From Sulfitobacter sp. DFL-14 (GTDB taxonomy: Bacteria > Pseudomonadota > Alphaproteobacteria > Rhodobacterales > Rhodobacteraceae), in assembly GCF_003335585.1 (NCBI RefSeq), contig NZ_QBFD01000015.1:123298-187297 (forward strand): 64,000 nt of DNA, in the 5' to 3' direction. Below are positions 1 through 64,000 of this stretch, in pieces. The stretch's first letter is position 1; each line of letters opens with the position of its first letter. A program made the position numbers and the translations under genes. The notes under the pieces were generated by a model. That model did not search any database. It saw nothing but the letters and a program-made list of their open reading frames with translations, and was not told the DNA's origin.

Positions 1-85
1 GTTCCTGGTCTGCGAAAAAATCTGTCAAACTGAGCATATAGAATTAATGGGTCCAGAGCCTAGGGCCTGTCAAGCCGGCAAGGCG
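1..85. other. Intergenic, no gene seen
   Basis: No start codon with a plausible ribosome site and no hairpin with a T-run is visible. The 11 bases CTAGGGCCTGT at 58-68 also occur at the minus-strand end of the inverted-repeat element at 30152-30417, which is the only notable point. Confidence 0.4.
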
Positions 86-1180
86 TCAGTCGCAGATTCC
101 GCGCAGGGCGGCCCAATCCTCCGCGCTCAGCGCCGGGTTGTACGCGGCCCCGACCTCAACCGCTGCCCGCGCCGCTTCGATGCGGGCACCCAGGGCTGGA
201 TGGCTCAGGAAATGCGCCGCCACACCGTCGCGGTCCCCATACTTGCGGCGAAAGCTCTCGAACATGTCACCCAATGCGCCGGGGCTGATACCGGCGCGCG
301 CCAGCACGTCATGGGCAAAACTGTCCGCACCCGCCTCGGCCTCCTGCGAATATTGCGCGGCGATCAGCCGCTCCGTCAGGAACAATACCGCCGCACCGCC
401 GGCGAAATCGCCAAACAGCAATCCCAGCACACCGATGGACCCGGCAGACCGCAAGGCATGGCGGGTGGGGTCACGGCTGACCACATGGCCGATCTCATGG
501 GCCAGCACCGCCGCGACCTCATCGGGGCTTTCTGCCGCCTCGATCAACCCGCGAAACAGCACGACAAAGCCGCCCGGCAGCGCAAAGGCATTGACCATCG
601 GATGATCCAGTACCGCGACATTGATCTGCGGCACGTCATTTGTCGGCGCGTCCAGGCGGGCCACCAGCCGCTCCAGCGCGGCCGCGCCTTCGGGGGCCTC
701 GCACAGCGGCACCGGGTTCAGGCCGGTATCATCCAGCGCCTCACGGATATGGCCAAAGGTCGCCTCGCCCAGCGCCCGTTCCCCTGCGGGCGGGATATAG
801 GCCGCCATGTTGTCGGCCAGCAGCGGAACCAGAACACCAATCTGCAGGGCCACTGCCGCAACTGCCGCCAGCGCCCAGGCGGCCAGCCGGCCGCGGCCCT
901 TTGGCGGGGTGCGGCGAAACCGGTTCGGCAGATGCGGCAACAGGCTGGCGTCGGTCACGAAAAGCCGCGCAAGCGGATCATCCTTCAGCCGCAGCACCGC
1001 GCCGGTCTTTCCGGCAGTATCCGGCAATTGCCGCACATCCCCCACGGGCCAGCGCAGAATGCGCCCGTCATCCAGCCCGATCTGGAGGATGCCCGAAGCG
1101 ATATGCAGGCTGACCTCCTCGGCCACCGGCCTGTCACCTTCGAAAAAGGCCGCTCCCATGGCGTCAAATCCGATGCTCAT
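86..1180 (-). CDS. M48 family zinc metalloprotease, membrane-anchored
   Basis: 364 residues. The zinc motif HEIGH lies at 228-232 inside AHEIGHVVSRDP, and the downstream EAEAGAD (about 280-286) supplies the third ligand, as in M48 (HtpX/Ste24/Oma1-like) peptidases. A hydrophobic segment at about 98-122 should anchor it in the inner membrane with the catalytic part after it. Known role of the family: membrane protein quality control; the substrate here is unknown. The ATG at 1180 overlaps the stop of the upstream DUF898 gene by 4 bases (ATGA), so the two are probably translationally coupled. A longer open frame continues upstream, but it would run through that gene. Confidence 0.85.
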   Translation of the reverse strand: MSIGFDAMGAAFFEGDRPVAEEVSLHIASGILQIGLDDGRILRWPVGDVRQLPDTAGKTGAVLRLKDDPLARLFVTDASLLPHLPNRFRRTPPKGRGRLAAWALAAVAAVALQIGVLVPLLADNMAAYIPPAGERALGEATFGHIREALDDTGLNPVPLCEAPEGAAALERLVARLDAPTNDVPQINVAVLDHPMVNAFALPGGFVVLFRGLIEAAESPDEVAAVLAHEIGHVVSRDPTRHALRSAGSIGVLGLLFGDFAGGAAVLFLTERLIAAQYSQEAEAGADSFAHDVLARAGISPGALGDMFESFRRKYGDRDGVAAHFLSHPALGARIEAARAAVEVGAAYNPALSAEDWAALRGICD

Positions 1181-2523
1181 ATCGCGGCCCCCAGGTCCAG
1201 CGCTTCGGCAAAGCCTTCGGCCTCGGCAAAGGCGTCGCGGTCGCGCTGGCTGATCGCCTGCAGACCTGCCGTGGCCGGCAAGGTTGTCGTCCGTGCCATG
1301 TGGCGCATGATCGGAAAGGTGACGAAGGTATTGTGCAGCACCCCCCAGAGCAGGAAGACCGACAGGTAGATCACCCCGAGGATACCAAAGGACAACCAGC
1401 GCGGCAGGTCGCCGAATCCACCAAGCCCGGCGGCATTGGCCCCTTCCAGCCAGGCAGTCGGGCCATACATGGAAATGCTCAGCACCACGATCAAGGCGAT
1501 GCCCAGCACCAGCACCATGTAGGAGATGAAGGTGCCCAGCGTATAGATCATCGCGATGCGCGGTCCCTGCAGGCGCGAGGCAAAGGTCACGCCATAGGCA
1601 GCCTTGTGGTTGGCCATGATACGCTTGGCCACCCAACGGTAATGTATCGCACCGTACACCAGCCCCGCCATGAGGACCGGGACCGCCCACAGCCGTTCCG
1701 GGCTTTCCCAGCCAAGCGGCCAGCGGCCAAGTTGCAGCGCTGTCACGAACCGCGACGGCAGGGAGCCCGGATTGGACAGCAGATCAGGGGTGATAGGGTC
1801 AATCACCAATATCCACACAGCCAGTGCCATACCCGCAACCACCACCGCGATAAAGGGCAGCGCCGCACGGTAGAGCATTCGCCAGCGCCCCTGCTGAACC
1901 AGCCGGGCAGATCCAAAGAAGGTCCGGTCGGTGCGGTATTTCTCCAGCGCGAAGGTCATCCGGGGCCAGAGAATGCCCAGCGTCAGGATCGTGACCGCCC
2001 AATGCACCAGCGCCCGCCCGGCATAGCCCCAGGCCCCTTTTTCAAGGCCAAAGCGCACGCCGCGCCAGCGGGTCCGGGCCAGCACGTAGCGCCGGGCGCG
2101 GTAACGGGCGTAGAACCAGATCGGGATGACCCCTGCGAAACTGGCGAGATATCCCAGCCAGGAGGAATTGAAGACCGAAAAGCTGACGAACATCAGCAGC
2201 AGGTTCACGATGCCGATGTAAAATGTCAGCACCACAACCGCGATGAAGAAACCCAGCAGCTTTTCCAGCGGATCGCCTACGTATTCCAACGGATGCCCGC
2301 CGGGCCGGATCGCGGACCAGTACCAGCGCCGCAACCGCGTTTTCATCCAGAAGCGATAGAACCCCAGGGTGAGGATGGTAAAGAAGCCGGTCTTGAGCGC
2401 CAGCCAGAACAGCGTCCAGCGGCGGCCGGTGAATTCAACCTGCATGCCATCCGGCTGCGGCTGTGCGGATGCTGCCTGCGGTGGGGCGGCCCAGGGGCTG
2501 TCTGGCACAGCGGTATCGCTCAT
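1177..2523 (-). CDS. DUF898 (YjgN-like) multi-pass membrane protein
   Basis: About 448 residues with a proline/alanine-rich cytoplasmic N-terminus, then repeated pairs of hydrophobic helices and the characteristic 'FYRFWMKTRLRRWYWS' block that marks DUF898/YjgN proteins. The same kind of block recurs later in the chain, consistent with the internally repeated architecture of this family. Function is unknown. It sits between parC (15 bases upstream) and the M48 protease (4-base overlap), so a transporter or envelope partner of the protease is a guess from context only. ATG at 2523 chosen; an in-frame TTG three codons earlier is less likely. Confidence 0.75.
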   Translation of the reverse strand: MSDTAVPDSPWAAPPQAASAQPQPDGMQVEFTGRRWTLFWLALKTGFFTILTLGFYRFWMKTRLRRWYWSAIRPGGHPLEYVGDPLEKLLGFFIAVVVLTFYIGIVNLLLMFVSFSVFNSSWLGYLASFAGVIPIWFYARYRARRYVLARTRWRGVRFGLEKGAWGYAGRALVHWAVTILTLGILWPRMTFALEKYRTDRTFFGSARLVQQGRWRMLYRAALPFIAVVVAGMALAVWILVIDPITPDLLSNPGSLPSRFVTALQLGRWPLGWESPERLWAVPVLMAGLVYGAIHYRWVAKRIMANHKAAYGVTFASRLQGPRIAMIYTLGTFISYMVLVLGIALIVVLSISMYGPTAWLEGANAAGLGGFGDLPRWLSFGILGVIYLSVFLLWGVLHNTFVTFPIMRHMARTTTLPATAGLQAISQRDRDAFAEAEGFAEALDLGAAI

Positions 2524-2538
2524 GCCAGGCAACCCAGG

Positions 2539-4857
2539 TCAGGTGAACTTGTTGTCACGGGGGAAGCCGCGCGGTGCCATCCGACCGGCGGAGGCCCGTT
2601 TGCCGGTCCACTCGGTCAATTCGATCTCTGTCCGGGTGCGGCCAGCGGGGTCAAGCCAGGTCAGGCCGGTGGCACTGTCAAAGGTGGTGGCGTCGGACAT
2701 GCCGCCGTCCTTGTACTTCTGCAACCGCACGCCCTTGCCCCGGCCCATCTCGGGCAATTCGTCCAGACCGAACACCAGCACCTTGCGGTTCTCGCCCACC
2801 ACCGCGACACGGTCGCCGGCAATCGGTTTGCACACCAGCGCCTTCACATCACCCCGCACGTTCAACACCTGCTTGCCACTCCGGGTCTGCGCCACGACAT
2901 CCGCTTCCGGCACGACAAACCCGTCACCAGCGGTCGAGGCGACCAGCAGTTTGCGGTCGGGCTGGTGAATGAACAGATCGACGATGCGCACCTCGTTGGG
3001 CAGGTCCACCATCAGACGCAGGGGTTCGCCCATGCCGCGCCCGCCGGGAAGATTGGCCGCAGAGATCGTGTAGAACCGTCCGTTTGAGCCAAAGACCAGC
3101 AGCCGGTCGGTGGTTTCGGCATGGAATATGAACCGGGGACCGTCACCATCCTTGAACTTCAATTCGCGGGTCAGGTCGATATGGCCGGTCATCGCCCTGA
3201 TCCAGCCCATTTCGGAACAGACAACGGTGATCGGCTCGCGGTCGATCATGGCCTCGATCGGCACGTCTTCGACCACGCCTGCCTCGGCAAAAGTGGTGCG
3301 CCGCTGTCCGCAATCGACCCCGTCGATGATCCAGTCCTTGCCAAATTGCTTCTTGGTGGCACGCAGCTGTTCGGTGATGCTGTCCCACTGCAGGTCTTCG
3401 CTTTCCAGCAGATCCTCCAGCCCGGCGCGTTCCTCCATCAGTTCGGATTGCTCGCGCAGCAGCTCCAGTTCTTCCAGCCGCCGCAAGGAGCGCAGGCGCA
3501 TGTTCAGGATCGCATCAACCTGCACTTCGGACAATTCGCCCTCGCCCGGAGCGGGGCTCACATAATCCTTTTCGTCCATCGCGCGGACGTGGTCCTTGCC
3601 CCAGTCCTCACGCATGAGCGCGGCCTTGGGGTCTTCGTCATAGCGGATGATGTCGATCACGCGATCCAGGTTGAGGAAGGCAACGATGAACCCTTCGAGA
3701 ACCTCAAGCCGATGGTCGATCTTTTCCATCCGGTGCGCGGACCGGCGCTGCAGCACTTCGCGGCGGTGATCAAGGAAGGCCCGCAGCACTTCCTTCATGC
3801 TGCAGACCTTTGGCGTCACGCCATCAATCAGCACGTTCATGTTCAGCGAAAACCGCACTTCCAGATCGGAATTGCGGAACAGCATCCCCATCAGCACATC
3901 CGGATCCACGGAGCGCGAGCGCGGCTCGATGATCAGGCGCACGTCGTCGGCGGATTCGTCGCGGACATCACCCAGAATCGGGATCTTCTTGGCCTGGATC
4001 AGTTCGGCGATCTTTTCGATCAGCTTGGATTTCTGAACCTGATAGGGAATTTCCGTGACCACGATCTGCCATTGACCCCGGCCCAGGTCTTCCACCTCCC
4101 AGCGGCAGCGCAGGCGAAAGCCGCCCTTGCCGGTGCGGTAGGCTTGCGCGATATTCTCGGCCGGTTCCACGATGACGCCCCCGGTGGGGAAATCGGGGCC
4201 GGGCACAAAGTTGAGCAGGGTATCATCCCGGCAATCGGGCACCTTGATCATGTGAATGCAGGCATCGCAAAGCTCAGCGATGTTATGCGGCGGAATATTT
4301 GTGGCCATGCCCACCGCGATCCCGCTGGACCCGTTGGCCAGCAGGTTCGGGAACTGCGCGGGCAATACCGCCGGTTCGGTCAGCGTGCCGTCGTAGTTCT
4401 CGCGAAAATCGACAGCGTTCTCGTTCAACCCCTCCAGCATCGCCTCGGCAACGGCGGTCATCCGCGCCTCGGTATAGCGGCTGGCGGCGGGGTTATCGCC
4501 GTCAATGTTGCCAAAGTTGCCCTGCCCGTCGACAAGCGGGTAACGCACGTTGAAATCCTGCGCCAGACGCGCCATCGCGTCATAGATCGCGGCATCGCCG
4601 TGCGGGTGATAGTTGCCCATCACATCGCCCGAGATCTTGGCCGACTTGCGGAAGCCGCCGGTCGAGGACAACCGCAACTCGCGCATCGCAAAAAGGATAC
4701 GGCGGTGAACCGGCTTCAGCCCGTCCCGCGCGTCGGGCAGCGCGCGGTGCATGATCGTGCTGAGCGCATAGGTCAGATACCTGTCGCCAAGCGCGCGGCG
4801 CAGCGGTTCGGACACATTGTTCGGGTCCGCCTGAGGGGGGTCGGTTACATCTGACAT
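2539..4857 (-). CDS. parC: DNA topoisomerase IV subunit A
   Basis: 772 residues. ParC cuts and rejoins DNA in the ParC2ParE2 complex that unlinks replicated chromosomes. The GyrA/ParC breakage-reunion domain is clear: YLTYALSTIMHRALPDARDG near residue 27, NYHPHGDAAIYD at 83-94, and the catalytic tyrosine Tyr128 in SRYTEARMT. The C-terminal half holds beta-pinwheel-like repeats. Its length and divergent C-terminus favour ParC over GyrA, which usually exceeds 850 residues with an acidic tail. The start is the ATG of MSDVTDPP; an upstream TTG 27 codons earlier lacks homology-like sequence. No parE is visible nearby. Confidence 0.93.
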   Translation of the reverse strand: MSDVTDPPQADPNNVSEPLRRALGDRYLTYALSTIMHRALPDARDGLKPVHRRILFAMRELRLSSTGGFRKSAKISGDVMGNYHPHGDAAIYDAMARLAQDFNVRYPLVDGQGNFGNIDGDNPAASRYTEARMTAVAEAMLEGLNENAVDFRENYDGTLTEPAVLPAQFPNLLANGSSGIAVGMATNIPPHNIAELCDACIHMIKVPDCRDDTLLNFVPGPDFPTGGVIVEPAENIAQAYRTGKGGFRLRCRWEVEDLGRGQWQIVVTEIPYQVQKSKLIEKIAELIQAKKIPILGDVRDESADDVRLIIEPRSRSVDPDVLMGMLFRNSDLEVRFSLNMNVLIDGVTPKVCSMKEVLRAFLDHRREVLQRRSAHRMEKIDHRLEVLEGFIVAFLNLDRVIDIIRYDEDPKAALMREDWGKDHVRAMDEKDYVSPAPGEGELSEVQVDAILNMRLRSLRRLEELELLREQSELMEERAGLEDLLESEDLQWDSITEQLRATKKQFGKDWIIDGVDCGQRRTTFAEAGVVEDVPIEAMIDREPITVVCSEMGWIRAMTGHIDLTRELKFKDGDGPRFIFHAETTDRLLVFGSNGRFYTISAANLPGGRGMGEPLRLMVDLPNEVRIVDLFIHQPDRKLLVASTAGDGFVVPEADVVAQTRSGKQVLNVRGDVKALVCKPIAGDRVAVVGENRKVLVFGLDELPEMGRGKGVRLQKYKDGGMSDATTFDSATGLTWLDPAGRTRTEIELTEWTGKRASAGRMAPRGFPRDNKFT

Positions 4858-5050
4858 GGAGGGCTTTCTATCCAAGGGGCGCTTGGGCGGCAAGCGCTGG
4901 AATGGCCGCATTTTACCGCATTGCGGCAGTTGCGCCACGGGGGACCGAATTTTGCTTTTTCCCCGGTCCGTCCAGAATATTTTTCAACCAGGGAACCTAA
5001 ACGCGTGACTTATGTGTTAGTGTTGTAAGTCGTGTACATTGGGGAGTGTC
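4858..5050. other. Intergenic between divergent parC and SH3 gene
   Basis: 193 bases that must hold both promoters. The inverted repeat GACTTA (5007-5012) / TAAGTC (5026-5031), with a 13-base spacer, lies about 20 bases before the SH3-gene start and could be an operator or short leader hairpin. No gene was seen. Confidence 0.4.
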
Positions 5051-5686
5051 ATGAAGCGATTTATTTTATTGAGTTTCGGTTTTTTGGGTTGGGCTTTCTA
5101 CGAAATGAGCGGCGGGGCGGATTTTGAACCGCGCAGCGTTCAGATCGCACGCATGAACCCGGCGCCGCAGGTGCAGGAACAGACGGTCGTCACCAGCGCT
5201 GCCGAACAGCCCGGCACCGATACCGCTTTCGTTGACACCGATCCGCCCCTGAACGCCTCAGATGACAGCGTGACACGGGTTTCACTGAATTTGACTGCCA
5301 TCAGTGACATTCTGGAAAACAGCGGTTCTGTCGATCCCGAAGTGACCGATGCTGCCGTATCTGCGGATGACAGCGGTGTGCCGCAGAACGTCGGCAGCCT
5401 GACATCCAGTGCCGATACACCTGCGATCATCCCCAGCCTGATCAACCCCAACGATGGTTTGAGCACCGCATCCTATTCGAGCACCGATGGCGACATTCGC
5501 ATTGTCTCGGGCAACCGTGTGAACGTGCGCGGCGGGCCCGGCACCAATTACGGCGTTGTGACCAAACTTGCCGAAGGTGACGCTGTGCGCGTCGTTCTGG
5601 ACAACGGCGATGGCTGGGTGAAAATGCAACCGCTTGATGGCAGCCCCGAAGGCTGGATGGCGGATTTCCTTTTGACCGGGGGCTGA
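5051..5686 (+). CDS. SH3b-domain exported or membrane-anchored protein
   Basis: 211 residues. A hydrophobic N-terminus (MKRFILLSFGFLGWAFYEM) acts as signal anchor or signal peptide. A long low-complexity Ser/Thr/Asp-rich linker follows (about 20-145). The C-terminal bacterial SH3 domain has the usual RVNVRGGPGTNYGVVTKL and GW(V)K...GW motifs. Such domains bind peptidoglycan stem peptides, so a periplasmic wall-binding role is inferred. The start is the ATG at 5051, preceded by GGGGAG at 5041-5046. A hairpin with a T-run follows at 5721-5746. Confidence 0.75.
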   Translation: MKRFILLSFGFLGWAFYEMSGGADFEPRSVQIARMNPAPQVQEQTVVTSAAEQPGTDTAFVDTDPPLNASDDSVTRVSLNLTAISDILENSGSVDPEVTDAAVSADDSGVPQNVGSLTSSADTPAIIPSLINPNDGLSTASYSSTDGDIRIVSGNRVNVRGGPGTNYGVVTKLAEGDAVRVVLDNGDGWVKMQPLDGSPEGWMADFLLTGG

Positions 5687-5720
5687 CCCCGGCTTGCCAA
5701 AGCATCCGACCCGCGCGAAG

Positions 5721-5747
5721 AAAGGCCTCCACCACGGGGGCCTTTTC
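5721..5747 (+). terminator. Rho-independent terminator of SH3 gene
   Basis: Ten-base stem AAAGGCCTCC / GGGGGCCTTT with one G-T pair and a short ACCAC loop, ending in TTTT. It finishes one base before the ATG of the next gene, so the stem also contains the only G-rich stretch that could serve as that gene's ribosome site. Confidence 0.7.
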
Positions 5748-6578
5748 ATGTCGGCACGTTCCATCCTGATTACCGGCTGTTCCAGCGGCATCGGCGAAGC
5801 CTGCGCCCATGGCATGCGGGCGCGCGGCTGGCGGGTCTTTGCCAGTTGCCGCAGACAGGCAGATTGCGACCGCCTGATTGCCGCCGGGTTCGAGGCCCCG
5901 CGCCTGGATTACGCGGATGAGGACAGCATCCGCGCAGCACTGGACGAGGTGCTTGCCGCAACGGGCGGCACGCTGAACGCACTTTTCAACAACGGTGCAT
6001 TCGCCCTGCCCGGCGCGGTGGAGGACCTGCCGACAGAGGGGTTGCGCAGCATATTCGAAACCAATTTCTTTGGCTGGCACAGTCTGACACGCGCGGTCAT
6101 CCCGGTGATGCGGGCACAGGGTCACGGAAGGATCGTGCAATGCTCTTCCGTGTTGGGCATGGTCACGATTCCCTGGCGCGGCGCCTATAGTGCGACGAAA
6201 TTCGCGCTGGAAGGGCTGACCGATTCCCTGCGCCTTGAAATGCGTGGCACCGGCCTGCACATCTGCCTGATCGAGCCTGGGCCCGTGACCTCGAAGATCA
6301 GGGTCAATTCGATCCCGCATTTCGAACGCTGGATTGATTGGGAAGCCTCCCCCCGCGCGGCGCAATACCGTGGGAGCCTGCTGAAACGGCTCTACGAATC
6401 GTCCGGGCCGGATCGTTTCGAACTGGGGCCGGAAGCGGTTCTGAAACGCCTGATCCATGCCTGTGAAGCCACCCGCCCCCGGGCGCGATACTATGTCACG
6501 ACCCCGACCTATCTGGCGGGGATGCTGCGCCGCCTGCTGCCCACCGCCCTGCTGGACCGGGTGATGGGCGCAGGATAA
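5748..6578 (+). CDS. Short-chain dehydrogenase/reductase (SDR)
   Basis: 276 residues, classical SDR. The nucleotide-binding TGCSSGIG is at 9-16, NNGA at 81-84, the catalytic serine at 133/134 in QCSSVLG, and YSATK with Tyr147 and Lys151. Arg35-Arg36 after the second strand suggests NADP preference. The C-terminal part (about 190-276) resembles the subgroup acting on sterol- or retinol-like lipids, but the substrate cannot be read. The start is at 5748. An in-frame TTG at 5694 lies before the terminator and would add a non-homologous leader. The ATG directly behind the terminator T-run is unusual. Confidence 0.8.
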   Translation: MSARSILITGCSSGIGEACAHGMRARGWRVFASCRRQADCDRLIAAGFEAPRLDYADEDSIRAALDEVLAATGGTLNALFNNGAFALPGAVEDLPTEGLRSIFETNFFGWHSLTRAVIPVMRAQGHGRIVQCSSVLGMVTIPWRGAYSATKFALEGLTDSLRLEMRGTGLHICLIEPGPVTSKIRVNSIPHFERWIDWEASPRAAQYRGSLLKRLYESSGPDRFELGPEAVLKRLIHACEATRPRARYYVTTPTYLAGMLRRLLPTALLDRVMGAG

Positions 6579-6627
6579 AGGTTGCGTTCAAGGCCATCAC
6601 CGCTACATCCCGACCCAGGGAAAGGGA

Positions 6628-6840
6628 ATGATCATGTTTGAAGACCCTCTGTTCATCGTTGTGCTTCTGTCTGTTGTGGCTGTTGCAGTTGTCTTGTTGA
6701 TCGGCCTTGGCGGCTTTGCCGGTGGCGGCGAATTCAACAAGCGCAATGCGAACAAGCTGATGCGCTTGCGGATCCTCGCGCAGTTCATTGCGGTCCTGCT
6801 GATCCTGGGGTTCGTCTGGTTACGCGGAGGAGCGGACTGA
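6628..6840 (+). CDS. Small two-helix membrane protein (HIG1-like)
   Basis: 70 residues with two hydrophobic helices (about 7-30 and 48-64) joined by a glycine-rich and basic loop (GGFAGGGEFNKRNANKLMRLR). This 'twin transmembrane' pattern is that of short HIG1-domain proteins, in which the NKLMRLR stretch precedes helix two. HIG1 relatives assist cytochrome oxidase in mitochondria; the role here is unproven. Its stop overlaps the start of the cobalamin adenosyltransferase by one base (TGATG), a conserved-looking pairing. An ATG two codons later (6634) is equally plausible as start, with AAAGGGA just upstream. Confidence 0.65.
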   Translation: MIMFEDPLFIVVLLSVVAVAVVLLIGLGGFAGGGEFNKRNANKLMRLRILAQFIAVLLILGFVWLRGGAD

Positions 6841-7415
6841 TGGTGGTCCTCAACAAGATCTATACCCGCACCGGCGATGCCGGAACAACCGCACTGGGCA
6901 ATGGTGACCGTGTTGCCAAGCACAGCGACCGGGTGGAAGCCTACGGCACCTGCGACGAGCTGAACTGCTTTGTCGGCGTGGCGCGGCTTGAGGCGAAAGG
7001 CCAGACCGACAAGGCGCTCAGCCGCATTCAGAACGATCTCTTTGATCTGGGTGCCGACCTGTGCAGGCCTGACATGGCATCGGACGACAAGGCCGAATAC
7101 CCGCCCCTGCGGATGACGGCGGCCCAGGTCGACCGGCTGGAACAGGAAATCGACGTGATGAATGCCGAACTGGAACCGCTGCGCAGCTTTGTCCTGCCCG
7201 GTGGCAGCAAGCTGGCGGCACATCTGCACGTTTGCCGCACGGTTGCCCGCCGGGCGGAGCGCCTGACCGTTCTGCTGGCAGGGCAAGGCGACGTGAACAG
7301 CGCGGCGGTAAAGTACCTCAACCGGCTCAGCGACTGGTTCTTTGTGGCCGCACGGATGGCGAACAACGGTGGCAAGGATGACGTGCTTTGGGTGCCGGGT
7401 GCCAACCGGGACTAG
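6840..7415 (+). CDS. Cob(I)alamin adenosyltransferase, PduO type
   Basis: 191 residues. It transfers the adenosyl group of ATP to cob(I)alamin, giving coenzyme B12 for B12-dependent mutases. The N-terminal YTRTGDAGTTALGNGDRV is the ATP-binding signature of the PduO/MMAB family, followed by SDRVEAYGTCDELN. The helical C-terminus has CRTVARRAERL and YLNRLSDWFFVAAR, which are typical. Length is normal for the family. It begins within the stop of the upstream small membrane gene. A B12 role fits the cobC-cobD pair at 45.4-47.3 kb and the methylmalonyl/ethylmalonyl-CoA mutases expected of a strain with mcd. Confidence 0.9.
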   Translation: MVVLNKIYTRTGDAGTTALGNGDRVAKHSDRVEAYGTCDELNCFVGVARLEAKGQTDKALSRIQNDLFDLGADLCRPDMASDDKAEYPPLRMTAAQVDRLEQEIDVMNAELEPLRSFVLPGGSKLAAHLHVCRTVARRAERLTVLLAGQGDVNSAAVKYLNRLSDWFFVAARMANNGGKDDVLWVPGANRD

Positions 7416-7582
7416 GACCTGAGCGACCCAATGCCAGCGCTAACAGGTCAGAACGCGGCGTCTTCACTGCGGAAAATGCCGATTTTTCCCTGTTTCGCCC
7501 CTTGAGGTTTCGCTAAACCAGCACGAGACAATTCCATCGCCCGTCCTATGTGGGTGGGCAGCAACCAAGGAGAAGAACGCAC

Positions 7583-8341
7583 ATGAAGGTTTTGGTACCT
7601 GTCAAACGCGTGATTGACTATAACGTGAAAGTCCGCGTGAAATCGGATGGCAGCGGTGTTGATCTTGCCAACGTGAAGATGTCGATGAACCCGTTTGACG
7701 AGATTTCGGTCGAACAGGCGATCCGCCTGAAAGAAGCGGGTGACGCGGAAGAGATCGTCGTTGTCTCAATCGGCGTCAAGCAGGCGCAGGAAACCCTGCG
7801 CACGGCGCTGGCGATGGGTGCGGACCGGGCGATCCTGGTGGTTGCGACCGACGACGTGCATCAGGACATCGAACCGCTGACCGTTGCCAAGATCCTCAAG
7901 GCCATCGTGGACGAAGAGCAGCCGGGCCTGGTGCTCTGCGGCAAGCAGGCGATCGACAACGACATGAACGCCACCGGCCAGATGCTCTCGGCGCTGCTGG
8001 GCTGGTCGCAGGCCAGCTTTGCCTCCGAAGTCTCGATTGACGGCGACCATGCGGTTGTGACGCGCGAAGTGGACGGCGGGCTGCAGACCATCAAGGTGAC
8101 CATGCCCACCGTGGTGACGGTTGACCTGCGTCTGAACGAGCCGCGCTATGCCTCGCTGCCCAACATCATGAAAGCCAAGAAAAAGCCGCTGGATGAGAAG
8201 ACGCCTGCCGACTACGGGGTCGAAGTCGCCAACCGGCTTGAAATTCTGAAGACAGAAGAGCCCGAGGCCCGCGCAGCGGGGGAAATCGTGCCCGATGTGG
8301 ACACGCTGGTGGCGAAGCTCAAAGAAAAGGGAGTTGTGTAA
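7583..8341 (+). CDS. etfB: Electron transfer flavoprotein subunit beta
   Basis: 252 residues. With EtfA it takes electrons from acyl-CoA dehydrogenases and passes them to ETF-ubiquinone oxidoreductase. The sequence starts [20 protein letters not shown] and contains [16 protein letters not shown], the GADRAILV segment, and the late [25 protein letters not shown] recognition-loop region expected for EtfB. The start ATG at 7583 is preceded by AAGGAG at 7567-7572. Its TAA overlaps the etfA start by one base (TAATG). The downstream hbd gene and mcd at 21 kb are likely users. Confidence 0.95.
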
Positions 8342-9267
8342 TGGCTGTTCTGCTTCTTGCCGAGGTCAACAATGGCGAACTGGCAATGGACGCCACCGCC
8401 AAGACTGTGACCGCCGCCAAATCTCTTGGTGACGTGACCGTTCTCTGCGCGGGCGGCTCTGCTGCTGCCGCAGGCGAGTCCGCTGCGAAAATCGACGGCG
8501 TGTCCAAGGTGCTGGTCGCCGAGGATGCAACGCTGGGTCACCGTCTGGCGGAATCCACGGCAGCGCTGATCGTGTCGCTCGCCGGTGATTACGAGCACAT
8601 CGTCGCCCCGGCCACCACCGATGCGAAAAACGTGATGCCCCGCGTTGCGGCGCTGCTGGACGTGATGATCATCTCGGACGCTTCCGGCGTTGTGGATGGC
8701 GACACATTCGAACGCCCGATCTATGCAGGCAACGCGGTCCAGACCGTGAAGTCGAAAGACGCCAAGAAGGTCATCACCTTCCGCACATCGACCTTCGATG
8801 CGGCCGGGACCGGCGGCTCTGCCTCGGTCGAGACGGTGGGCGCAGCGGCTGATCCCGGCCTTTCGTCCTGGGTCGAAGACAAGGTTGCCGCCAGCGACCG
8901 CCCCGAGCTGACCTCGGCCGGGATCGTTGTGTCGGGCGGCCGCGGTGTCGGCTCCGAAGAAGACTTCAAGCTGATCGAGCAACTGGCCGACAAACTGGGC
9001 GCCGCCGTTGGCGCGTCACGAGCGGCGGTCGATTCGGGCTATGCCCCGAACGACTGGCAGGTTGGCCAGACCGGCAAGGTGGTCGCGCCCGAGCTGTATG
9101 TCGCGGTCGGCATCTCCGGTGCGATCCAGCACCTTGCGGGGATGAAGGATTCGAAGATCATCGTTGCGATCAACAAGGACGAAGAGGCTCCGATCTTCCA
9201 GGTCGCCGATTACGGTCTGGTTGCCGACCTCTTTGAGGCCGTACCGGAACTGTTGGGAAAACTGTGA
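8341..9267 (+). CDS. etfA: Electron transfer flavoprotein subunit alpha
   Basis: 308 residues. The C-terminal FAD-binding domain is clear: [55 protein letters not shown], and the closing [15 protein letters not shown]. The N-terminal domain interacts with EtfB. Length is normal for the family. It is translationally coupled to etfB, and a strong terminator at 9306-9332 closes the two-gene unit. Confidence 0.95.
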
Positions 9268-9305
9268 TCTGACCGGCCAGCCACGCCGGCCATTTCGGAA
9301 CGCTC

Positions 9306-9332
9306 AAAGGCCCGCCACTGGCGGGCCTTTTT
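9306..9332. terminator. Bidirectional rho-independent terminator
   Basis: Perfect 11-base stem AAAGGCCCGCC / GGCGGGCCTTT around an ACT-type loop, followed by TT. The A-run on the other side gives the minus strand a T-run too. It sits between convergent etfA (stop 9267) and the DUF6473 gene (stop 9336) and can serve both. Confidence 0.85.
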
Positions 9333-9335
9333 GTG

Positions 9336-10166
9336 TCAAAGAGAACCGATTTTCCCGATCAATCTGGCGGCACATTCCTCATGTGCCTGTGGCCCGAACA
9401 TCTGCGCCGCTGCCATCTCTTCCAACGGGCTGAAGATCATCCCCTCTGTCCCCTTCTGCATCGCAGCGGCAGAGGCGACCACTTCGACCAGATCGGTCGC
9501 ATCCGCTGCGACCTGCTCCAGCATCATGCGGGTGACGAACAAGGGACCGGCACCGCAGCGCTCCATGCCGTCGCCGTCATCCTCCGCTGGGGCATGGTCG
9601 GAAAACCAAAGCAGAACGCACTTCCTTCCGGCATGGCCCAACAGCAGTTTCATTCGCGCAACCCAGGCGCGCTGCAACTCCTTGCGGACCGCTGCGAACC
9701 GTTCCGGCGACACCTGATGAAGGTGCCCCAGCATGTGCCTGGTAAAATGGAAATCTGCAAAATCCACCTCTGGATAGATGGTTTGCAACAGGGGCGACGG
9801 CGCCACGAACCGGTCATTCCGGCGCGGGTGGACCGTGTAGAACCGGTTTGACATGTTCTGTGCGCCCATGACCTGCACCACGACCGCATCGGCCCGCGCT
9901 GCCGCGTCAATGACAAAGGGATCAAGCGTGAAAGCATCAATGCCCGCGTTGGGCAGACCGAAATTCACGCAGGGCTTGCGCAGCCCCTCCTCGACCAATG
10001 CGGGAAAGGGCCTTTCGATGAACCTGCCATATGTCTTTGTCCCGCCCAGAAAGGCAATATAAGGCTCTTGCAGATTGCGCTGCGGCCCCCGGAACACAAG
10101 TTTGGAATTGGCATACCGACACGGCTGATAATCAAGGGCCCCCGGCCCCAGCACATCATAGGTCAT
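9336..10166 (-). CDS. DUF6473 family protein
   Basis: 276 residues, matching from memory the Rhodobacteraceae DUF6473 pattern: LGPGALDYQPCRYANSKLVF at the start, FLGGTKTYGRFIERPFP, NFGLPNAGIDAF, VVQVMGAQNMSNRFYTVHPR and DFHFTRHMLGHL. The GGTKTYG and NAGID segments look like the serine/glycine and asparagine blocks of an SGNH-hydrolase or sulfotransferase-like fold, but no catalytic serine can be assigned. No signal peptide, so probably cytoplasmic. It stands alone, convergent with etfA and divergent from hbd. Function is unknown. Confidence 0.65.
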   Translation of the reverse strand: MTYDVLGPGALDYQPCRYANSKLVFRGPQRNLQEPYIAFLGGTKTYGRFIERPFPALVEEGLRKPCVNFGLPNAGIDAFTLDPFVIDAAARADAVVVQVMGAQNMSNRFYTVHPRRNDRFVAPSPLLQTIYPEVDFADFHFTRHMLGHLHQVSPERFAAVRKELQRAWVARMKLLLGHAGRKCVLLWFSDHAPAEDDGDGMERCGAGPLFVTRMMLEQVAADATDLVEVVASAAAMQKGTEGMIFSPLEEMAAAQMFGPQAHEECAARLIGKIGSL

Positions 10167-10243
10167 AAACCCACCTCATTTAACTCACCCATCTGCACCC
10201 TGCACCACCTCCGCTTGCGATTCTGTAAATGGAAGAATTTGCC

Positions 10244-10258
10244 GAGCCTTTTAGGCTC
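10244..10258. other. Short hairpin in divergent promoter region
   Basis: Perfect inverted repeat GAGCC-TTTTA-GGCTC in the 155-base gap between the DUF6473 gene and hbd, about 65 bases before the hbd start. It has no T-run in either direction, so an operator is likelier than a terminator. Confidence 0.3.
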
Positions 10259-10321
10259 TGGACCTTGCGGGTCGGGCCCCGCGCGCACTAATGTGTGCCG
10301 AACTCAGACAAAGGACGGGCC

Positions 10322-11197
10322 ATGGACATCCAGACAATCGGTATCGTGGGCGCAGGTCAGATGGGCAACGGTATTGCCCATGTGATGGCGCTGGCCGGCT
10401 ATGACGTCAAACTCACGGATGTCTCCGAAGACGCCCTGCGCGCAGCGGTCGAGATCATCGACGGAAACCTTGAACGGCAGGTCAACCGCGAGAAGATCAC
10501 AGCCGAGGACAAGGCGGCGGCGATGGCACGAATTCAAACCACCACCACCCTGACCGACCTGGGCAAGAGCGACCTGATCATCGAGGCCGCAACAGAACGC
10601 GAAACGGTGAAACAGGCGATTTTCGAGGATTTGATCCCGCATCTGAAGCCAGAGACGATCCTGACCTCGAACACCTCTTCGATCTCGATCACCCGGCTGG
10701 CCAGCCGCACGGACCGCCCGGAAAAATTCATGGGGTTTCACTTCATGAACCCTGTGCCGGTGATGCAACTGGTCGAATTGATCCGTGGGATCGCCACCGA
10801 CGAGGAAACCTTCAAGGCCTGCGCCGATGTGGTGGACAAGCTGGGCAAGACCGCCGCCAGCGCCGAAGATTTCCCCGCCTTTATCGTCAACCGCATCCTG
10901 ATGCCGATGATCAACGAAGCCGTTTACACGCTTTACGAAGGTGTGGGGTCTGTCAAATCCATCGACAGTTCGATGAAACTGGGGGCCAACCATCCGATGG
11001 GGCCGCTGGAGCTGGCCGATTTCATCGGCCTGGACACCTGCCTTGCGATCATGAACGTGCTGCATGACGGGCTGGCGGATACCAAATACCGGCCCTGCCC
11101 CCTGCTGACCAAATATGTCGAAGCGGGCTGGCTGGGCCGCAAGACCCAGCGGGGTTTCTACGATTATCGCGGCGACACGCCTGTGCCGACCCGTTAG
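10322..11197 (+). CDS. 3-hydroxybutyryl-CoA dehydrogenase
   Basis: 291 residues. Oxidises (S)-3-hydroxybutyryl-CoA to acetoacetyl-CoA with NAD(P). The Rossmann motif GAGQMG is at 10-15. The family signatures ATERETVKQAIFEDL, TSNTSSISITRLAS and FHFMNPVPVMQLVELIRG contain the catalytic His and Glu. The C-terminal helical domain has FIVNRILMPMINEAV and GANHPMGPLELADFIGLD. At about 290 residues it is the short single-domain enzyme, not a FadB fusion. It lies 3' of etfBA with one reverse gene between, an arrangement suited to short-chain acyl-CoA turnover. Start ATG at 10322. Confidence 0.92.
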   Translation: MDIQTIGIVGAGQMGNGIAHVMALAGYDVKLTDVSEDALRAAVEIIDGNLERQVNREKITAEDKAAAMARIQTTTTLTDLGKSDLIIEAATERETVKQAIFEDLIPHLKPETILTSNTSSISITRLASRTDRPEKFMGFHFMNPVPVMQLVELIRGIATDEETFKACADVVDKLGKTAASAEDFPAFIVNRILMPMINEAVYTLYEGVGSVKSIDSSMKLGANHPMGPLELADFIGLDTCLAIMNVLHDGLADTKYRPCPLLTKYVEAGWLGRKTQRGFYDYRGDTPVPTR

Positions 11198-11219
11198 GTC
11201 GGCCGCAGGACCGGCCTGA

Positions 11220-12113
11220 TCAGTCTTTCAGCGCCAGCGTATGCGCCCGCAGCCAGGCCATGAACCCGCGCGGATCGTCGGCGTATCTGTCGATTTCAGC
11301 CTGATCAATCGGGTGGCCGACAATAGGGCCCTGCGGCTTGTTGCAGGAATGGACGATCTCGTGCAGCAAGAGGCCCTGACGCAACATCGGGCTGATCTGG
11401 TTGGCGATTTGATAGGCGCGGCTGTTCTGGCCAGGAAACTTCATCGGGACGACAGCAGCACCCGAACGGCGGATCATCTTGGCCGTAAAGACGTTCCATT
11501 CGGCCTCAACCGCCGGGCCCCACCAGGTCTCGGAGGAGGCAACGACGCCAGAAGGAAACAGCGCCACAACGCCGCCATCCTTGAGATGGGCCATCGCCTT
11601 GGCCCGCATTTCGACGCCTTTGCGCTGCGCGTCAGCGTCATGCGGGAAGGGCACCGGTATCATGAAACTGCCGGCCACCTCGTCAATCGAGGTCAGCAGC
11701 GACCGTGTCAGGATGCGGTAGTCGGAACGGACCCGTCCAATCAGATCGGCAAAGATCATGCCGTCGACCATGCCATGGGGATGGTTCGCCACCACGACAA
11801 CAGGACCTTTCGCCGGGATGCGATCCAATTGTTCCTGCGGTGTCGTCAGGTCGATCCCCATCGTATCAAGGGCCGCGCGCCAGAACGCCTGTCCCGAGGG
11901 GGCGCCGCGTTTTTCAAACTGGCGGATCATGCGCAGGATGGTGAGTTTCCCGGTAAACATCTCCATCACACTGATAAAGCGGGCCTTCCAGGGATCGTCA
12001 AAAGTTGACGCATAGGAAAGGCTGCGCCGATCATACTTGTTGAACGAAACGGTTTCAGCACGGGTGCTGTTCGCACTCGTGTTCCGGTTTATCAATGATT
12101 GTGACTCATCCAC
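11220..12113 (-). CDS. PlsC-like lysophospholipid acyltransferase
   Basis: About 297 residues. The block VVVVANHPHGMVDGMIFADL is a variant of the acyltransferase H(x4)D motif (NHPHGMVD), and PVPFPHDADAQRKG plus VALFPSGVVAS match the later acyl-acceptor and 'FPxG' motifs. Family role: transfer of an acyl group to a lysolipid at the inner membrane. The exact acceptor (lysophosphatidate, ornithine lipid or other) cannot be read. No ATG is available near the N-terminus. GTG at 12113 with AAAGGTGA upstream is preferred; a TTG one codon earlier is the alternative. It is downstream of the HPr gene by 38 bases. Confidence 0.7.
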   Translation of the reverse strand: MDESQSLINRNTSANSTRAETVSFNKYDRRSLSYASTFDDPWKARFISVMEMFTGKLTILRMIRQFEKRGAPSGQAFWRAALDTMGIDLTTPQEQLDRIPAKGPVVVVANHPHGMVDGMIFADLIGRVRSDYRILTRSLLTSIDEVAGSFMIPVPFPHDADAQRKGVEMRAKAMAHLKDGGVVALFPSGVVASSETWWGPAVEAEWNVFTAKMIRRSGAAVVPMKFPGQNSRAYQIANQISPMLRQGLLLHEIVHSCNKPQGPIVGHPIDQAEIDRYADDPRGFMAWLRAHTLALKD

Positions 12114-12151
12114 CAAGCAACATCACCTTTGTCATACGCGCATCAGCGGTG

Positions 12152-12421
12152 TCAGTAGCCTTCCCCGAACTTATCCGCAACCAATGCGGTCAGCGCCTCG
12201 GCCAATGCATCTGCATCGGGGCCGGAGGTCTGGATGTCAATAGTGGTACCACGGGAAGCGGCCAACATCAAAAGACCCATGATGCTGTCACCGGAAGCGG
12301 ACATGCCGTCCTTGCTGACTTCGGCTCGGGCGTCGAAGGCTTCTACAACTTCCACCAGCTTGGCGGATGCACGTGCGTGAAGCCCCTTTACGTTAATAAT
12401 CTTGAGGGAAATATCTGTCAT
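12152..12421 (-). CDS. ptsH: Phosphocarrier protein HPr
   Basis: 89 residues. Carries phosphate from EI to EIIA. Phosphorylation site His15 is in GLHARAS, and the regulatory Ser46 is in SGDSIMGLLML. Both are intact, so the HPr kinase encoded upstream has its target. In alphaproteobacteria this set (HPr, EIIA-Man type, HPr kinase, no sugar permease) is a regulatory PTS rather than a sugar importer; that role is inferred from family knowledge. It lies 17 bases after the PTS IIA gene and is the last clear member of the chv-pts cluster. Confidence 0.93.
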   Translation of the reverse strand: MTDISLKIINVKGLHARASAKLVEVVEAFDARAEVSKDGMSASGDSIMGLLMLAASRGTTIDIQTSGPDADALAEALTALVADKFGEGY

Positions 12422-12438
12422 TTCAGGACTTGGACTTT

Positions 12439-12831
12439 CTACTGCGCGCTCACGTTCTGGCTGTCGATGTACTTCTTACCAGCTTCAAGCGCCGCGCGCA
12501 CGGCATCCGGTACATCCATCTGGCGGGATTTGGCCAGCTTGATCAGCATCGGCAGGTTCGCGCCATAGATGATCCGCCGGTTGGCCTGCTTGCAGGCCAG
12601 CAACGACAGGTTGGAGGGCGAACCGCCAAACAGATCGGTCACGACAACCACACCGGTCCCCTGGTCGACCTCATTGGCCGCTTCGCAAATTTCTTCCTGT
12701 TTGGCATCGCGGTCATGATCGGCGTGAATGGCAATGGCACGCACGCCGTTTTGTGATCCCACGACATGTTCGATCGCCGACAGGTATTCCTGTGCCAATC
12801 CTCCATGCGCTACAATCACAATGCCGATCAA
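12439..12831 (-). CDS. PTS EIIA, mannose family (regulatory)
   Basis: About 130 residues from a TTG start: IGIVIVAHGGLAQEYLSAIEHVVG, with the phosphorylated His9 in VAHGG, then VVVVTDLFGGSPSNLSL and RIIYGANLPMLIKL, all typical of the EIIA-Man domain. There is no EIIB, EIIC or EIID fusion. The TTG overlaps the rapZ stop by 4 bases (TTGA), which decides the start. Upstream in-frame residues would lie inside rapZ and have no family match. Probably receives phosphate from HPr and acts as a signal, as in the ManX/PtsA-type regulators next to HPr kinase in other alphaproteobacteria. Confidence 0.85.
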   Translation of the reverse strand: MIGIVIVAHGGLAQEYLSAIEHVVGSQNGVRAIAIHADHDRDAKQEEICEAANEVDQGTGVVVVTDLFGGSPSNLSLLACKQANRRIIYGANLPMLIKLAKSRQMDVPDAVRAALEAGKKYIDSQNVSAQ

Positions 12832-13745
12832 GATGGTGCCTCTGCTATTCTTTGACGATCCAGTTCGCGATGCCTTATTGACACCGGCCACCCTGCCTCT
12901 GCAAGACGCAAAGCATGGTCTTCAGCCATGGTCACAGAACGGTGTTGCCCGCCGGTGCAGCCAAAAGCGATGGCAATATGGGATTTCCCCTCTTCGCGGT
13001 AGGCGGGAAGCAGATAAATACTCAGCTCCAGCACCTTCTGCGCAAAGGTATCGAACCGGGCGTCCTGCTTGACGTAATCGGCAACGGCGGCGTTTGTCCC
13101 GTTCATCGCCTTGAGCTGTTTTTCATAGTGGGGATTACGCAGGAAACGGCAGTCATAGACAATATCGACCCCGCGCGGCACGCCGCGCTTGTAGGAGAAT
13201 GACTGCACCGAAACCGCAAGGTGGTGCTGGCCACCGGGGACGAACCACTTTTCAATATCCTCGCGCAGGCGGTGCACGCTGTAGGATGTCGTGTCGATCA
13301 GCACATCCGCGCGGTTGCGGATCGGGGCCAGCAGATCGCGTTCGCGGCGGATGCCTTCTTCCGGCTGGTCCACGGGGGCCAGGGGGTGGCGGCGGCGGGT
13401 CTCCGAAAAGCGCTGCAACAGCACTTCGGTCGAACAATCAAGATAGAGCAGTTCCGACGTCAGATCCGGGGCTGCGGCCAGTTGGCGCAGCAGATCCATC
13501 ATCGCATCCAGCGAAAAATCCCGGTTGCGCGGATCTATGCCCAACGCCATGGGGCTTGACCGTGCAGGCGCGGCCAGCAAGGCCGGCATCAGGCGCAGGG
13601 GCAGGTTGTCTATCGCCTCATAACCCGCATCTTCCAGCACGTTGAGTGCAGTCGACCGCCCCGCACCAGCTTGTCCCGTGACCAGCACGATATGCGGATG
13701 CGTGGCGCGGCGGTCGGCAGACCCGGCTGAATCACTATCGTTCAT
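12828..13745 (-). CDS. rapZ: RapZ/YvcJ family nucleotide-binding protein
   Basis: 305 residues. The P-loop is VTGQAGAGRSTA (22-33), with arginine in place of the usual lysine. From memory, arginine at this place is common in related alphaproteobacterial proteins, so it need not mean loss of function. ALEDxGYEAIDNLPL-like sequence follows, then the C-terminal SFSYKRGVPRGVDIVYDCRFLRNPHYEKQLK, IAFGCTGGQHRSVTMAE and the end. In E. coli RapZ guides small-RNA decay; the role in this group is less clear. ATG at 13745 overlaps the hprK stop by 4 bases. Confidence 0.92.
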   Translation of the reverse strand: MNDSDSAGSADRRATHPHIVLVTGQAGAGRSTALNVLEDAGYEAIDNLPLRLMPALLAAPARSSPMALGIDPRNRDFSLDAMMDLLRQLAAAPDLTSELLYLDCSTEVLLQRFSETRRRHPLAPVDQPEEGIRRERDLLAPIRNRADVLIDTTSYSVHRLREDIEKWFVPGGQHHLAVSVQSFSYKRGVPRGVDIVYDCRFLRNPHYEKQLKAMNGTNAAVADYVKQDARFDTFAQKVLELSIYLLPAYREEGKSHIAIAFGCTGGQHRSVTMAEDHALRLAEAGWPVSIRHRELDRQRIAEAPS

Positions 13746-14173
13746 TGCTCAGAACTTATGCTGCACCGCAGATAAAGCAAGATGGCAGCGGCGAAATGCG
13801 GGCCGTCAACCCGGTGCAGGCAGGGAATATTCAACCCCAGCACCTGATGGGTCCGGGCTGGCGGCAACCGATCCTGCTCTGCCCGGGACAAATCGACAAC
13901 CAGCGCCAGCGGCGTCGGGCCGACATCGGGCACCCGCAGGATGCCCACGCCGCGGGCTTCGATCATCCCGGCAATGCTTTCGGGCACATCCGCGATCACG
14001 TCGTCGCCACGCCGGGAAACCCGCGTTCTGTCATCGGCGACCAATGTCGCACCAAGCGCAATCAATTGCAGCGCCAGGGCAGATTTTCCGGCCCCCGAAG
14101 GCCCGATGATCAACACCCCGCGATCCGCGATGCGGACCGTGCTGGCATGAAGGATGTCGGTTTCTCCGCTCAG
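13742..14173 (-). CDS. hprK: HPr kinase/phosphorylase, short alphaproteobacterial form
   Basis: About 143 residues, only the catalytic domain. The N-terminus reads ...DILHASTVRIADRGVLIIGPSGAGKSALAL, with Walker A GPSGAGKS at about 24-31, then LVADDRTRVSRRGDDV, the MIEARGVGIL capping segment and ALVVDLSRAEQDRLP. The family-like sequence DILHASTV lies upstream of the first standard start codon (GTG at 14116). The only start that includes it and fits the operon is CTG at 14173, overlapping the chvG stop as CTGA. It phosphorylates Ser46 of HPr. Start assignment is inference; the gene identity is firm. Confidence 0.85.
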   Translation of the reverse strand: MSGETDILHASTVRIADRGVLIIGPSGAGKSALALQLIALGATLVADDRTRVSRRGDDVIADVPESIAGMIEARGVGILRVPDVGPTPLALVVDLSRAEQDRLPPARTHQVLGLNIPCLHRVDGPHFAAAILLYLRCSISSEQ

Positions 14174-15852
14174 GTCGGCAACCCGACGACAAAGCGTGCG
14201 CCCAGCGGGTCAGAAGTGATATCGGCCTCTGTCGGGCGAATGTTCTCGGCCCAGATCACACCGCCATGCGCTTCGACGATCTGCTTGGAAATCGCCAGCC
14301 CGAGGCCGGAATTATTGCCAAAATGCTCTTCGGGACGTTGGGAATAGAACCGGGTGAAGATCTTGGAAAGTGCCTGTTCCGGAATGCCGGGGCCGGTATC
14401 CTCGACCACGACCAGAACCCGGTTCTCCCGCTTGCGCGCCCAGACCCGAATGGCATCACCGTCCTCGCAGAATGAAATCGCATTGGTGATCAGGTTGACG
14501 AACACCTGCGCCAGCCGCGCCTCCAGCCCGTGCACAAGGATCGGGTCCGGGGGCAGATCAGTGATAAAGTCGATCCCCTTGCCCCTGGCTTCCTCGCCCA
14601 GGAATTCGCTGAGGTTTCCGATCATTTTAAGCAGGTTGAACTGTTCTTCCTCTTCCTTGACCAGTTCCGAATCCAGCCGGGAGGCGTTGGAGATGTCGCT
14701 GACCAGCCGGTCGAGGCGCCGCACGTCGTGGTCGATCACATCCAGCAGTTTTTCGCGCTGATCGTCACGTTTGACCATCCGCAGCGTTCCCACGGCGGAC
14801 CGCAGAGAGGCCAGCGGATTCTTGATTTCATGTGCCACGTCGGCGGCAAATTGTTCGTTGCTGTCGATCCGGTTGTAAAGCGCCGAAACCATGCCGCGCA
14901 ACGCTCCTGACAGGCGGCCAATCTCATCCGGTCGCGCGGTCAGATCGGGGATGCGGATCCGTCCGGGGTTAACCTTGCGCGCATTTTTGTCACGCCCCAG
15001 CTCCGCTGCAGCCGACAGGTCCGCGAGCGGGTTGGCAATGGTCGATGCCAGAACAAGGCTCAGCCCGATGGACACCAGCGTGGCAATAACGAACATCTGC
15101 AACACGCGCTCGCGCTCGCCCCGGACCAGGCGGTCAATCTCCCCCGCCGCCGAAGCAATCGCGACAAAGCCGACGGGCTGACCGTTTTGCAGGATCGGCG
15201 TCATCACGGTGAACAAGGTGCCACCGTCAGCGTCAAAGTTGTTTTCAATCTGGGTACCGCTTGCCGCCGCACCGGGGATCATGGACTTCAGCCTGTCCTC
15301 AATAGGGATTTCCGCGTCATCCGGGCCGCCGAACGGTGCCGATAATTTCCCCCACAGCCAGTTCAGGCCATCGGTCAGCAACGTATGCTCTGCGACCTCA
15401 GATGGGCTGCTCATCTTGCCTTCGGTCTGGGAAATCAGCGTCTCGGCGGTGTCATATACATAGACCTCGACGCCACTGCGCAGGTCGAGCGCGGACAGCG
15501 TCGCGGCGACATCCACTCCATCACCCGTCGCGAGGTTCACCGGCGCGTTGCTGGGCAGTTGCGCTTCGAACACATCTGCGATCAGCTCACTTTCGGAAAC
15601 CAGCGCGGAGGCACGTTGAACGGCCAGGCTGTCGCGGGATGAATTCAGATACAGGATGCCCGCGACCAGCACATTCAACGCAATCAGGTTGAATGTGATG
15701 ATCTTGCGGGTCAGCGGTGACGACCGCAACGAAAGCAGGCCGCGCCGTTCCCGGCGTGCGCGCATTTCGTCCGGCGCGTCGTTGTCCGGTGCGATCCAGT
15801 CATCGCCTAGAACAATATCGCCATCCCGTGAAGATGTGCTCGTGTCGCGCAC
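14170..15852 (-). CDS. chvG: Sensor histidine kinase ChvG
   Basis: About 560 residues. Partner of ChvI in the acid/envelope-sensing system of alphaproteobacteria. It has a cytoplasmic N-terminus and a first membrane helix (KIITFNLIALNVLVAGILYL). A periplasmic sensor region of about 170 residues leads to a second helix (MFVIATLVSIGLSLVLAST) with a HAMP segment. The kinase core has the H-box ADVAHEIKNPLASLRSA, N-box NLITNAISF, G1 VEDTGPGIPE and G2 NNSGLGLAISKQ. GTG at 15852 is chosen because AAAGGAA stands 6 bases before it; a TTG at 15876 is possible. 33 bases after chvI. Confidence 0.93.
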   Translation of the reverse strand: MRDTSTSSRDGDIVLGDDWIAPDNDAPDEMRARRERRGLLSLRSSPLTRKIITFNLIALNVLVAGILYLNSSRDSLAVQRASALVSESELIADVFEAQLPSNAPVNLATGDGVDVAATLSALDLRSGVEVYVYDTAETLISQTEGKMSSPSEVAEHTLLTDGLNWLWGKLSAPFGGPDDAEIPIEDRLKSMIPGAAASGTQIENNFDADGGTLFTVMTPILQNGQPVGFVAIASAAGEIDRLVRGERERVLQMFVIATLVSIGLSLVLASTIANPLADLSAAAELGRDKNARKVNPGRIRIPDLTARPDEIGRLSGALRGMVSALYNRIDSNEQFAADVAHEIKNPLASLRSAVGTLRMVKRDDQREKLLDVIDHDVRRLDRLVSDISNASRLDSELVKEEEEQFNLLKMIGNLSEFLGEEARGKGIDFITDLPPDPILVHGLEARLAQVFVNLITNAISFCEDGDAIRVWARKRENRVLVVVEDTGPGIPEQALSKIFTRFYSQRPEEHFGNNSGLGLAISKQIVEAHGGVIWAENIRPTEADITSDPLGARFVVGLPT

Positions 15853-15885
15853 AAAGTTCCTTTCGGCAATTGCCAAGGGCTTGCT

Positions 15886-16587
15886 CTATTCTTCGTTATA
15901 TCTGTAGCCGATCCCATAAAGCGTCTCAATCGCCGAGAATTCGTCGTCGGCGGTCCGCATCTTCTTGCGCAGGCGCTTGATATGGCTGTCGATGGTCCGG
16001 TCATCGACATAGACCTGATCGTCATAGGCCACATCCATCAGCTGATCGCGGGATTTCACGAAACCGGGGCGCTGGGCCAAAGCCTGCAGCAGCAGGAATT
16101 CGGTCACGGTCAGCGACACGTCCTTGCCCTTCCAGCTGACCGCATGCCGCAGCGGATCCATGCGCAGATCGCCGCGTTCCATCACCTTTGTCTCTTCGGT
16201 ATCGCCGACCTCTCCGGTCTCCACCGCGTCCTGACGGCGCAACAGGGCGCGAATACGCTCAACCAGAAGACGCTGCGAAAAGGGTTTCTTGACGTAGTCG
16301 TCCGCGCCCATCCGAAGGCCCAGAACCTCGTCAATCTCGTCATCCTTGGAGGTCAGGAAGATGACCGGCATCGCCGTTTTCTGGCGCAGCCGCTGCAACA
16401 GGTCCATGCCGTCCATACGCGGCATCTTTATGTCAAGAACTGCCATATCCGGCAGTTTCTTGTTGAAGGCGTCAAGTGCCGCCTGCCCGTCATTATAGGT
16501 TTCCACTTCGAAACCTTCGGCTTCCAGAGTCATCGAGACGGACGTCAGGATATTCCTGTCGTCGTCAACCAATGCAATTTTAGACAT
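15886..16587 (-). CDS. chvI: Response regulator ChvI
   Basis: 233 residues, OmpR/PhoB family. The receiver domain has the acidic pocket DDD (8-10), phospho-acceptor Asp52 in [11 protein letters not shown], and the conserved lysine in VKKPF. The C-terminal winged helix ends with [19 protein letters not shown] and [11 protein letters not shown]. The start ATG at 16587 follows AAGGAAG. It leads the chvI-chvG-hprK-rapZ-PTS cluster and is divergent from pckA, a gene known to depend on ChvG/ChvI in Agrobacterium. The shared 385-base gap may therefore hold a ChvI site. Confidence 0.95.
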
Positions 16588-16972
16588 TGCCCGCTTCCTT
16601 CTTATGCTGCTCAACATTCGTTTTTGATTTTTGATTTATAGAACCCCGAATGTGGCCACCGAATCAATCTCTAACTACGAATCACCGCGCTTCCACCCAT
16701 AATTCGGCCACAATTTGGTTAGGAATGGCTAAATTGCCGCACTTTTTCATGGACATCAGCCGACCTGCCCGTCCCGGACACCGCCTGCCCGGAACCTCTT
16801 TGAGCACCCTTTCCGCCAAAGTTCGCCATGATGGCGCTAACTGCGACAAACCTGCCTGTTCTTATCTTGAAACCTCGTGTTAAGAGGCGCTGCATGACCC
16901 TAGATGGTCGCAGGCTGACTGCCTGAGCAACCTTGATTTGCGCAATTTCCGCGCGCCTGCAGGAGAAAATAC
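16588..16972. other. Intergenic between divergent chvI and pckA
   Basis: 385 bases without a credible gene. On the minus strand TATAAA (16635-16640) is a possible -10 for chvI with a poor -35. The run GTTTTTGATTTTTGATTT at 16619-16636 is a tandem T-rich repeat. No consensus ChvI operator could be assigned by eye. AGGAG at 16961-16965 is the pckA ribosome site. Confidence 0.5.
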
Positions 16973-18571
16973 ATGACATTTGGACGGGTAAACCCGCAGT
17001 TCCGCCTTGAGGATCAACAGATCGCGGGGCTGGGCAATGTCTATTACAACCTGATGGAACCAGCTCTGATCGAGACCGCGGTGAAACGTGGTGAAGGCAC
17101 GCTTGGCAATGGCGGCTCATTCCTGGTGACCACCGGCAAGTTCACAGGCCGGTCCCCCAAGGACAAGCATGTGGTCAAGACCGACAGTGTCGTCGACACG
17201 ATCTGGTGGGAAAACAACGCCGCCATGTCGCCCGAAGGTTTCGATGCGCTTTATGATGACATGATTGCCCACATGCAGGGCAAGGACTACTTCGTGCAGG
17301 ATCTGGTCGGCGGCGCCGATCCCCGCCACGCGATCAACGTCCGCATGGTCACCGAACTGGCATGGCATGGCCTGTTCATCCGTACCATGCTGCGGCGTCC
17401 GGACCGCGCGGACCTGGACGATTTCACCGCCGATTTCACAGTGATCAACTGCCCGACTTTCCAGGCCGACCCTAAGAAACATGATTGCCGTTCCGAAACG
17501 GTGATCGCGATGAACTTTGACCGCAAGCTGATCCTGATCGGCGGTACCGAATACGCGGGCGAGAACAAGAAATCCGTCTTTACCCTGCTCAACTATCTGC
17601 TGCCGGAAAAGAACATCATGCCGATGCATTGTTCCGCCAACCACGCCACCGGCAACCCGGTGGACACGGCGGTCTTCTTTGGCCTGTCCGGAACCGGCAA
17701 GACGACCCTGTCCGCCGACCCGCAGCGCACGCTGATCGGCGATGACGAACACGGCTGGTCAGACAACGGCACCTTCAACTTCGAAGGGGGCTGCTATGCC
17801 AAGACGATCAACCTGTCTCCCGAGGCAGAGCCGGAAATCTATGCCACCACCACCAAATTCGGCACAGTGATCGAGAACATGGTCTATGATGAAGAGACCA
17901 AGGAACTGGATTTCGAGGATGACAGCCTGACAGCCAACATGCGCTGCGCCTATCCGCTGCATTATATCTCCAATGCCAGCAAGAAGGCCCTGGGCGGCCA
18001 TCCGAAAAACATCATCATGCTGACCTGCGATGCCTTTGGTGTCCTGCCCCCCATCGCACGGTTGACCCCTGCGCAGGCGATGTACCACTTCCTGTCCGGC
18101 TTCACCTCCAAGGTCGCCGGCACCGAACGTGGCGTGACCGAGCCGGAGCCCACATTCTCCACCTGTTTCGGCGCGCCCTTCATGCCGCGACGCCCCGAAG
18201 TCTATGGCAACCTGCTGCGCGAGAAGATCGCCCAGCACGGCGCGACCTGCTGGCTGGTGAACACCGGCTGGACCGGCGGCGCCTATGGCACCGGCAGCCG
18301 GATGCCGATCAGGGCCACCCGGAACCTGCTGACCGCTGCACTGGACGGTTCGCTGGCGGATGTGAAATATCGCAAGGACCCCAACTTTGGCTTCGAAGTC
18401 CCCGTATCGGTCGACGGTGTGCCGGATATCCTGCTGGACCCGCGCCGCACCTGGGACAACCCGGAAAGCTATGATCGCCAGGCGGTCAAGCTCGTCACGA
18501 TGTTCTCGGAAAACTTCGGCCAATACATGGCGCACATTGATGACGACGTGAAAGCAGCCGCCATCGGTTAA
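16973..18571 (+). CDS. pckA: Phosphoenolpyruvate carboxykinase (ATP)
   Basis: 532 residues. Converts oxaloacetate to PEP, the entry to gluconeogenesis from acids. Signatures: the substrate-site [12 protein letters not shown] near 50-62, the kinase-1a P-loop GLSGTGKTT at about 237-245, and the metal-binding [11 protein letters not shown] (kinase-2 region) with the following NFEGGCYAK. Length matches the ATP-type enzyme (about 535). The start ATG is preceded by AGGAG at 16961-16965. It is transcribed away from chvI and ends at a strong bidirectional terminator at 18646-18687. Confidence 0.97.
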
Positions 18572-18645
18572 ACGCCGCAACCCGGTCTCGTGGTTGACCA
18601 GCGCCAAAGGACAGCGAAACGACGGCCGACACCAACGCGAATGCA

Positions 18646-18687
18646 CAAAAAAAATCGCCCTCGCAGCAGTTGCGAGGGCGTTTTTGA
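18646..18687. terminator. Bidirectional rho-independent terminator
   Basis: Perfect 10-base stem CGCCCTCGCA (18656-18665) / TGCGAGGGCG (18671-18680) with a 5-base loop, followed by TTTTT and preceded by eight A residues. It can therefore terminate pckA on plus and the GNAT-like gene (stop 18746) on minus. Confidence 0.9.
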
Positions 18688-18745
18688 TTTGGCAACGACG
18701 GTTCCGACAAGAACCATGGCTTGGATAATGGCGCGTCTGTCCGGT

Positions 18746-19453
18746 TCAGGCCACCAGTTCTTCGACCGGGATATCCAGCATGAAGCGGGCGTCCTCACGG
18801 CTGAGGTAAACCATGAATGCCTCCAAAAGCTGTTCACGGCCATGGACAGCCCATTTCAGCGCGCCGGGTTCGGTATGCATATAGCCCACGCGCTCGGAGA
18901 ACCCTTTGAAGGCCACGGCACGCAACATGAAGCCGAAAATCCAGTCGGGATCCCAGCGGTTGACCGCTTCGAGGATGCCCGCACGCGTCAGCACGCTGGA
19001 CAGACCGGTGCCGCGATACAGCCCATCGTCCGGGGCCATCCAGACCTCACCATGGTAAACAGCATGGCCGTTGATCCGATGGGCACCGGGTGAAGCCCGA
19101 TACCGCGACCGGCCCAGATCGACACCGGGAATGGGCGGCGGGAATTTCTGATAATTCCGCATCAGATAGGTGCTGAGCGCGACATCCTGAAGACTGATTG
19201 TCTTGAACGCCTGGGTATGGATCAATTCGCCAAACTGGTTGCGACCGATCAGCCAGAAACCCGTTTCCGCACCGAGATCGTGGTAATCAGGGTTGAATGG
19301 ATCGCCAAGCTTTTGCGCTGGACGCTCTTGCTCGACTACGGTCTTATAAATCTCAAAGTCGCTGCCGACTGTGATCTCTATCTTGCTGGCCCCCAGAATG
19401 TTTCCGCTTGTCGCAATGAAGGGCGCCGCATTGCTTGGGAATTGTACAGTCAT
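18746..19453 (-). CDS. Unrecognised protein, GNAT-like acyltransferase fold suspected
   Basis: 235 residues, start ATG at 19453 with AAGGAG upstream. I do not recognise the family. The middle reads GEVWMAPDDGLYRGTGLSSVLTR..., where RGTGLSS followed by an amphipathic helix looks like the acetyl-CoA-binding motif A of GNAT enzymes. GFSERVGYMHTEP resembles GNAT motif B. The preceding FWLIGRNQFGELIHTQAFKT fits the early strands. No signal peptide. It lies 101 bases downstream of a LysR-like HTH gene on the same strand, so the two probably form a unit. The acyl donor and acceptor are unknown; the fold call is a guess from motifs. Confidence 0.4.
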   Translation of the reverse strand: MTVQFPSNAAPFIATSGNILGASKIEITVGSDFEIYKTVVEQERPAQKLGDPFNPDYHDLGAETGFWLIGRNQFGELIHTQAFKTISLQDVALSTYLMRNYQKFPPPIPGVDLGRSRYRASPGAHRINGHAVYHGEVWMAPDDGLYRGTGLSSVLTRAGILEAVNRWDPDWIFGFMLRAVAFKGFSERVGYMHTEPGALKWAVHGREQLLEAFMVYLSREDARFMLDIPVEELVA

Positions 19454-19554
19454 GACTTTTGGTCTCCTTAGCCGCCTGACCACAGGTTACGCCAAGAAGT
19501 AGAAAAACACCCGTAAATTGAATCGAATTTGTCAAAATTAAGGCAGCAACTCGT

Positions 19555-20493
19555 TCAAGTCATGGATATCTCCTCAAATTTTGCCTCATTTTTGTCGAAT
19601 TCCTGCATCCCGATATCCACCAAACCGGCCAGTTTTTCGGGCTCAAGGTTGCGAATCAGGACCTTCGGAGTAGGCACAACAAGGGTCATGACCGCCGGTG
19701 ATCCGTCAGGGAAAAACCCTGCCATCATAAGGCGTTGATATGCGATTGGTTCCCAACCTTCACCGTCCGGACGGGGCATTCGGGTGAATACATGATCCAG
19801 TCGGGCAAGCTGCGTTGCCTGCACATCATGAAACGCCTGATTGAGCATATGCCCGAATTCTTCGCCTGCCGGCAGCAAGGCAATGGGCCTGCCGATGCTT
19901 GAACGGGCATAATCCAGCCCAAACCACCCCACATAGGCCGACCGTTCACCAAATTCGACACAGAGCCATTCAGACCCTGATTCGCGATACACGAGAAGAT
20001 AGGGCCGGACATGGGCCAGATTATCGCTCTCAATCTGGCCACAGGACATGGACCACGCCCGAAAGGTTTCACGCAGCAGGAGGGACGAGTCGTCCCATAT
20101 CAGGCCGATCGGCTTCTGCTCCTGGTAGAAATCCCATTCACCGACATGGGTCTGCAGAAACTGAAGGTTCCCATGCGACGAGGACGCGCCGCGCAGCCAT
20201 GTCTTACCCCGCGCAAGCACATCCTTTGCACCGGCAAGGCTTGCCTCGCCTTTCTCGCTCAGCTGATAACGCCGGTCGTCCACGATAAACAACGGTGCAC
20301 CCAGCTCTGCCTCAAGCGAGGCAATGTGTCGGCGCAATGTCTGCCTGGTGCTGCCTAATTCCTTAACAGCGTGGCTCAGGTTCAAAGTTCGGGCAAGCGT
20401 GACAAAAGACCGGATCATCTCGAAAAGCAGTGCAGGCGGCGCGCTTTCGATGTCATTCTGAGTTACGTCGATTTCGGTCATGGGTTTATTCAT
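19555..20493 (-). CDS. HTH regulator with LysR-like N-terminus and novel C-terminus
   Basis: About 312 residues. Residues 20-90 form a LysR-type winged helix (FVTLARTLNLSHAVKELGSTRQTLRRHIASLEAELGAPLF). The rest does not show the periplasmic-binding-like LysR effector domain. Instead it has WDFYQEQKPIGLIWDDSSLL, WLCVEFGERSAYVGWFGLDYARSSIGRP and PRPDGEGWEPIAYQRLMMAGFFP, which I do not recognise. The start may be ATG 20493 or 20481; neither has a good ribosome site. It is upstream of the GNAT-like gene and divergent from an XRE regulator. Confidence 0.6.
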   Translation of the reverse strand: MNKPMTEIDVTQNDIESAPPALLFEMIRSFVTLARTLNLSHAVKELGSTRQTLRRHIASLEAELGAPLFIVDDRRYQLSEKGEASLAGAKDVLARGKTWLRGASSSHGNLQFLQTHVGEWDFYQEQKPIGLIWDDSSLLLRETFRAWSMSCGQIESDNLAHVRPYLLVYRESGSEWLCVEFGERSAYVGWFGLDYARSSIGRPIALLPAGEEFGHMLNQAFHDVQATQLARLDHVFTRMPRPDGEGWEPIAYQRLMMAGFFPDGSPAVMTLVVPTPKVLIRNLEPEKLAGLVDIGMQEFDKNEAKFEEISMT

Positions 20494-20512
20494 CGACGGA
20501 AACCGTAAACCA

Positions 20513-20543
20513 ATCACCCATTAATGCAACAAATATCACCCAT
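20513..20543. promoter_or_regulatory. Direct repeat ATCACCCAT, possible operator
   Basis: The 9-mer ATCACCCAT occurs at 20513-20521 and again at 20535-20543. The 22-base period puts both on one face of the helix. They lie just upstream of the minus-strand HTH gene and before the XRE promoter. Confidence 0.35.
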
Positions 20544-20585
20544 CTACATCACATTCGTGAACAGAAAATAACAGAATCTACTCAA

Positions 20586-20614
20586 TTGAACGGAATGTGG
20601 AAACTCGCGATTAA
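20586..20614 (+). promoter_or_regulatory. Candidate sigma-70 promoter of XRE gene
   Basis: TTGAAC (20586-20591), a 17-base spacer and GATTAA (20609-20614), about 30 bases before the start of the XRE gene. Confidence 0.4.
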
Positions 20615-20643
20615 AGTGTATGTTCAACCAGAGGTTCGAAATT

Positions 20644-21003
20644 ATGACCCATCCCGTAGACGCCCATGTGGGCAAAAAACTTAAGCAAATTCGTACACTG
20701 CGCCGCCTTTCGCAAACAGATGTAGCACGCAAGCTCCAACTCTCGTTTCAGCAAATTCAGAAATACGAGATCGGTTCAAACCGGGTTGCCGCCAGCCGTC
20801 TTTTCGAACTGGCGCAGATCCTTGACGTTCCACCATCCTACTTCTTTGACGGCTTGCACGATAATGCAAACACTGCCCCCAACGCTGACCCGAGCATGGA
20901 AATCGTCTCTGCGCTGGCGTCCATCAAGGACGATGCCGTAAAGACCCGGATTGTCACCTTTATCGAAGACGTTTCCGGCGTCACGGTTGCACGTCAGGTG
21001 TAA
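20644..21003 (+). CDS. XRE-family HTH transcriptional regulator
   Basis: 119 residues. The helix-turn-helix is at about 9-65: VGKKLKQIRTLRRLSQTDVARKL, then SFQQIQKYEIGSNRVAASRLFELAQILDVPPSYFFD. The short C-terminus (SALASIKDDAVKTRIVTFIEDVS) probably dimerises. The HTH and length resemble the SinR-like regulators common in Rhodobacterales and Rhizobiales. The start is the ATG at 20644 with GAGG upstream; an earlier TTG at 20620 is less likely. Divergent from the LysR-like HTH gene, with which it shares a 150-base control region. Target genes are unknown. Confidence 0.8.
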   Translation: MTHPVDAHVGKKLKQIRTLRRLSQTDVARKLQLSFQQIQKYEIGSNRVAASRLFELAQILDVPPSYFFDGLHDNANTAPNADPSMEIVSALASIKDDAVKTRIVTFIEDVSGVTVARQV

Positions 21004-21347
21004 GATGGCTGCAGGGCTCTCCTGCAGCCGCCAAAAAATTTCATCATAAATTAGGCCCGTTTGGGCATCATCCTTTGCCAAGCGCCCGCTGTTTCGACAC
21101 GTGGTTGTGCTGAAAACAGCCGGGCGCCAAGCCGGCGGCGAAACCCTATCTCAACATTGATTTGGCCGCCGTGACGGCCAAAGATAGGGTAGCCGCCTGT
21201 CTACGCTGGCTTTTTGCGTGGTGTCATGCAGGAAAAAGACAATCGGCTGCGCAATTTTAGAACAAATTTCTGCAGCGAAACGTATCTTTGTTGTGCTGCG
21301 ACTGCGAAGAGGCTAAGTGGTCACCCAGCAGAAAAGGGATGATATAC
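21004..21347. other. Intergenic upstream of mcd
   Basis: 344 bases with no gene. It holds a 9-base hairpin GGCTGCAGG/CCTGCAGCC (21007-21029, no T-run; possibly the end of the XRE transcript) and a larger three-part hairpin at 21134-21197. The mcd ribosome site AAAAGGGA lies at its end. No clear -35/-10 pair was found. Confidence 0.6.
21134..21197. other. Three-part structured inverted repeat
   Basis: Nested perfect pairings: GGCGGC (21134-21139) with GCCGCC (21192-21197), ACCCTATC (21143-21150) with GATAGGGT (21183-21190), and TTTGGCCG (21161-21168) with CGGCCAAA (21175-21182). A 6-base loop closes it, and a 10-base bulge sits on the 5' side. 22 pairs in 64 bases suggest a structured RNA or leader element upstream of mcd. 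Confidence 0.5.
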
Positions 21348-23036
21348 ATGGCACATGATGGTCAGGACCTGACGAAACTGAATGCACCTGTGATACTGGA
21401 CGACCTGCTGGCTCTTACCGCAGCAGCGGTTGGCCCGGTTGATGCCATCCTTGAAAAGGCCAAGGTCAGCCTGCGCGCGATGGTCAGCGCCGATGGCCGG
21501 GTGTCGGCCGAACTGATCGAACAGAACCAGACCGCAGCCCATGGCCTTGCATGGCTGGCCACCTACGCCCAATCCCTGCGCCAGATGCAGAAATGGGCCG
21601 AAGCGCTGGAATCGAACGGCAAGTTCGGCGAGATCGAGCAACTGATCCACCAGATCGCTTTTGGCGAATATCTCTGGCAGATCTACGGCGGCATCCAGAT
21701 GAACCAGGGCGAGATCCTGCGCCTGCAGGATCTGGGCCTGTCGCAGGACGACATGCGCGGCCTGATGGAACCCGCGATCATGACGCTGACCCAGGGCGGC
21801 AACACGCAGGCCGCGCGGATCCGTCTTGTCGCACTCATGCAGGAGCAATCCGCAAACATCACCATGGGGGCCACCGGCCTCGATGACGAGCTGGAGATGA
21901 TTCGCGAGCAATTCCGCCGCTATGCGGTCGAAAAAGTCGAACCATTTGCCCATGACTGGCACCTCAAGGACGAGCTGATCCCGATGGAGGTGATCACCGA
22001 ACTGGCCGAAATGGGTGTCTTTGGCCTGACCATCCCCGAGGAATACGGCGGCTTTGGCCTGTCCAAGGCCTCGATGTGTGTGGTCTCGGAGGAACTTTCG
22101 CGCGGATATATCGGTGTCGGATCGCTTGGCACCCGGTCTGAAATCGCAGCGGAACTGATCATCGCGGGCGGCACAGATGCGCAGAAAGAGAAATGGCTGC
22201 CGCGCATCGCCTCTGCAGAAACCCTGCCCACGGCGGTGTTTACCGAGCCGAACACAGGTTCCGACCTTGGCAGCCTGCGCACACGCGCGGTCAAGGACGG
22301 CGACGACTACAAGATCACCGGCAACAAGACCTGGATCACGCATGCCGCACGCACCCATGTGATGACCCTGCTCGCCCGGACAGACCCTGACACCACCGAC
22401 TACCGCGGCCTGTCGATGTTCCTTGCCGAAAAGACCCCCGGCGATGATGCCAACCCCTTCCCCACCGAAGGCATGACCGGCGGCGAAATCGAGGTCCTGG
22501 GCTATCGCGGCATGAAGGAATACGAGCTGGGCTTTGACGGTTTCCACGTCAAAGGGGAAAACCTGCTGGGCGGCGAAGAGGGCAAAGGTTTCAAACAGCT
22601 GATGGAGACCTTTGAATCCGCACGCATCCAGACGGCGGCCCGCGCCATCGGCGTGGCGCAATCGGCAATGGATATCTCCATGCAATACGCGCAGGACCGC
22701 AAGCAATTCGGCAAGGCGCTGATCAACTTCCCGCGTGTGGCATCGAAACTGGCCATGATGGCCGTCGAGATCATGATTGCACGGCAACTGACCTATTTCT
22801 CTGCCTTTGAAAAAGACGAGGGGCGCCGCTGCGATGTGGAAGCCGGGATGGCCAAGCTGCTGGGCGCACGGGTCGCCTGGGCCGCCGCCGACAACGGGTT
22901 GCAGATCCACGGCGGCAACGGTTTCGCCCTGGAATACAAGATCAGCCGCGTGTTGTGTGATGCGCGCATCCTGAACATCTTTGAAGGGGCCGCCGAAATC
23001 CAGGCGCAGGTCATCGCACGGCGGTTGCTTGGCTAG
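21348..23036 (+). CDS. mcd: (2S)-methylsuccinyl-CoA dehydrogenase
   Basis: 562 residues. The C-terminal 390 residues are a full acyl-CoA dehydrogenase: TAVFTEPNTGSDLGSLRTRA, ITGNKTWITHA, ARAIGVAQSAMDISMQYAQDRKQFGK, QIHGGNGFALEY and RILNIFEGAAEIQ. It also carries about 150 extra N-terminal residues (SLRAMVSADGRV..., GLAWLATYAQSLRQMQKW...), the mark of Mcd of the ethylmalonyl-CoA pathway for acetyl-CoA assimilation. It would use EtfAB, encoded at 7.6-9.3 kb. Start ATG 21348 is preferred over 21339. Its stop is interlocked with that of the convergent MFS gene. Confidence 0.82.
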   Translation: MAHDGQDLTKLNAPVILDDLLALTAAAVGPVDAILEKAKVSLRAMVSADGRVSAELIEQNQTAAHGLAWLATYAQSLRQMQKWAEALESNGKFGEIEQLIHQIAFGEYLWQIYGGIQMNQGEILRLQDLGLSQDDMRGLMEPAIMTLTQGGNTQAARIRLVALMQEQSANITMGATGLDDELEMIREQFRRYAVEKVEPFAHDWHLKDELIPMEVITELAEMGVFGLTIPEEYGGFGLSKASMCVVSEELSRGYIGVGSLGTRSEIAAELIIAGGTDAQKEKWLPRIASAETLPTAVFTEPNTGSDLGSLRTRAVKDGDDYKITGNKTWITHAARTHVMTLLARTDPDTTDYRGLSMFLAEKTPGDDANPFPTEGMTGGEIEVLGYRGMKEYELGFDGFHVKGENLLGGEEGKGFKQLMETFESARIQTAARAIGVAQSAMDISMQYAQDRKQFGKALINFPRVASKLAMMAVEIMIARQLTYFSAFEKDEGRRCDVEAGMAKLLGARVAWAAADNGLQIHGGNGFALEYKISRVLCDARILNIFEGAAEIQAQVIARRLLG

Positions 23037-24247
23037 GTAGAAAACCTCGGCCTTGCCTCCCCCAGGCGCGGGTGCAAACCCCGCGCCAGCCAGGCCGCCC
23101 ACAACATCCCACCCCCGCAGACCGCAAACAGACCTGCGATCGGCATGCTCAACAGCACCAGACCCGCCACCGCAGGTGTCACAATGCCCGATGCGTCGCG
23201 ATAGCTGGAATAAACCGCCGACATTTCCGTCCTCTCAGACGGCTTCACCGCCATCAGGAACGGCAGCGAGCCGCAGACATCCAGCATGATCAGCAGCACG
23301 GATGCGATATAGAGGCTCGCCACCGCCATCCAGGGGGAGGCCGTCAACATCCACCCCCCGATGAAAAAGGCACCACCCACGGCGAAGGCCCCGCTGACGG
23401 CGTTGCGCACGCCGACCCGGCGCACCACCACCATCAGCAGCGGTGCCGCGAACAATGTCATGTTCGAGGCCGACAGCGCCGCCGCCCCCACCGTATTGCC
23501 CAACCCGTTTTCCACGCAATAGATCGGCAGATATACGACATAGACCCACCAGCCGCAGGACCGGATCACCGCAAACAGCCAGCCCGCCACCAGCCGGGGT
23601 TGATGCACGAAGCGACCGAGGTAGGCCAGCGGCTGCGGCGCCTGCGACCGCGCGCGGGTGATCTGTTTGCCATTGCCCATCCGCAGCCGCCAGAACATCG
23701 CCATTTGCACCAGGGCAAACAGCCCCGCGACAATGAAAGGTGCCGGTGTCCACCAGTTCAGCAACCAGACCCCGGTGATCGGCCCCACAACCCAACTTGG
23801 CCCGCTGAACAGCAGCCGCATAGATTCAGACCGCGCCAGGTTGGTCCGCGCCACGTAATCAAGCACATAGGCGTTCAGACAGACCGCGCAGGTCACCGTC
23901 CCGAGGCTGAGCACACCCAGCGCCAGCGCACTCAGCACCGGCACCTGGGTCAGGGCCAGGGCAACACCCAGAAGATAGAAGGCAGTTCCCACGGTATACA
24001 TCCAGCGCCGCATCAGCAGCGCCGCCAGTGATGGAACCATCAGCCCGAACAGCAGCGACACGATCCCGACGCCGAGGTATATCCAGCTTACGAGGCTGGC
24101 ATCCGGATAGGCACGGTATATCACCAGGGGCATCACCGACATCAGCATCCCGCGCACGCCCGCCTCCAGCCCTGCAAGAATCGCAAAATCGCGGACCTGT
24201 GGAAGGTGCAAATGAGTAAGCGGCAATGGCGCGCGTGGGCTGATCAT
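23033..24247 (-). CDS. Major facilitator superfamily transporter
   Basis: 404 residues, about 12 hydrophobic helices in two halves. The first helices carry FAILAGLEAGVRGMLMSVMPLVIYRAY and SWIYLGVGIVSLLFGLMVPSLAALLMRRWMYTVG, with the RR pair of the conserved 2-3 loop. The central loop is basic (MGNGKQITRARSQ). The substrate cannot be inferred; divergent TetR control suggests an exporter. Start ATG 24247 (MISPRAPLPLTHL); longer upstream frame has no family sequence and runs into the TetR promoter. The last TAG shares the palindrome CTAG (23033-23036) with the mcd stop. Confidence 0.75.
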   Translation of the reverse strand: MISPRAPLPLTHLHLPQVRDFAILAGLEAGVRGMLMSVMPLVIYRAYPDASLVSWIYLGVGIVSLLFGLMVPSLAALLMRRWMYTVGTAFYLLGVALALTQVPVLSALALGVLSLGTVTCAVCLNAYVLDYVARTNLARSESMRLLFSGPSWVVGPITGVWLLNWWTPAPFIVAGLFALVQMAMFWRLRMGNGKQITRARSQAPQPLAYLGRFVHQPRLVAGWLFAVIRSCGWWVYVVYLPIYCVENGLGNTVGAAALSASNMTLFAAPLLMVVVRRVGVRNAVSGAFAVGGAFFIGGWMLTASPWMAVASLYIASVLLIMLDVCGSLPFLMAVKPSERTEMSAVYSSYRDASGIVTPAVAGLVLLSMPIAGLFAVCGGGMLWAAWLARGLHPRLGEARPRFST

Positions 24248-24292
24248 GCCTGTTTCTTGATCACATGGCTTCCGGCCCGTCGCAGCATTACG

Positions 24293-24309
24293 CGACAATT
24301 CGCGTGTCG
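24293..24309. promoter_or_regulatory. Candidate TetR operator
   Basis: Inverted repeat CGACA-ATTCGCG-TGTCG in the 121-base gap between the divergent MFS and TetR genes. A related TTCGCGTG occurs again about 20 bases on. Position and symmetry fit a TetR site. Confidence 0.35.
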
Positions 24310-24368
24310 GAAACATTGCTTCGCGTGACGGCTTGCGCTGACCGTGGCCCGGCCCTATCCACTGGCGC

Positions 24369-24896
24369 ATGAATACAACGCGGCTCAATTCGGACAGGTG
24401 GATCGCGGCGGGGTTCGACGCCCTGCGGCAGGCGGGCCCGCAGGCGCTTGCCGCCGAGCCCCTGGCCCGCAGGCTGGGCACGACCAAAGGGTCATTTTAC
24501 TGGCATTTCAAGGATGTGCCCGCCTATCACGCGGAACTGCTCGCCCGTTGGCAAACAGATGCGCTGGCGCAATTGGCTGACCTGCGGCAGCAGGATGGTG
24601 CCGCCAACCGAAGGCTGCGCGACTTTGGCCTTGGGATGCTGGCCGACCCCACCGAGCCCTCCCTGCGGGTCTGGGCGCAAAGCATGCCCGACGTGGCCCG
24701 CGCCCTCGCCCGGATAGACGCGGAAAGGCTGTCCCATCTGGAGGACCTGCTGCGCCAGCTGGGCCTGGGCAACCCCGACTTTGCCCGCGCGTTACTGGCC
24801 TCCCTGATCGGCCTGCCACAGGTCCCGGCATCCGGTGACGAGACCTCTGCGGCGGCTTTTGAAATCCTTGTCGATACCGTATTGGCACTCGAATGA
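24369..24896 (+). CDS. TetR/AcrR family regulator
   Basis: 175 residues. The N-terminal HTH reads RWIAAGFDALRQAGPQALAAEPLARRLGTTKGSFYWHFKDVPAYHAELL, with the family-typical GSFYWHFKD in the recognition helix region. The ligand-binding C-terminus is short. Divergently placed from the MFS transporter with a symmetric site between them, so local repression of that transporter is inferred. Its TGA overlaps the start of the META lipoprotein gene (ATGATGA). Confidence 0.85.
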   Translation: MNTTRLNSDRWIAAGFDALRQAGPQALAAEPLARRLGTTKGSFYWHFKDVPAYHAELLARWQTDALAQLADLRQQDGAANRRLRDFGLGMLADPTEPSLRVWAQSMPDVARALARIDAERLSHLEDLLRQLGLGNPDFARALLASLIGLPQVPASGDETSAAAFEILVDTVLALE

Positions 24897-25288
24897 TGAA
24901 AATCCACCTGCCGCTTCTGGCGCTGTTTGCCCTCGCGGCCTGCGACAGCGATGAAACCCTGCGTGGCCATGGGGCCGCTGACAAGGAATGGCGCCTGGTC
25001 GAATTGCAGGACGCCGCCTTTGCCGCCACGGCCACACTCACTTTCCCTGAAAAGGGCGTGGTCAGGGGGCAGGGCCCCTGTAACGGTTTTTCGACAACCA
25101 ATACCGTGCCCTACCCGTGGTTCGATGCAGGCCCGATCCTCGCCACGCGACGCGCCTGCCCGGACCTTGCCGCCGAAAGCGCCTATTTCACCCTGCTGGA
25201 AGCCGCCACCCTGTCAGAAGTGCTGGGTGACACGCTGACATTGTCTGATGACAGCGGCGTGTTGCTGACGTTCAAAGCCGCCGACTGA
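24893..25288 (+). CDS. META-domain lipoprotein
   Basis: 131 residues. The N-terminal signal ends in a lipobox LAAC (cysteine near residue 17), so it should be lipidated and periplasmic or outer-membrane. The body has [21 protein letters not shown] and [24 protein letters not shown], the usual META/HslJ pattern with its conserved Cys. HslJ relatives are linked to heat or novobiocin tolerance; the function here is unknown. Start overlaps the TetR stop. Its 3' end overlaps the convergent recO gene by 17 bases. Confidence 0.78.
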
Positions 25289-25997
25289 AGGCTTCGACGA
25301 AACGCGCCCGCGCTTCGGGAAGGGGCTTGTCGCCAAGGTCCCGTGCCAGATGAGCCTCCAGGAAATATCCGGTGGTGCGAAAGGCCGTGGCAATCTCAAT
25401 GTCCTCTGCGTCACCCTGCCCGCGCAGCACATCCGGCAGCGGCAACAGCCGCTCGGCCCAGTCGCCGGCCCCTTTCACTGACACCGCCCGCCCGGATTTG
25501 GGGGACACATAGACCAGTTTCTCCGTGGTCCCCGTCACCGCGCAGGACGACAGATCAAGCCCATATCCCATCTCCTCAAGCAGCCCCAGCTCCCATTGAA
25601 GATAGGCCAGCGGCCAGATCTCATTCTGCCCCAGCAGATCAAGCAATCTCTCCGTCCGGTGATAGAGCCCCGGATGCGCCTCACGCTCCGGCAGGCAAAA
25701 GGACAGGATCGCGGTAACCGCATTCAACCCGGCCAGCGCCAACCGGTCAGACATCACCAGCGCGGCCCGGCTGCGCAGCGGTTCGACGGTAAAGGCTCCG
25801 ATATGGTCTTCCAGCCGCGCGCGCCAGGCCACGTCAAGCTGCGCACCGGGCTGCAGGTGCGGCGCGATCTTGCGGCTTGTGCCGCCGCGCACCACACCCA
25901 GATGCCGCCCCTGTGCCGCAGTGAACATTTCGATGATGGCGGATGTCTCCCCGTGGCGCCGCACCCCAAGCAATATGCCCTGACCGCGCCATTCCAT
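25272..25997 (-). CDS. recO: DNA repair protein RecO
   Basis: 241 residues. Helps RecF/RecR load RecA on gapped DNA. The N-terminal OB fold reads [37 protein letters not shown], and the helical rest includes [23 protein letters not shown]-like sequence ([19 protein letters not shown]). The usual zinc cysteines of longer RecO proteins are mostly absent, as often in this order. The ATG shares one base with the stop of the DUF1491 gene. It ends the lepB-rnc-era block. Confidence 0.9.
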
Positions 25998-26326
25998 CAG
26001 GCCAGACCTATCTCATCCAGCAGGTGCCGCCCCTGACGGTCCTCGACCTCTATCACCCACAGATCGGGGTCAAAACCCCGCTGCCGCGCCACCGTGTCAT
26101 CCACCTCGCGCTCGGCACCGCTGCTCAGCTCGACCCAGCGACGCTCCCCGGTCATCAGGTCGAACGACCGATGGAACAACACGGCATTGCCATCCAGCGT
26201 CGCAAGCTTGACCAGCACCGCACCGCCGGTGTCATCGCCATGTGCCACCACAAAGGCCGGGATATCGCTCAGCCGCAACCGCGCCAGATAGGCGTCGACC
26301 CAGAATCGTGCGGTCAGACGGGACAC
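25997..26326 (-). CDS. DUF1491 family protein
   Basis: 109 residues beginning [40 protein letters not shown] and ending [30 protein letters not shown]. This matches DUF1491, a small conserved alphaproteobacterial protein with no established function. GTG at 26326 with GGGGGA before it is the likely start; a TTG upstream at 26359 lacks support. Location between era and recO is conserved in the group as I know it. Confidence 0.75.
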
Positions 26327-26386
26327 GCCATCCCCCGCTTCATTGTTCCAAAAATACACTCTTCCGGCGCAACATTCCGGCCGGGC

Positions 26387-27295
26387 TCACCCGTTGCCAT
26401 CTTTGAAATCCAGACCCATTTCGGTATAGCGTTCCGCCTCGTCCAGCCAGTTCGCACGAACCTTGACCTGCAGGAACAGGTGAATGCGCCTGCCCAGGAA
26501 TTCCTCCAGCTCTTCCCGTGCGGCCTTGCTGACCTGTTTGATGGTCTCGCCCTTGTTGCCCAGGACAATGCCCTTGTGGCCGTCGCGAATGACATAAATC
26601 AGCTGATCAATCCGGGCGGAACCATCCTTGCGCTCTTCCCAGTTCTCCGTCTCAACCGTCAATTGATAGGGCAATTCCTGATGCAGCCGCAGGGTCAGTT
26701 TCTCGCGGGTCATCTCAGCGGCGATCATGCGCAACGGCAGGTCCGCGATCTGATCCTCGGGGTACAGCCAGGGCCCCTGCGGAACCTCGCCTGCAAGCCA
26801 TAGCCGCAGGGCGTCCACGCCATGTCCCCGCTCGGCGGAGATCATGAAGGTCTCCGCAAAGTCATAGCGGGCGTTCAGATCCTTGCTGAGGCCCAGCAGA
26901 ACCGGCGCCTCCACCCGGTCGATCTTGTTGATCGCCAGGGCCACCTTGCGGCCCTCGCCGATATCGCCCAGGCCTTCAAGAATGCGTTCGACCCCTTCGG
27001 TAACCCCGCGATGGGCCTCGACCAGCAGGACAACCACATCAGCATCCGCGGCCCCGCCCCATGCGGCGGCGACCATCGCACGGTCCAGTCGGCGGCGCGG
27101 CTGGAACAGCCCCGGCGTATCCACAAAGACGATCTGGGCCTCCCCTTCCATTGCCACCCCCCGGATCCGGGCCCGGGTGGTCTGCACCTTATGGGTGACG
27201 ATGGAGACCTTTGCCCCCACCATGCGGTTGAGCAGGGTGGATTTACCCGCGTTGGGTTCTCCGATCAGGGCAACAAATCCGGCACGGGTGGTCAT
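26387..27295 (-). CDS. era: GTPase Era
   Basis: 302 residues. Binds the 3' end of 16S rRNA and helps assemble the small ribosomal subunit. P-loop GEPNAGKST at 12-20, switch region TTRARIRG, G3 DTPGL, and NKID as G4. The C-terminal KH domain has [26 protein letters not shown] at 27295 overlaps the rnc stop by 4 bases, so era and rnc are coupled, fitting their joint role in rRNA maturation. Confidence 0.95.
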
Positions 27296-27978
27296 GTGTT
27301 GTTCTCCAGCTGCCTGAGCAGCGTGCTTGCAGCTTCCTGTTCGGCTGCGCGTTTCGACGGGGCGGTTGCCCGTGCCTGTTTGCCGTTTGCCAATCGCGCC
27401 TCAATGGTAAAGACCGGGGCATGATCGGGGCCGCTGCGGTTGGTCTGGATATATTGCGGCGGCGCCAGCTTGCGCGCTTGCGCCCATTCCTGCAAGGCCG
27501 TCTTGGCATCGCGGGCATCCTCCTCGACAGTGTCTATCCGAGCGCCCCAAAGCCGCAGAACCAGCGCCTTGGCCACGTCAAAGCCACCATCCAGGTAGAC
27601 GGCGGCAATCACCGCCTCGATCGCGTCCCCCAAAAGTGCCAGCTTGCGCCGGCCACCGGAAATCATCTCGGACCGGCCAAGCTTCAGGACCTTTCCCAGA
27701 TCAATCTCGCGCGCCACATCCGCGCAGGTTTCCTTGCGGACCAGGGCGTTGAAACGCGGGGCCAGTTGCCCCTCCGTCGCCCCGGTATCCAGCGCCAGCA
27801 GCGCCTCTGCCATGACCAGCCCCAGAACCCGGTCGCCCAGGAACTCCAGACGCTGGTTGTCGTCCCGGTTGGCCGAAGACATCGAGGCATGGGTCACCGC
27901 GCGGACCAGAAGAGCTGGATCGGCAAACTGGTGGCCGATGCGCTCTTCGAAGGCCTTGAGGTCCGCGCTCAGTTTCAT
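27292..27978 (-). CDS. rnc: Ribonuclease III
   Basis: 228 residues. Cleaves double-stranded RNA in rRNA and mRNA processing. The signature [15 protein letters not shown] lies at 41-55, where Glu45 and Asp49 are metal ligands. The second metal-site region [16 protein letters not shown] is near 110-125. A C-terminal double-stranded RNA-binding domain follows ([16 protein letters not shown] ... [12 protein letters not shown]). Overlaps lepB and era by 4 bases on each side. Confidence 0.95.
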
Positions 27979-28811
27979 TTCACCGCTTTGAAGAACCGGT
28001 CGCCGCGCCAGGTCCAGAAAAACAGCATCGACCGGCCGGCAGAGCTGAACATGATACGATCTGCCCGGCCGATCAGGTTTTCGAAAGGCACGAAACCAAC
28101 GCCGCCCGCCTGCTGCGCCAGACGGCTGTCGGCAGAGTTGTCGCGGTTGTCACCCATGAAGAAATAATGCCCCTCGGGCACGTTATATATCCCGGTGTGG
28201 TCCGACTGCTGATCGCCGATGTTCAGGATCGCGTGGGACACGCCGTTCGGCAGGGTCTCGATCTGGCGGCTCTTGATGCAGGTGCCGCCCTCGCCCACGG
28301 GTCCGTTCTCGCACCGGGGGCGCAAACCCTGCGGGCCCTGCGCGGTCATCTCTTCCTCAAAGACACCTGCGTCTTTCAGCGCCACGGGTTCGCCGTTGAT
28401 GTGCAGCACACCCGCCTTGACCTGAACCGTATCGCCGGGAAGCCCGATCAGCCGCTTGATATAGTCGCGGCCCGAAACCGGGTGGCGGAAGACAACCACA
28501 TCGCCGCGTTCGGGCTCGCTCCCGAACAGGCGTGTGTTCTCGCCGTCAAAGACACCGCAGATGTCCTTGGCATCCACCTCGATGCCAAAGCGGGGCAGCA
28601 TCAGGCTGGGACAGGAGGCATAGGAATAGCCGTAGGCCATCTTGTTGACGAAAAGAAAATCACCGATCAGCAATGTTTCCTTCATCGAACCGGAGGGAAT
28701 CCAGAACGGCTGAAAGAACAATGTTCGGAACACGCCTGCGATCAACAGTGCATAGACGATTGTTTTGACGGTTTCGACAAAGGCGTTGCCTGTCTTTTCC
28801 TTCTCGGCCAT
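27975..28811 (-). CDS. lepB: Signal peptidase I
   Basis: 278 residues. Removes signal peptides on the periplasmic face. One N-terminal membrane helix (about 15-32) precedes the catalytic Ser42 in [10 protein letters not shown]. The general base is Lys119 in [14 protein letters not shown], and the late motif is [11 protein letters not shown]. Two cysteines near 150-190 (RPRCEN, GTCIKS) may form a disulfide. Start ATG at 28811. Head of the lepB-rnc-era-DUF1491-recO run. Confidence 0.94.
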
Positions 28812-28913
28812 TCGGCGCTTTCCTTTATGCTCGGGCTTGAGGGTACATGCGCAGGGACAGCGCTACTGTCAAGGGAAGGTGCGCCCGGGTGAGCGGAAGC
28901 GGCGCGCCGCAGG

Positions 28914-29315
28914 TCAGGAGAGCGGGCGCGCTTCGATCACGACAAAGGCCTGCGCCCAGGGATGATCATCCGTCAGGGTCACATGGATGATCGCTTCATG
29001 GCCCGGCGGTGTCATCTCGTGCAGGCGTTCCGCCGCCCATCCGGTCACCGCCATCACCGGCTGGCCGGTTGCAAGGTTGCTGACGGCCATGTCGCGCCAG
29101 CTGATCCCCATACGCAGGCCGGTGCCCAGCGCCTTGGAACAAGCCTCCTTCGCGGCCCAGCGCTTGGCATAGGTTCCGGCCACATCTTTGCGACGTTCGG
29201 CCTTTCGTTGCTCGACTTCGGTAAAGACCCGGTTTCGAAACCTGTCGCCAAAGCGGTCAAGCGTGGCCTGAATGCGTTCGATATTGGCCAGGTCGGTGCC
29301 AATGCCCAGGATCAT
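28914..29315 (-). CDS. acpS: Holo-[acyl-carrier-protein] synthase
   Basis: 133 residues. Transfers phosphopantetheine from CoA to acyl carrier protein. [12 protein letters not shown] with the metal ligand Asp8, then [15 protein letters not shown] with the second acidic ligand, and [14 protein letters not shown]-type C-terminal strand ([19 protein letters not shown]). Length is normal. Between pdxJ and lepB, an order also known in other Rhodobacteraceae. Confidence 0.93.
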
Positions 29316-29369
29316 GAGGAAACCTTTCGCACAGAGATCACGCCCCGTTCAGCGCAACACGGACCTTGC

Positions 29370-30119
29370 TCATGACCGCGCTTCATCCATCAGCCGTCGC
29401 ATTTCCGCAATGGCAGGCTCCAGCCCCAGGAAAATCGCTTCCCCGATCAGGAAGTGGCCGATGTTCAGTTCGCGCACCTCGGGAAAGGCGGCAACAGGCG
29501 ACACCGTATCATAGGTCAGCCCGTGCCCGGCATGCACCTCCAGCCCCAGGCCATGCGCCATGGTCGCCATCTCCTGAAGGCGGCGCAGTTCCTCCTGAGC
29601 TTCATCGAACCGCCCCTCTGCATAGGCGTCGCAATAGGCACCCGTATGCAGCTCGATCACCTCCGCACCAATCCGGTTCGCAGCTTCGATCTGGCGCTGA
29701 TCGGCGGCGATAAAGATGGATACCCGGCATCCCGCATCCCGCAGCGGCGCGATGAAATGGGCCAGCCTGTTTTCCTCGCGCGCCACGTCCAGCCCGCCTT
29801 CGGTGGTGCGTTCCTCGCGCTTTTCCGGCACGATGCAGACCGCATGTGGCTGGTGGCGCAGGGCGATCTTCTGCATCTCGTCGGTCGCGGCCATCTCGAA
29901 GTTCAGCGGCACCGAGAGCACATCCATCAGCCCCTCGATATCAGCGTCCGAGATGTGGCGCCGGTCTTCGCGCAGATGCGCGGTAATGCCGTCGGCACCC
30001 GCCTTTTCGGCAATCTTTGCCGCGCGCAGCGGATCGGGGTATTGGCCGCCCCGCGCATTCCGGACGGTCGCCACATGGTCAATGTTCACGCCCAGTCTGA
30101 GCTTTTGTTGTTCCGCCAT
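29370..30119 (-). CDS. pdxJ: Pyridoxine 5'-phosphate synthase
   Basis: 249 residues. Condenses 1-deoxyxylulose-5-phosphate with 3-amino-2-oxopropyl phosphate to form pyridoxine phosphate. [19 protein letters not shown] near the start, [14 protein letters not shown], and the late [12 protein letters not shown] are the TIM-barrel active-site motifs. Start ATG 30119; an upstream TTG at 30170 would extend into the inverted-repeat element. Its promoter must lie inside or beyond that element. Confidence 0.95.
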
Positions 30120-30151
30120 ATCCAGCCCCTTCGTTGATCCGCCTGCACGCC

Positions 30152-30417
30152 AGGGCCTGTGGACATTCATCTTCCACCCCCCGTTTCAGCCCCGAATTGT
30201 TCAGCTCCAGGCAAAAGAGCGCAGGAATAGCCCGCTATTTCAACCTCTCTTGACGCAGAAATGGGCAATTTTGGCGAAACCCCTGTGGGGCGCGGCAGAT
30301 TTTCCACTGCCATCCCGGATGTTCGCTTCCAGTGATCACATTGCTGCGCTCACATCGGGGCGCCAGCGGCAAAATCCGTCTCGCGCGGGTGGTCGAAGGT
30401 GAACGTCCACAGGCCCT
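30152..30417. repeat. 266 bp element with about 27-30 bp inverted ends (MITE-like)
   Basis: AGGGCCTGTGGAC at 30152-30164 is the exact reverse complement of 30405-30417. The match continues through TTCA-CTTC-CCACC with two substitutions and a three-base insertion. The region has no gene, fills the gap between pdxJ and the DUF2062 gene, and its right end contains the DUF2062 stop codon. The ends resemble those of small non-autonomous transposable elements; no target duplication is obvious. A long-stem RNA element is the alternative. Confidence 0.5.
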
Positions 30418-31072
30418 AGTCCACTTTGCGCTTGGCGTCAGCCTTAAGTGCCGTTTTTTGCTTCAGCGCTTCGAACTTTGCCTTGATCATCCCCTTGCGC
30501 CGTTTCTGATAGGCGCGCAGCAGCGGAACCATGAGGTAATATGAGAGGGTCGCAAAGAAAATGCCGGGCAGGATGCCCCCGATCAGGTAGGGATAGAAAA
30601 TCTGTTGGACAAAGACCACGATGCCCGACCAATCCATGTCGGCATTCGTGAACATCGCCCGCAGGTTCCACCAAAGATCGCCCCCGGCATCGGCGAACTT
30701 GCCGCCGAAAGATCGGTGGTCGCCTTCGGGCAAATGCGATCCCAGAACGAAATGCCCGGTTTGCAGTGCCATCACGCCGATCGGTACATAGGTCAGCGGA
30801 TTGCCAAAGAAGGTCCCCATCAGGGCGGCCAGCACATTGCCCTTCATCAGTTTTGCCAGCAGCGCGGCGATCAGGAAATGCAGGCCGTAGAAAGGTGTGA
30901 ACGCCGTAAAGACACCTGCCCAGATCCCGCGGGCGATACGTTCCGGGCTGTCAGGCAGCCGTTTCATGCGATGTTTGACGTAGTGAAACGCACGCGTCCA
31001 TCCGCCGCGGGGCCAAAGGAATTCGGCCATCGCGCGCAATGTCGGTTTCGGATCACGGCGTTTGAAAATCAA
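30416..31072 (-). CDS. DUF2062 membrane protein
   Basis: 218 residues. PERIARGIWAGVFTAFTPFYGLHFLIAALLAKLMKGN and GTFFGNPLTYVPI are the DUF2062 hallmarks, with about three to four membrane helices. The basic C-terminal tail (RAYQKRRKGMIKAKFEALKQKTALKADAKRKVD) is cytoplasmic. Function unknown. The likely start is TTG at 31072, since no ATG exists before the conserved FKRRDP; ribosome site is weak. 28 bases after the rsh stop. Its stop codon lies in the end of the inverted-repeat element, so the last residues may have been shaped by it. Confidence 0.75.
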   Translation of the reverse strand: MIFKRRDPKPTLRAMAEFLWPRGGWTRAFHYVKHRMKRLPDSPERIARGIWAGVFTAFTPFYGLHFLIAALLAKLMKGNVLAALMGTFFGNPLTYVPIGVMALQTGHFVLGSHLPEGDHRSFGGKFADAGGDLWWNLRAMFTNADMDWSGIVVFVQQIFYPYLIGGILPGIFFATLSYYLMVPLLRAYQKRRKGMIKAKFEALKQKTALKADAKRKVD

Positions 31073-31100
31073 ATCCAGTTTCCAATTTCATTATGGCCGC

Positions 31101-33272
31101 TCAATTGTCCTGGCGTTTGAGCGATGCCTGCGTATCCGCCTTTTCGGGCAGATCCTTGTTCCTGTAGCGGCTGATTTGCGCGACTTCGCTTTCCGCCTCC
31201 AGCGTCAGCATCAATGAATGCAGATGCGCAATGTCTCTTAATTCCACATAGATCAACAAACGATAAAAGTCAGGCCTGCGCTCAAGAAATGTCAGGTCCG
31301 AAATATTGGCTGCGGCCTCTCCGATTAATGTACAGATGCGGCCCAGCGCACCCGCGCCATTGCCCAAGGTGATATCCAGGACCGCCTCATAAACGGCGGG
31401 ATGGTTGCCGTCATGCCAGCGCAAGTCCAGCCATCTGTCCGGCTGTTCCTCATAGGCCGACAGACGGTCGCAATCAATCGCATGCACTGTCACGCCCCGG
31501 CCACGGAACATGATACCGATGATCCGCTCACCGGGAAGCGGGTTGCAGCACGGGGCACGGTCAAAGGATTGTCCAGGCTCCAGACCGATGACCGCGCGGG
31601 CCTTGTCGATATGATCGCCCTCGCGCGGGGCGAGATCCGCATAAACCGCCCGCACGACTTCGCGGCCCGACAATTCGGAACTGCCCAGCCGCGCCAGGAC
31701 CTCCTCGGCACTATCAAGACGCATGTTCTTGGCCGCCGTGCGCAGCACCTTGTCGGTCACCCGCTTGCCCACATGGGCAAAGGCAGAGCGTGCCAGTTCC
31801 TGGCCCAGTTTGATGAACCTTTCGCGGTCCACCTCCCTGAGCGAGCGCCGGATGGCTGTCTTGGCCTTGCCGGTGGTTGCTATATCCAGCCAGGTCACCT
31901 GCGGGGTCTGGCCCTGCGCGGTGATGATCTCGACCGACTGGCCGTTCTTGATCCGGGTCCAGAGCGGCACGCGCATGTGATCCACCTTGGCCCCGACGAC
32001 GGCATTGCCGATCCTTGTGTGGATCGCATAGGCGAAATCAATCGGCGTGGCCCCGCGTGGCAGCTTCACCACGTCCCCCTTGGGGGTAAAGCAGAAGACC
32101 TTGTCCGCATACATCTCCAGCTTGACCGCTTCGAGGAAATCCTCGTGGTTTTCCTCCGCGTCGAACTGCTCTGTCAGTTGCGAAATCCACTTGGCCGGAT
32201 CCACGGCAAAGGGGTTTCTCGACCGCACCCCGTCGCGGTAGGACCAATGCGCCGCCACGCCTGTTTCGGCCACATCATGCATCTGGCCGGTTCTGATCTG
32301 CACTTCGACCCGTTTGCCGTCCCGACCGGAAACGGTGGTATGGATGCTGCGGTATCCGTTCGACTTCGGCTGGCTGATATAATCCTTGAACCGTCCCGGC
32401 ACCGCGCGCCAGCGCTGGTGGATCGCGCCCAGCGCACGATAGCAGTCTTCTTCGTTCTCCGCGATCACGCGGAAACCGTAGATGTCGGACAGCCGGCCAA
32501 AGCTCTGTTCCTTTTCTTCCATCTTGCGCCAGACGGAATAGGGCTTCTTGGCACGACCAAAAACTTCTGCCTCGATCTTGGCCTTGGCCAGTTCGGTCCG
32601 CATGTCACCGGTGATCCGCTGGATCACATCGCCGGTCTCACGCTGGAGCGTGATGAAGCGGCGGATGATGCTTGCGCGCCCTTCAGGGTTGAGCACGCGA
32701 AACGCCAGATCCTCCAGCTCTTCGCGCATCCACTGCATGCCCATGCGGCCGGCAAGTGGCGCATAGATGTCCATGGTTTCGCGCGCCTTCTGCCCCTGCT
32801 TGTCGGCGCGCATCGCCTTGATGGTGCGCATGTTGTGCAGGCGGTCGGCGAGTTTCACCAGGATGACACGCAGGTCTTTCGACATCGCCATGAAAAGCTT
32901 GCGAAAGTTCTCGGCCTGCTTGGTCTCGGAAGAGTTCAGTTGCAGGTTGGTCAGCTTGGTCACGCCATCGACAAGCTCGGCCACCTCGCGGCCAAACTTC
33001 TTCTCGACATCCGCATAGGATGCCTTGGTGTCCTCGATGGTGTCGTGCAAAAGCGCCGTGATCAGCGTGGCGTCGTCTAGCCGCTGTTCGGTCAGTATCG
33101 CCGCCACGGCGACCGGATGCGTGAAATACGGCTGGCCCGAGTGGCGGAACTGCCCTTCGTGCATTTCCGCGCCAAACTCAAACGCGGCGCGGATCAGTTT
33201 CTCGTTCGATTTCGGGTTGTAGGCTTTGACCAGGCGAATCAGATCGTCGGCAGTTGTTTCGGCGCTTTCCAT
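31101..33272 (-). CDS. rsh: Bifunctional (p)ppGpp synthetase/hydrolase
   Basis: 723 residues, RelA/SpoT homolog, the single long RSH usual in alphaproteobacteria. The hydrolase HD motif is His76-Asp77 in LLHDTIEDT, so hydrolase activity is likely kept. The synthetase region has YRSIHTTVSGRDGKRVEVQIRTGQMH. TGS (CFTPKGDVVKLPRGATPIDFAYAIHTRIG), a zinc-finger/helical part with CCNPLPGERI, and a C-terminal ACT domain follow. It controls the stringent response. Located after rpoZ, as in many proteobacteria. Confidence 0.95.
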   Translation of the reverse strand: MESAETTADDLIRLVKAYNPKSNEKLIRAAFEFGAEMHEGQFRHSGQPYFTHPVAVAAILTEQRLDDATLITALLHDTIEDTKASYADVEKKFGREVAELVDGVTKLTNLQLNSSETKQAENFRKLFMAMSKDLRVILVKLADRLHNMRTIKAMRADKQGQKARETMDIYAPLAGRMGMQWMREELEDLAFRVLNPEGRASIIRRFITLQRETGDVIQRITGDMRTELAKAKIEAEVFGRAKKPYSVWRKMEEKEQSFGRLSDIYGFRVIAENEEDCYRALGAIHQRWRAVPGRFKDYISQPKSNGYRSIHTTVSGRDGKRVEVQIRTGQMHDVAETGVAAHWSYRDGVRSRNPFAVDPAKWISQLTEQFDAEENHEDFLEAVKLEMYADKVFCFTPKGDVVKLPRGATPIDFAYAIHTRIGNAVVGAKVDHMRVPLWTRIKNGQSVEIITAQGQTPQVTWLDIATTGKAKTAIRRSLREVDRERFIKLGQELARSAFAHVGKRVTDKVLRTAAKNMRLDSAEEVLARLGSSELSGREVVRAVYADLAPREGDHIDKARAVIGLEPGQSFDRAPCCNPLPGERIIGIMFRGRGVTVHAIDCDRLSAYEEQPDRWLDLRWHDGNHPAVYEAVLDITLGNGAGALGRICTLIGEAAANISDLTFLERRPDFYRLLIYVELRDIAHLHSLMLTLEAESEVAQISRYRNKDLPEKADTQASLKRQDN

Positions 33273-33302
33273 GCCATCTGCCCCATGCGCCCGTTACCGG
33301 GG

Positions 33303-33656
33303 TTACCCCTGCCCCTGTGCCGCCATCAGCTGACGCAGCAGCATTTCTTCGGACATGCTGTCTTCTTCGGGCTTGTCCTGCTCCTGACCCATCAGAAGCG
33401 CCATGGCGTCATCTTCGGGCTCGTCCACTTCGATCTGGTTCTGGTTGCTTTCGATCAGACGCTCGCGCAGGTCATCGGCGGCCTGCGTTTCCTCGGCGAT
33501 TTCACGCAGGGAGACGACGGGGTTCTTGTCATTGTCGCGGTCCACAGTAACGGCGGAACCGGCAGAGATTTCGCGTGCCCGGTGGGCCGCAAGCATGACA
33601 AGCTCAAAACGATTCGGAACCTTGTCGACACAATCTTCTACGGTAACGCGGGCCAT
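33303..33656 (-). CDS. rpoZ: RNA polymerase omega subunit
   Basis: 117 residues. [33 protein letters not shown] is the standard N-terminus. The C-terminal half is long and acidic ([26 protein letters not shown]), typical of alphaproteobacterial omega. Omega aids polymerase assembly and forms part of a ppGpp site in other bacteria, which fits its position directly before rsh (30 bases). Confidence 0.95.
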
Positions 33657-33695
33657 TGAGGTGCTCCCATCTGAAAGAGGCGGTAAGAAGAGGCT

Positions 33696-33724
33696 TACCT
33701 AGGCGTGTTCGCGCTGATTTACAA
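33696..33724 (-). promoter_or_regulatory. Candidate sigma-70 promoter of rpoZ-rsh
   Basis: On the minus strand TTGTAA (33719-33724), a 17-base spacer and TAGGTA (33696-33701) stand about 40 bases before the rpoZ start. Confidence 0.45.
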
Positions 33725-33728
33725 GCGG

Positions 33729-34340
33729 CTATTCGATTCGTTTGACCGCCTCGACATCTGCCCGTGGCAGGGCCGCCAACAGGTCCCTGACGGATTTCTG
33801 CAGCACCGGATGGATCCAATCCGGCGCAATTTCTGCAAGCGGGACCAGAACAAACGCCCGATCCTGCAGGCGCGGGTGCGGCAGGATCAATTGGTCGGGC
33901 GCCTGTTGTGCCTGCTGATCAAGGGGCAACGCGCCCCAGCGCCGGTAGGTCTCCAGATCCGGCAGCACCTGATCGCCGACTGCCAGCAGATCGATATCCA
34001 GCGTCCTTTGCCCCCAGCGTACCTTGCGCTTCCTGCCCATTTCCGCCTCGATTTTGTGCAACAGGTCAAGAAAGGCCTTTGCTTCCCCTGAAAATTCGAC
34101 CTGTGCTGCGGCATTCACAAAATCGGGACCTGACCCCGCAGGGAAGGCCGGAGTAAGAAAAAATGAAGAGACATGGCGAATCACTATGCCCTGTGCTTCA
34201 AGCGCGGCAAGCGCCGCAGAAAGGGTTTGATCGGGTGAACCAAGGGCTGACTTTTGGTTTGCTCCAAGCGCCAGCAAGGCGATTTGGCCATGAATGAGCG
34301 GACGACCGCCCTTTTCCCGGTTACTCGTGGCTTGAAGCAT
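33729..34340 (-). CDS. folK: HPPK (2-amino-4-hydroxy-6-hydroxymethyldihydropteridine pyrophosphokinase)
   Basis: 203 residues. Transfers pyrophosphate from ATP in folate synthesis. LLALGANQKSALGSPDQTL, SSFFLTPAFPAGSGPDFVNAA, and the signature VRWGQRTLDIDLLAVG with its magnesium-binding Asp pair are all present, as is LPHPRLQDRAFVLVPLAEI. An N-terminal extension of about 20 residues is unremarkable. Start ATG 34340. It lies upstream of rpoZ with its stop overlapping none, but the rpoZ promoter is adjacent. Confidence 0.93.
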   Translation of the reverse strand: MLQATSNREKGGRPLIHGQIALLALGANQKSALGSPDQTLSAALAALEAQGIVIRHVSSFFLTPAFPAGSGPDFVNAAAQVEFSGEAKAFLDLLHKIEAEMGRKRKVRWGQRTLDIDLLAVGDQVLPDLETYRRWGALPLDQQAQQAPDQLILPHPRLQDRAFVLVPLAEIAPDWIHPVLQKSVRDLLAALPRADVEAVKRIE

Positions 34341-34469
34341 GGCCAAAAATCCTTAGTTATGCGCGTTATCTAATCGCGCGATCTTCTGGTCATAGTTGAA
34401 TTTTGAGCCACAAAGCACGTTAGACCAAATTTGATTGCATGGCGAAGTCCTCGCCGAAAGGAAACCAGA

Positions 34470-35015
34470 ATGTTTTACAAGGATGAGCGTCTTGCGCTGT
34501 TCATAGATGGCTCAAACCTCTATGCAGCGGCAAAAACACTCGGCTTTGATATCGACTACAAGTTGCTGAGAGCTGAGTTCATGAGGCGCGGCAAGCTGCT
34601 GCGTGCTTTCTATTACACGGCGCTTCTGGAAAACGACGAATATTCGCCGATCCGTCCGCTGGTCGACTGGCTGAACTACAACGGCTTTTCGATGGTCACC
34701 AAACCGGCCAAGGAATACACCGACAGCATGGGCCGCCGGAAGGTGAAGGGCAACATGGATATCGAACTGGCCGTAGATGCGATGGAGCTTGCGCCGCGCG
34801 TGGACCACATCGTCATCTTCTCCGGAGATGGCGATTTCCGCCCGTTGGTCGAAAGCCTGCAACGGCAGGGCGTCCGGGTGTCGGTCGTGTCCACAATCCG
34901 CAGCCAGCCACCGATGATCTCTGACGATCTGCGCCGCCAGGCCGACAATTTCATCGAACTGGAAGATTTGCGTGAAGTGATCGGCCGGCCGCCTCGCGAT
35001 AATTCACCGGACTAA
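34470..35015 (+). CDS. NYN-domain (LabA/DUF88-like) protein
   Basis: 181 residues. LALFIDGSNLYAAAKTLGFDIDYKLL at the N-terminus, MDIELAVDAMELAPRVDHIVIFSGDGDFRPLVESLQRQGVRVSV in the middle and LRRQADNFIELEDL at the end form a PIN-like NYN fold, with the acidic residues D (FIDGSN), D (MDIELAVD) and D (GDGDF) retained. Such proteins are predicted ribonucleases; the target is unknown. Start ATG 34470 with AAAGGAAA upstream. Divergent from folK, 129 bases apart. Confidence 0.85.
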   Translation: MFYKDERLALFIDGSNLYAAAKTLGFDIDYKLLRAEFMRRGKLLRAFYYTALLENDEYSPIRPLVDWLNYNGFSMVTKPAKEYTDSMGRRKVKGNMDIELAVDAMELAPRVDHIVIFSGDGDFRPLVESLQRQGVRVSVVSTIRSQPPMISDDLRRQADNFIELEDLREVIGRPPRDNSPD

Positions 35016-35040
35016 ACCCATCACATTTCAACCAAAAATA

Positions 35041-35073
35041 GCACGCCAGAGACTCTGAAAGCCTCTGGCGTGC
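35041..35073. repeat. 11-base inverted repeat (hairpin)
   Basis: GCACGCCAGAG / CTCTGGCGTGC around an 11-base loop, flanked by A/T-rich runs on both sides. Read on minus it ends in TATTTTTG, read on plus in AAAAATTC. It probably ends the NYN transcript, or is a site upstream of the LuxR gene. Confidence 0.55.
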
Positions 35074-35188
35074 AAAAATTCTAAAATTTGGCAGGGATAT
35101 TATACATCACGGGTTTCCGTGCCCCCCTCCTTCTTTCTACACTACTGAAAAATAAGCGCGATCCCCCGAAAAGGGGGGGGAGGCAACC

Positions 35189-35956
35189 ATGCTGGTAAAC
35201 AGAGCGGCGACGCTCGAACGGATGGACGATGCCGACGCCCTCTGGGAGGCGGCCGTCGCGACATTGGCCAGCGCCGGCTTCGATCACGCGATCTATCTCA
35301 CTGTCGCATCCGATTTTACCGCCCCCTTCCTGCGATGCACCGCCCCCGAGGTTTACGCTCAGCGCCCACCGGAGAAAGACCCCTTCCTGCGCTATGCCTG
35401 CGAGTCCTATCGCATCCTTCCGCTTGGCTTGGATTTCATTAACTCCCATCCCTACGTCACAGACGCCGAGCGCAGCTTTGTCGAGAGCGCGGCAGAGGCG
35501 GGAATGCGTTCCTGCCTGGGCATACCCATGCGGCTCAGGGGTTCCGACCGCTTTGGCGGCTTCATCGTCGGCACTGGCCGGGACAAGACCAGCTTCATGG
35601 AAAAAGCGTTCCCCCGGGCCGAGGAAATCAGGCTGTTCTGCCTTTTGGTCCACCGCCGCTTCGAAGAACTCACAACGCAGAATCCCACGCCTGTGCCGGA
35701 CGCATCGAAAAACGGGGAGTTCTCCAAATTCCTGATCGCGCCGGAACTGCCGGAACCCTTTGAGATGCTCAGCCCGCGTGAGCGGGAAATTGTCTACCTT
35801 CTGGCGCAGGGCCGCAGCAGACAGGAAACCGCAGAACTCTGCACTATTTCGGTACATACCGTGTCAGATTACGCAAAATCCGCCTATCGCAAGCTGGGCG
35901 TCAACAACCGGGCGCAGGTCGCGGCGCTGATTTACCAGGGCGATGCCGCCCCCTGA
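35189..35956 (+). CDS. LuxR-family regulator with autoinducer-binding-like domain
   Basis: 255 residues. The N-terminal 170 residues match the autoinducer-binding fold (DHAIYLTVASDF, EKDPFLRYACESYRILPLGLDFI, ERSFVESAAEAGMRSCLGIPMRL). The C-terminal GerE HTH is LSPREREIVYLLAQGRSRQETAELCTISVHTVSDYAKSAYRKLGV. No luxI is in the window, so it is a candidate solo. Ribosome site GGGGGGGAGG directly before ATG 35189. Ligand and targets are unknown. Confidence 0.85.
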   Translation: MLVNRAATLERMDDADALWEAAVATLASAGFDHAIYLTVASDFTAPFLRCTAPEVYAQRPPEKDPFLRYACESYRILPLGLDFINSHPYVTDAERSFVESAAEAGMRSCLGIPMRLRGSDRFGGFIVGTGRDKTSFMEKAFPRAEEIRLFCLLVHRRFEELTTQNPTPVPDASKNGEFSKFLIAPELPEPFEMLSPREREIVYLLAQGRSRQETAELCTISVHTVSDYAKSAYRKLGVNNRAQVAALIYQGDAAP

Positions 35957-36022
35957 CCCGGCAGGTCTCTGGACCTGCGGCGCATGAATGCCTAAGTCTG
36001 GCCCATGCCGCAGGAGACCCCG

Positions 36023-36973
36023 ATGACAAAACCCGCCCTCACGCTCTACCTTGCCGCCCCGCGCGGTTTCTGCGCGGGCGTGGACCGCGCGATCAAGATC
36101 GTCGAGATGGCGCTGGAGAAATGGGGCGCGCCCGTCTACGTGCGCCATGAAATCGTGCATAACAAATTCGTCGTCGACGGGTTGCGCGACAAGGGCGCGG
36201 TCTTTGTCGAGGAACTTGCCGAATGCCCCGATGACCGCCCGGTGATCTTTTCGGCCCATGGCGTGCCGAAATCGGTGCCAAATGCCGCCCAGGCCCGCAA
36301 CATGATCTATGTCGATGCGACCTGCCCGCTGGTCAGCAAGGTCCACATCGAGGCGCAGCGTCACGCCGACAACGGATTGCAGATGATCATGATCGGCCAT
36401 GCGGGCCACCCCGAAACCGTGGGCACCATGGGCCAGCTGCCCGAGGGCGAGGTCTTGCTGGTGGAAACATCTCAGGATGTCGCGGCGATCGAGGTCAGGG
36501 ATGAGCAGCGTCTGGCCTATGTCACCCAGACAACGCTCAGCGTGGACGACACCGCGGATATCGTCGCGGCGCTGAAGGCCCGCTTTCCTGCAATCGTCGG
36601 GCCGCACAAGGAAGACATCTGCTATGCGACAACCAACCGCCAGGAGGCAGTCAAGGCGATGGCGCCTAAATGCGACGCGATACTGGTTGTCGGTGCCCCG
36701 AATTCCTCCAATTCGAAGCGGCTGGTCGAGGTCGGTGCGCGCGCCGGTTGCAGCTATGCGCAGCTGGTCCAGCGCGCCGATGACATCGACTGGCGCGCGC
36801 TTGAGGGGATCACAGCCATCGGCATCACCGCCGGCGCCTCTGCCCCCGAAGTGCTGATCGACGAAGTGATAGATGCCTTCAGGACCCGGTTTGACGTCAC
36901 CCAAACACTGGTGGAGACAGCGCAGGAAAATGTGGAGTTCAAGGTTCCCCGGATCCTGCGCAAGGCAAGCTGA
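36023..36973 (+). CDS. ispH: 4-hydroxy-3-methylbut-2-enyl diphosphate reductase
   Basis: 316 residues. Last step of the MEP isoprenoid pathway; reduces HMBPP to IPP and DMAPP with a [4Fe-4S] cluster. The three cluster cysteines are Cys17 ([10 protein letters not shown]), Cys101 ([10 protein letters not shown]) and Cys200 ([11 protein letters not shown]). The late GASAPE motif is present. Start ATG 36023 with AGGAG at 36012-36016. Stands alone on the plus strand. Confidence 0.96.
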
Positions 36974-37054
36974 GCGGATGCCCTTACGGTCTCCCCAACC
37001 AGCACTTGAACCAAATCGCATTCACCCCGCCCCGCCGGTTTGCAGAATTATGGC

Positions 37055-37144
37055 GTTCGGGAAAATGTTGAATCGCAAATACCTTTCCACGCTTCGCGTT
37101 CTCAGGACATTTGCGATCCTTCTGCTTCAACCATTTCCCGAAAC
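37055..37144. other. Long imperfect inverted repeat, possible structured RNA
   Basis: The left arm GTTCGGGAAAATGTTGAA plus TCGCAAAT (37055-37080) pairs with ATTTGCGA (37109-37116) and TTCAACCATTTCCCGAAAC (37126-37144), with an 11-base bulge between. The inner loop contains ACG-CTTCG-CGT, itself a mini-hairpin. It lies in the 262-base gap between ispH and the DUF3429 gene, which otherwise holds nothing recognised. Confidence 0.5.
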
Positions 37145-37235
37145 CCTTTAAACAGTCCTGGCCCTAGCGCAGCGGCCAACGGATTGCTAAGGACGCCTTG
37201 CTTTCAAACGCACCTGAAACGGGATCTGAAACCTG

Positions 37236-37688
37236 ATGAACCGCATACCCGCCCCTGCCCTGTTGCTGGCCCTTGCAGGCCTGATCCCGTTCCTGTGGGC
37301 CGCCCTGCTGGCGCTGGGGCTCACCTCGGCGGCCGACTGGAACCTGCCTGCCGTATTCGCGGGGGATGGCCGACTGCTGATGGTGCGCTACGGCGGGATA
37401 ATCCTGCCCTTCATGGCAGGCACCCTCTGGGCCTTTGCGACGCGGGCAGAAGGGGTGCCGGCTTTCGCCGCCTATGTCGCTTCCGTCCTGCCCGCGTTGT
37501 GGTGGTTCTTCATGCCCGGCACCAGCGCCGAAACCGCGCTGATCAACCTCGCCATCGGCTTTGCCGCGCTGCTGCTGATCGAAATCGCCTTTGACCGGTG
37601 GCAACTGACGCCATCCTGGTGGCTGGCCCTGCGCATTCAACTGACCGTCGTGGTCCTGGTCTGCATCGCCATCGGTATCTGGGCATGA
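37236..37688 (+). CDS. DUF3429 membrane protein
   Basis: 150 residues, four to five hydrophobic helices: LLLALAGLIPFLWAALLALG, RYGGIILPFMAGTLWAFA, FAAYVASVLPALWWFFM, LINLAIGFAALLLIEIAF and a final helix. The pattern YGGIILPFMAGTLWAF is that of DUF3429, a family without known function. Its TGA overlaps the start of the methyltransferase by 4 bases, beginning a run of four overlapping genes to 39343. Confidence 0.7.
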   Translation: MNRIPAPALLLALAGLIPFLWAALLALGLTSAADWNLPAVFAGDGRLLMVRYGGIILPFMAGTLWAFATRAEGVPAFAAYVASVLPALWWFFMPGTSAETALINLAIGFAALLLIEIAFDRWQLTPSWWLALRIQLTVVVLVCIAIGIWA

Positions 37689-38278
37689 GCGATCCTCAAA
37701 CCCTCGCCGTCTACGACGCTCAGGCAGACGACTACGATGCGATGATGCAGGCGGAAGCCACGGCCGACCCGGGCGTACACCATTTCATCGCGGCCTTGCC
37801 CGAAGGGGCCAGCGTGCTCGACCTCGGCTGCGGTCCGGGGAATTATGCCCGCATTTTTGCAGAGGCCGGGCTGAAGGTCACCGCCATCGACGCCTCGGCA
37901 GAAATGGCAGGCCGCGCCGCGGCGATCCCCGGCGTGACGGCACGCCATGGGTTTTTCGAGGATGTGACGGAACAGGACGCCTACGATGGCATCTGGGCCA
38001 GTTTCTCTCTCCTGCACGCCCCGCGCGCCGACCTGCCGGGCCACCTGACCCGCCTGCGCAAGGCGCTGAAACCGGGCGGCACCTTTTTCATCGGCATGAA
38101 AACCGGCACCGGCGGCGGACGTGACGATCTGGGAAGACATTATGAATACTACAGTCAAGAAGAGCTGGAGACATTGCTGCAGACAGCAGGATTCTCGCCG
38201 ACACAGCACTGGACCGGCTATGGCAAAGGGCTGGCCGGGCAATATGACGGCTGGATCGTGATCCACGCAAATGGCTAA
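37685..38278 (+). CDS. Class I SAM-dependent methyltransferase
   Basis: 197 residues. Motif I is [19 protein letters not shown], with [14 protein letters not shown] as motif II, and [31 protein letters not shown] as motifs III/post-III. A small-molecule methyltransferase of the UbiE/Methyltransf_11 type; the acceptor is not readable. Start ATG 37685 overlaps the preceding stop (ATGA), and the gene overlaps rnhA by 8 bases. Confidence 0.85.
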
Positions 38279-38723
38279 ACTTTACGCATATACCGATGGT
38301 GCCTGTTCAGGTAATCCCGGCCCCGGCGGCTGGGGCGCGCTGATGCAGGCGCGCGATGGCGACCGGGTAATCAAGGAACGCGAGCTCAAGGGCGGCGAAG
38401 CGGCCACCACCAACAACCGCATGGAACTGCTGGCCGCGATCCACGCGCTGGAGGCGCTGGAGCGGGACAGTGAAATCACCATCGTCACCGACAGCAACTA
38501 CGTCAAGAACGGCATCACCGGCTGGATCCACGGCTGGAAAAAGAACGGCTGGAAGAACGCTGCCAGGAAACCGGTGAAGAACGCCGAACTCTGGCAGCGG
38601 CTGGACACCGCCAATGCCCGCCACCGGGTGACCTGGGAATGGGTCAAGGGCCACGCCGGCCACCCCGAAAACGAACGCGCGGACGCGCTGGCACGTGCGG
38701 GCATGGCCCCTTTCAAGAAATGA
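38271..38723 (+). CDS. rnhA: Ribonuclease HI
   Basis: 150 residues. Degrades RNA in RNA-DNA hybrids. [20 protein letters not shown] with catalytic Asp9, [17 protein letters not shown] with the catalytic Glu, and [24 protein letters not shown] with the next Asp and the basic handle, then [17 protein letters not shown] with the catalytic His and last Asp. All four acidic residues are intact. Confidence 0.96.
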
Positions 38724-39343
38724 CCCTGCTCGCAGTCCTGGATTACGGATCGGTTCTGGTCTTTGCGATCACCGGAGCACTGGTGGCCAGCCGCGCCCAG
38801 CTTGACCTTGTGGGATTTGCCTTCATCGCCTGCCTGACGGCCCTGGGCGGCGGCACCATCCGTGACCTTCTGCTGGACCGCAACCCGATCTTCTGGATCG
38901 CAAACCCCACCTACCTTGCGGTAGCCGCCGGGGCGGCGCTGGTGGTCTTTTTCACGGCCCACCTGCTGGAAAGCCGGATGCGGGCGCTGGTCTGGCTTGA
39001 CAGTGTTGCACTGGCCATTGCCGTCGCGGCGGGCGCGGGGGTGGCACTGGCGCTGGATCAATCCGCTGTCATCGTGGTGCTGATGGGCATGGTCACCGGC
39101 TGCATGGGCGGGCTGATGCGCGACGTGGTCGTGGGCGATGTGCCCGTGGTCCTGAAACAGGGCGAGCTTTACGTGACCGCCGCCTTTGCCGGTTCCGCGG
39201 CTGCAGCGCTGTCTCGTTATTACGGGTTTGACCTGCTCATCACCCTGCTGGCCTGCGCCGTGACCACCTGGATTCTGCGCGCCGGGTCCCTTGCCTTCGG
39301 CTGGCACCTGCCTGTCTACAAGAGCACCCCGCCAAAGTCCTGA
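38720..39343 (+). CDS. TRIC-type cation channel family protein (UPF0126/YadS-like)
   Basis: 207 residues, about seven helices. [49 protein letters not shown] and, in the second half, [21 protein letters not shown] form the internal repeat of UPF0126, whose GGGxxRD motif occurs twice. Bacterial TRIC proteins are potassium-permeable trimers. The start ATG overlaps the rnhA stop (ATGA). Confidence 0.85.
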
Positions 39344-39404
39344 CCCTGCTCTTTTTGGCCTTAAATATTCCCCGCCGGAGGCAATGGCCCGCAGGGCCAT
39401 CCAA

Positions 39405-39641
39405 CTACCTGCGCCAGTGGAACGGCACGATGATCAGCGCCCCGATGGAGGACACGATCGCATTCATGCCCGGGCTGGCGAAACCGACGCCAAACATGAT
39501 CCGCACAAAATAGAACAGAAAGGCACCCCCGATGCAGATGATGATGCTCTGCAATATGCCATTGTGGGTCCACCCGGACTTTTCAGAGACATAGCCGACG
39601 ATCCCTGCAATCACCACGGTGCCGAAAAGTGCCAGAAACAT
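39405..39641 (-). CDS. GlsB/YeaQ/YmgE-type small membrane protein
   Basis: 78 residues with three helices and the glycine pattern of this stress-associated family (VIAGIVGYVSEKSGW, IICIGGAFLFYFVRIMFGVG, IGALIIVPF). Function unclear; relatives respond to envelope or acid stress. Only three bases separate it from the fmt stop, so it ends the def-def-def-fmt unit. Confidence 0.75.
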   Translation of the reverse strand: MFLALFGTVVIAGIVGYVSEKSGWTHNGILQSIIICIGGAFLFYFVRIMFGVGFASPGMNAIVSSIGALIIVPFHWRR

Positions 39642-39644
39642 CGC

Positions 39645-40559
39645 TTAACCTTCCCCCAGCAGGGTGCCGGGCGCAATCCGTGCGCCGCTTTGAAACACAT
39701 CCGCGTCCTGAGCAGCCTTGCCCGCCTTTTGCAGACGCGTCAATGCAACCGCCCCGGTGCCACAGGCAACATGCAGACCTTCGGTCAATACCCGTCCCGG
39801 CTGCCCGCTCCCGTCAACCAGCCGTGACCCCAGCACCTTGATGCGCGTCCCCTCCTGTTCGAACCACGCCCCGGGAAAGGGCGACAGCCCCCGGATCAGG
39901 CGGTCGACCTCGACCGCCGGCCGGGTCCAGTCGATGCGCGCCTCGGCCTTGTCGATCTTGGCGGCATAGGTCACGCCCGCCTCCGGCTGCGGCTCTGGCA
40001 CGAGGGTGTCCAGATGCGCCAACGCCTCGGTGATCGCTTCGGCGCCCAGCCTGCTCAGCCGGTCATGTAACTGCGCGGTGGTTTCCTCCGCACCGATATC
40101 CACCGCCCGGCGCAGCAACACCGGCCCGGTGTCCAGCCCTGCCTCCATCTGCATGATGCAGACCCCGGTCTGCGCATCCCCCGCCATGATCGCCCGGTGG
40201 ATCGGAGCCGCGCCGCGCCAACGGGGCAAAAGACTGGCGTGAATGTTCAGACATCCTCGCGCGGGCGCATCGAGAATCGCCTGCGGCAGGATCAGACCAT
40301 ATGCGACCACCACCGCCACATCCGCCTTCTGCTCTGCAAACGCGGCCTGAGCAGCCTCGGATTTCAGTGATACAGGATGCCGGACGTTCAGCCCCATGGC
40401 TTCTGCCCGCTGATGTACCGGCGTCGGCCTGTCCTTCTTGCCGCGCCCGGCGGGACGGGGCGGCTGGCAATAGACGGCGGCGATGTCATGCCCGGCGGCC
40501 ACCAGCCCCTCCAGCACCGGGACGGAGAATTCGGGTGTGCCCATGAAAACGATACGCAT
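39645..40559 (-). CDS. fmt: Methionyl-tRNA formyltransferase
   Basis: 304 residues. Formylates initiator Met-t[22 protein letters not shown] at the start, [24 protein letters not shown] with the folate-site motif [12 protein letters not shown], and [18 protein letters not shown]. The C-terminal tRNA-binding domain follows at about 205. Start ATG 40559 with GGGAGA upstream. Sits directly after three deformylase-like genes, which remove the formyl group from new proteins. Confidence 0.95.
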
Positions 40560-40595
40560 CAATGTCTCCCGATGGGGGGCGGCGGATGGCCCGCC

Positions 40596-41093
40596 CTAGC
40601 TGTTCAGTTTCTTTGCACGCCGCAGCAGCATGTCGCGTTTGACCTTGCTCAGAAGGTCGAAATACATCCGTCCGGCCAGGTGGTCGATCTGGTGCTGGAC
40701 CGAGGTTGCCTCAAGCCCCACGAACTCGCCGCGCCTGATTGTTCCCGTCTCGTCCATATAGCGCACGCTGACCGCGCGCGGGCGGCTGATCTTGGCGGAC
40801 ACCCCCGGCAGGTTGGGCGAGGCTTCCTCGTAGTCGTTCATCTTCACCGATGCTTCCAGCACCTGTGGATTGGCCATGCGGATGCGCTTCTTGCGGTCCT
40901 TGGAGGCGTCGACGACCGCAAGCTGCAGCATCACGCCGATCTGCGGCGCGGCCAGCCCGACACCGGGCATGGCATCCATCGTCTCGATCATGTCCTCCCA
41001 GATCGCGCGGATCTCATCCGTGATCTCGGGCACCTTTTCCGCAGCGGTGCGCAGGCGCTTGTCGGGCCAGGCAATGCACTTGCGCAGTGTCAT
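40596..41093 (-). CDS. Peptide deformylase-like protein, degenerate active site
   Basis: 165 residues. Motif 1 GVGLAAPQ is intact, but motif 2, normally EGCLS with the metal-binding Cys, reads EASPN, and motif 3, normally HEIDH, reads HQIDH, so the catalytic Glu is Gln. The metal ligands His may remain. Family knowledge says both residues are needed for deformylation, so this is probably inactive or has a new role. It overlaps the preceding def gene by 4 bases and precedes fmt. Confidence 0.8.
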   Translation of the reverse strand: MTLRKCIAWPDKRLRTAAEKVPEITDEIRAIWEDMIETMDAMPGVGLAAPQIGVMLQLAVVDASKDRKKRIRMANPQVLEASVKMNDYEEASPNLPGVSAKISRPRAVSVRYMDETGTIRRGEFVGLEATSVQHQIDHLAGRMYFDLLSKVKRDMLLRRAKKLNS

Positions 41094-41587
41094 AGCCCCT
41101 CATACTCGGCCAAAAGCGCCGCCCTTGTGTCGCTGTCCAGGTGATCAAAGGTCACCACACCGTCCAGATGATCCAACTCATGCTGCGCACAGACGGCAGC
41201 GAAACCGTCAAAGCTCTGAACATAGCGACCCCCGTTCAACCCGGTCCAGACCATCTGCACCCGCGTCGGACGGTTGACCATCGCGGTTACCCCGGGAATG
41301 CTCAGGCATCCCTCCTCGGTGTCGGCGCGGTCCTCACCGACCTCCTGCATCATCGGGTTGATGCAGACCAGCGGGTCGGGCTTGCCCTCTTTCCAGCCGA
41401 CATCCATCACGAAGAGACGCAGCATCGCACCCACCTGGGGCCCGGCCAATCCGCGCCCCGGTGCGGCATACATGGTTTCCAGCATGTCGGCAGCCAGCGT
41501 TTCGATCTCAGGCGTGATCTCGGCCACGGGGGCACAGATCTCTGTCAGGCGCGGGTCAGGCCAGGTCAGGATCGGCAGAATGCTCAT
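41090..41587 (-). CDS. def: Peptide deformylase (second of three)
   Basis: 165 residues. Motif 1 is GRGLAGPQ (Gly for Ala), motif 2 EEGCLSIPG and motif 3 QHELDHLDG, so metal ligands and catalytic Glu are present. Removes the formyl group from nascent N-terminal methionine. Overlaps both neighbours by 4 bases (ATGA). The small change in motif 1 and the short C-terminus separate it from the first copy. Confidence 0.9.
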   Translation of the reverse strand: MSILPILTWPDPRLTEICAPVAEITPEIETLAADMLETMYAAPGRGLAGPQVGAMLRLFVMDVGWKEGKPDPLVCINPMMQEVGEDRADTEEGCLSIPGVTAMVNRPTRVQMVWTGLNGGRYVQSFDGFAAVCAQHELDHLDGVVTFDHLDSDTRAALLAEYEGL

Positions 41588-42102
41588 GTCCGCGCCAGTT
41601 CGCGCTTCAGCTTGACCATCTTGCGCGTGATCATCTGCCGTTTCAGCGGCTTGAGGTAGTCGATGAACAGCTTGCCATCCAGGTGGTCGATCTCGTGCTG
41701 CACGCAGGTCGCCCAGAGCTTGTCAAAGGTTTCTGTCCGCTCGTTCCCGTCCCGGTCGATCCAGCGCACCTCCACCTCTGCCGGGCGGGTCACATCGGCA
41801 TATTGGTCCGGAATGGACAGACACCCTTCCTCATAGGTGTTCAGCCGGTCAGAGGAGGCGATGACTTCGGGGTTGAACATGACCAGCGGGCGGGGTGCCT
41901 CACCTTCCGCCTTGACGCAATCCAGCACGATCAACCGGCTCGACACGCCGATCTGCGGTGCGGCAAGGCCGATGCCCGGTGCTTCATACATGGTCTTCAG
42001 CATGTCATCGGCCAGCGCGCGCAACTCGTCGGACAGGTCGTCCACGGGCGCTGCTGCCTTTTTCAGGCGCGGGTCGGGGTGCAAAAGGATCGTCCGTTTC
42101 AT
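41584..42102 (-). CDS. def: Peptide deformylase (first of three)
   Basis: 172 residues. All three motifs are canonical: GIGLAAPQIGV, EEGCLSIPDQYADV and QHEIDHLDGKLFIDYL, with a basic C-terminal helix (LKRQMITRKMVKLKREL) typical of the housekeeping iron enzyme. Start ATG 42102; GTG two codons earlier is possible. Head of the def-def-def-fmt operon, divergent from the C-S lyase gene. Confidence 0.94.
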   Translation of the reverse strand: MKRTILLHPDPRLKKAAAPVDDLSDELRALADDMLKTMYEAPGIGLAAPQIGVSSRLIVLDCVKAEGEAPRPLVMFNPEVIASSDRLNTYEEGCLSIPDQYADVTRPAEVEVRWIDRDGNERTETFDKLWATCVQHEIDHLDGKLFIDYLKPLKRQMITRKMVKLKRELART

Positions 42103-42199
42103 GGCCACGATTTAGGGCAACACCTGCACCTCTGCAACCGGGGGCTTGCAGCCGCGGGAATTGAAGATAGCTTGCACCCCAAGTTTATAGGAGCGCCTC

Positions 42200-43369
42200 A
42201 TGAGTTTTGACGAGATCATCGACCGCCGTGGCAGCCATTGTGCCAAATGGGACAAGATGGAAGCCATTTATGGCGTGCCACGCGACACCGGAATCGCGAT
42301 GTGGGTCGCCGACATGGATTTCCAGCCGCCCCAGGTGGTGCGCGATGCCCTGCAGGCGCAGGTCGATCACGGTTTCTTCGGCTATTTCGGCGATGACAGC
42401 AAATACCTGGCCGCGATTCAGTGGTGGATGGAAAACCGCCACGGCTGGAAGGTCGATCCCTCCTGGGTCTTCACCACCCACGGTCTGGTGAACGGCACCG
42501 CAATCTGCGTCGAAAGCTTCACCGCACCTGGCGAAGGGGTCATCCTGTTTACACCGGTCTATCATGCCTTTGCCCGGGTCATCTCTGCGGCGGGCCGTCA
42601 GGTTGTCGAATGCGAGATGATCAACGACAACGGCCGCTACGAGATGGATTTCGACAGCTGGGACGCTCAGATGACCGGCAACGAAAAGATGCTGGTCCTG
42701 TGTTCCCCCCACAACCCCGGCGGTCGCGTCTGGACCCGTGAGGAACTGCAGGGCGTGGCCGATTTCGCGAAGCGCCACGACCTGATCATCGTTTCGGACG
42801 AAATCCACCATGACCTCGTGATGCCCGGCCACAAACATACGCCGATGTCGCTGATCGAAGGGGTCACCGACCGGCTGGTGATGATGACCGCCTCCACCAA
42901 GACTTTCAGCATTGCGGGGGCGCACGTCGGCAATGTGATCATCGAAGACGACAAGCTGCGCGCAAAATTCGGTGCGCGGATGATGGCACTGGGCCTGTCC
43001 CCCAACTCATTCGGTCTTTTCATGGCCACCGCCGCCTATTCGCCCGAAGGGGCCGCCTGGGTGGATGATCTGGTGACCTATCTGGATGGCAACCGAAAGC
43101 TGTTCGATGCGGCGATCGATGCCATCCCCGGCCTGTCGTCGATGAAGCTGGAGGCCACCTATCTGTCATGGGTGAACTTCGAGGACACCGGCATGCCGAT
43201 GAGCGAGGCCATCAAGCGGGTTCAGGAAGACGCCGCCATCGCGGTCAACCACGGTGAGACATTCGGCAAGGGGGGCGAGACATTCATGCGGTTCAACATC
43301 GCCACGCCCCGCGCCCGTGTCGAAGAGGCCTGCAACCGCCTGACGAACGCCTTCCGCGATCTGCAATAG
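42200..43369 (+). CDS. MalY/PatB-type PLP C-S lyase
   Basis: 389 residues, fold-type I aminotransferase family. WDKMEAIYGVP and MWVADMDFQPP near the N-terminus, LCSPHNPGGRVWTREEL, SDEIHHDLVMPGHKHTPM and the PLP lysine in TASTKTFSIAGAHVGN are the MalY/PatB pattern. The usual reaction is beta-elimination of cystathionine or cysteine conjugates. Start ATG 42200 with AGGAG-like TAGGAG just before it. A monocistronic gene by position. Confidence 0.87.
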   Translation: MSFDEIIDRRGSHCAKWDKMEAIYGVPRDTGIAMWVADMDFQPPQVVRDALQAQVDHGFFGYFGDDSKYLAAIQWWMENRHGWKVDPSWVFTTHGLVNGTAICVESFTAPGEGVILFTPVYHAFARVISAAGRQVVECEMINDNGRYEMDFDSWDAQMTGNEKMLVLCSPHNPGGRVWTREELQGVADFAKRHDLIIVSDEIHHDLVMPGHKHTPMSLIEGVTDRLVMMTASTKTFSIAGAHVGNVIIEDDKLRAKFGARMMALGLSPNSFGLFMATAAYSPEGAAWVDDLVTYLDGNRKLFDAAIDAIPGLSSMKLEATYLSWVNFEDTGMPMSEAIKRVQEDAAIAVNHGETFGKGGETFMRFNIATPRARVEEACNRLTNAFRDLQ

Positions 43370-43375
43370 CGGCGC

Positions 43376-43738
43376 TCAGCCCCTGCGCCTGTCGGTAATC
43401 AGCCCGGCGGGCGCGTTTTCCGCCCTTTCAAAGTCAAGTGCGGCATGGTCCGCCACAGGTGTGGCGCGCTTGAATTCATAATGCATCTCACCCGGAACAA
43501 CCTCGTCCGTGGCGACGATCAGGCATTGGAACAGATGCTTGGACCCGTCGAGAATATCGACCAGCCCGCGCAGTTTTGGCGCATCCTGAGCGTCCACGGC
43601 AAAGCCCGATTTCCACATCCGCAAAATCGGATAGGTCACCCCGCCCACGTCGATCCGCAACCGGGACGCGCGTCTCAGGCTCGCCATGCGGGCCGCATCA
43701 AGGCCCGCCTGAACCTCTTTCGAGAATACCGTTTCCAT
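43376..43738 (-). CDS. Conserved hypothetical protein, small cytoplasmic
   Basis: 120 residues: METVFSKEVQAGLDAARMAS, then RASRLRIDVGGVTYPILRMWKSGFAVDAQDAPKLRGLVDIL and FQCLIVATDEVVPGEMHYEFKRATP. The basic RxxRLR lead and the beta-rich centre vaguely recall a PilZ domain, but the full RxxxR / D(N)xSxxG pattern is not there. I recognise it only as a type of protein common in Rhodobacteraceae. Convergent with the C-S lyase gene, 6 bases apart. Confidence 0.65.
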   Translation of the reverse strand: METVFSKEVQAGLDAARMASLRRASRLRIDVGGVTYPILRMWKSGFAVDAQDAPKLRGLVDILDGSKHLFQCLIVATDEVVPGEMHYEFKRATPVADHAALDFERAENAPAGLITDRRRG

Positions 43739-43755
43739 GAAATCCCCCACCCAAC

Positions 43756-43765
43756 TGATTAATCA
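43756..43765. promoter_or_regulatory. Perfect palindrome TGATTAATCA
   Basis: Ten-base palindrome flanked by CCCA on the left and TGGG on the right at near-symmetric distance, 18 bases before the minus-strand hypothetical gene and 148 before the GST gene. Looks like a repressor site. A second, looser repeat CATCTG/CAGATG lies near 43820. Confidence 0.35.
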
Positions 43766-43912
43766 AACTGGGCGAAAGCCAAACAAAATCAAGTGAATAT
43801 TTCATTACAAAGATCATCTGTGCAAGGTTGCAGATGTGCTGCGCGCGGGGATTCCTGTGCGCAAGCCTCCAACCGCTCTAGATATGGTTTGGACTGAAAA
43901 GGGGAGAACAAC

Positions 43913-44887
43913 ATGGGCCTTCTGATCGACGGCGTTTGGCACGACAAATGGTATGACACCAGCAAGACAGGCGGCAAATTCGAACGTTCCGCCGCGCAGT
44001 TTCGCAACTGGATCACCTCTGACGGCGCGCCCGGACCATCCGGCAACGGCGGTTTTGCAGCCGAATCGGGCCGGTATCACCTCTATGTCAGCTTTGCCTG
44101 CCCCTGGGCGCACCGCACCCTGATCTTCCGCCAGATCAAGGGCCTGGCCGATCACATCAGTATTTCCGCCGTCCACCCCGATATGCTGGGCGAGGGCTGG
44201 ACCTTTGACACCGATTTCCCCGGTGCCACCGGCGACACCCTGTTCGGCCTGCCCTATGCGCACGACATCTACATCCGTGCAGACCCCAAGTTCAGCGGCC
44301 GCGTGACCGTGCCGATCCTGTGGGACAAATCGCAGGGTACGATCGTCTCCAACGAAAGCGCCGAGATCATCCGCATGTTCAACAGCGCATTCAACGGGGT
44401 CACCGACAATACCGACGATTATTACCCGGAGCCGCTGCAGGCCCGGATCGAGGAGCTGAACGCCCGCATCTACGACACCTTCAACAACGGCGTCTATCGG
44501 TCGGGCTTTGCCACCACACAGGAGGCCTACGAAGAGGCTGTCTATCCGCTGTTCGACACCCTGGATTGGCTTGAGGATATCCTGTCGACCAACCGCTACC
44601 TGACAGGGGATCAGGTGACCGAAGCCGATTGGCGCCTGCTGCCGACGCTGCTGCGCTTTGACAAGGTCTATCACACGCATTTCAAGTGCAACCGCAGCCG
44701 CATCACCGATTACCCGAACCTCTGGGCCTACACCCGTGAGCTGTACCAATGGCCCGGCGTGTCGGACACGGTGAACTTCGATCACATCGTGCGCCATTAC
44801 CACTACAGCCACGAGTCGATAAATCCCTACCGGATCATCCCGATCAACCCGCAGCCGGACTTTGACGCGCCCCACGGACGCGCCTGA
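43913..44887 (+). CDS. Xi-class glutathione S-transferase (glutathionyl-hydroquinone reductase)
   Basis: 324 residues. The catalytic Cys63 is in FACPWAHRTLI. GGFAAESGRYHLYVSFACPW and the later YEEAVYPLFDTLDWLEDIL, TEADWRLLPTLLRFDKVYHTHFKCN are family signatures of YqjG/Ecm4. The reaction is reduction of glutathionyl-hydroquinones. Start ATG 43913. Stands alone between divergent and convergent genes. Confidence 0.92.
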   Translation: MGLLIDGVWHDKWYDTSKTGGKFERSAAQFRNWITSDGAPGPSGNGGFAAESGRYHLYVSFACPWAHRTLIFRQIKGLADHISISAVHPDMLGEGWTFDTDFPGATGDTLFGLPYAHDIYIRADPKFSGRVTVPILWDKSQGTIVSNESAEIIRMFNSAFNGVTDNTDDYYPEPLQARIEELNARIYDTFNNGVYRSGFATTQEAYEEAVYPLFDTLDWLEDILSTNRYLTGDQVTEADWRLLPTLLRFDKVYHTHFKCNRSRITDYPNLWAYTRELYQWPGVSDTVNFDHIVRHYHYSHESINPYRIIPINPQPDFDAPHGRA

Positions 44888-44898
44888 TCAGGGGCGGG

Positions 44899-45270
44899 TC
44901 AGGCGCTGTCCACTTCCCGGCCATAATGCTGCACCATCGCGGCAAGGTCTTCCGGCTCGGTCCCCGTGGGAACAAGGGCTCGGGCATTCGCGACATGGGC
45001 AAATATCGACCCATCCGAAAAGAACGAGGTGTTGGAGACAAAGATCACCTGCGCTTTCGGCAACCTGTAATTGACGAAATCCGCAACCGCCAGCGCGGCA
45101 CCGTCAGCCAGCACAAGGTTCAGGATAATGATCTGAGGTTCATTCTCTGACAGGTAGCTGACCGCATCGTCCTGTGTATGGCGCAGAACCACGTCCATCC
45201 CGTGCCGCTCAAGATGCCGCTTCCAAAGCTGACCCAGCTCAGCACAGCTTTCGACGATCAGCACTTTCAT
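44899..45270 (-). CDS. Degenerate response-regulator receiver protein
   Basis: 123 residues with the receiver fold (MKVLIVESCAELGQLWKRHLERHG, AVSYLSENEPQIIILNLVLADG). The phospho-acceptor Asp is replaced by Asn51 (IILNLVLADG), the acidic pair is VES instead of DD, and the conserved Lys near the end is missing. It cannot be phosphorylated in the normal way and may act as a pseudo-receiver. No output domain. A consensus CtrA site lies 64 bases upstream of the start. ATG 45270. Confidence 0.75.
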   Translation of the reverse strand: MKVLIVESCAELGQLWKRHLERHGMDVVLRHTQDDAVSYLSENEPQIIILNLVLADGAALAVADFVNYRLPKAQVIFVSNTSFFSDGSIFAHVANARALVPTGTEPEDLAAMVQHYGREVDSA

Positions 45271-45333
45271 ATGGGGTCCTCGTCCGGCAGCGGGGCGCAC
45301 CATGGCCTTTAAAACGGTGGTCTGCCCAATAGG

Positions 45334-45348
45334 TTAACAAATGGTTAA
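45334..45348. promoter_or_regulatory. Consensus CtrA binding site
   Basis: TTAA-CAAATGG-TTAA, an exact match to the alphaproteobacterial CtrA consensus TTAA-N7-TTAA. It is in the 171-base gap between the pseudo-receiver gene (minus, 64 bases away) and cobC (plus, 94 bases away). Known biology: CtrA controls motility, gene-transfer agents and c-di-GMP genes in this order. Confidence 0.55.
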
Positions 45349-45441
45349 AAAGCGGTGAAATTGATTAACGATTCAGACTTTCCTTGAAGATCACGATTTT
45401 TTCAGCTTTGACAACGCAGAGTGGGGAAATTTTAGGCGAAA

Positions 45442-46404
45442 ATGTCAGTCGATCAAGTAACGCCAAAATCAGCAAAGCGTGATCATGGGGGCGGTGTTGA
45501 CGCCGCCGCCCGGCGTTTCGGCGGCACGCGCGACAGCTGGCTGGACCTTTCAACCGGGATAAACCCCCTGCCCTATGACGTGCCTGATCTGCCCGCCTCG
45601 GACTGGACCGACCTGCCCGACGAAAACGCTCGCCTCCGGCTTGAAGCCGCGGCCCGGCACTTCTGGAATGTACCGAAGGGGGCAGCGATCTGCGCGGTTC
45701 CCGGGGCCTCGGCAGCCATTGCACGCATTCCCCTGCTTGCGGCATCGGACCGGGTGCGCATCCCCGAACCTACCTATAATGAACATGCTGCCGGGTTTGC
45801 AGCCGCTGGCTGGCAGGTGGGTGCGCTGGCAGGCAGCGCCTCTGTGCTGGTCAATCCGAACAACCCGGACGGGCGCATCTGGCAGGCCGGCGATCTGGAC
45901 GGTGCATTGCGCGTCATCGACGAAAGCTTTTGTGACGTCACCCCAGAAGCAACCCTGATGGATCAGGCCACCCGACCCGGCACGCTGATCCTGAAGAGCT
46001 TTGGCAAATTCTGGGGTCTGGCGGGTCTGCGGCTGGGGTTTGTCATCGGCGATCCCGCACTCGTTCACCAATTGTCTGCCGGGCTTGGCCCCTGGGCGGT
46101 ATCCGGTCCGGCGCTGCGGATCGGCGCACTTGCGCTTGAAAATCAGGCCTGGGCCGACAAGACACGCGATCGCCTGCAAAGCGATGCGGCGCGGCTGGAT
46201 CAACTGATGCTCAACGCCGGGGCGGATGCCATTGGTGGCACGACGTTGTTCCGGCTTTACGATGTCACCAGTGCCACCGACTGGCAGACCCGGCTGGCCT
46301 CCCATCGGATATGGAGCCGGGTGTTCCCCTATAACGCGCGCTGGCTCCGGCTGGGCCTGCCTGTACCGGATGCCTGGCAAAGGCTTGAGCAGGCGCTGGC
46401 ATGA
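45442..46404 (+). CDS. cobC: Threonine-phosphate decarboxylase-like aminotransferase CobC
   Basis: 320 residues, PLP fold type [16 protein letters not shown] and [16 protein letters not shown] at the start, [13 protein letters not shown], and the PLP lysine in [22 protein letters not shown] are typical. It supplies the aminopropanol-type arm used in cobalamin assembly together with CobD. Overlaps cobD by 4 bases. Start ATG 45442. No cobalamin riboswitch was recognised in the upstream gap. Confidence 0.88.
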
Positions 46405-47312
46405 CCGCAGTTCTGCTTTTCCTGGCGATGCTTCTGGACGCCGCATTGGGCGAACCCGAATGGATCTGGCGGCGTGTACCGCATCCCGCCGTGCTCATGG
46501 GCCGCGCGGTTGCCTGGTGCGACGATAAACTGAACACGGGCCAGGCGCGCAGGGCAAAGGGCCTTGCAGCCATCGCCGGCCTTGTGGTCGCCGCAGCGGT
46601 AACGGGTCAGATTCTCAGCCTGCTGGGACCGGTGGTAGAGGTGCTGGTGGTGGCGATCCTGCTGGCGCAACGCTCCCTTGTCGCGCATACGAATGCGGTT
46701 GCCGATGGCCTGCGGCTGTCCCTGCCTGCGGGCCGCCGCGCGGTTGCGATGATCGTCAGCCGCGACACCGCCGATATGTCGCCCTCTGCCGTCGCCCGCT
46801 CTGCCATCGAAAGCGCATCCGAAAATCTGAGCGACGGGGTCATCGCCCCGGCCTTCTGGTTTCTGATCGGCGGGCTTCCGGGCATTCTGATCTACAAGGT
46901 TGTCAACACCGCCGACAGCATGATCGGCTATCGCACCCCGCGCCACAAGGATTTTGGCTGGGCATCTGCACGGCTTGACGATCTGCTGAACCTGATCCCG
47001 GCGCGCCTGACCGCATTGCTGATTGCCCTGCCCTCCGGCGTGATCAACGACTGGCGCGCCATCGCCGGTGACGCCCGCCTGCACCGATCCCCGAATGCCG
47101 GCTGGCCCGAAGCCGCCATGGCCCGCGCGCTTGGTGTGGCCTTGGCCGGGCCACGGGCATATGATGGCGCGATGCAGAACTTTGCATGGGTCCATCCCGC
47201 CGGAAGACGCACCCTGGCTGCCGCTGACGTGGACGCGGCGATCCGCCGGTTGTGGCAGGCCTGGGGCGTGATGCTGGGCCTGTGTGCGATATTGATACTG
47301 ATTTCTTCCTGA
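46401..47312 (+). CDS. cobD: Adenosylcobinamide-phosphate synthase (CbiB/CobD)
   Basis: 303 residues, membrane protein. [31 protein letters not shown], then [42 protein letters not shown] and [23 protein letters not shown] are the family signatures. It attaches the aminopropanol arm to adenosylcobyric acid. The name cbiB is used in other genera. Coupled to cobC. Confidence 0.92.
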
Positions 47313-47321
47313 AGGATTTTC

Positions 47322-48494
47322 ATGCGCCAGATTCTTTGTACATTAGCCCTGACACTCCTGGCCCAGCCCGTCCTGGCAGACACGCCCTGCGGCGGTAATT
47401 TCGCAAGCTTCGTCTCCGACCTGAAGACCGAAGCAATTGCAAATGGCATAGAACCCGCGACGGCTGATGCTTTCTTTGACGGCATCCGACAAGACCCGGC
47501 TGTGCTGGCGGCAGACCGAAAACAGGGCATTTTCCAGATCCCGTTCGTGGATTTCGCGCGCCGCCTGATCTCCGAAGATCGCCTGCGCCGGGGCCGGGCC
47601 AACGCCCAGAAATACGATGCAATCTTTGACAGGGTAGAGACCGAATATGGCGTTGACCGTGGCGTCTTGCTGGCCTTTTGGGCCTTCGAGACGGATTACG
47701 GCGCATTCCAGGGAGATTTCAACACGGCCAATGCCCTGGTCACACTGGCACATGATTGCCGCCGTCCCCAATTGTTCCGCCCCCAGGTGCTGGCAGCGGT
47801 GACGCTCTTTGCCCAGGGCGGGTTTGATCCACGGCGGACCACCGGTGCATGGGCCGGGGAAATCGGCATGGTCCAGATGCTGCCCCGCGATATTCTGGAG
47901 AACGGGGTGGACGGTGATGGCGACGGTGTCGTTTCGCTCAAGACATCGGCCCCCGATGCGCTGCTGTCCGGGGCCAGGATGCTGCAAAGCCTCGGCTGGC
48001 GCGCCGGTGAACCCTGGCTTGCCGAAGTTGTCATGCCATCGGATTTCGACTGGTCCCTGACCGGCCTGGAGACGACAAAACCCGTGTCTGAATGGCAATC
48101 GCTTGGGGTACAGCCCCGCAACGGCCCGCTGGCAGAGGGGCTGACAGGATCGGTTCTGCTGCCACAGGGCAAGGATGGACCGGCCTTCCTGGCCTATCCC
48201 AATTTCCGGGTCTATTTCGACTGGAACCAGAGCTTTACCTACGTCATGACCGCCGCCTATTTCGCCACCAGGCTTCAGGGTGCGCAGGTCTTTGACGCAG
48301 GCAGCCCCCGGACCGGGCTGGACGGCACCCAGATGAAGGCCCTGCAAACCAAACTGGAAGCACGCGGTCATGATGTCGGTGGCGTTGACGGCATCCTTGG
48401 CGCGGGCACCCGCGCAGCCGTGCGCGCAGAACAGGTGCGGCTGGGTCTGACAGTCGACGGATGGCCAACGCCCGAATTGCTATCGCAACTTTGA
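47322..48494 (+). CDS. Lytic murein transglycosylase (MltB-like) with peptidoglycan-binding domain
   Basis: 390 residues. A signal peptide ends near residue 19 (LAQPVLA). The SLT_2-type domain covers about 25-320, with the catalytic Glu in AFWAFETDYGAFQG and the later GEIGMVQMLPRDIL, GDGDGVVSLKTSAPDALLSGARML. A C-terminal peptidoglycan-binding_1 domain (LKALQTKLEARGHDVGGVDGILGAGTRAAV-like) follows. Periplasmic; cleaves the glycan strand. Nine bases after cobD. Confidence 0.93.
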   Translation: MRQILCTLALTLLAQPVLADTPCGGNFASFVSDLKTEAIANGIEPATADAFFDGIRQDPAVLAADRKQGIFQIPFVDFARRLISEDRLRRGRANAQKYDAIFDRVETEYGVDRGVLLAFWAFETDYGAFQGDFNTANALVTLAHDCRRPQLFRPQVLAAVTLFAQGGFDPRRTTGAWAGEIGMVQMLPRDILENGVDGDGDGVVSLKTSAPDALLSGARMLQSLGWRAGEPWLAEVVMPSDFDWSLTGLETTKPVSEWQSLGVQPRNGPLAEGLTGSVLLPQGKDGPAFLAYPNFRVYFDWNQSFTYVMTAAYFATRLQGAQVFDAGSPRTGLDGTQMKALQTKLEARGHDVGGVDGILGAGTRAAVRAEQVRLGLTVDGWPTPELLSQL

Positions 48495-48510
48495 ACCCAG
48501 GAGAAACCAC

Positions 48511-48906
48511 ATGCCTCTGAAGAAAACATCCGCCCAGATGGTTGCCGATGCCCGCGCAAAGATCGAGGAGATTGACAGCGAGGCGGCAATTGCCTTGTTG
48601 AAAGACCCCGATGTCCAGTTCGTCGATCTGCGCGACCCGCGCGAACGCGATCGCAGCGGTTTCATCCCCGGCGCATTTCATTGCCCGCGTGGCATGCTGG
48701 AATTCTGGGTCGATCCCGAAAGCCCCTATTTCAAGGATGTCTTTGCCCAGGACAAGAAGTTCGTCTTCCATTGCGCCTCCGGCTGGCGTTCCGCCATTTC
48801 GGTCGCCACCCTGCAGGAGATGGGCTTTGAGGCAGCCCACCTGCGGGACGGTTTCAGCGGCTGGGAAAAGGCCGGTGGCCCGGTGGAAAAGAAGGGCGAT
48901 CGCTAA
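48511..48906 (+). CDS. Rhodanese-domain sulfurtransferase
   Basis: 131 residues, single rhodanese domain. VQFVDLRDPRERDRSGFIPGAFHCPRGMLEF and the active-site loop HCASGWRSA with Cys88. Cytoplasmic, no signal. Donor and acceptor of sulfur are unknown. Start ATG 48511 with AGGAG before it. Probably cotranscribed with the transglycosylase gene (17-base gap). The sRNA promoter starts 45 bases after its stop. Confidence 0.9.
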   Translation: MPLKKTSAQMVADARAKIEEIDSEAAIALLKDPDVQFVDLRDPRERDRSGFIPGAFHCPRGMLEFWVDPESPYFKDVFAQDKKFVFHCASGWRSAISVATLQEMGFEAAHLRDGFSGWEKAGGPVEKKGDR

Positions 48907-48950
48907 TCAGTTTCCTGGCCGAAACGGGTATCGCCAGACAAGGCGCATAT

Positions 48951-48979
48951 TTGCATTTTGTTTAGCTTTGACTTATATT
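48951..48979 (+). promoter_or_regulatory. Sigma-70 promoter of candidate sRNA
   Basis: TTGCAT (48951-48956), a 17-base spacer and TATATT (48974-48979). It is among the best-matching promoters seen in the window and drives toward two hairpins and a terminator, with no open frame of note. Confidence 0.6.
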
Positions 48980-48985
48980 CTGAAG

Positions 48986-49067
48986 ATCGAAACGAAGTTG
49001 TAGTCCAGCTTCTTCACCTGAACTACAGACCCCGCAGAGCGTCTACTCTGCGGGGTCACTCTTTTTC
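48986..49067 (+). ncRNA. Candidate small RNA with two hairpins
   Basis: From the predicted start near 48986 to the T-run the transcript would be about 82 bases. Hairpin 1: TGTAGTCCAG (48999-49008) / CTGAACTACA (49018-49027), one mismatch, with the loop CTTCTTCAC. Hairpin 2 follows without gap. The 5' end is unpaired, and the pyrimidine-rich loop could pair with ribosome sites. No family name is recalled. Expression is not shown by sequence alone. Confidence 0.6.
49028..49067 (+). terminator. Rho-independent terminator
   Basis: Perfect 12-base stem GACCCCGCAGAG / CTCTGCGGGGTC, 6-base loop, then ACTCTTTTT. It ends the candidate sRNA and any read-through from the rhodanese gene. Confidence 0.9.
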
Positions 49068-49073
49068 AGGGTA

Positions 49074-49169
49074 TCAAACCCCGAGCCAGAGTCGGATGAT
49101 CGCGACGATCAGTGTTGCCACACCAATCAGGACCATCCATTTTCGAAACGATTGCTCTTCCAGCCTCAT
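49074..49169 (-). CDS. 31-residue single-helix membrane protein
   Basis: Small open frame starting MRLEEQSFRKWM, then a hydrophobic helix (VLIGVATLIVAIIRLWLGV). The ATG at 49169 is preceded by GAAGGAGGTG, a near-perfect ribosome site, which is the main support. The charged N-terminus should face the cytoplasm. Function unknown; comparable small proteins often accompany oxidases or transporters. It is convergent with the sRNA terminator and 70 bases from the next minus-strand gene. Confidence 0.6.
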   Translation of the reverse strand: MRLEEQSFRKWMVLIGVATLIVAIIRLWLGV

Positions 49170-49239
49170 CACCTCCTTCCACCGCGATGGGTCGCGGCCG
49201 GGGCATGGTGCGGACAGAATGTTCAGGAACGGTTAACCA

Positions 49240-49593
49240 TCATCGGCGCACCGGAAAGCGGTCGCCCTTCTGCGTCAGCAAGACGACGCCGCCGTCGCGC
49301 CATGCAAAGCGGTCACAACGATTGCGCCCGTTGTGGAAGGCCACGCAGACGGTGCCATCGGCGCCGATATCATAGACACCATAGGCCGTTGCCCCGCCCG
49401 CATAGGAATAGCTGTAGGCGCCGCCAACAAAATAGCGGGACTGGCCGTCGTCATGATAGGTCAGTGTCTGCCCGTCGATCAGCGCATGGACTTCGGCAGC
49501 GGCCAGAACGGTATCCCCCGCCAGGACGGCATAGGGATCGGCAGTTGCAGGTGCCGCGGCCAGCAGCAAAGGGATCAGGAAACGCATGAACAT
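49240..49593 (-). CDS. Secreted hypothetical protein
   Basis: 117 residues with a signal peptide (MRFLIPLLLAAAPATA, cleavage near ADPYAV), then a Tyr/Gly-rich beta region (YHDDGQSRYFVGGAYSYSYAGGATAYGVYDIGADGTVCVAFHNGRNRCDRFAW). Two cysteines may pair. I do not recognise the family; the general pattern is that of small periplasmic proteins in this order. Start at 49593 or at 49587. Confidence 0.6.
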   Translation of the reverse strand: MFMRFLIPLLLAAAPATADPYAVLAGDTVLAAAEVHALIDGQTLTYHDDGQSRYFVGGAYSYSYAGGATAYGVYDIGADGTVCVAFHNGRNRCDRFAWRDGGVVLLTQKGDRFPVRR

Positions 49594-49682
49594 GGGTAAC
49601 GCGCCAACCGCCCCGCGTCAAAACACCATCACGCAAAACACGTCGATGTTACGTTCGGGGCGTTTTCTCAGGCCACCAGTTC

Positions 49683-52600
49683 TCAGGCCACCAGCGTTTC
49701 AGCCTTTTTCAGATCCACGGAGACCAGCTGACTGACCCCCTGTTCAGCCATGGTGACACCGAACAGCCGGTCCATGCGCGCCATGGTGACCGCATGGTGG
49801 GTAATGATCAGAAAACGCGTGTCTGTCTGGCGGCACATCTCGTCCAGCAGGTCGCAAAAGCGCGTGACGTTGGCATCGTCCAACGGTGCATCGACTTCGT
49901 CCAGCACGCAGATCGGCGCCGGATTTGCCAGGAACACGGCAAAGATCAACGCCATCGCCGTCAGCGTCTGCTCACCCCCGCTGAGCAGGCTGAGCGTGCT
50001 CAGCTTCTTGCCCGGCGGCTGGCACATGATCTCAAGCCCGGCCTCAAGCGGGTCATCGGATTCGACCATCACCAGGTTGGCCTCCCCCCCGCCGAACAGA
50101 TGCCGGAACAGCATGGAGAAGTTGGAATTCACCTGCTCGAAGGCCGTCAGCAGACGCTCCCGGCCTTCCCGGTTCAGGCTGGCAATGCCCGAACGCAGGG
50201 TCTTGATTGCCTCTTCGAGGTCGTTCTTCTCCGCAATCAGTGAATCATGCTCTTCCTGAACGTCCTTTGCGTCTTCCTCGGCGCGCAGGTTCACCGCCCC
50301 CAGCGCGTCACGCTGGCGTTTCAGCCGGTTCACGTCAGCTTCCAGCGCATCGGCACCGGGCATCTGGTCCGGGTTGGTGTCCAGACGTGTCAGCAATTGG
50401 TTCGGGGTCAGCTGGCTGTCCTCGGCAATCCGCTCCGCCGCTGCGGTCACGCTTTCGCGGGCCGCCTCGGCGCGTGCTTCCGACCCAGCGCGGGCCTCGC
50501 GCGCTTCGGAGGCCTCCCGCTCCGCTTCCCGCTCTGCCACAGCCGCCTCGCGCAGCGCACTTTCCGCCTTTGACAGCGCATCGGCCGCCGTACCGCGCCG
50601 CGCTTCGGCCCTGGCGATCTCGGTGCTCAACTCTTCGCGCTTGGCGGCCAATTCGGCCGGTGCCGCGCTGGCGTCCTTCAATTCACCTTCGGAGGCCGTC
50701 TTGCGCTCCACCAGTTCCGCAGTCCGCTTTTCAGCCGTCTCAAGGCGGTGTTTCCAGCCGCTCAGCTCCTTGACGACCTCTTGCGACCGCTTCAACCGGG
50801 CCTCGCCCTCGCGGCGCAATTCGTCATGTGCGGACCGGCGTGACATCATGGTGATGCGCGCTGCCTCAACGGTCATGCGGATGTCGTCCACAGCTGCGCG
50901 GGCCTGCGCGAGATCGCCCAGTTCCGCCAGGGCACGCTCGGCTTCCAACACCCGGCCACGGGCGGCCATCGCCTCATCCTCGTGGCGCTTAACGGCCAGC
51001 CCAAGGCTTTCGAGCCGCCCTTCGGCAAGGTTGCGATCCGCCTCCGACCGGCTCAGCGCGCGTCCGGCGTCCGCAACCATGCGGTCCGCCTGCCTGCGGG
51101 CTTCACGCGCCCGCTTATCTGCCTCGGTCTGTTCCACCATGAGACGGGTCAGAGTCTCATGCGCAGCCCGGGCGCCCTCGGCGCGCTGGCTGGCCTGCTC
51201 CAGCGATTGTTTCAAAACCTCCAGGCGGTTCAACTGCTGCAACCGAAGCGCCGCAGCAGATGGCGCATCTTCGGCCCAGGCGCGGTACCCGTCCCAGCGC
51301 CACAAATCCCCCTCCAGGGAAACCAGCCGCTGCCCCGGCAGCAGTGCCGCCTGCAGTGCCGGGCCTTCATCCGGATCCACCAGACCAATCTGCCCCATTC
51401 GCCGGGCCAGCACATCCGGCACCGACACATGCTGCGTCAGGGGCGTGACCCCTGCGGGCAGGGGTTGATCCGTGTCATAGGCAGGCAGGATCGCCCAACC
51501 CGACGGGCCGTCGCTGTCAACCTCCGGCGCACGCAGATCGTCGGCAAGCGACGCACCCAAGGCCTTTTCAAAGCCATGTTCGACCTGCAAACGGTCGAGG
51601 ATCTGGCCGCCTTCCGCAGTGTCACGCTCCAACAGCTTTGCCAGGGCGCCGGTTTCGGCCCTGAGCGCGTTCATCTCGCCCTCAGCCTCGGAGCGTTCGG
51701 CCCGCGCGTCAGCCTCGCGGCCCTGCGTTTCGGCGCGTGCTTCCTCGGCTTGGTGCAAGGCCTCATCCGCCGATGCCGCTGCTGCCACCGCCTCTGTCTC
51801 GGCAGCTTTGGCCGCATCGAAATCCTCTGCCGCCTTGGCCAGCGCGGCACGGCTTTGGGTGACCGCTTCCTGTGCCTTCAGCGCCTCGGCTTCCGACTTT
51901 GCCTGCGTCTTGCGGCTGTCCTCAAGCAAGCGCTCGGCCGATCCGTGCCGCGCGGCCAGACGGGCCACGTCTTCGGTCAGTTGCGACAGATCGCCCTCGC
52001 GCGCCTGCAGAACCGTCGCGGCCTCGCGTGCCGCTTCTGACGCGCGTTCCAGCGCGGTCTCGTGCCCTTCGCTTGCTTTGGCCAGCTCGCGCTGCTCCCA
52101 TTCCAGCCGCTCAATGGTTTCGCCCGCGTCACGGTTCAACCCGCCTTCGCGTTCAATGTCGCGCGTCAGTTGCGCGATCCGGTTCGTCAAGGTCTCGATC
52201 GCGGTCTGCGCCCGGGCCTCCTGATCCGCAAGGGTATCGCGCTGGACGACCAGACGTTGCAGAACGGCCGCTGCAATGGCTTCTTCCTCGCGCAGGGGCG
52301 GCAGGGCTTCTTCCGCCGTGCTGCGTGCCTTGATCGCCTGCTGGACAATGCTCTGGGCCTGTGCTGCTGCCGTCACACGCGCCCGCAGGTCATCTTCCGC
52401 CTTCGCGCGGGCATCATCCGCCTCGCGCCAGCGCCGATACAGCAGCATCCCCTCGGTCCTGCGCAGCTGATCGCCGATCTCGCGATAGCGCGCCGCCTGG
52501 CGGGCCTGCCGCGCAAGCTGCGCCAGCTGGGTGGCCAGTTGTTCGATCACGTCGTCGACCCGCGCCAGGTTCGTCTCGGCGCCGTTCAGTTTCAGCTCCG

Positions 52601-53138
52601 CCTCGTGACGCCGCTGGTACAGACCGGAAATGCCGGCCGCTTCCTCAAGGATCCGGCGGCGGTTCTTGGGCTTGGCGTTGATCAACTCGCTGATCTGGCC
52701 CTGCCGCACCAGCGCAGGGCTGTGCGCCCCTGTCGAGGCATCGGCAAACAGCATCTGCACATCGCGCGCGCGCACGTCCTTGCCCGCCGCCTTATAGGCG
52801 CTGCCCACATCGCGCGTGATCCGGCGGACAATCTCAAGCGCGTCGTGATCGTTGAACCCCGCCGGGGCCAGACGTTCCGAATTGTCGATATGCAGGGCCA
52901 CTTCGGCGAAGTTGCGGGCAGGCCGGGTTGCGGCACCCGCGAAGATCACGTCTTCCATGCCACCGCCGCGCATCGCTGTAGGGCGGTTTTCACCCATCAC
53001 CCAGCGCAGCGCTTCCAGCAGGTTCGATTTGCCACAACCATTCGGACCCACCACCCCGGTCAGACCATCGGCGATGATCAGATCCGTTGGATCGACAAAG
53101 CTCTTGAAGCCCGTCAGCCTGAGTTTGGAAAAGCGCAC
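49683..53138 (-). CDS. smc: Chromosome segregation protein SMC
   Basis: 1151 residues. Condensin ATPase. Walker A GPNGCGKS at 31-38, two long coiled coils rich in Ala/Glu/Arg (about 170-480 and 660-980) around a hinge near 500-640, the ABC signature LLSGGEQTLTAM and Walker B ICVLDEVDAPLDD in the C-terminal head. The start is GTG 53138, since no ATG precedes MRFSKLRLTGFKSF. Upstream lies a DnaA box and a TTGACA promoter. No scpA/scpB seen nearby. Confidence 0.96.
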   Translation of the reverse strand: MRFSKLRLTGFKSFVDPTDLIIADGLTGVVGPNGCGKSNLLEALRWVMGENRPTAMRGGGMEDVIFAGAATRPARNFAEVALHIDNSERLAPAGFNDHDALEIVRRITRDVGSAYKAAGKDVRARDVQMLFADASTGAHSPALVRQGQISELINAKPKNRRRILEEAAGISGLYQRRHEAELKLNGAETNLARVDDVIEQLATQLAQLARQARQAARYREIGDQLRRTEGMLLYRRWREADDARAKAEDDLRARVTAAAQAQSIVQQAIKARSTAEEALPPLREEEAIAAAVLQRLVVQRDTLADQEARAQTAIETLTNRIAQLTRDIEREGGLNRDAGETIERLEWEQRELAKASEGHETALERASEAAREAATVLQAREGDLSQLTEDVARLAARHGSAERLLEDSRKTQAKSEAEALKAQEAVTQSRAALAKAAEDFDAAKAAETEAVAAAASADEALHQAEEARAETQGREADARAERSEAEGEMNALRAETGALAKLLERDTAEGGQILDRLQVEHGFEKALGASLADDLRAPEVDSDGPSGWAILPAYDTDQPLPAGVTPLTQHVSVPDVLARRMGQIGLVDPDEGPALQAALLPGQRLVSLEGDLWRWDGYRAWAEDAPSAAALRLQQLNRLEVLKQSLEQASQRAEGARAAHETLTRLMVEQTEADKRAREARRQADRMVADAGRALSRSEADRNLAEGRLESLGLAVKRHEDEAMAARGRVLEAERALAELGDLAQARAAVDDIRMTVEAARITMMSRRSAHDELRREGEARLKRSQEVVKELSGWKHRLETAEKRTAELVERKTASEGELKDASAAPAELAAKREELSTEIARAEARRGTAADALSKAESALREAAVAEREAEREASEAREARAGSEARAEAARESVTAAAERIAEDSQLTPNQLLTRLDTNPDQMPGADALEADVNRLKRQRDALGAVNLRAEEDAKDVQEEHDSLIAEKNDLEEAIKTLRSGIASLNREGRERLLTAFEQVNSNFSMLFRHLFGGGEANLVMVESDDPLEAGLEIMCQPPGKKLSTLSLLSGGEQTLTAMALIFAVFLANPAPICVLDEVDAPLDDANVTRFCDLLDEMCRQTDTRFLIITHHAVTMARMDRLFGVTMAEQGVSQLVSVDLKKAETLVA

Positions 53139-53171
53139 CTAGAATGGCCCCGATGATTCAGTCATCCATGG

Positions 53172-53201
53172 AAAATGCGGCCCGAAAGGCCATCCTGTCA
53201 A
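53172..53201 (-). promoter_or_regulatory. Candidate sigma-70 promoter of smc
   Basis: On minus, TTGACA (53196-53201), an 18-base spacer and CATTTT (53172-53177), about 35 bases before the GTG start. The -35 is perfect; the -10 is weak. A hairpin GGCC-TTTCG-GGCC lies in the spacer. Confidence 0.5.
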
Positions 53202-53235
53202 CCGCAACACACCACAACAAGGGGGAGCGAGCGAC

Positions 53236-53244
53236 TTATCCACA
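53236..53244 (+). promoter_or_regulatory. DnaA box TTATCCACA
   Basis: Exact 9-base DnaA R1-type box, 98 bases upstream of the smc start and 35 bases upstream of the smc -35. No further boxes or AT-rich unwinding region are near, so this is not an origin. Confidence 0.5.
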
Positions 53245-53257
53245 AGATATTGCGGTT

Positions 53258-53668
53258 TCAGAAGGCCGCACAGTCCAGGTCGAGCGAAACCTCGCCGGCG
53301 ATCTCGATTTCGCTGCCCGGCACCGGAAGACATTCGATTTCCCATGGCATCACCCTGCTGCTTTTCGGTGGCGCACCGTTGCCGCAATCGAGCCGCGCAA
53401 AGGCCTGGGCCTGGTCGCCGGTCACCTCCACCACCTTGCAACCGCTCACCATTGTAATCGCCGCACCGGCGCGCGCCTTGATCGGTCCGAACCTCGGCGC
53501 ATATTGCGTGTTGACGCGAATGGCCTCGGCCCTGCCATCCCGCACCCTGACATCGAAGGTGGAGCCCTGAACGGTCACACGCGTCGGGGCGACCCCGCGA
53601 AATTCAGGCGATGGCGTATTGCAGGCAATCAGGAATACCGCGGCACAAACAGCAAACAGGGATCTCAT
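53258..53668 (-). CDS. Lipoprotein of unknown function
   Basis: 136 residues. Signal with lipobox FLIAC (Cys16), then TPSPEFRGVAPTRVTVQGSTFDVRVRDGRAEAIRVNTQYAPRFGPIKARAGAAI and three further cysteines (SGCKVV, LDCGNG, IECLP) that may form disulfides. Not recognised. Start ATG 53668. Positioned just upstream of smc on the same strand and divergent from the GntR regulator. Confidence 0.7.
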   Translation of the reverse strand: MRSLFAVCAAVFLIACNTPSPEFRGVAPTRVTVQGSTFDVRVRDGRAEAIRVNTQYAPRFGPIKARAGAAITMVSGCKVVEVTGDQAQAFARLDCGNGAPPKSSRVMPWEIECLPVPGSEIEIAGEVSLDLDCAAF

Positions 53669-53760
53669 GACATCAGTGGAGGGCGGAAGGGTTAACAAAT
53701 CCTTTCCCCCCCGGGCCCGCGAGACGAAACCGCCATAATGCATTTGCGGCAGGGGCGCTC

Positions 53761-53779
53761 TGGTCATATGATTTGACCA
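53761..53779. promoter_or_regulatory. GntR/FadR-type operator
   Basis: Inverted repeat TGGTCA-TATGATT-TGACCA. The symmetric TGGT...ACCA ends fit the FadR-group consensus. Its centre TATGAT is a good -10, and the gene start is 17 bases downstream, so self-repression is inferred. Confidence 0.55.
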
Positions 53780-53795
53780 ATTCAAGGGAAAGCCC

Positions 53796-54563
53796 ATGCC
53801 ATTCCAACCCGTCACCCCCGAGAAACTGTCCCAGGCCGTGATCCGCCAGATCGAGAAACTGATCCTGCGCGGCATCCTGCGTCCGGGAGAACGGCTGCCG
53901 CCGGAGCGTGAACTGGCCGAGCGTCTGAACGTCTCCCGGCCGTCCCTGCGCGATGCCATCGGTGCGCTGCAGGCGGCCGGTCTTCTCAGCGCCAAGGCCG
54001 GTGCCGGGGTCTATGTCGCTGACGTCCTTGGCAGCGCCTTCGCGCCCGCGCTGGTGGAATTGTTCGCCCGCCACGACGAGGCTGTCTTTGACTACCTGTC
54101 GTTCCGGCGCGACATGGAGGGGCTGGCAGCGGAACGTGCCGCTACCTATGGGTCGGACACCGACCTGGCCGTGGTGCAGGCGGTCTATGACAAGATGGAA
54201 GCGGCCCATGGCAAGCGCAACGGCGATGAAGAGGCGCAGCTGGACGCGCAGTTCCACATGGCCATCATCGAAGCCAGCCATAACGTGGTCATGCTGCACA
54301 TGATGCGCTCGATGTACGAGCTGCTGCGCGGCGGTGTGTTCTACAACCGGCAGGTGATGTTCAAGCAACGTACAACCCGCGCCGCCCTGCTGGACCAGCA
54401 CCGCGCCATCAACGATGCGCTGCAGGGAAGGGACGCAACACAGGCGCGGGCGGCCGTCGAAGCGCATCTTGATTATGTCGAGGATGCGCTGACCAACCAG
54501 AAAAAGGCCGACCGGAACGAAAGCATCGCACGCCAGCGGTTGCAGCACGAAACACAAGGATAA
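53796..54563 (+). CDS. GntR-family regulator, FadR/FCD subgroup
   Basis: 255 residues. The winged helix is QIEKLILRGILRPGERLPPERELAERLNVSRPSLRDAIGALQAAGLL. The FCD ligand domain has FRRDMEGLAAERAATYG, LDAQFHMAIIEASHNVVMLHMMRSMYEL and the metal-ligand His in DQHRAINDALQ. PdhR/LldR-like; the ligand is probably an organic acid. ATG 53796 with AAGGGAAA upstream. Followed by no gene on plus; the ATP synthase operon converges. Confidence 0.88.
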   Translation: MPFQPVTPEKLSQAVIRQIEKLILRGILRPGERLPPERELAERLNVSRPSLRDAIGALQAAGLLSAKAGAGVYVADVLGSAFAPALVELFARHDEAVFDYLSFRRDMEGLAAERAATYGSDTDLAVVQAVYDKMEAAHGKRNGDEEAQLDAQFHMAIIEASHNVVMLHMMRSMYELLRGGVFYNRQVMFKQRTTRAALLDQHRAINDALQGRDATQARAAVEAHLDYVEDALTNQKKADRNESIARQRLQHETQG

Positions 54564-54624
54564 CCCGCAGGTCCCAGCGGGCGCAAGCTCCTCACGGGAT
54601 TCGCCGGGACGTTGCCCCCGGAAC

Positions 54625-54653
54625 GAAAAAAGCCCCGGCGGGGCCGGAGCTTT
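54625..54653 (-). terminator. Terminator of the atp F0 operon
   Basis: On minus, AAAGCTCCGG / CCGGGGCTTT stem with one G-T pair and a CCCCG-type loop, followed by TTTTT. It lies 23 bases after the atpF stop. Confidence 0.85.
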
Positions 54654-54675
54654 CAAACGTTTCTGGAAACGTCGA

Positions 54676-55236
54676 TCAGTGCAGCTTGGCGTCGACCTGC
54701 GTAATTGCATCGTCGATCAGCTTGTTGCCTTCTGCTGCCGACATCTGCTTGGCGATGACATCGCGTGCCGCAGCAATCGCAATCGTCACGGCCTGGTCAC
54801 GGACTGCCTTGATCGCTGCCGCCTGGGCAGAACCGATCTGGTCTTCCGCAGCCGCAAGACGACGCTCAACCGATTTGGCCAGCTCTTCACGCGCCTGTCC
54901 GGCTGAACGCTGCGCTTCTTCCTTGGCGGTTGCAACGATGCGGTCGGCCTGTTCCTGCACTTCCTTCTGCTTGCGCTCGTAGCTTGCCAGCAGGGTCTGT
55001 GCTTCTTCGCGCAGGGCGCGGGCTTCTTCCAGCTCGGTCCGGATGTCCGCGGCACGTTTGTCCAGCATCACGCCGATCATGCCCGGCACCTTGAAATAGA
55101 ACAGCACGGCAATGAACAGGATGAACGCCAGAAGCACCACGAAGTCGGTGTTCCCCAGCGAAAAGAACACGTCGCCCGCAGCAAGCGCCGGTGACGCGGC
55201 AAGAGCGGCGGTGAGGGCGGTCAGGGTCAAACGCAT
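54676..55236 (-). CDS. atpF: ATP synthase F0 subunit b
   Basis: 186 residues. A signal-like hydrophobic start (MRLTLTALTAALAASPALAAG), then one membrane helix (FVVLLAFILFIAVLFYFKVPG) and a long Ala/Glu/Lys/Gln coiled coil to the end. The helix-loop signature and position after b' identify subunit b. The N-terminal extension is usual in this order. Part of the peripheral stalk. Three bases after the b' gene. Confidence 0.95.
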   Translation of the reverse strand: MRLTLTALTAALAASPALAAGDVFFSLGNTDFVVLLAFILFIAVLFYFKVPGMIGVMLDKRAADIRTELEEARALREEAQTLLASYERKQKEVQEQADRIVATAKEEAQRSAGQAREELAKSVERRLAAAEDQIGSAQAAAIKAVRDQAVTIAIAAARDVIAKQMSAAEGNKLIDDAITQVDAKLH

Positions 55237-55239
55237 GGT

Positions 55240-55800
55240 TTATCCTTTCATCCGGGATGCAACGGCCGCATTGACAGTCTTTGCATCCGCCTTGCCACCC
55301 ATGGCTGCCACGATCTCTTTTGTGGTGTCCTTGGCGACTTTCTCCACGTTCTCCAACGCCCCTTCGCGGATTTCCGCGATGGCTTTTTCGGATTCGGCGG
55401 TCTTGGCCGCGATCTCTTCGTCGGCCTTGGCCATGGCGGCATTCAGATCCGCCTGCATGTCGGCCTTGGCATCTGCGATGATGCGCTGCGCCTCGGCGCG
55501 GGCATCGACAAGCGCCTTGTTATAGGCCTCTTCCGCTTCCAGGGCCTTGGCCTTGAGATCCTCGGCCGCGGCGATATCGTTTGTGATCGTGCCCTGCCGT
55601 TCCGACAGAACCGCGCCAATGCGCGGCAGCGCCACGCGGGACAGGATCAGGTAGGTCGCGATCAGCGCCAGCACCAGCCAGAAAATCTGGTTTCCCCAGG
55701 TGGAGAAATCCAGCTGCGGCATGCCGGGTGTGCTTGCGTGTTCCGCCATATCGACGCCAATGGCGTCGGCAAGGCCATCGCTGTGTGTTTCAGTTGCCAT
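55240..55800 (-). CDS. atpX: ATP synthase F0 subunit b'
   Basis: 186 residues. Subunit b' of photosynthetic and related alphaproteobacteria. Cytoplasmic N-terminus of about 38 residues, membrane helix ([21 protein letters not shown]), then [38 protein letters not shown] coiled coil. Pairs with AtpF as an asymmetric stalk. The two related but different b genes in series are the reason for the b/b' call. Confidence 0.93.
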
Positions 55801-55884
55801 CAGGGCCTCCTTGGAAACTTGGCCTATACGCTTGGGCGGATGTCAACACACCCGCCCGTTCGTAAGGATGTCGTAACCTGGAAG

Positions 55885-56109
55885 TTAAACGGCGAACATC
55901 AGCAGCAGCGCGACGAGGAAGGCAAAGATGCCCAGCGCTTCTGCGAACGCGATGCCGATGAACAGGGTTGCTGTCTGCGATGCAGCAGCCGAAGGGTTGC
56001 GCAATGCGCCAGCCAGGTAGTTGCCTGCAACGTTGCCAACCCCGATTGCGGCTGCGCCGGAACCGATTGCTGCCAGACCTGCGCCGATGTGTGCGAGTTC
56101 GCCTTCCAT
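55885..56109 (-). CDS. atpE: ATP synthase F0 subunit c
   Basis: 74 residues, two helices. [33 protein letters not shown] includes the glycine repeats and the polar-loop RNP. The proton-binding Glu57 is in AFAEALGIF. Proton rather than sodium is likely since no extra polar ligand is near. ATG 56109 with AAGGAGA before it, a strong site consistent with high expression of the ring subunit. Confidence 0.96.
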
Positions 56110-56164
56110 GTGAATTCTCCTTACGATTGGAAGTTGAGAGGTGGCGGGCAAGCCCGCCGTTATT

Positions 56165-56923
56165 TTAGTGATGCGGGTGAAGCGCGTCCTTGAGGTAGAC
56201 ACACGTCAGGATCGTGAAAACATAGGCCTGGATAAAGGACACCAGAACCTCAAGCCCGTACATCGCGGTGATCGCCACCACGGAGACGGGGCTGATGATG
56301 GTGATCGCGGCGAAACCTGCGAAAACCTTGATCACCGCGTGGCCCGCCATGACGTTGCCTGCCAGACGAATGGAGTGGCTGACCGGGCGGACGAAGTAGG
56401 AAATCAGTTCGATAATCGCCAGGATCGGGCGCAGCGCCAGCGGCGCGGAAGCAACCCAGAACAGGCCCAGGAAGCTGGCTCCGTTCTTGACGAACCCCAG
56501 GATCGTGACGGTCAGGAACACGGCCAGGGCCAGCAGAACCGTCACTGCGAAGTGAGATGTCGGCGTGAAAGACGTCGGGATCAGCCCGAGGAAGTTGGCG
56601 CAGACAATGAACATGAACAGCGTCATGATGTAGGGGAAGTATTTCACCCCCTCCTTGCCGCAGATATCCTCGACCATCTTGTAGACAAAGCCATAAGCCA
56701 GCTCTGCCACTGACTGCATCCGCGAAGGCACGATGGCCCGCTTGGAGCTGCCCAGGACCATCAGCGCAAAGGTCGCCAGAACCGCAAGGAACATCCAGAA
56801 AGTCGCGTTGGTCACCGTGTACCAGGAAACCGCGCCCTCGCCGAAAAACGGCTCGACGATGAATTGATCCATCGGGTGAAAGACCAGACCGCCTTCTTCT
56901 GCACCGTGTGTCTCTGTCGCCAT
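56165..56923 (-). CDS. atpB: ATP synthase F0 subunit a
   Basis: 252 residues, five to six helices. The essential Arg is in [25 protein letters not shown] at the N-terminus, [27 protein letters not shown] and [15 protein letters not shown] are typical. Forms the proton half-channels with the c ring. Between atpI and atpE. Confidence 0.96.
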
Positions 56924-56924
56924 C

Positions 56925-57275
56925 TCAGGCTCCTTCGTTCCTGTCGTCCTTGTCGGACGCGTCCCCGGTCATTTCGACCATCTTCTTTTCCTGGATTTCC
57001 TGTGCGGAGCGGAGCATCGTCTTTACTCCCGCCGCCAGGCCCAGCATGACAAACAGCACCATGAAGATCGGCAATGTGCCAAACAGCACATCCAGCCCGT
57101 ATCCGATGCCAAAACCGATCCCCAGACCGGCCACAAGTTCGATCACCATCCGCCAGGCAAGCTGTGCCTGAGAGTGATGTTCATCCGCACGGGGCTTGGG
57201 CGCGCTGCGCTTCTTTACGGCCTTGATCCGCGCCTCTAGCTGCTCAAGCTGCTGCTGCTGGTCCGGATCGCTCAT
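56925..57275 (-). CDS. atpI: ATP synthase accessory protein AtpI
   Basis: 116 residues. Basic N-terminus ([18 protein letters not shown]), then two helices ([23 protein letters not shown] and [19 protein letters not shown]). Helps assemble the c ring in other bacteria. First gene of the F0 operon, one base before atpB. ATG 57275. Confidence 0.9.
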
Positions 57276-57284
57276 GCCGCATAC

Positions 57285-57302
57285 CCCAAGGGATGACTTG
57301 GG
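57285..57302 (-). promoter_or_regulatory. 5' leader hairpin of atpI
   Basis: On minus, CCCAAG-TCATCC-CTTGGG ends 9 bases before the atpI ATG; the GGG(G) in its 3' arm is the only ribosome-site-like stretch. Confidence 0.35.
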
Positions 57303-57305
57303 CGT

Positions 57306-57334
57306 TAGGTACTGGGCAGGGCTGTTAGAGTCAA
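57306..57334 (-). promoter_or_regulatory. Candidate promoter of atp F0 operon
   Basis: On minus, TTGACT (57329-57334), a 17-base spacer and TACCTA (57306-57311). The transcript would start near 57299, at the foot of the leader hairpin. Confidence 0.45.
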
Positions 57335-57447
57335 CTGAGATCGGAAAGGCGATAAAGCAATCATTTACAATGAGTTACAGGTAGAATGAGATCACTTCGC
57401 GACGCGACACCCCCGCCAACACGCCGAAACCGCGGCACTTTTCATAT

Positions 57448-58359
57448 TCAACCTTTTGGTTGATCATTCTCGTCCGGTGTCCGCCAGACCGCCGTCTGCT
57501 CAAACAACCAGTCTCGGAAAACGCGCACGGCCTTGCGGCGCAGGACCCCATGACCACGCACCAGATGATACCCCCCTTCGCGAATCCCGATGTCGGAAAC
57601 CCGCAGCAGCCGCCCTGCCGCCACCTCGCCTGCGACCACCTCTTCGGACACCAGCAAGACGCCCTGACCGGCAATCGCGGCCTCGACGCTCAGAACGGAA
57701 CTCAGCCGCCAGGTAAACGCCGGTACTTCCGCCGGGGTGACCCCGCCCGCCAACGCGAACCACGTGTCCCAGCTGCCCTCCGACCGATCCCGAAGCAGCG
57801 GGTAGCTCAGCAGGTCACGCGGAGAGGGTTTGGCAGTGCGCAGCAGCCCCGGCGCGGCAAAGGGGTACAACATCGCATTGGTCAGCAGTTCCGAATTCGG
57901 ATAGCGCGCGCCGGGCGGCACGAAACGGATGGCAAGGTCAGCCTCATAGCGCGCCACATCCGCCAGATGGCGCGACGCTTCCAGCCGCACATTCACCTCC
58001 GGGTGCGCGCCGGTGAAAGATGCCAGCTGCTGTATGAGGAACTTTGTCGCGAACAGGGGTTCCGAATTGACAGTGATCGTTCCCTCCGGCGTCTCGGCCA
58101 GCCCTTCGGTGGCAATGCCGATGGCATCGAGCGCGGGCGAGACCTGCGCCAGATAGGCAGCACCGTCATCGGTCAGCACAAGACCCCGCGACAGATCGCG
58201 GAACAATTGTACGCCCAGCCGGTCTTCCAGCCCCCGGACATGACGACTGATGGACGAATGGCTGACCCGCAACTCTTCCGCCGCGCGGGAAAAGCTCTGG
58301 TGACGGCCCGCAGCCTCAAAGGCGCGCAGGGCATTCAGCGGGGGCAATGTTCGGCTCAT
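57448..58359 (-). CDS. LysR-family regulator (GcvA-like)
   Basis: 303 residues. HTH PPLNALRAFEAAGRHQSFSRAAEELRVSHSSISRHVRGLEDRLGVQLF, full effector domain afterwards (TITVNSEPLFATKFLIQQLASF, YEADLAIRFVPPG, GSWDTWFALAGG). The GcvA/AmpR type by the SHSSISRHVRGLE helix. Start ATG 58359; an inverted repeat immediately upstream (58367-58383) is a plausible self-binding site. Divergent from a small DUF1127-like gene. Confidence 0.88.
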   Translation of the reverse strand: MSRTLPPLNALRAFEAAGRHQSFSRAAEELRVSHSSISRHVRGLEDRLGVQLFRDLSRGLVLTDDGAAYLAQVSPALDAIGIATEGLAETPEGTITVNSEPLFATKFLIQQLASFTGAHPEVNVRLEASRHLADVARYEADLAIRFVPPGARYPNSELLTNAMLYPFAAPGLLRTAKPSPRDLLSYPLLRDRSEGSWDTWFALAGGVTPAEVPAFTWRLSSVLSVEAAIAGQGVLLVSEEVVAGEVAAGRLLRVSDIGIREGGYHLVRGHGVLRRKAVRVFRDWLFEQTAVWRTPDENDQPKG

Positions 58360-58366
58360 GCTCACT

Positions 58367-58383
58367 TGTGCAGTTTTCGCACA
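58367..58383. promoter_or_regulatory. LysR-type operator
   Basis: TGTGC-AGTTTTC-GCACA, a perfect 17-base inverted repeat of LysR T-N11-A form, 8 bases from the LysR start. A partial copy TTTGTGCG at 58406-58413 lies nearer the DUF1127-like gene. Confidence 0.5.
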
Positions 58384-58464
58384 TCTTACGTCAACCATTT
58401 GTCTTTGTGCGGCCTGAGCGATTTTGGCAAATTAGCTGCAACAGCAAGCAAGGAAGGCACAAAG

Positions 58465-58686
58465 ATGGCCTATGTCGCATATCCAATGGTCCAGACGTCA
58501 AACAAGACCCGTGCAAATTTGAAACGCATCGTGGAGTCACTGCGCAGCCTGTTTCAACGCCGCAAACATCCGCATCTGCGCGATCTGACCGACCGCGCCG
58601 CGCGGGATGCAGGGATCGACCTGGCGTCGCTGGAACCGCACCGCCTGCGCCTGCCGTCACAGCACAGCCACCATCCCCGCAGCTGA
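58465..58686 (+). CDS. Small basic DUF1127-like protein
   Basis: 73 residues. MAYVAYPMVQTSNKTRANL, then RIVESLRSLFQRRKHPHLRDLTDRAARDAGIDLASLEPHRL. The HLRDLTDRxxRDxGID segment is that of DUF1127 (YjiS) small proteins, some of which regulate phosphate or RNA turnover. Start ATG 58465 with AAGGAAGG upstream. Divergent from the LysR gene, so likely its target. Confidence 0.65.
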   Translation: MAYVAYPMVQTSNKTRANLKRIVESLRSLFQRRKHPHLRDLTDRAARDAGIDLASLEPHRLRLPSQHSHHPRS

Positions 58687-58726
58687 ACCGCTTCCCCAAA
58701 CCCCGCAGCTTCGTTATTGAAAGGGG

Positions 58727-59068
58727 ATGACACCCACACTTGATCAGGTTTTTGCCGCCCTCGCCGATCCCACGCGCCGCGCGATTCTGGCCATGCTGCT
58801 GGAAGACGACATGGCCGTGACCGATGTGGCGGAACCGTTCGAGATGTCGCTGGCCGCGATTTCAAAGCACCTCAACGTGCTGACGGGCGCTGGACTGATC
58901 TCTCAGGAAAAGAGGGGGCGGGTGAAATGGTGCAAACTGGAACCCGAAGCGATGAAGGCAGCATCGACCTGGATGCAGGGCTTTGGCCAGTTCGAACCGA
59001 TCCATCTGGACGCGTTTGAACGTTTTCTGGAAACAGAGCTGCCAACACCAGATGAAAAAGGCGCGTGA
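58727..59068 (+). CDS. ArsR-family HTH regulator
   Basis: 113 residues. LDQVFAALADPTRRAILAMLLEDDMAVTDVAEPFEMSLAAISKHLNVLTGAGLI is a classic ArsR/SmtB winged helix. No Cys pair for metal binding is seen (single Cys in KWCKLE). The YjjX-like ArsR subgroup is often paired with SRPBCC-domain proteins; none is next to it. The stop codon lies within the stem of the following terminator. Confidence 0.88.
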   Translation: MTPTLDQVFAALADPTRRAILAMLLEDDMAVTDVAEPFEMSLAAISKHLNVLTGAGLISQEKRGRVKWCKLEPEAMKAASTWMQGFGQFEPIHLDAFERFLETELPTPDEKGA

Positions 59069-59088
59069 TCCCTCACGCGCCGTGTTTT
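59060..59088 (+). terminator. Terminator overlapping the ArsR stop codon
   Basis: GGCGCGTGA (59060-59068) / TCACGCGCC (59073-59081), perfect 9-base stem with loop TCCC, then GTGTTTTC. The left arm ends in the TGA stop. Confidence 0.7.
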
Positions 59089-59156
59089 CAAAAAGCCAGT
59101 TGGATTACCACGAGAACGACAACAACAAGGCCAATGATGTAAATGAGGTTACGCAT
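59088..59156 (-). CDS. 22-residue hydrophobic membrane peptide
   Basis: MRNLIYIIGLVVVVLVVIQL followed by Ala-Phe and stop. A paralog of the peptide encoded just upstream: MRxxIYxIGLVVVxL is shared. One membrane helix with an Arg at the N-terminus. No strong ribosome site, so it may be coupled to the upstream frame (10-base gap). Function unknown; type I toxin-like or small subunit roles are possible. Confidence 0.5.
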   Translation of the reverse strand: MRNLIYIIGLVVVVLVVIQLAF

Positions 59157-59166
59157 CCGCGGCCGC

Positions 59167-59241
59167 TCAGACCAGGCCGATCAGGCGCAGGATGGCAAGA
59201 GCAACGACCACGAGGCCAATGAGATAAATGATGCTGCGCAC
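59167..59241 (-). CDS. 24-residue hydrophobic membrane peptide
   Basis: GTG start at 59241 with AAGGAG 7 bases before it, reading MRSIIYLIGLVVVALAILRL then four residues and stop. A single helix with N-terminal Arg. Similar in length and sequence to the next frame, which argues that both are real. No other gene occupies this 239-base gap between ArsR and the EamA gene. Confidence 0.55.
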   Translation of the reverse strand: MRSIIYLIGLVVVALAILRLIGLV

Positions 59242-59307
59242 GTTCACGCTCCTTTTTATTCAGATTGAATAACGAACGTGTGATCAGCGGCTTTGGTTCC
59301 CGACCTT

Positions 59308-60207
59308 TCAGATATTCTTTGCCGTGTCGTCCCGCAGCAAGAGCAGCAGCGCCAATATGGTCAGCCCGACGCCCCCCAACACGAACACCGACGGCACCCC
59401 GTTGCCAAGGAAAATTTCCCAGACGATCACCCAGGTCGGTGTCAGGTAGGTATAGGCCATGACCTTGGCCGAGGGCAGCCGAAGCGTCGCAAAAGACAGC
59501 AGCACCACGGTGATCGACGTGGCGCAGATGGTCACATAGGCCAGCGTGATCCAGACAAGCGGCGGCAATCCTGTCCAGTCCGTGGCGGCGATGTCGCCCC
59601 AGGCATAGACCAGCAGCAACACGGCACCAGCCAGCAAGGTCCCGAAAGTGAAGGTGACAGGCCCCTCGCCCCGGTTCAGGCGGCGGACCAGCGGCGTATA
59701 GATCGCATGGCTGACACAGCCCACGAAATAGATCGCTTCGCCCCGCCCCACGTCGAACGCCATCAGGGCGCCCAGATCGGCGCGGAAAATCACCCAAAGC
59801 GCCCCGACCCCGCCAATGACCAGCGCCAGCGCCATCCGGGAGGTCAGCACCTGTCGCAACATGAACCAGGCAATCGCCGCAGCCATGACCGGCACCAGGG
59901 TGAACACCGCCGCCGCGCTGACCGGCGGCGCGGTTTTCAGCCCCTCGAACATCAGGACAAAGTAGAAGGCAAAGAACCCTCCCAGCATCAGGTAACGCCA
60001 CGGCGCGACAAAGCTGGAGCGCGAGAGCGAGCCGCGACGCCAGGCCAGCACCCCGACAACAAGCGCCGCGAGCCAGAACCGAAGCGCCGAGAACGCGGTG
60101 GGCGCGATGTCATTGGCAACAAGCGCGCCCAGCGAAAACGACCCGGCGACCAGCGCCGAGAAGGCCAGCATCGCCAGATGGCCCTGTGCGCCGGGACTCA
60201 AACCCAT
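59308..60207 (-). CDS. EamA/DMT-family permease
   Basis: 299 residues, ten helices in two EamA repeats (LAMLAFSALVAGSFSLGALVANDIAPTAFSALRFWLAAL ... and AIYFVGCVSHAIYTPLVRRLNRGEGPVTFTFGTLLAGA ...). Drug/metabolite exporter; substrate unknown. ATG 60207 overlaps the end of the LysR gene by 10 bases, so the two are cotranscribed. Confidence 0.85.
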   Translation of the reverse strand: MGLSPGAQGHLAMLAFSALVAGSFSLGALVANDIAPTAFSALRFWLAALVVGVLAWRRGSLSRSSFVAPWRYLMLGGFFAFYFVLMFEGLKTAPPVSAAAVFTLVPVMAAAIAWFMLRQVLTSRMALALVIGGVGALWVIFRADLGALMAFDVGRGEAIYFVGCVSHAIYTPLVRRLNRGEGPVTFTFGTLLAGAVLLLVYAWGDIAATDWTGLPPLVWITLAYVTICATSITVVLLSFATLRLPSAKVMAYTYLTPTWVIVWEIFLGNGVPSVFVLGGVGLTILALLLLLRDDTAKNI

Positions 60208-61076
60208 TCCTCGCCCACATGTTTCTTGATGAAGGCCACCAGCGCCTGCACCTTGGTGGTGCGGTGCAGGTCCACATGGGTGACAAGCCAGAGCGGCCCG
60301 GCCCATTCGTCGCGCGGCGCGTGGACTTCGACAAGATCGGGGTTACGGGCAGCTTCCACCGCATCCAGAAAGCCGATCCCGGCACCGGCCAGCAGGGCAG
60401 CATCGGCGGCATGAGAGTCGGTGCAGCGAAAGCTGATCGCCTCAGAGGGAATGTTTTCGCGCAGCCAGATGTAGAAGGGCGCGCGGCTGTTGACATTGTC
60501 CGGCCCGATGAACCGGTGATTGGCATAGTCCTGCGGCCCTTCGGGCAGGCCGTATTCATCGACATAAGAGCGGCTGGCATAGGCCCCGATGCGGCTGGAG
60601 GCGAGCGATTGCACCACATTGTCGGGCTGGTCCGGCACGGTGCCCGCGCGGATGGCGACATGGGCCTCGCCATATTCCAGCCGGAACAGCCGGTCGCCGG
60701 TCAGATAGCGCACCACGACCCTTGGATATTGCCTCTGGAAGGCCACCAGCATGGGCGCGACGCTTTGCGACAGGCTGGCCAGCGAGGTCACGACAAGCTC
60801 GCCCGACACATCGGCGCCTTGCCCCTTGATCCGCCCGACAAGCTGGTTGAACTGATCGTCGGTGGCCTGTGCCACGCGCAAAAGGTCCACCCCCGCCTCG
60901 GTCGCGGTGTAACCGCGCGCATGGCGCTGGAACAGCTTGACCCCAAGCCGCCCCTCAAGCGCGTCGATATGCCGGATCACGGTGGCATGATGCACGCCCA
61001 GAATCTCCGCCGCACCACTGACCGTGCCCAGCCGGGCCACATGAAAGGCGGTCCTGATCTCGTCCCAGTTGTCCAT
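60198..61076 (-). CDS. LysR-family regulator
   Basis: 292 residues. HTH DNWDEIRTAFHVARLGTVSGAAEILGVHHATVIRHIDALEGRLGVKLF, effector domain with GELVVTSLASLSQSVAPMLVAFQRQYPRVVVRY and GEAHVAIRAGTVPDQPD. ATG 61076; a longer frame exists but lacks HTH sequence. Divergent from azoR across a 119-base gap with repeated GCAAGTGC. Likely regulates azoR and the EamA gene. Confidence 0.88.
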   Translation of the reverse strand: MDNWDEIRTAFHVARLGTVSGAAEILGVHHATVIRHIDALEGRLGVKLFQRHARGYTATEAGVDLLRVAQATDDQFNQLVGRIKGQGADVSGELVVTSLASLSQSVAPMLVAFQRQYPRVVVRYLTGDRLFRLEYGEAHVAIRAGTVPDQPDNVVQSLASSRIGAYASRSYVDEYGLPEGPQDYANHRFIGPDNVNSRAPFYIWLRENIPSEAISFRCTDSHAADAALLAGAGIGFLDAVEAARNPDLVEVHAPRDEWAGPLWLVTHVDLHRTTKVQALVAFIKKHVGEEWV

Positions 61077-61113
61077 TCGGTCCCTCACATCGCCTTGTGC
61101 AAATTTGAACAAC

Positions 61114-61155
61114 GCAAGTGCAATTTCTGCCAGTTGTGTTTGGAAATGCAAGTGC
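61114..61155. promoter_or_regulatory. Repeated GCAAGTGC, candidate LysR sites
   Basis: GCAAGTGC occurs at 61114-61121 and 61148-61155, 34 bases apart (about three helix turns), between the divergent LysR and azoR genes. Confidence 0.35.
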
Positions 61156-61195
61156 TGATTTTGGATGGCAGAACAGCAAGACAGGAAAACATATC

Positions 61196-61780
61196 ATGTC
61201 CATACTCCGCATCGACTCCTCCGCAAATACCGCAGATTCCGTGACACGCAAGCTGACCGACCGCATCGTCGCCAAACTCGGCGACAGCGATATCGTCACC
61301 CGTGACCTCGCCCTCGAACCGCTGCCGCAGATCACCCACACCTGGGCCGTTGCCCGCGCAACACCGGAATCCGACCGCGCCCCCGAGCAGGTCGAGGCGC
61401 TCAAGGAATCCGACAAGCTGGTCGCTGAACTGCTGGCCGCCGACACCATCGTGATCGGCGCGCCGGTCTACAACTTCGGCGTGCCTGCATCGCTCAAGGC
61501 ATGGATCGACCTTGTGGCCCGCGTCGGCGTCACCTTCCGTTACACCGAAAATGGCCCCGAAGGGCTGGTCAAGGGCAAGCGCGTCATCATCGCCATGGCC
61601 TCTGGCGGTGTGCCGGCAGGGTCGCCTGCCGATTTCGTCACCGAATACCTGAAATTCGTTCTGGGCTTCCTTGGCATGACCGATGTGACCATCGTCGCAG
61701 CAGATGCGCTGGCCAAGGATGCCGAAGGCACCATCGCCCGGGCAAATGACCAGGTCGACGGGCTTGCCATCGCCGCCTGA
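61196..61780 (+). CDS. azoR: FMN-dependent NADH:quinone/azo oxidoreductase
   Basis: 194 residues, flavodoxin-like. ILRIDSSANTADSVTRKL, then APVYNFGVPASLKAWIDLVARVGVTFRYTENGPEGLVKGKRVIIAMASGG with the FMN-contacting YNFGVP and ASGG motifs. Two-electron reduction of quinones and azo compounds. Start ATG 61196 with AGGA upstream. A 14-base hairpin follows the stop. Confidence 0.93.
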   Translation: MSILRIDSSANTADSVTRKLTDRIVAKLGDSDIVTRDLALEPLPQITHTWAVARATPESDRAPEQVEALKESDKLVAELLAADTIVIGAPVYNFGVPASLKAWIDLVARVGVTFRYTENGPEGLVKGKRVIIAMASGGVPAGSPADFVTEYLKFVLGFLGMTDVTIVAADALAKDAEGTIARANDQVDGLAIAA

Positions 61781-61804
61781 GGCCAAACAGCAAGAACGCC
61801 AGTA

Positions 61805-61836
61805 GCGCCGGGCCGACACCCCTGTCGGTCCGGCGC
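61805..61836. terminator. Strong hairpin after azoR
   Basis: GCGCCGGGCCGACA / TGTCGGTCCGGCGC, 14 pairs with one G-T, loop CCCC. No T-run follows, so it may stop or protect the azoR mRNA by stability alone. Confidence 0.5.
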
Positions 61837-61930
61837 AACTTATTGCCACCCGGTCACAGCCAGCCGGAACCACCCGCCGCCCTGCCGCGTTGACAGACGG
61901 GTTCTGCAGCAGCACACAAAGGGGTGACTG

Positions 61931-63718
61931 ATGAGTGATTGGTTTGCGGGGTCCCAGGATCTTGTCGCATTGGGCCTGCTGGCCTGCGTGTTCATCGCCT
62001 TTATCCTCGAAAAGTACCCGCCCGACACAACAGCGGTTGTTGGCGCGGCCGTGTTCATCCTCTTGGGCCTGGTCAGCCCGGACGACGTGATGGCCGTCTT
62101 CTCGAACTCCGCCCCGATCACGATTGCAGCGATGTTCGTCGTCTCGGGCGCGCTGGTGCGCACCGGGGTGCTGGACGCCATGGCAGGATTCATCGTCGAA
62201 CGCGCCAGGACGCGACCCACCCTCGCATTGGTCACCTTCTTCCTTGCCGCGCTGGTCGCTTCGGCCTTTGTCAACAACACCCCGATCGTGCTGATCCTGA
62301 TCCCGCTGGTGCTGCGCCTCAGCCATGCGGTCGGCATCGTTTCGACCCGCTTGCTGATCCCGCTGTCCTATGTGTCGATCCTGGGCGGCACCTGCACCAT
62401 GATCGGCACCTCCACCAACCTTCTGGTGGATGGCGTTGCGCGGCAGAATGGCCTCGACGCCTTTGGCATTTTCGAAATCGCGCCGGTGGGTATCGTTGTG
62501 GCCCTCACCGGTCTGACCTTCATGGTGCTGGCCGGTCGGTTCCTGCTGCCCGACCGTGCCGACCAGGGCGCCGTGTCCATGTTGACCGAAACCACCTTCC
62601 TGACAGAGGTCGCGATCCTGCCCGACGCACCGATGATCGGCAAAACGCTTGCTGAGACGCCCGAATTCAACCGCACGGCGATCCGCATCACCGGGCTGCG
62701 CCGGGGTGGCAACATCCAGCGGTCGGACCTGCCCGAAACGGTACTGGCAAAAGGCGACACGCTGATCCTGTCACTGCCGACGTCGGAACTGCTGACATTG
62801 CACGACATTCCGGGGTTGCGCCTGGGCCTGCGGCGCCCGGGGCGCCCCCGCGAGGACGAAGACCCCCTGATCGCAGAAGCCATCGTGCCGCCGGGTCTGG
62901 CCCAGGGCCGGACAATGCTGGGGGTTACCGGGTTGGGTGCGGACTATGGCGTGCGCATCCTGGGGGCAAACCGGCACGGGCATATTCCGGGCCCCGACCT
63001 GTGGTCGGTCAAGTTGCGCTCGGCGGACAGGCTGCTCTTGCAGGGAACGGCGGCAGGACTGGATGCGCTGGCACGCGGCGGCACCATCGTCTCGGTCTCG
63101 CGGCCCTCGGGACGCGCATACCGGAGGCGTCAAGCCCCCATCGCCATCGGCGCCCTGCTGGCTGTCGTGATCCTCGCCGCCCTCAACCTCGCCAGCATCA
63201 CGCTGTTGTCGATCCTTGCGGTGGCTTTGATCCTGCTGCTGCGCTGCATCGACAATGACGAGGCCTGGGGGTCGATCGACGCGAGCATCCTGATCCTGAT
63301 CTTTGCGATGCTGGTGATCGGCACGGGGCTTGAAAACAGCGGTGCCGTCGAAACCATCGTGGGCACCCTGACCCCGCTGCTGGAAACCTTCCCTCCCGTC
63401 CTGTTGCTGGCGGCAATCTATCTGACCGCCTCGGTTCTGACGGAGCTTGTCACCAACAACGCCGTGGCGGTGGTCCTGACCCCTATTGTCATCACCCTTG
63501 CGCAACAATTGGGCATCGACCCCCGCGCGCTGGTGGTGGCCGTGATGTTCGGTGCCTCGGCAAGCTTTGCCACGCCAATCGGCTACCAGACCAATACGCT
63601 GGTATATGGTGCCGGAAACTACAACTTCCGCGACTTTCTGCTGATCGGCGTGCCAATGAACCTGATTGTGGGCGGCGCGGCTGTTCTCGCCATCGCTTTC
63701 TTCTTCCCGCTCGGCTGA
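61931..63718 (+). CDS. SLC13/DASS-type permease with TrkA-C domains
   Basis: 595 residues. N-terminal helices with SNSAPITIAAMFVVSGALVRTG and AFVNNTPIVLILIPLVLRLS; conserved GGTCTMIGTSTNLLVDG. A cytoplasmic middle (about 200-400) holds two RCK_C-like domains (LAETPEFNRTAIRITGLRRGG and LGADYGVRILGANRHG). The second helix bundle has ELVTNNAVAVVLTPIVITLA and FATPIGYQTNTLVYG. Likely sodium-coupled sulfate or dicarboxylate uptake. Start ATG 61931. Confidence 0.88.
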   Translation: MSDWFAGSQDLVALGLLACVFIAFILEKYPPDTTAVVGAAVFILLGLVSPDDVMAVFSNSAPITIAAMFVVSGALVRTGVLDAMAGFIVERARTRPTLALVTFFLAALVASAFVNNTPIVLILIPLVLRLSHAVGIVSTRLLIPLSYVSILGGTCTMIGTSTNLLVDGVARQNGLDAFGIFEIAPVGIVVALTGLTFMVLAGRFLLPDRADQGAVSMLTETTFLTEVAILPDAPMIGKTLAETPEFNRTAIRITGLRRGGNIQRSDLPETVLAKGDTLILSLPTSELLTLHDIPGLRLGLRRPGRPREDEDPLIAEAIVPPGLAQGRTMLGVTGLGADYGVRILGANRHGHIPGPDLWSVKLRSADRLLLQGTAAGLDALARGGTIVSVSRPSGRAYRRRQAPIAIGALLAVVILAALNLASITLLSILAVALILLLRCIDNDEAWGSIDASILILIFAMLVIGTGLENSGAVETIVGTLTPLLETFPPVLLLAAIYLTASVLTELVTNNAVAVVLTPIVITLAQQLGIDPRALVVAVMFGASASFATPIGYQTNTLVYGAGNYNFRDFLLIGVPMNLIVGGAAVLAIAFFFPLG

Positions 63719-63913
63719 AACGCCCGCCATGCTTGACTCCGCCCCGTCCAGCGCCTAAAGCGCTCGCAATCCCCGGAAGCATCGCCTTCCGGTCCCTGCC
63801 CTGTGCGGGGATCGCCCTCCACCAGCGTGTTACGCCCGTGGGGGCATTTGTGTATTCACTGCGGCCTCCCTACATCTGGGGTATTCCGCAACCGACGATA
63901 AGGGGCTTTGCCC
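63719..63913. other. Intergenic upstream of ffh
   Basis: 195 bases. Two short hairpins: AGCGC/GCGCT at 63750-63764 and CCGGAAG-CATCGC-CTTCCGG at 63773-63792. No T-runs. The SRP RNA signature was looked for and not found. No gene seen. Confidence 0.4.
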
Positions 63914-64000
63914 ATGTTCGAAAACCTCAGCGAACGCCTCTCCGGCGTCTTCGACCGCCTGACCAAACAGGGCTCACTGTCCGAAGAGGATGTGAAAACC
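63914..64000 (+). CDS. ffh: Signal recognition particle protein Ffh (5' part only)
   Basis: The first 29 codons are in the window: MFENLSERLSGVFDRLTKQG, then SLSEEDVKT. This is the N-domain start of Ffh, the GTPase that binds signal peptides and 4.5S RNA. The gene runs beyond the window's right edge. Confidence 0.88.
   Translation, partial: MFENLSERLSGVFDRLTKQGSLSEEDVKT

Follow-up and report, generated by a model that had tools for sequence, protein, structure and literature searches.

According to the available parts of two accounts (PMC7472228, PMC8309996), the par system of pAD1 has convergent promoters, a bidirectional terminator and direct repeats, DRa and DRb, over the start of the toxin Fst. 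The regulation of Ldr is described as distinct from that of Fst in the available part of one of them (PMC7472228). StsR, a small RNA of Rhodobacter sphaeroides and thus from the same bacterial order as the strain considered here, acts on the sRNA UpsM and on the dcw leader under RpoHI/RpoHII, as stated in the accessible part of its description (PMC8307010).

The locus at positions 48951-49198 of the window (the whole 64-kb stretch of Sulfitobacter sp. DFL-14 DNA that was analysed; Table 1) is likely a type I toxin-antitoxin locus, borne on the chromosome and arranged as in par/Fst. We also lean towards regarding it as a member of a new chromosomal type I family, so far found only in the Rhodobacteraceae, which would combine the par plan with an unrelated peptide, mostly occupy the junction of smc and a lytic transglycosylase gene, have a fast-diverging RNA-mRNA interface, sometimes lose its peptide and often possibly start it at CTG. 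As far as par of pAD1 (RNA I/Fst and RNA II) is described in the available parts of the two accounts, the likeness lies in convergent transcripts with one shared terminator, in two direct repeats that give complementarity over the toxin initiation region, in a helix formed by the leader of the toxin mRNA and in a non-ATG start, GUG in the case of Fst (PMC7472228, PMC8309996). With Ldr/Rdl of enterobacteria, of the Fst/Ldr superfamily, the locus would share a short membrane peptide within a type I toxin-antitoxin arrangement. Unlike par/Fst, it belongs to a Gram-negative chromosome and mostly to one conserved site, and whereas a par-type leader stem-loop sequesters the Shine-Dalgarno (SD) sequence, the conserved leader hairpin found here ends before it.

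In the reading that we prefer, the plus strand would give a short antisense RNA (approximately 48986-49067) and the minus strand an mRNA for a likely membrane-bound peptide of about 29 residues. Both transcripts would run towards each other, share one hairpin, and pair at the initiation region as well as through their complementary terminator hairpins, so that ribosome binding would be blocked; if the level of the RNA fell, the peptide would be made and would act on the inner membrane. The hallmark of type I systems, an RNA that is antisense to the mRNA of the toxin, is present in the predicted transcripts, and this complementarity to the start region of the likely toxin means that the RNA can probably shut the toxin off.

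Table 1. Features of the candidate toxin-antitoxin locus and its neighbours, in positions of the window.
Feature	Positions	Strand	Details
Lytic transglycosylase gene	47322-48494		Pfam SLT_2
Rhodanese-like gene	48511-48906		Pfam PF00581; precedes the small RNA
Putative antitoxin-RNA promoter	48951-48979	+	-35 TTGCAT (or TTTGCA one base earlier), -10 TATATT, spacer 17-18
Predicted antitoxin small RNA, ~82 nt	48986-49067	+	From promoter and terminator positions; 5' end placed by the -10 box
RNA interface	48987-49019	+	TCGAAACGA 48987-48995, TCCAGC 49004-49009, TCACCT 49014-49019
Hairpin 1	stem 48999-49008 / 49018-49027	+	Loop and arms bear part of the interface
Terminator hairpin common to both transcripts, 12 bp	49028-49057	both	Plus-side T-tail ACTCTTTTTC 49058-49067
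Toxin-candidate ORF	49074-49163	minus	Start CTG 49163 set by relatives
Repeated initiation region	49143-49174	minus (plus-strand letters given)	TCGAAACGA 49143-49151, TCCAGC 49159-49164, TCACCT 49169-49174
Shine-Dalgarno sequence AAGGAGGTGA	49169-49178	minus	
Leader hairpin GCCGCGA-CCCA-TCGCGGT	49181-49198	minus	Directly before the SD of the candidate toxin mRNA
117-aa frame	49240-49593	minus	Between the peptide gene and smc; no Pfam match
SMC gene	49683-53138	minus	Assigned by Pfam

The case is made by comparative data, without reliance on a single sequence. Among the loci compared (L numbers; G numbers denote genomes), L087 was left out of several tests as a near copy of L088, and L140 where noted below since it has no start at the aligned position. 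L143, L144 and L092, with broken or partial frames, entered none of the tests. L125-L129, L131-L137, L139, L141 and L145 are repeats of places already sampled in the family search, and the weak matches L111-L113 and L115-L122, most of them within long frames, were set aside. L013, L018, L019 and L007 duplicate the peptides of L089, L090, L091 and L087, and each of these peptides was counted once. For L105, which has lost its stop, the first 90 nt were used, and the peptide alignment took the read-through past the lost stop.

The segment 48987-49019 of the RNA is an imperfect repeat of the region of the facing ORF that holds its SD, its start and codons 2-7. Because the RNA repeats this initiation region, the two transcripts would be complementary at the ribosome site, and could pair there through two blocks, one at the SD and start and one in the region of codons 5-7. 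In the printed loci, a second imperfect copy of the SD, start and first codons of that same locus lies past the hairpin, as read on the toxin strand, clearly in most and weakly in a few. When the RNAs and mRNAs of 26 loci (without L087) were re-paired 100,000 times, the cognate alignment sum was 359.5, against 196.1 ± 11.4 and a maximum of 256.0 for the re-paired sets. With one locus per genus (23 loci) the corresponding values were 322.5 against 178.1 ± 11.3 (maximum 237.5), and with 22 loci 310.5 against 173.5 ± 11.1 (maximum 227.5), again over 100,000 re-pairings each. The cognate score was unsurpassed by any other RNA at 15 of the 26 loci, and by any other mRNA at 17. Duplex energies at 25 loci (without L087 and L140) gave -1153.3 for the cognate pairs, against -804.9 ± 25.7 with a minimum of -942.2 after re-pairing, and the own partner formed the most stable duplex for 18 of the 25 mRNAs and likewise for 18 of the 25 RNAs. 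Par-type direct repeats that could pair over the SD and start are weak in three loci: L109 is a clear exception, its own partner ranking 20th for the mRNA and 21st for the RNA out of 25, and L097 (9th and 3rd) and L102 (5th and 3rd) are weak. In 300 shuffles per locus the observed score was never equalled at 17 of 22 loci; it was equalled 50 times for L109, 12 for L091, 9 for L097, 4 for L100 and 3 for L098. For 30-nt segments of the toxin strand placed at the start codon (26 loci), the cognate score was 12.37 against 6.92 for non-cognate pairs, compared with 5.73 against 5.44 at an offset of -30 and 5.42 against 5.53 at +30; the cognate match is confined to the initiation region.

The facing minus-strand frame of approximately 29-31 codons has its stop at 49074, 16 bases from the terminator hairpin, and is coding. 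In all 325 pairs compared (without L140) pN was below pS, with means of 0.308 and 0.617, an excess of pS that both shifted frames lacked on average; entropy by codon position was 0.93, 0.57 and 1.31 (25 loci, without L087 and L140). By reading, the peptides of 27 loci have 28-34 residues and one hydrophobic stretch, with the consensus MxExxYRKWMVxIAAATLxVAIIRLWxG. The window peptide is probably a one-helix membrane peptide of about 29 residues with a charged N-terminus, shorter than usual annotation can handle. The aligned start codon at the 27 loci is CTG in 17, GTG in 5, TTG in 3 and CTT in 1, with no start codon (GGG) in the remaining one. This aligned CTG lies about 8 bases past the SD, which we take to be unusually strong, judged by the end of 16S rRNA, whereas in-frame GTG or ATG codons, where found, abut the SD; in the window these are ATG 49169, which would give the peptide MRLEEQSFRKWMVLIGVATLIVAIIRLWLGV, and GTG 49172. 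The printed frames of L089, L090, L098, L100 and L142 contain no earlier in-frame ATG, GTG or TTG, which fixes the start position in these five. Initiation of the peptide at CTG is possible and may be frequent, and the real start in the window is either CTG 49163 or ATG 49169.

Upstream of the SD, the leader hairpin is conserved with compensatory changes. Its positions were paired in 95.0% of 199 cells at 25 loci (without L087 and L140), and both sides had changed in 6 of the 8 pairs, a number reached by 1 of 500 shuffles. Covariation was 0.385 against 0.237 ± 0.022 in shuffles (0/500), and further pair types numbered 13 against 10.0 (11/500). The leaders of the loci were inspected by eye for a toxin promoter, and they gave no consistent alignment of a -35/-10 pair.

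Carriers are few in the family. A profile built from five peptides matched 5 of the 62 genus members strongly, the own genome included, and gave two further weak matches, of which G022 is a broken copy and G011 lies inside a 414-aa frame; in the family, 18 of the 345 genomes had a match at E < 1e-4, again with the own genome. With the enlarged profile, 25 of the 394 family genomes sampled had a match (E <= 0.001), a count that includes the own genome and a few damaged copies, among them the broken G808 (L143) and the partial G799 (L144). Among 385 genomes sampled across the class, of which a few are family members, no convincing copy lay outside the family: the matches were the own genome and two short ones in long frames. 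Homologues of smc and/or the lytic transglycosylase gene lie within approximately 1.5 kb at 23 of 25 loci (without L140 and L145): the transglycosylase at 21, smc alone at L094 and L095, and neither at L096 and L109. By eye, L096 and L109 have similar sequence adjoining the RNA, which resembles the final part of an enoyl-ACP reductase gene, and in L099 a relative of the 117-aa frame at 49240-49593 lies on the opposite flank of the locus. The genomes with strong matches have one match each, mostly at one conserved chromosomal site, and a tblastn search of plasmids and phages with the window peptide found no match. This pattern and these neighbours would also suit a non-toxic peptide, in which case the same RNA-mRNA switch would control a small regulatory membrane protein, acting for example on the cell envelope or on division. 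The pairing evidence is silent on toxicity, and true type I toxin-antitoxin status hangs on the toxicity of the peptide; we give the regulatory peptide a small chance, for reasons that lie in how the locus is lost and how it diverges.

The peptide region was present in four of 34 named loci (L007, L013 from S. mediterraneus DSM 12244, L019, and L018, the last by reading of SD and peptide); in each, the stretch that follows the rhodanese gene holds this hairpin and a short frame like that of the window. Between promoter and hairpin, the RNA sequence of L007 closely resembles that of the window, and those of L013, L018 and L019 differ greatly from it. In 9 of the 34 the gap from rhodanese to smc measures 20-69 bases, in 7 the examined stretch had no smc match, and in L045 a leader-like hairpin and SD alone remain. 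Of the named relatives found, Sulfitobacter sp. EhC04 is the closest, its rhodanese being 96% identical. Frames, starts or stops are altered in L143, L140 and L105, and in L143 the RNA-side repeat also appears decayed by eye; such damaged copies were noted individually rather than counted systematically, and a search based on the peptide is blind to RNA-first or total peptide loss. Compared with three congeners, the window peptide is 56-59% identical and the C-terminus of Smc 95-96%. Peptide identity did not follow that of Smc (Mantel r -0.01, 5128/9999) and had an r of 0.17 (586/9999) with that of the transglycosylase (MltB), both without L140. Since peptide and Smc identities are unlinked, it is place alone that suggests vertical descent, at a conserved site with fast-changing content. 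Absence of the locus beside the same neighbours in some genomes, the broken peptide frame of G022 (L004), in which the RNA side is still readable, and the fast divergence of the peptide relative to Smc all speak against a regulatory peptide: such features are commoner in toxin-antitoxin loci, and toxicity is not proven by them.

The first-pass annotation had described the RNA as a candidate small RNA with its own promoter and a pyrimidine-rich loop of the type that pairs with ribosome sites; it had mentioned the convergent ORF, and the direct repeats that RNA and ORF have in common had gone unremarked. That the RNA has a promoter and a terminator to itself is backed by the comparison, and letters resembling an anti-SD could contact other ribosome sites, as would be needed for a trans-acting sRNA that acted independently on other mRNAs and whose likeness to the facing ORF was secondary. 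We consider such an sRNA very improbable, given that the interface co-varies with the start region of the facing ORF across loci: the repeats differ in sequence from locus to locus, yet each RNA agrees with its own partner. In the window, the RNA minus its terminator would form a duplex of -43.9 kcal/mol with the facing start region, which none of the other 12,769 51-nt segments of the 64-kb stretch reached (best -38.2 kcal/mol). As the facing ORF is the best-supported target, the RNA is better seen as an antisense partner that shares the hairpin of its target than as an independent sRNA, and the loop as a part of the interface, fitting the SD and start of that ORF through the two complementary blocks. 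Two frames in the program-made list, 48611-49003 and 48958-49236, run across the RNA, and we saw no reason to regard them as genes. A DNA-level explanation, in which a transcription factor bound the repeated sites and the convergent genes were separated by an ordinary terminator active in both directions, would account for the direct repeats and the strong hairpin as DNA features, and can practically be dismissed given that the repeats agree within each locus while varying between loci, and track SD, start and codons in a frame under coding selection.

All elements of the RNA that had been read from the letters were recovered where expected: between the rhodanese gene and the minus-strand ORF come TTGCAT (48951-48956), a 17-base spacer and TATATT (48974-48979), then the 10 positions of hairpin 1 with a C/A mismatch and the loop CTTCTTCAC, and then the perfect 12-bp terminator hairpin followed by its T-run. 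By count, promoter and terminator are unremarkable, since the 64-kb window has one promoter-like site against 0.4 ± 0.7 expected by chance and one terminator-like site against 1.3 ± 1.1. Across loci, the promoter region of the RNA contains a -35-like TTTAC or TTTGC in 20 of 26 cases, where shuffles would lead one to expect 4.1. Scored by the plain sigma-70 consensus, the antitoxin promoter is slightly above shuffles (7.9 against 7.2, with 7 of 26 loci within the top 10% of shuffles); an earlier score of 8.5 against 6.5 is favourably biased because its -35 word was picked after viewing the loci. This word count and both scores are without L087. By eye, a TTAGGA/TAAGGA-like word stands between the -35 and -10 in L095, L103, L106, L108 and L109, perhaps a regulator site. 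The hairpin between ORF and RNA, shared by the convergent genes as in par, is found at all 27 loci, with 10-12 bp and 0-2 mismatches. At least 5 T occur among the first 10 bases of its antitoxin side at 22 of 27 loci; on the toxin side TTTT is present at 14 and absent at 13, including the window, where the minus-side tail is T-poor. The fold of 48980-49075 has a z of -4.70, equalled by none of 200 shuffles, which we judge to be mostly due to the terminator stem. Conservation of hairpin 1 in relatives, named earlier as a check, was seen in some, such as L090, L103, L108, L130 and L142, and the set as a whole (without L087) was slightly better than shuffled, with a mean z of -0.81 and z < -1 at 11 of 26 loci; in the window an alternative pairing is favoured over it in folds of 48980-49075 and of 42 nt, and another fold favours hairpin 1. 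As a fixed structure hairpin 1 is weakly supported.

Membership of the Fst/Ldr superfamily is ruled out as far as tested. None of 27 peptides has the P/D/S/TxxxG motif of Fst/Ldr from residue 9 on, and unlike Fst with its charged C-terminal tail they have 0-2 charged residues in the last five, their charge and conserved W being N-terminal. Neither Pfam model, PF13955 for Fst or PF13940 for Ldr, matched any of 22 peptides. In the Sulfitobacter sp. DFL-14 genome the Ldr model found nothing, with an E. coli control above the cut-off; the Fst model found nothing either, a weak negative because its Lactococcus lactis control was detected below the cut-off. Matches of the peptide to Pfam and NCBIfam families were weak and scattered, with the three cut-offs examined far above the scores, and a known peptide family was rejected on these grounds. 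So was a known RNA family, since Rfam gave no gathering-score match at 48951-49067 (best E 0.43, 17.9 bits against a cut-off of 80). StsR is set apart by its description, as the pairing here is with the facing ORF. The literature searched, whose coverage is without most subscription papers, yielded nothing on type I toxin-antitoxin systems in the Rhodobacteraceae; in the one Paracoccus paper with the term, it stood in the reference list only, as far as the available text goes.

The Rhodobacteraceae are a main marine bacterial group. The occurrence of the par/Fst plan with an unrelated peptide in a Gram-negative chromosome points to a plan that either had more than one origin or has outlasted its toxin, and some two dozen natural cognate pairs are a ready test set for the evolution of antisense specificity. 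Elsewhere in the window, at 63801-63852 on the plus strand, lies its sole gathering-score Rfam match, the ffh sRNA RF01793 (63.1 bits against a cut-off of 35).
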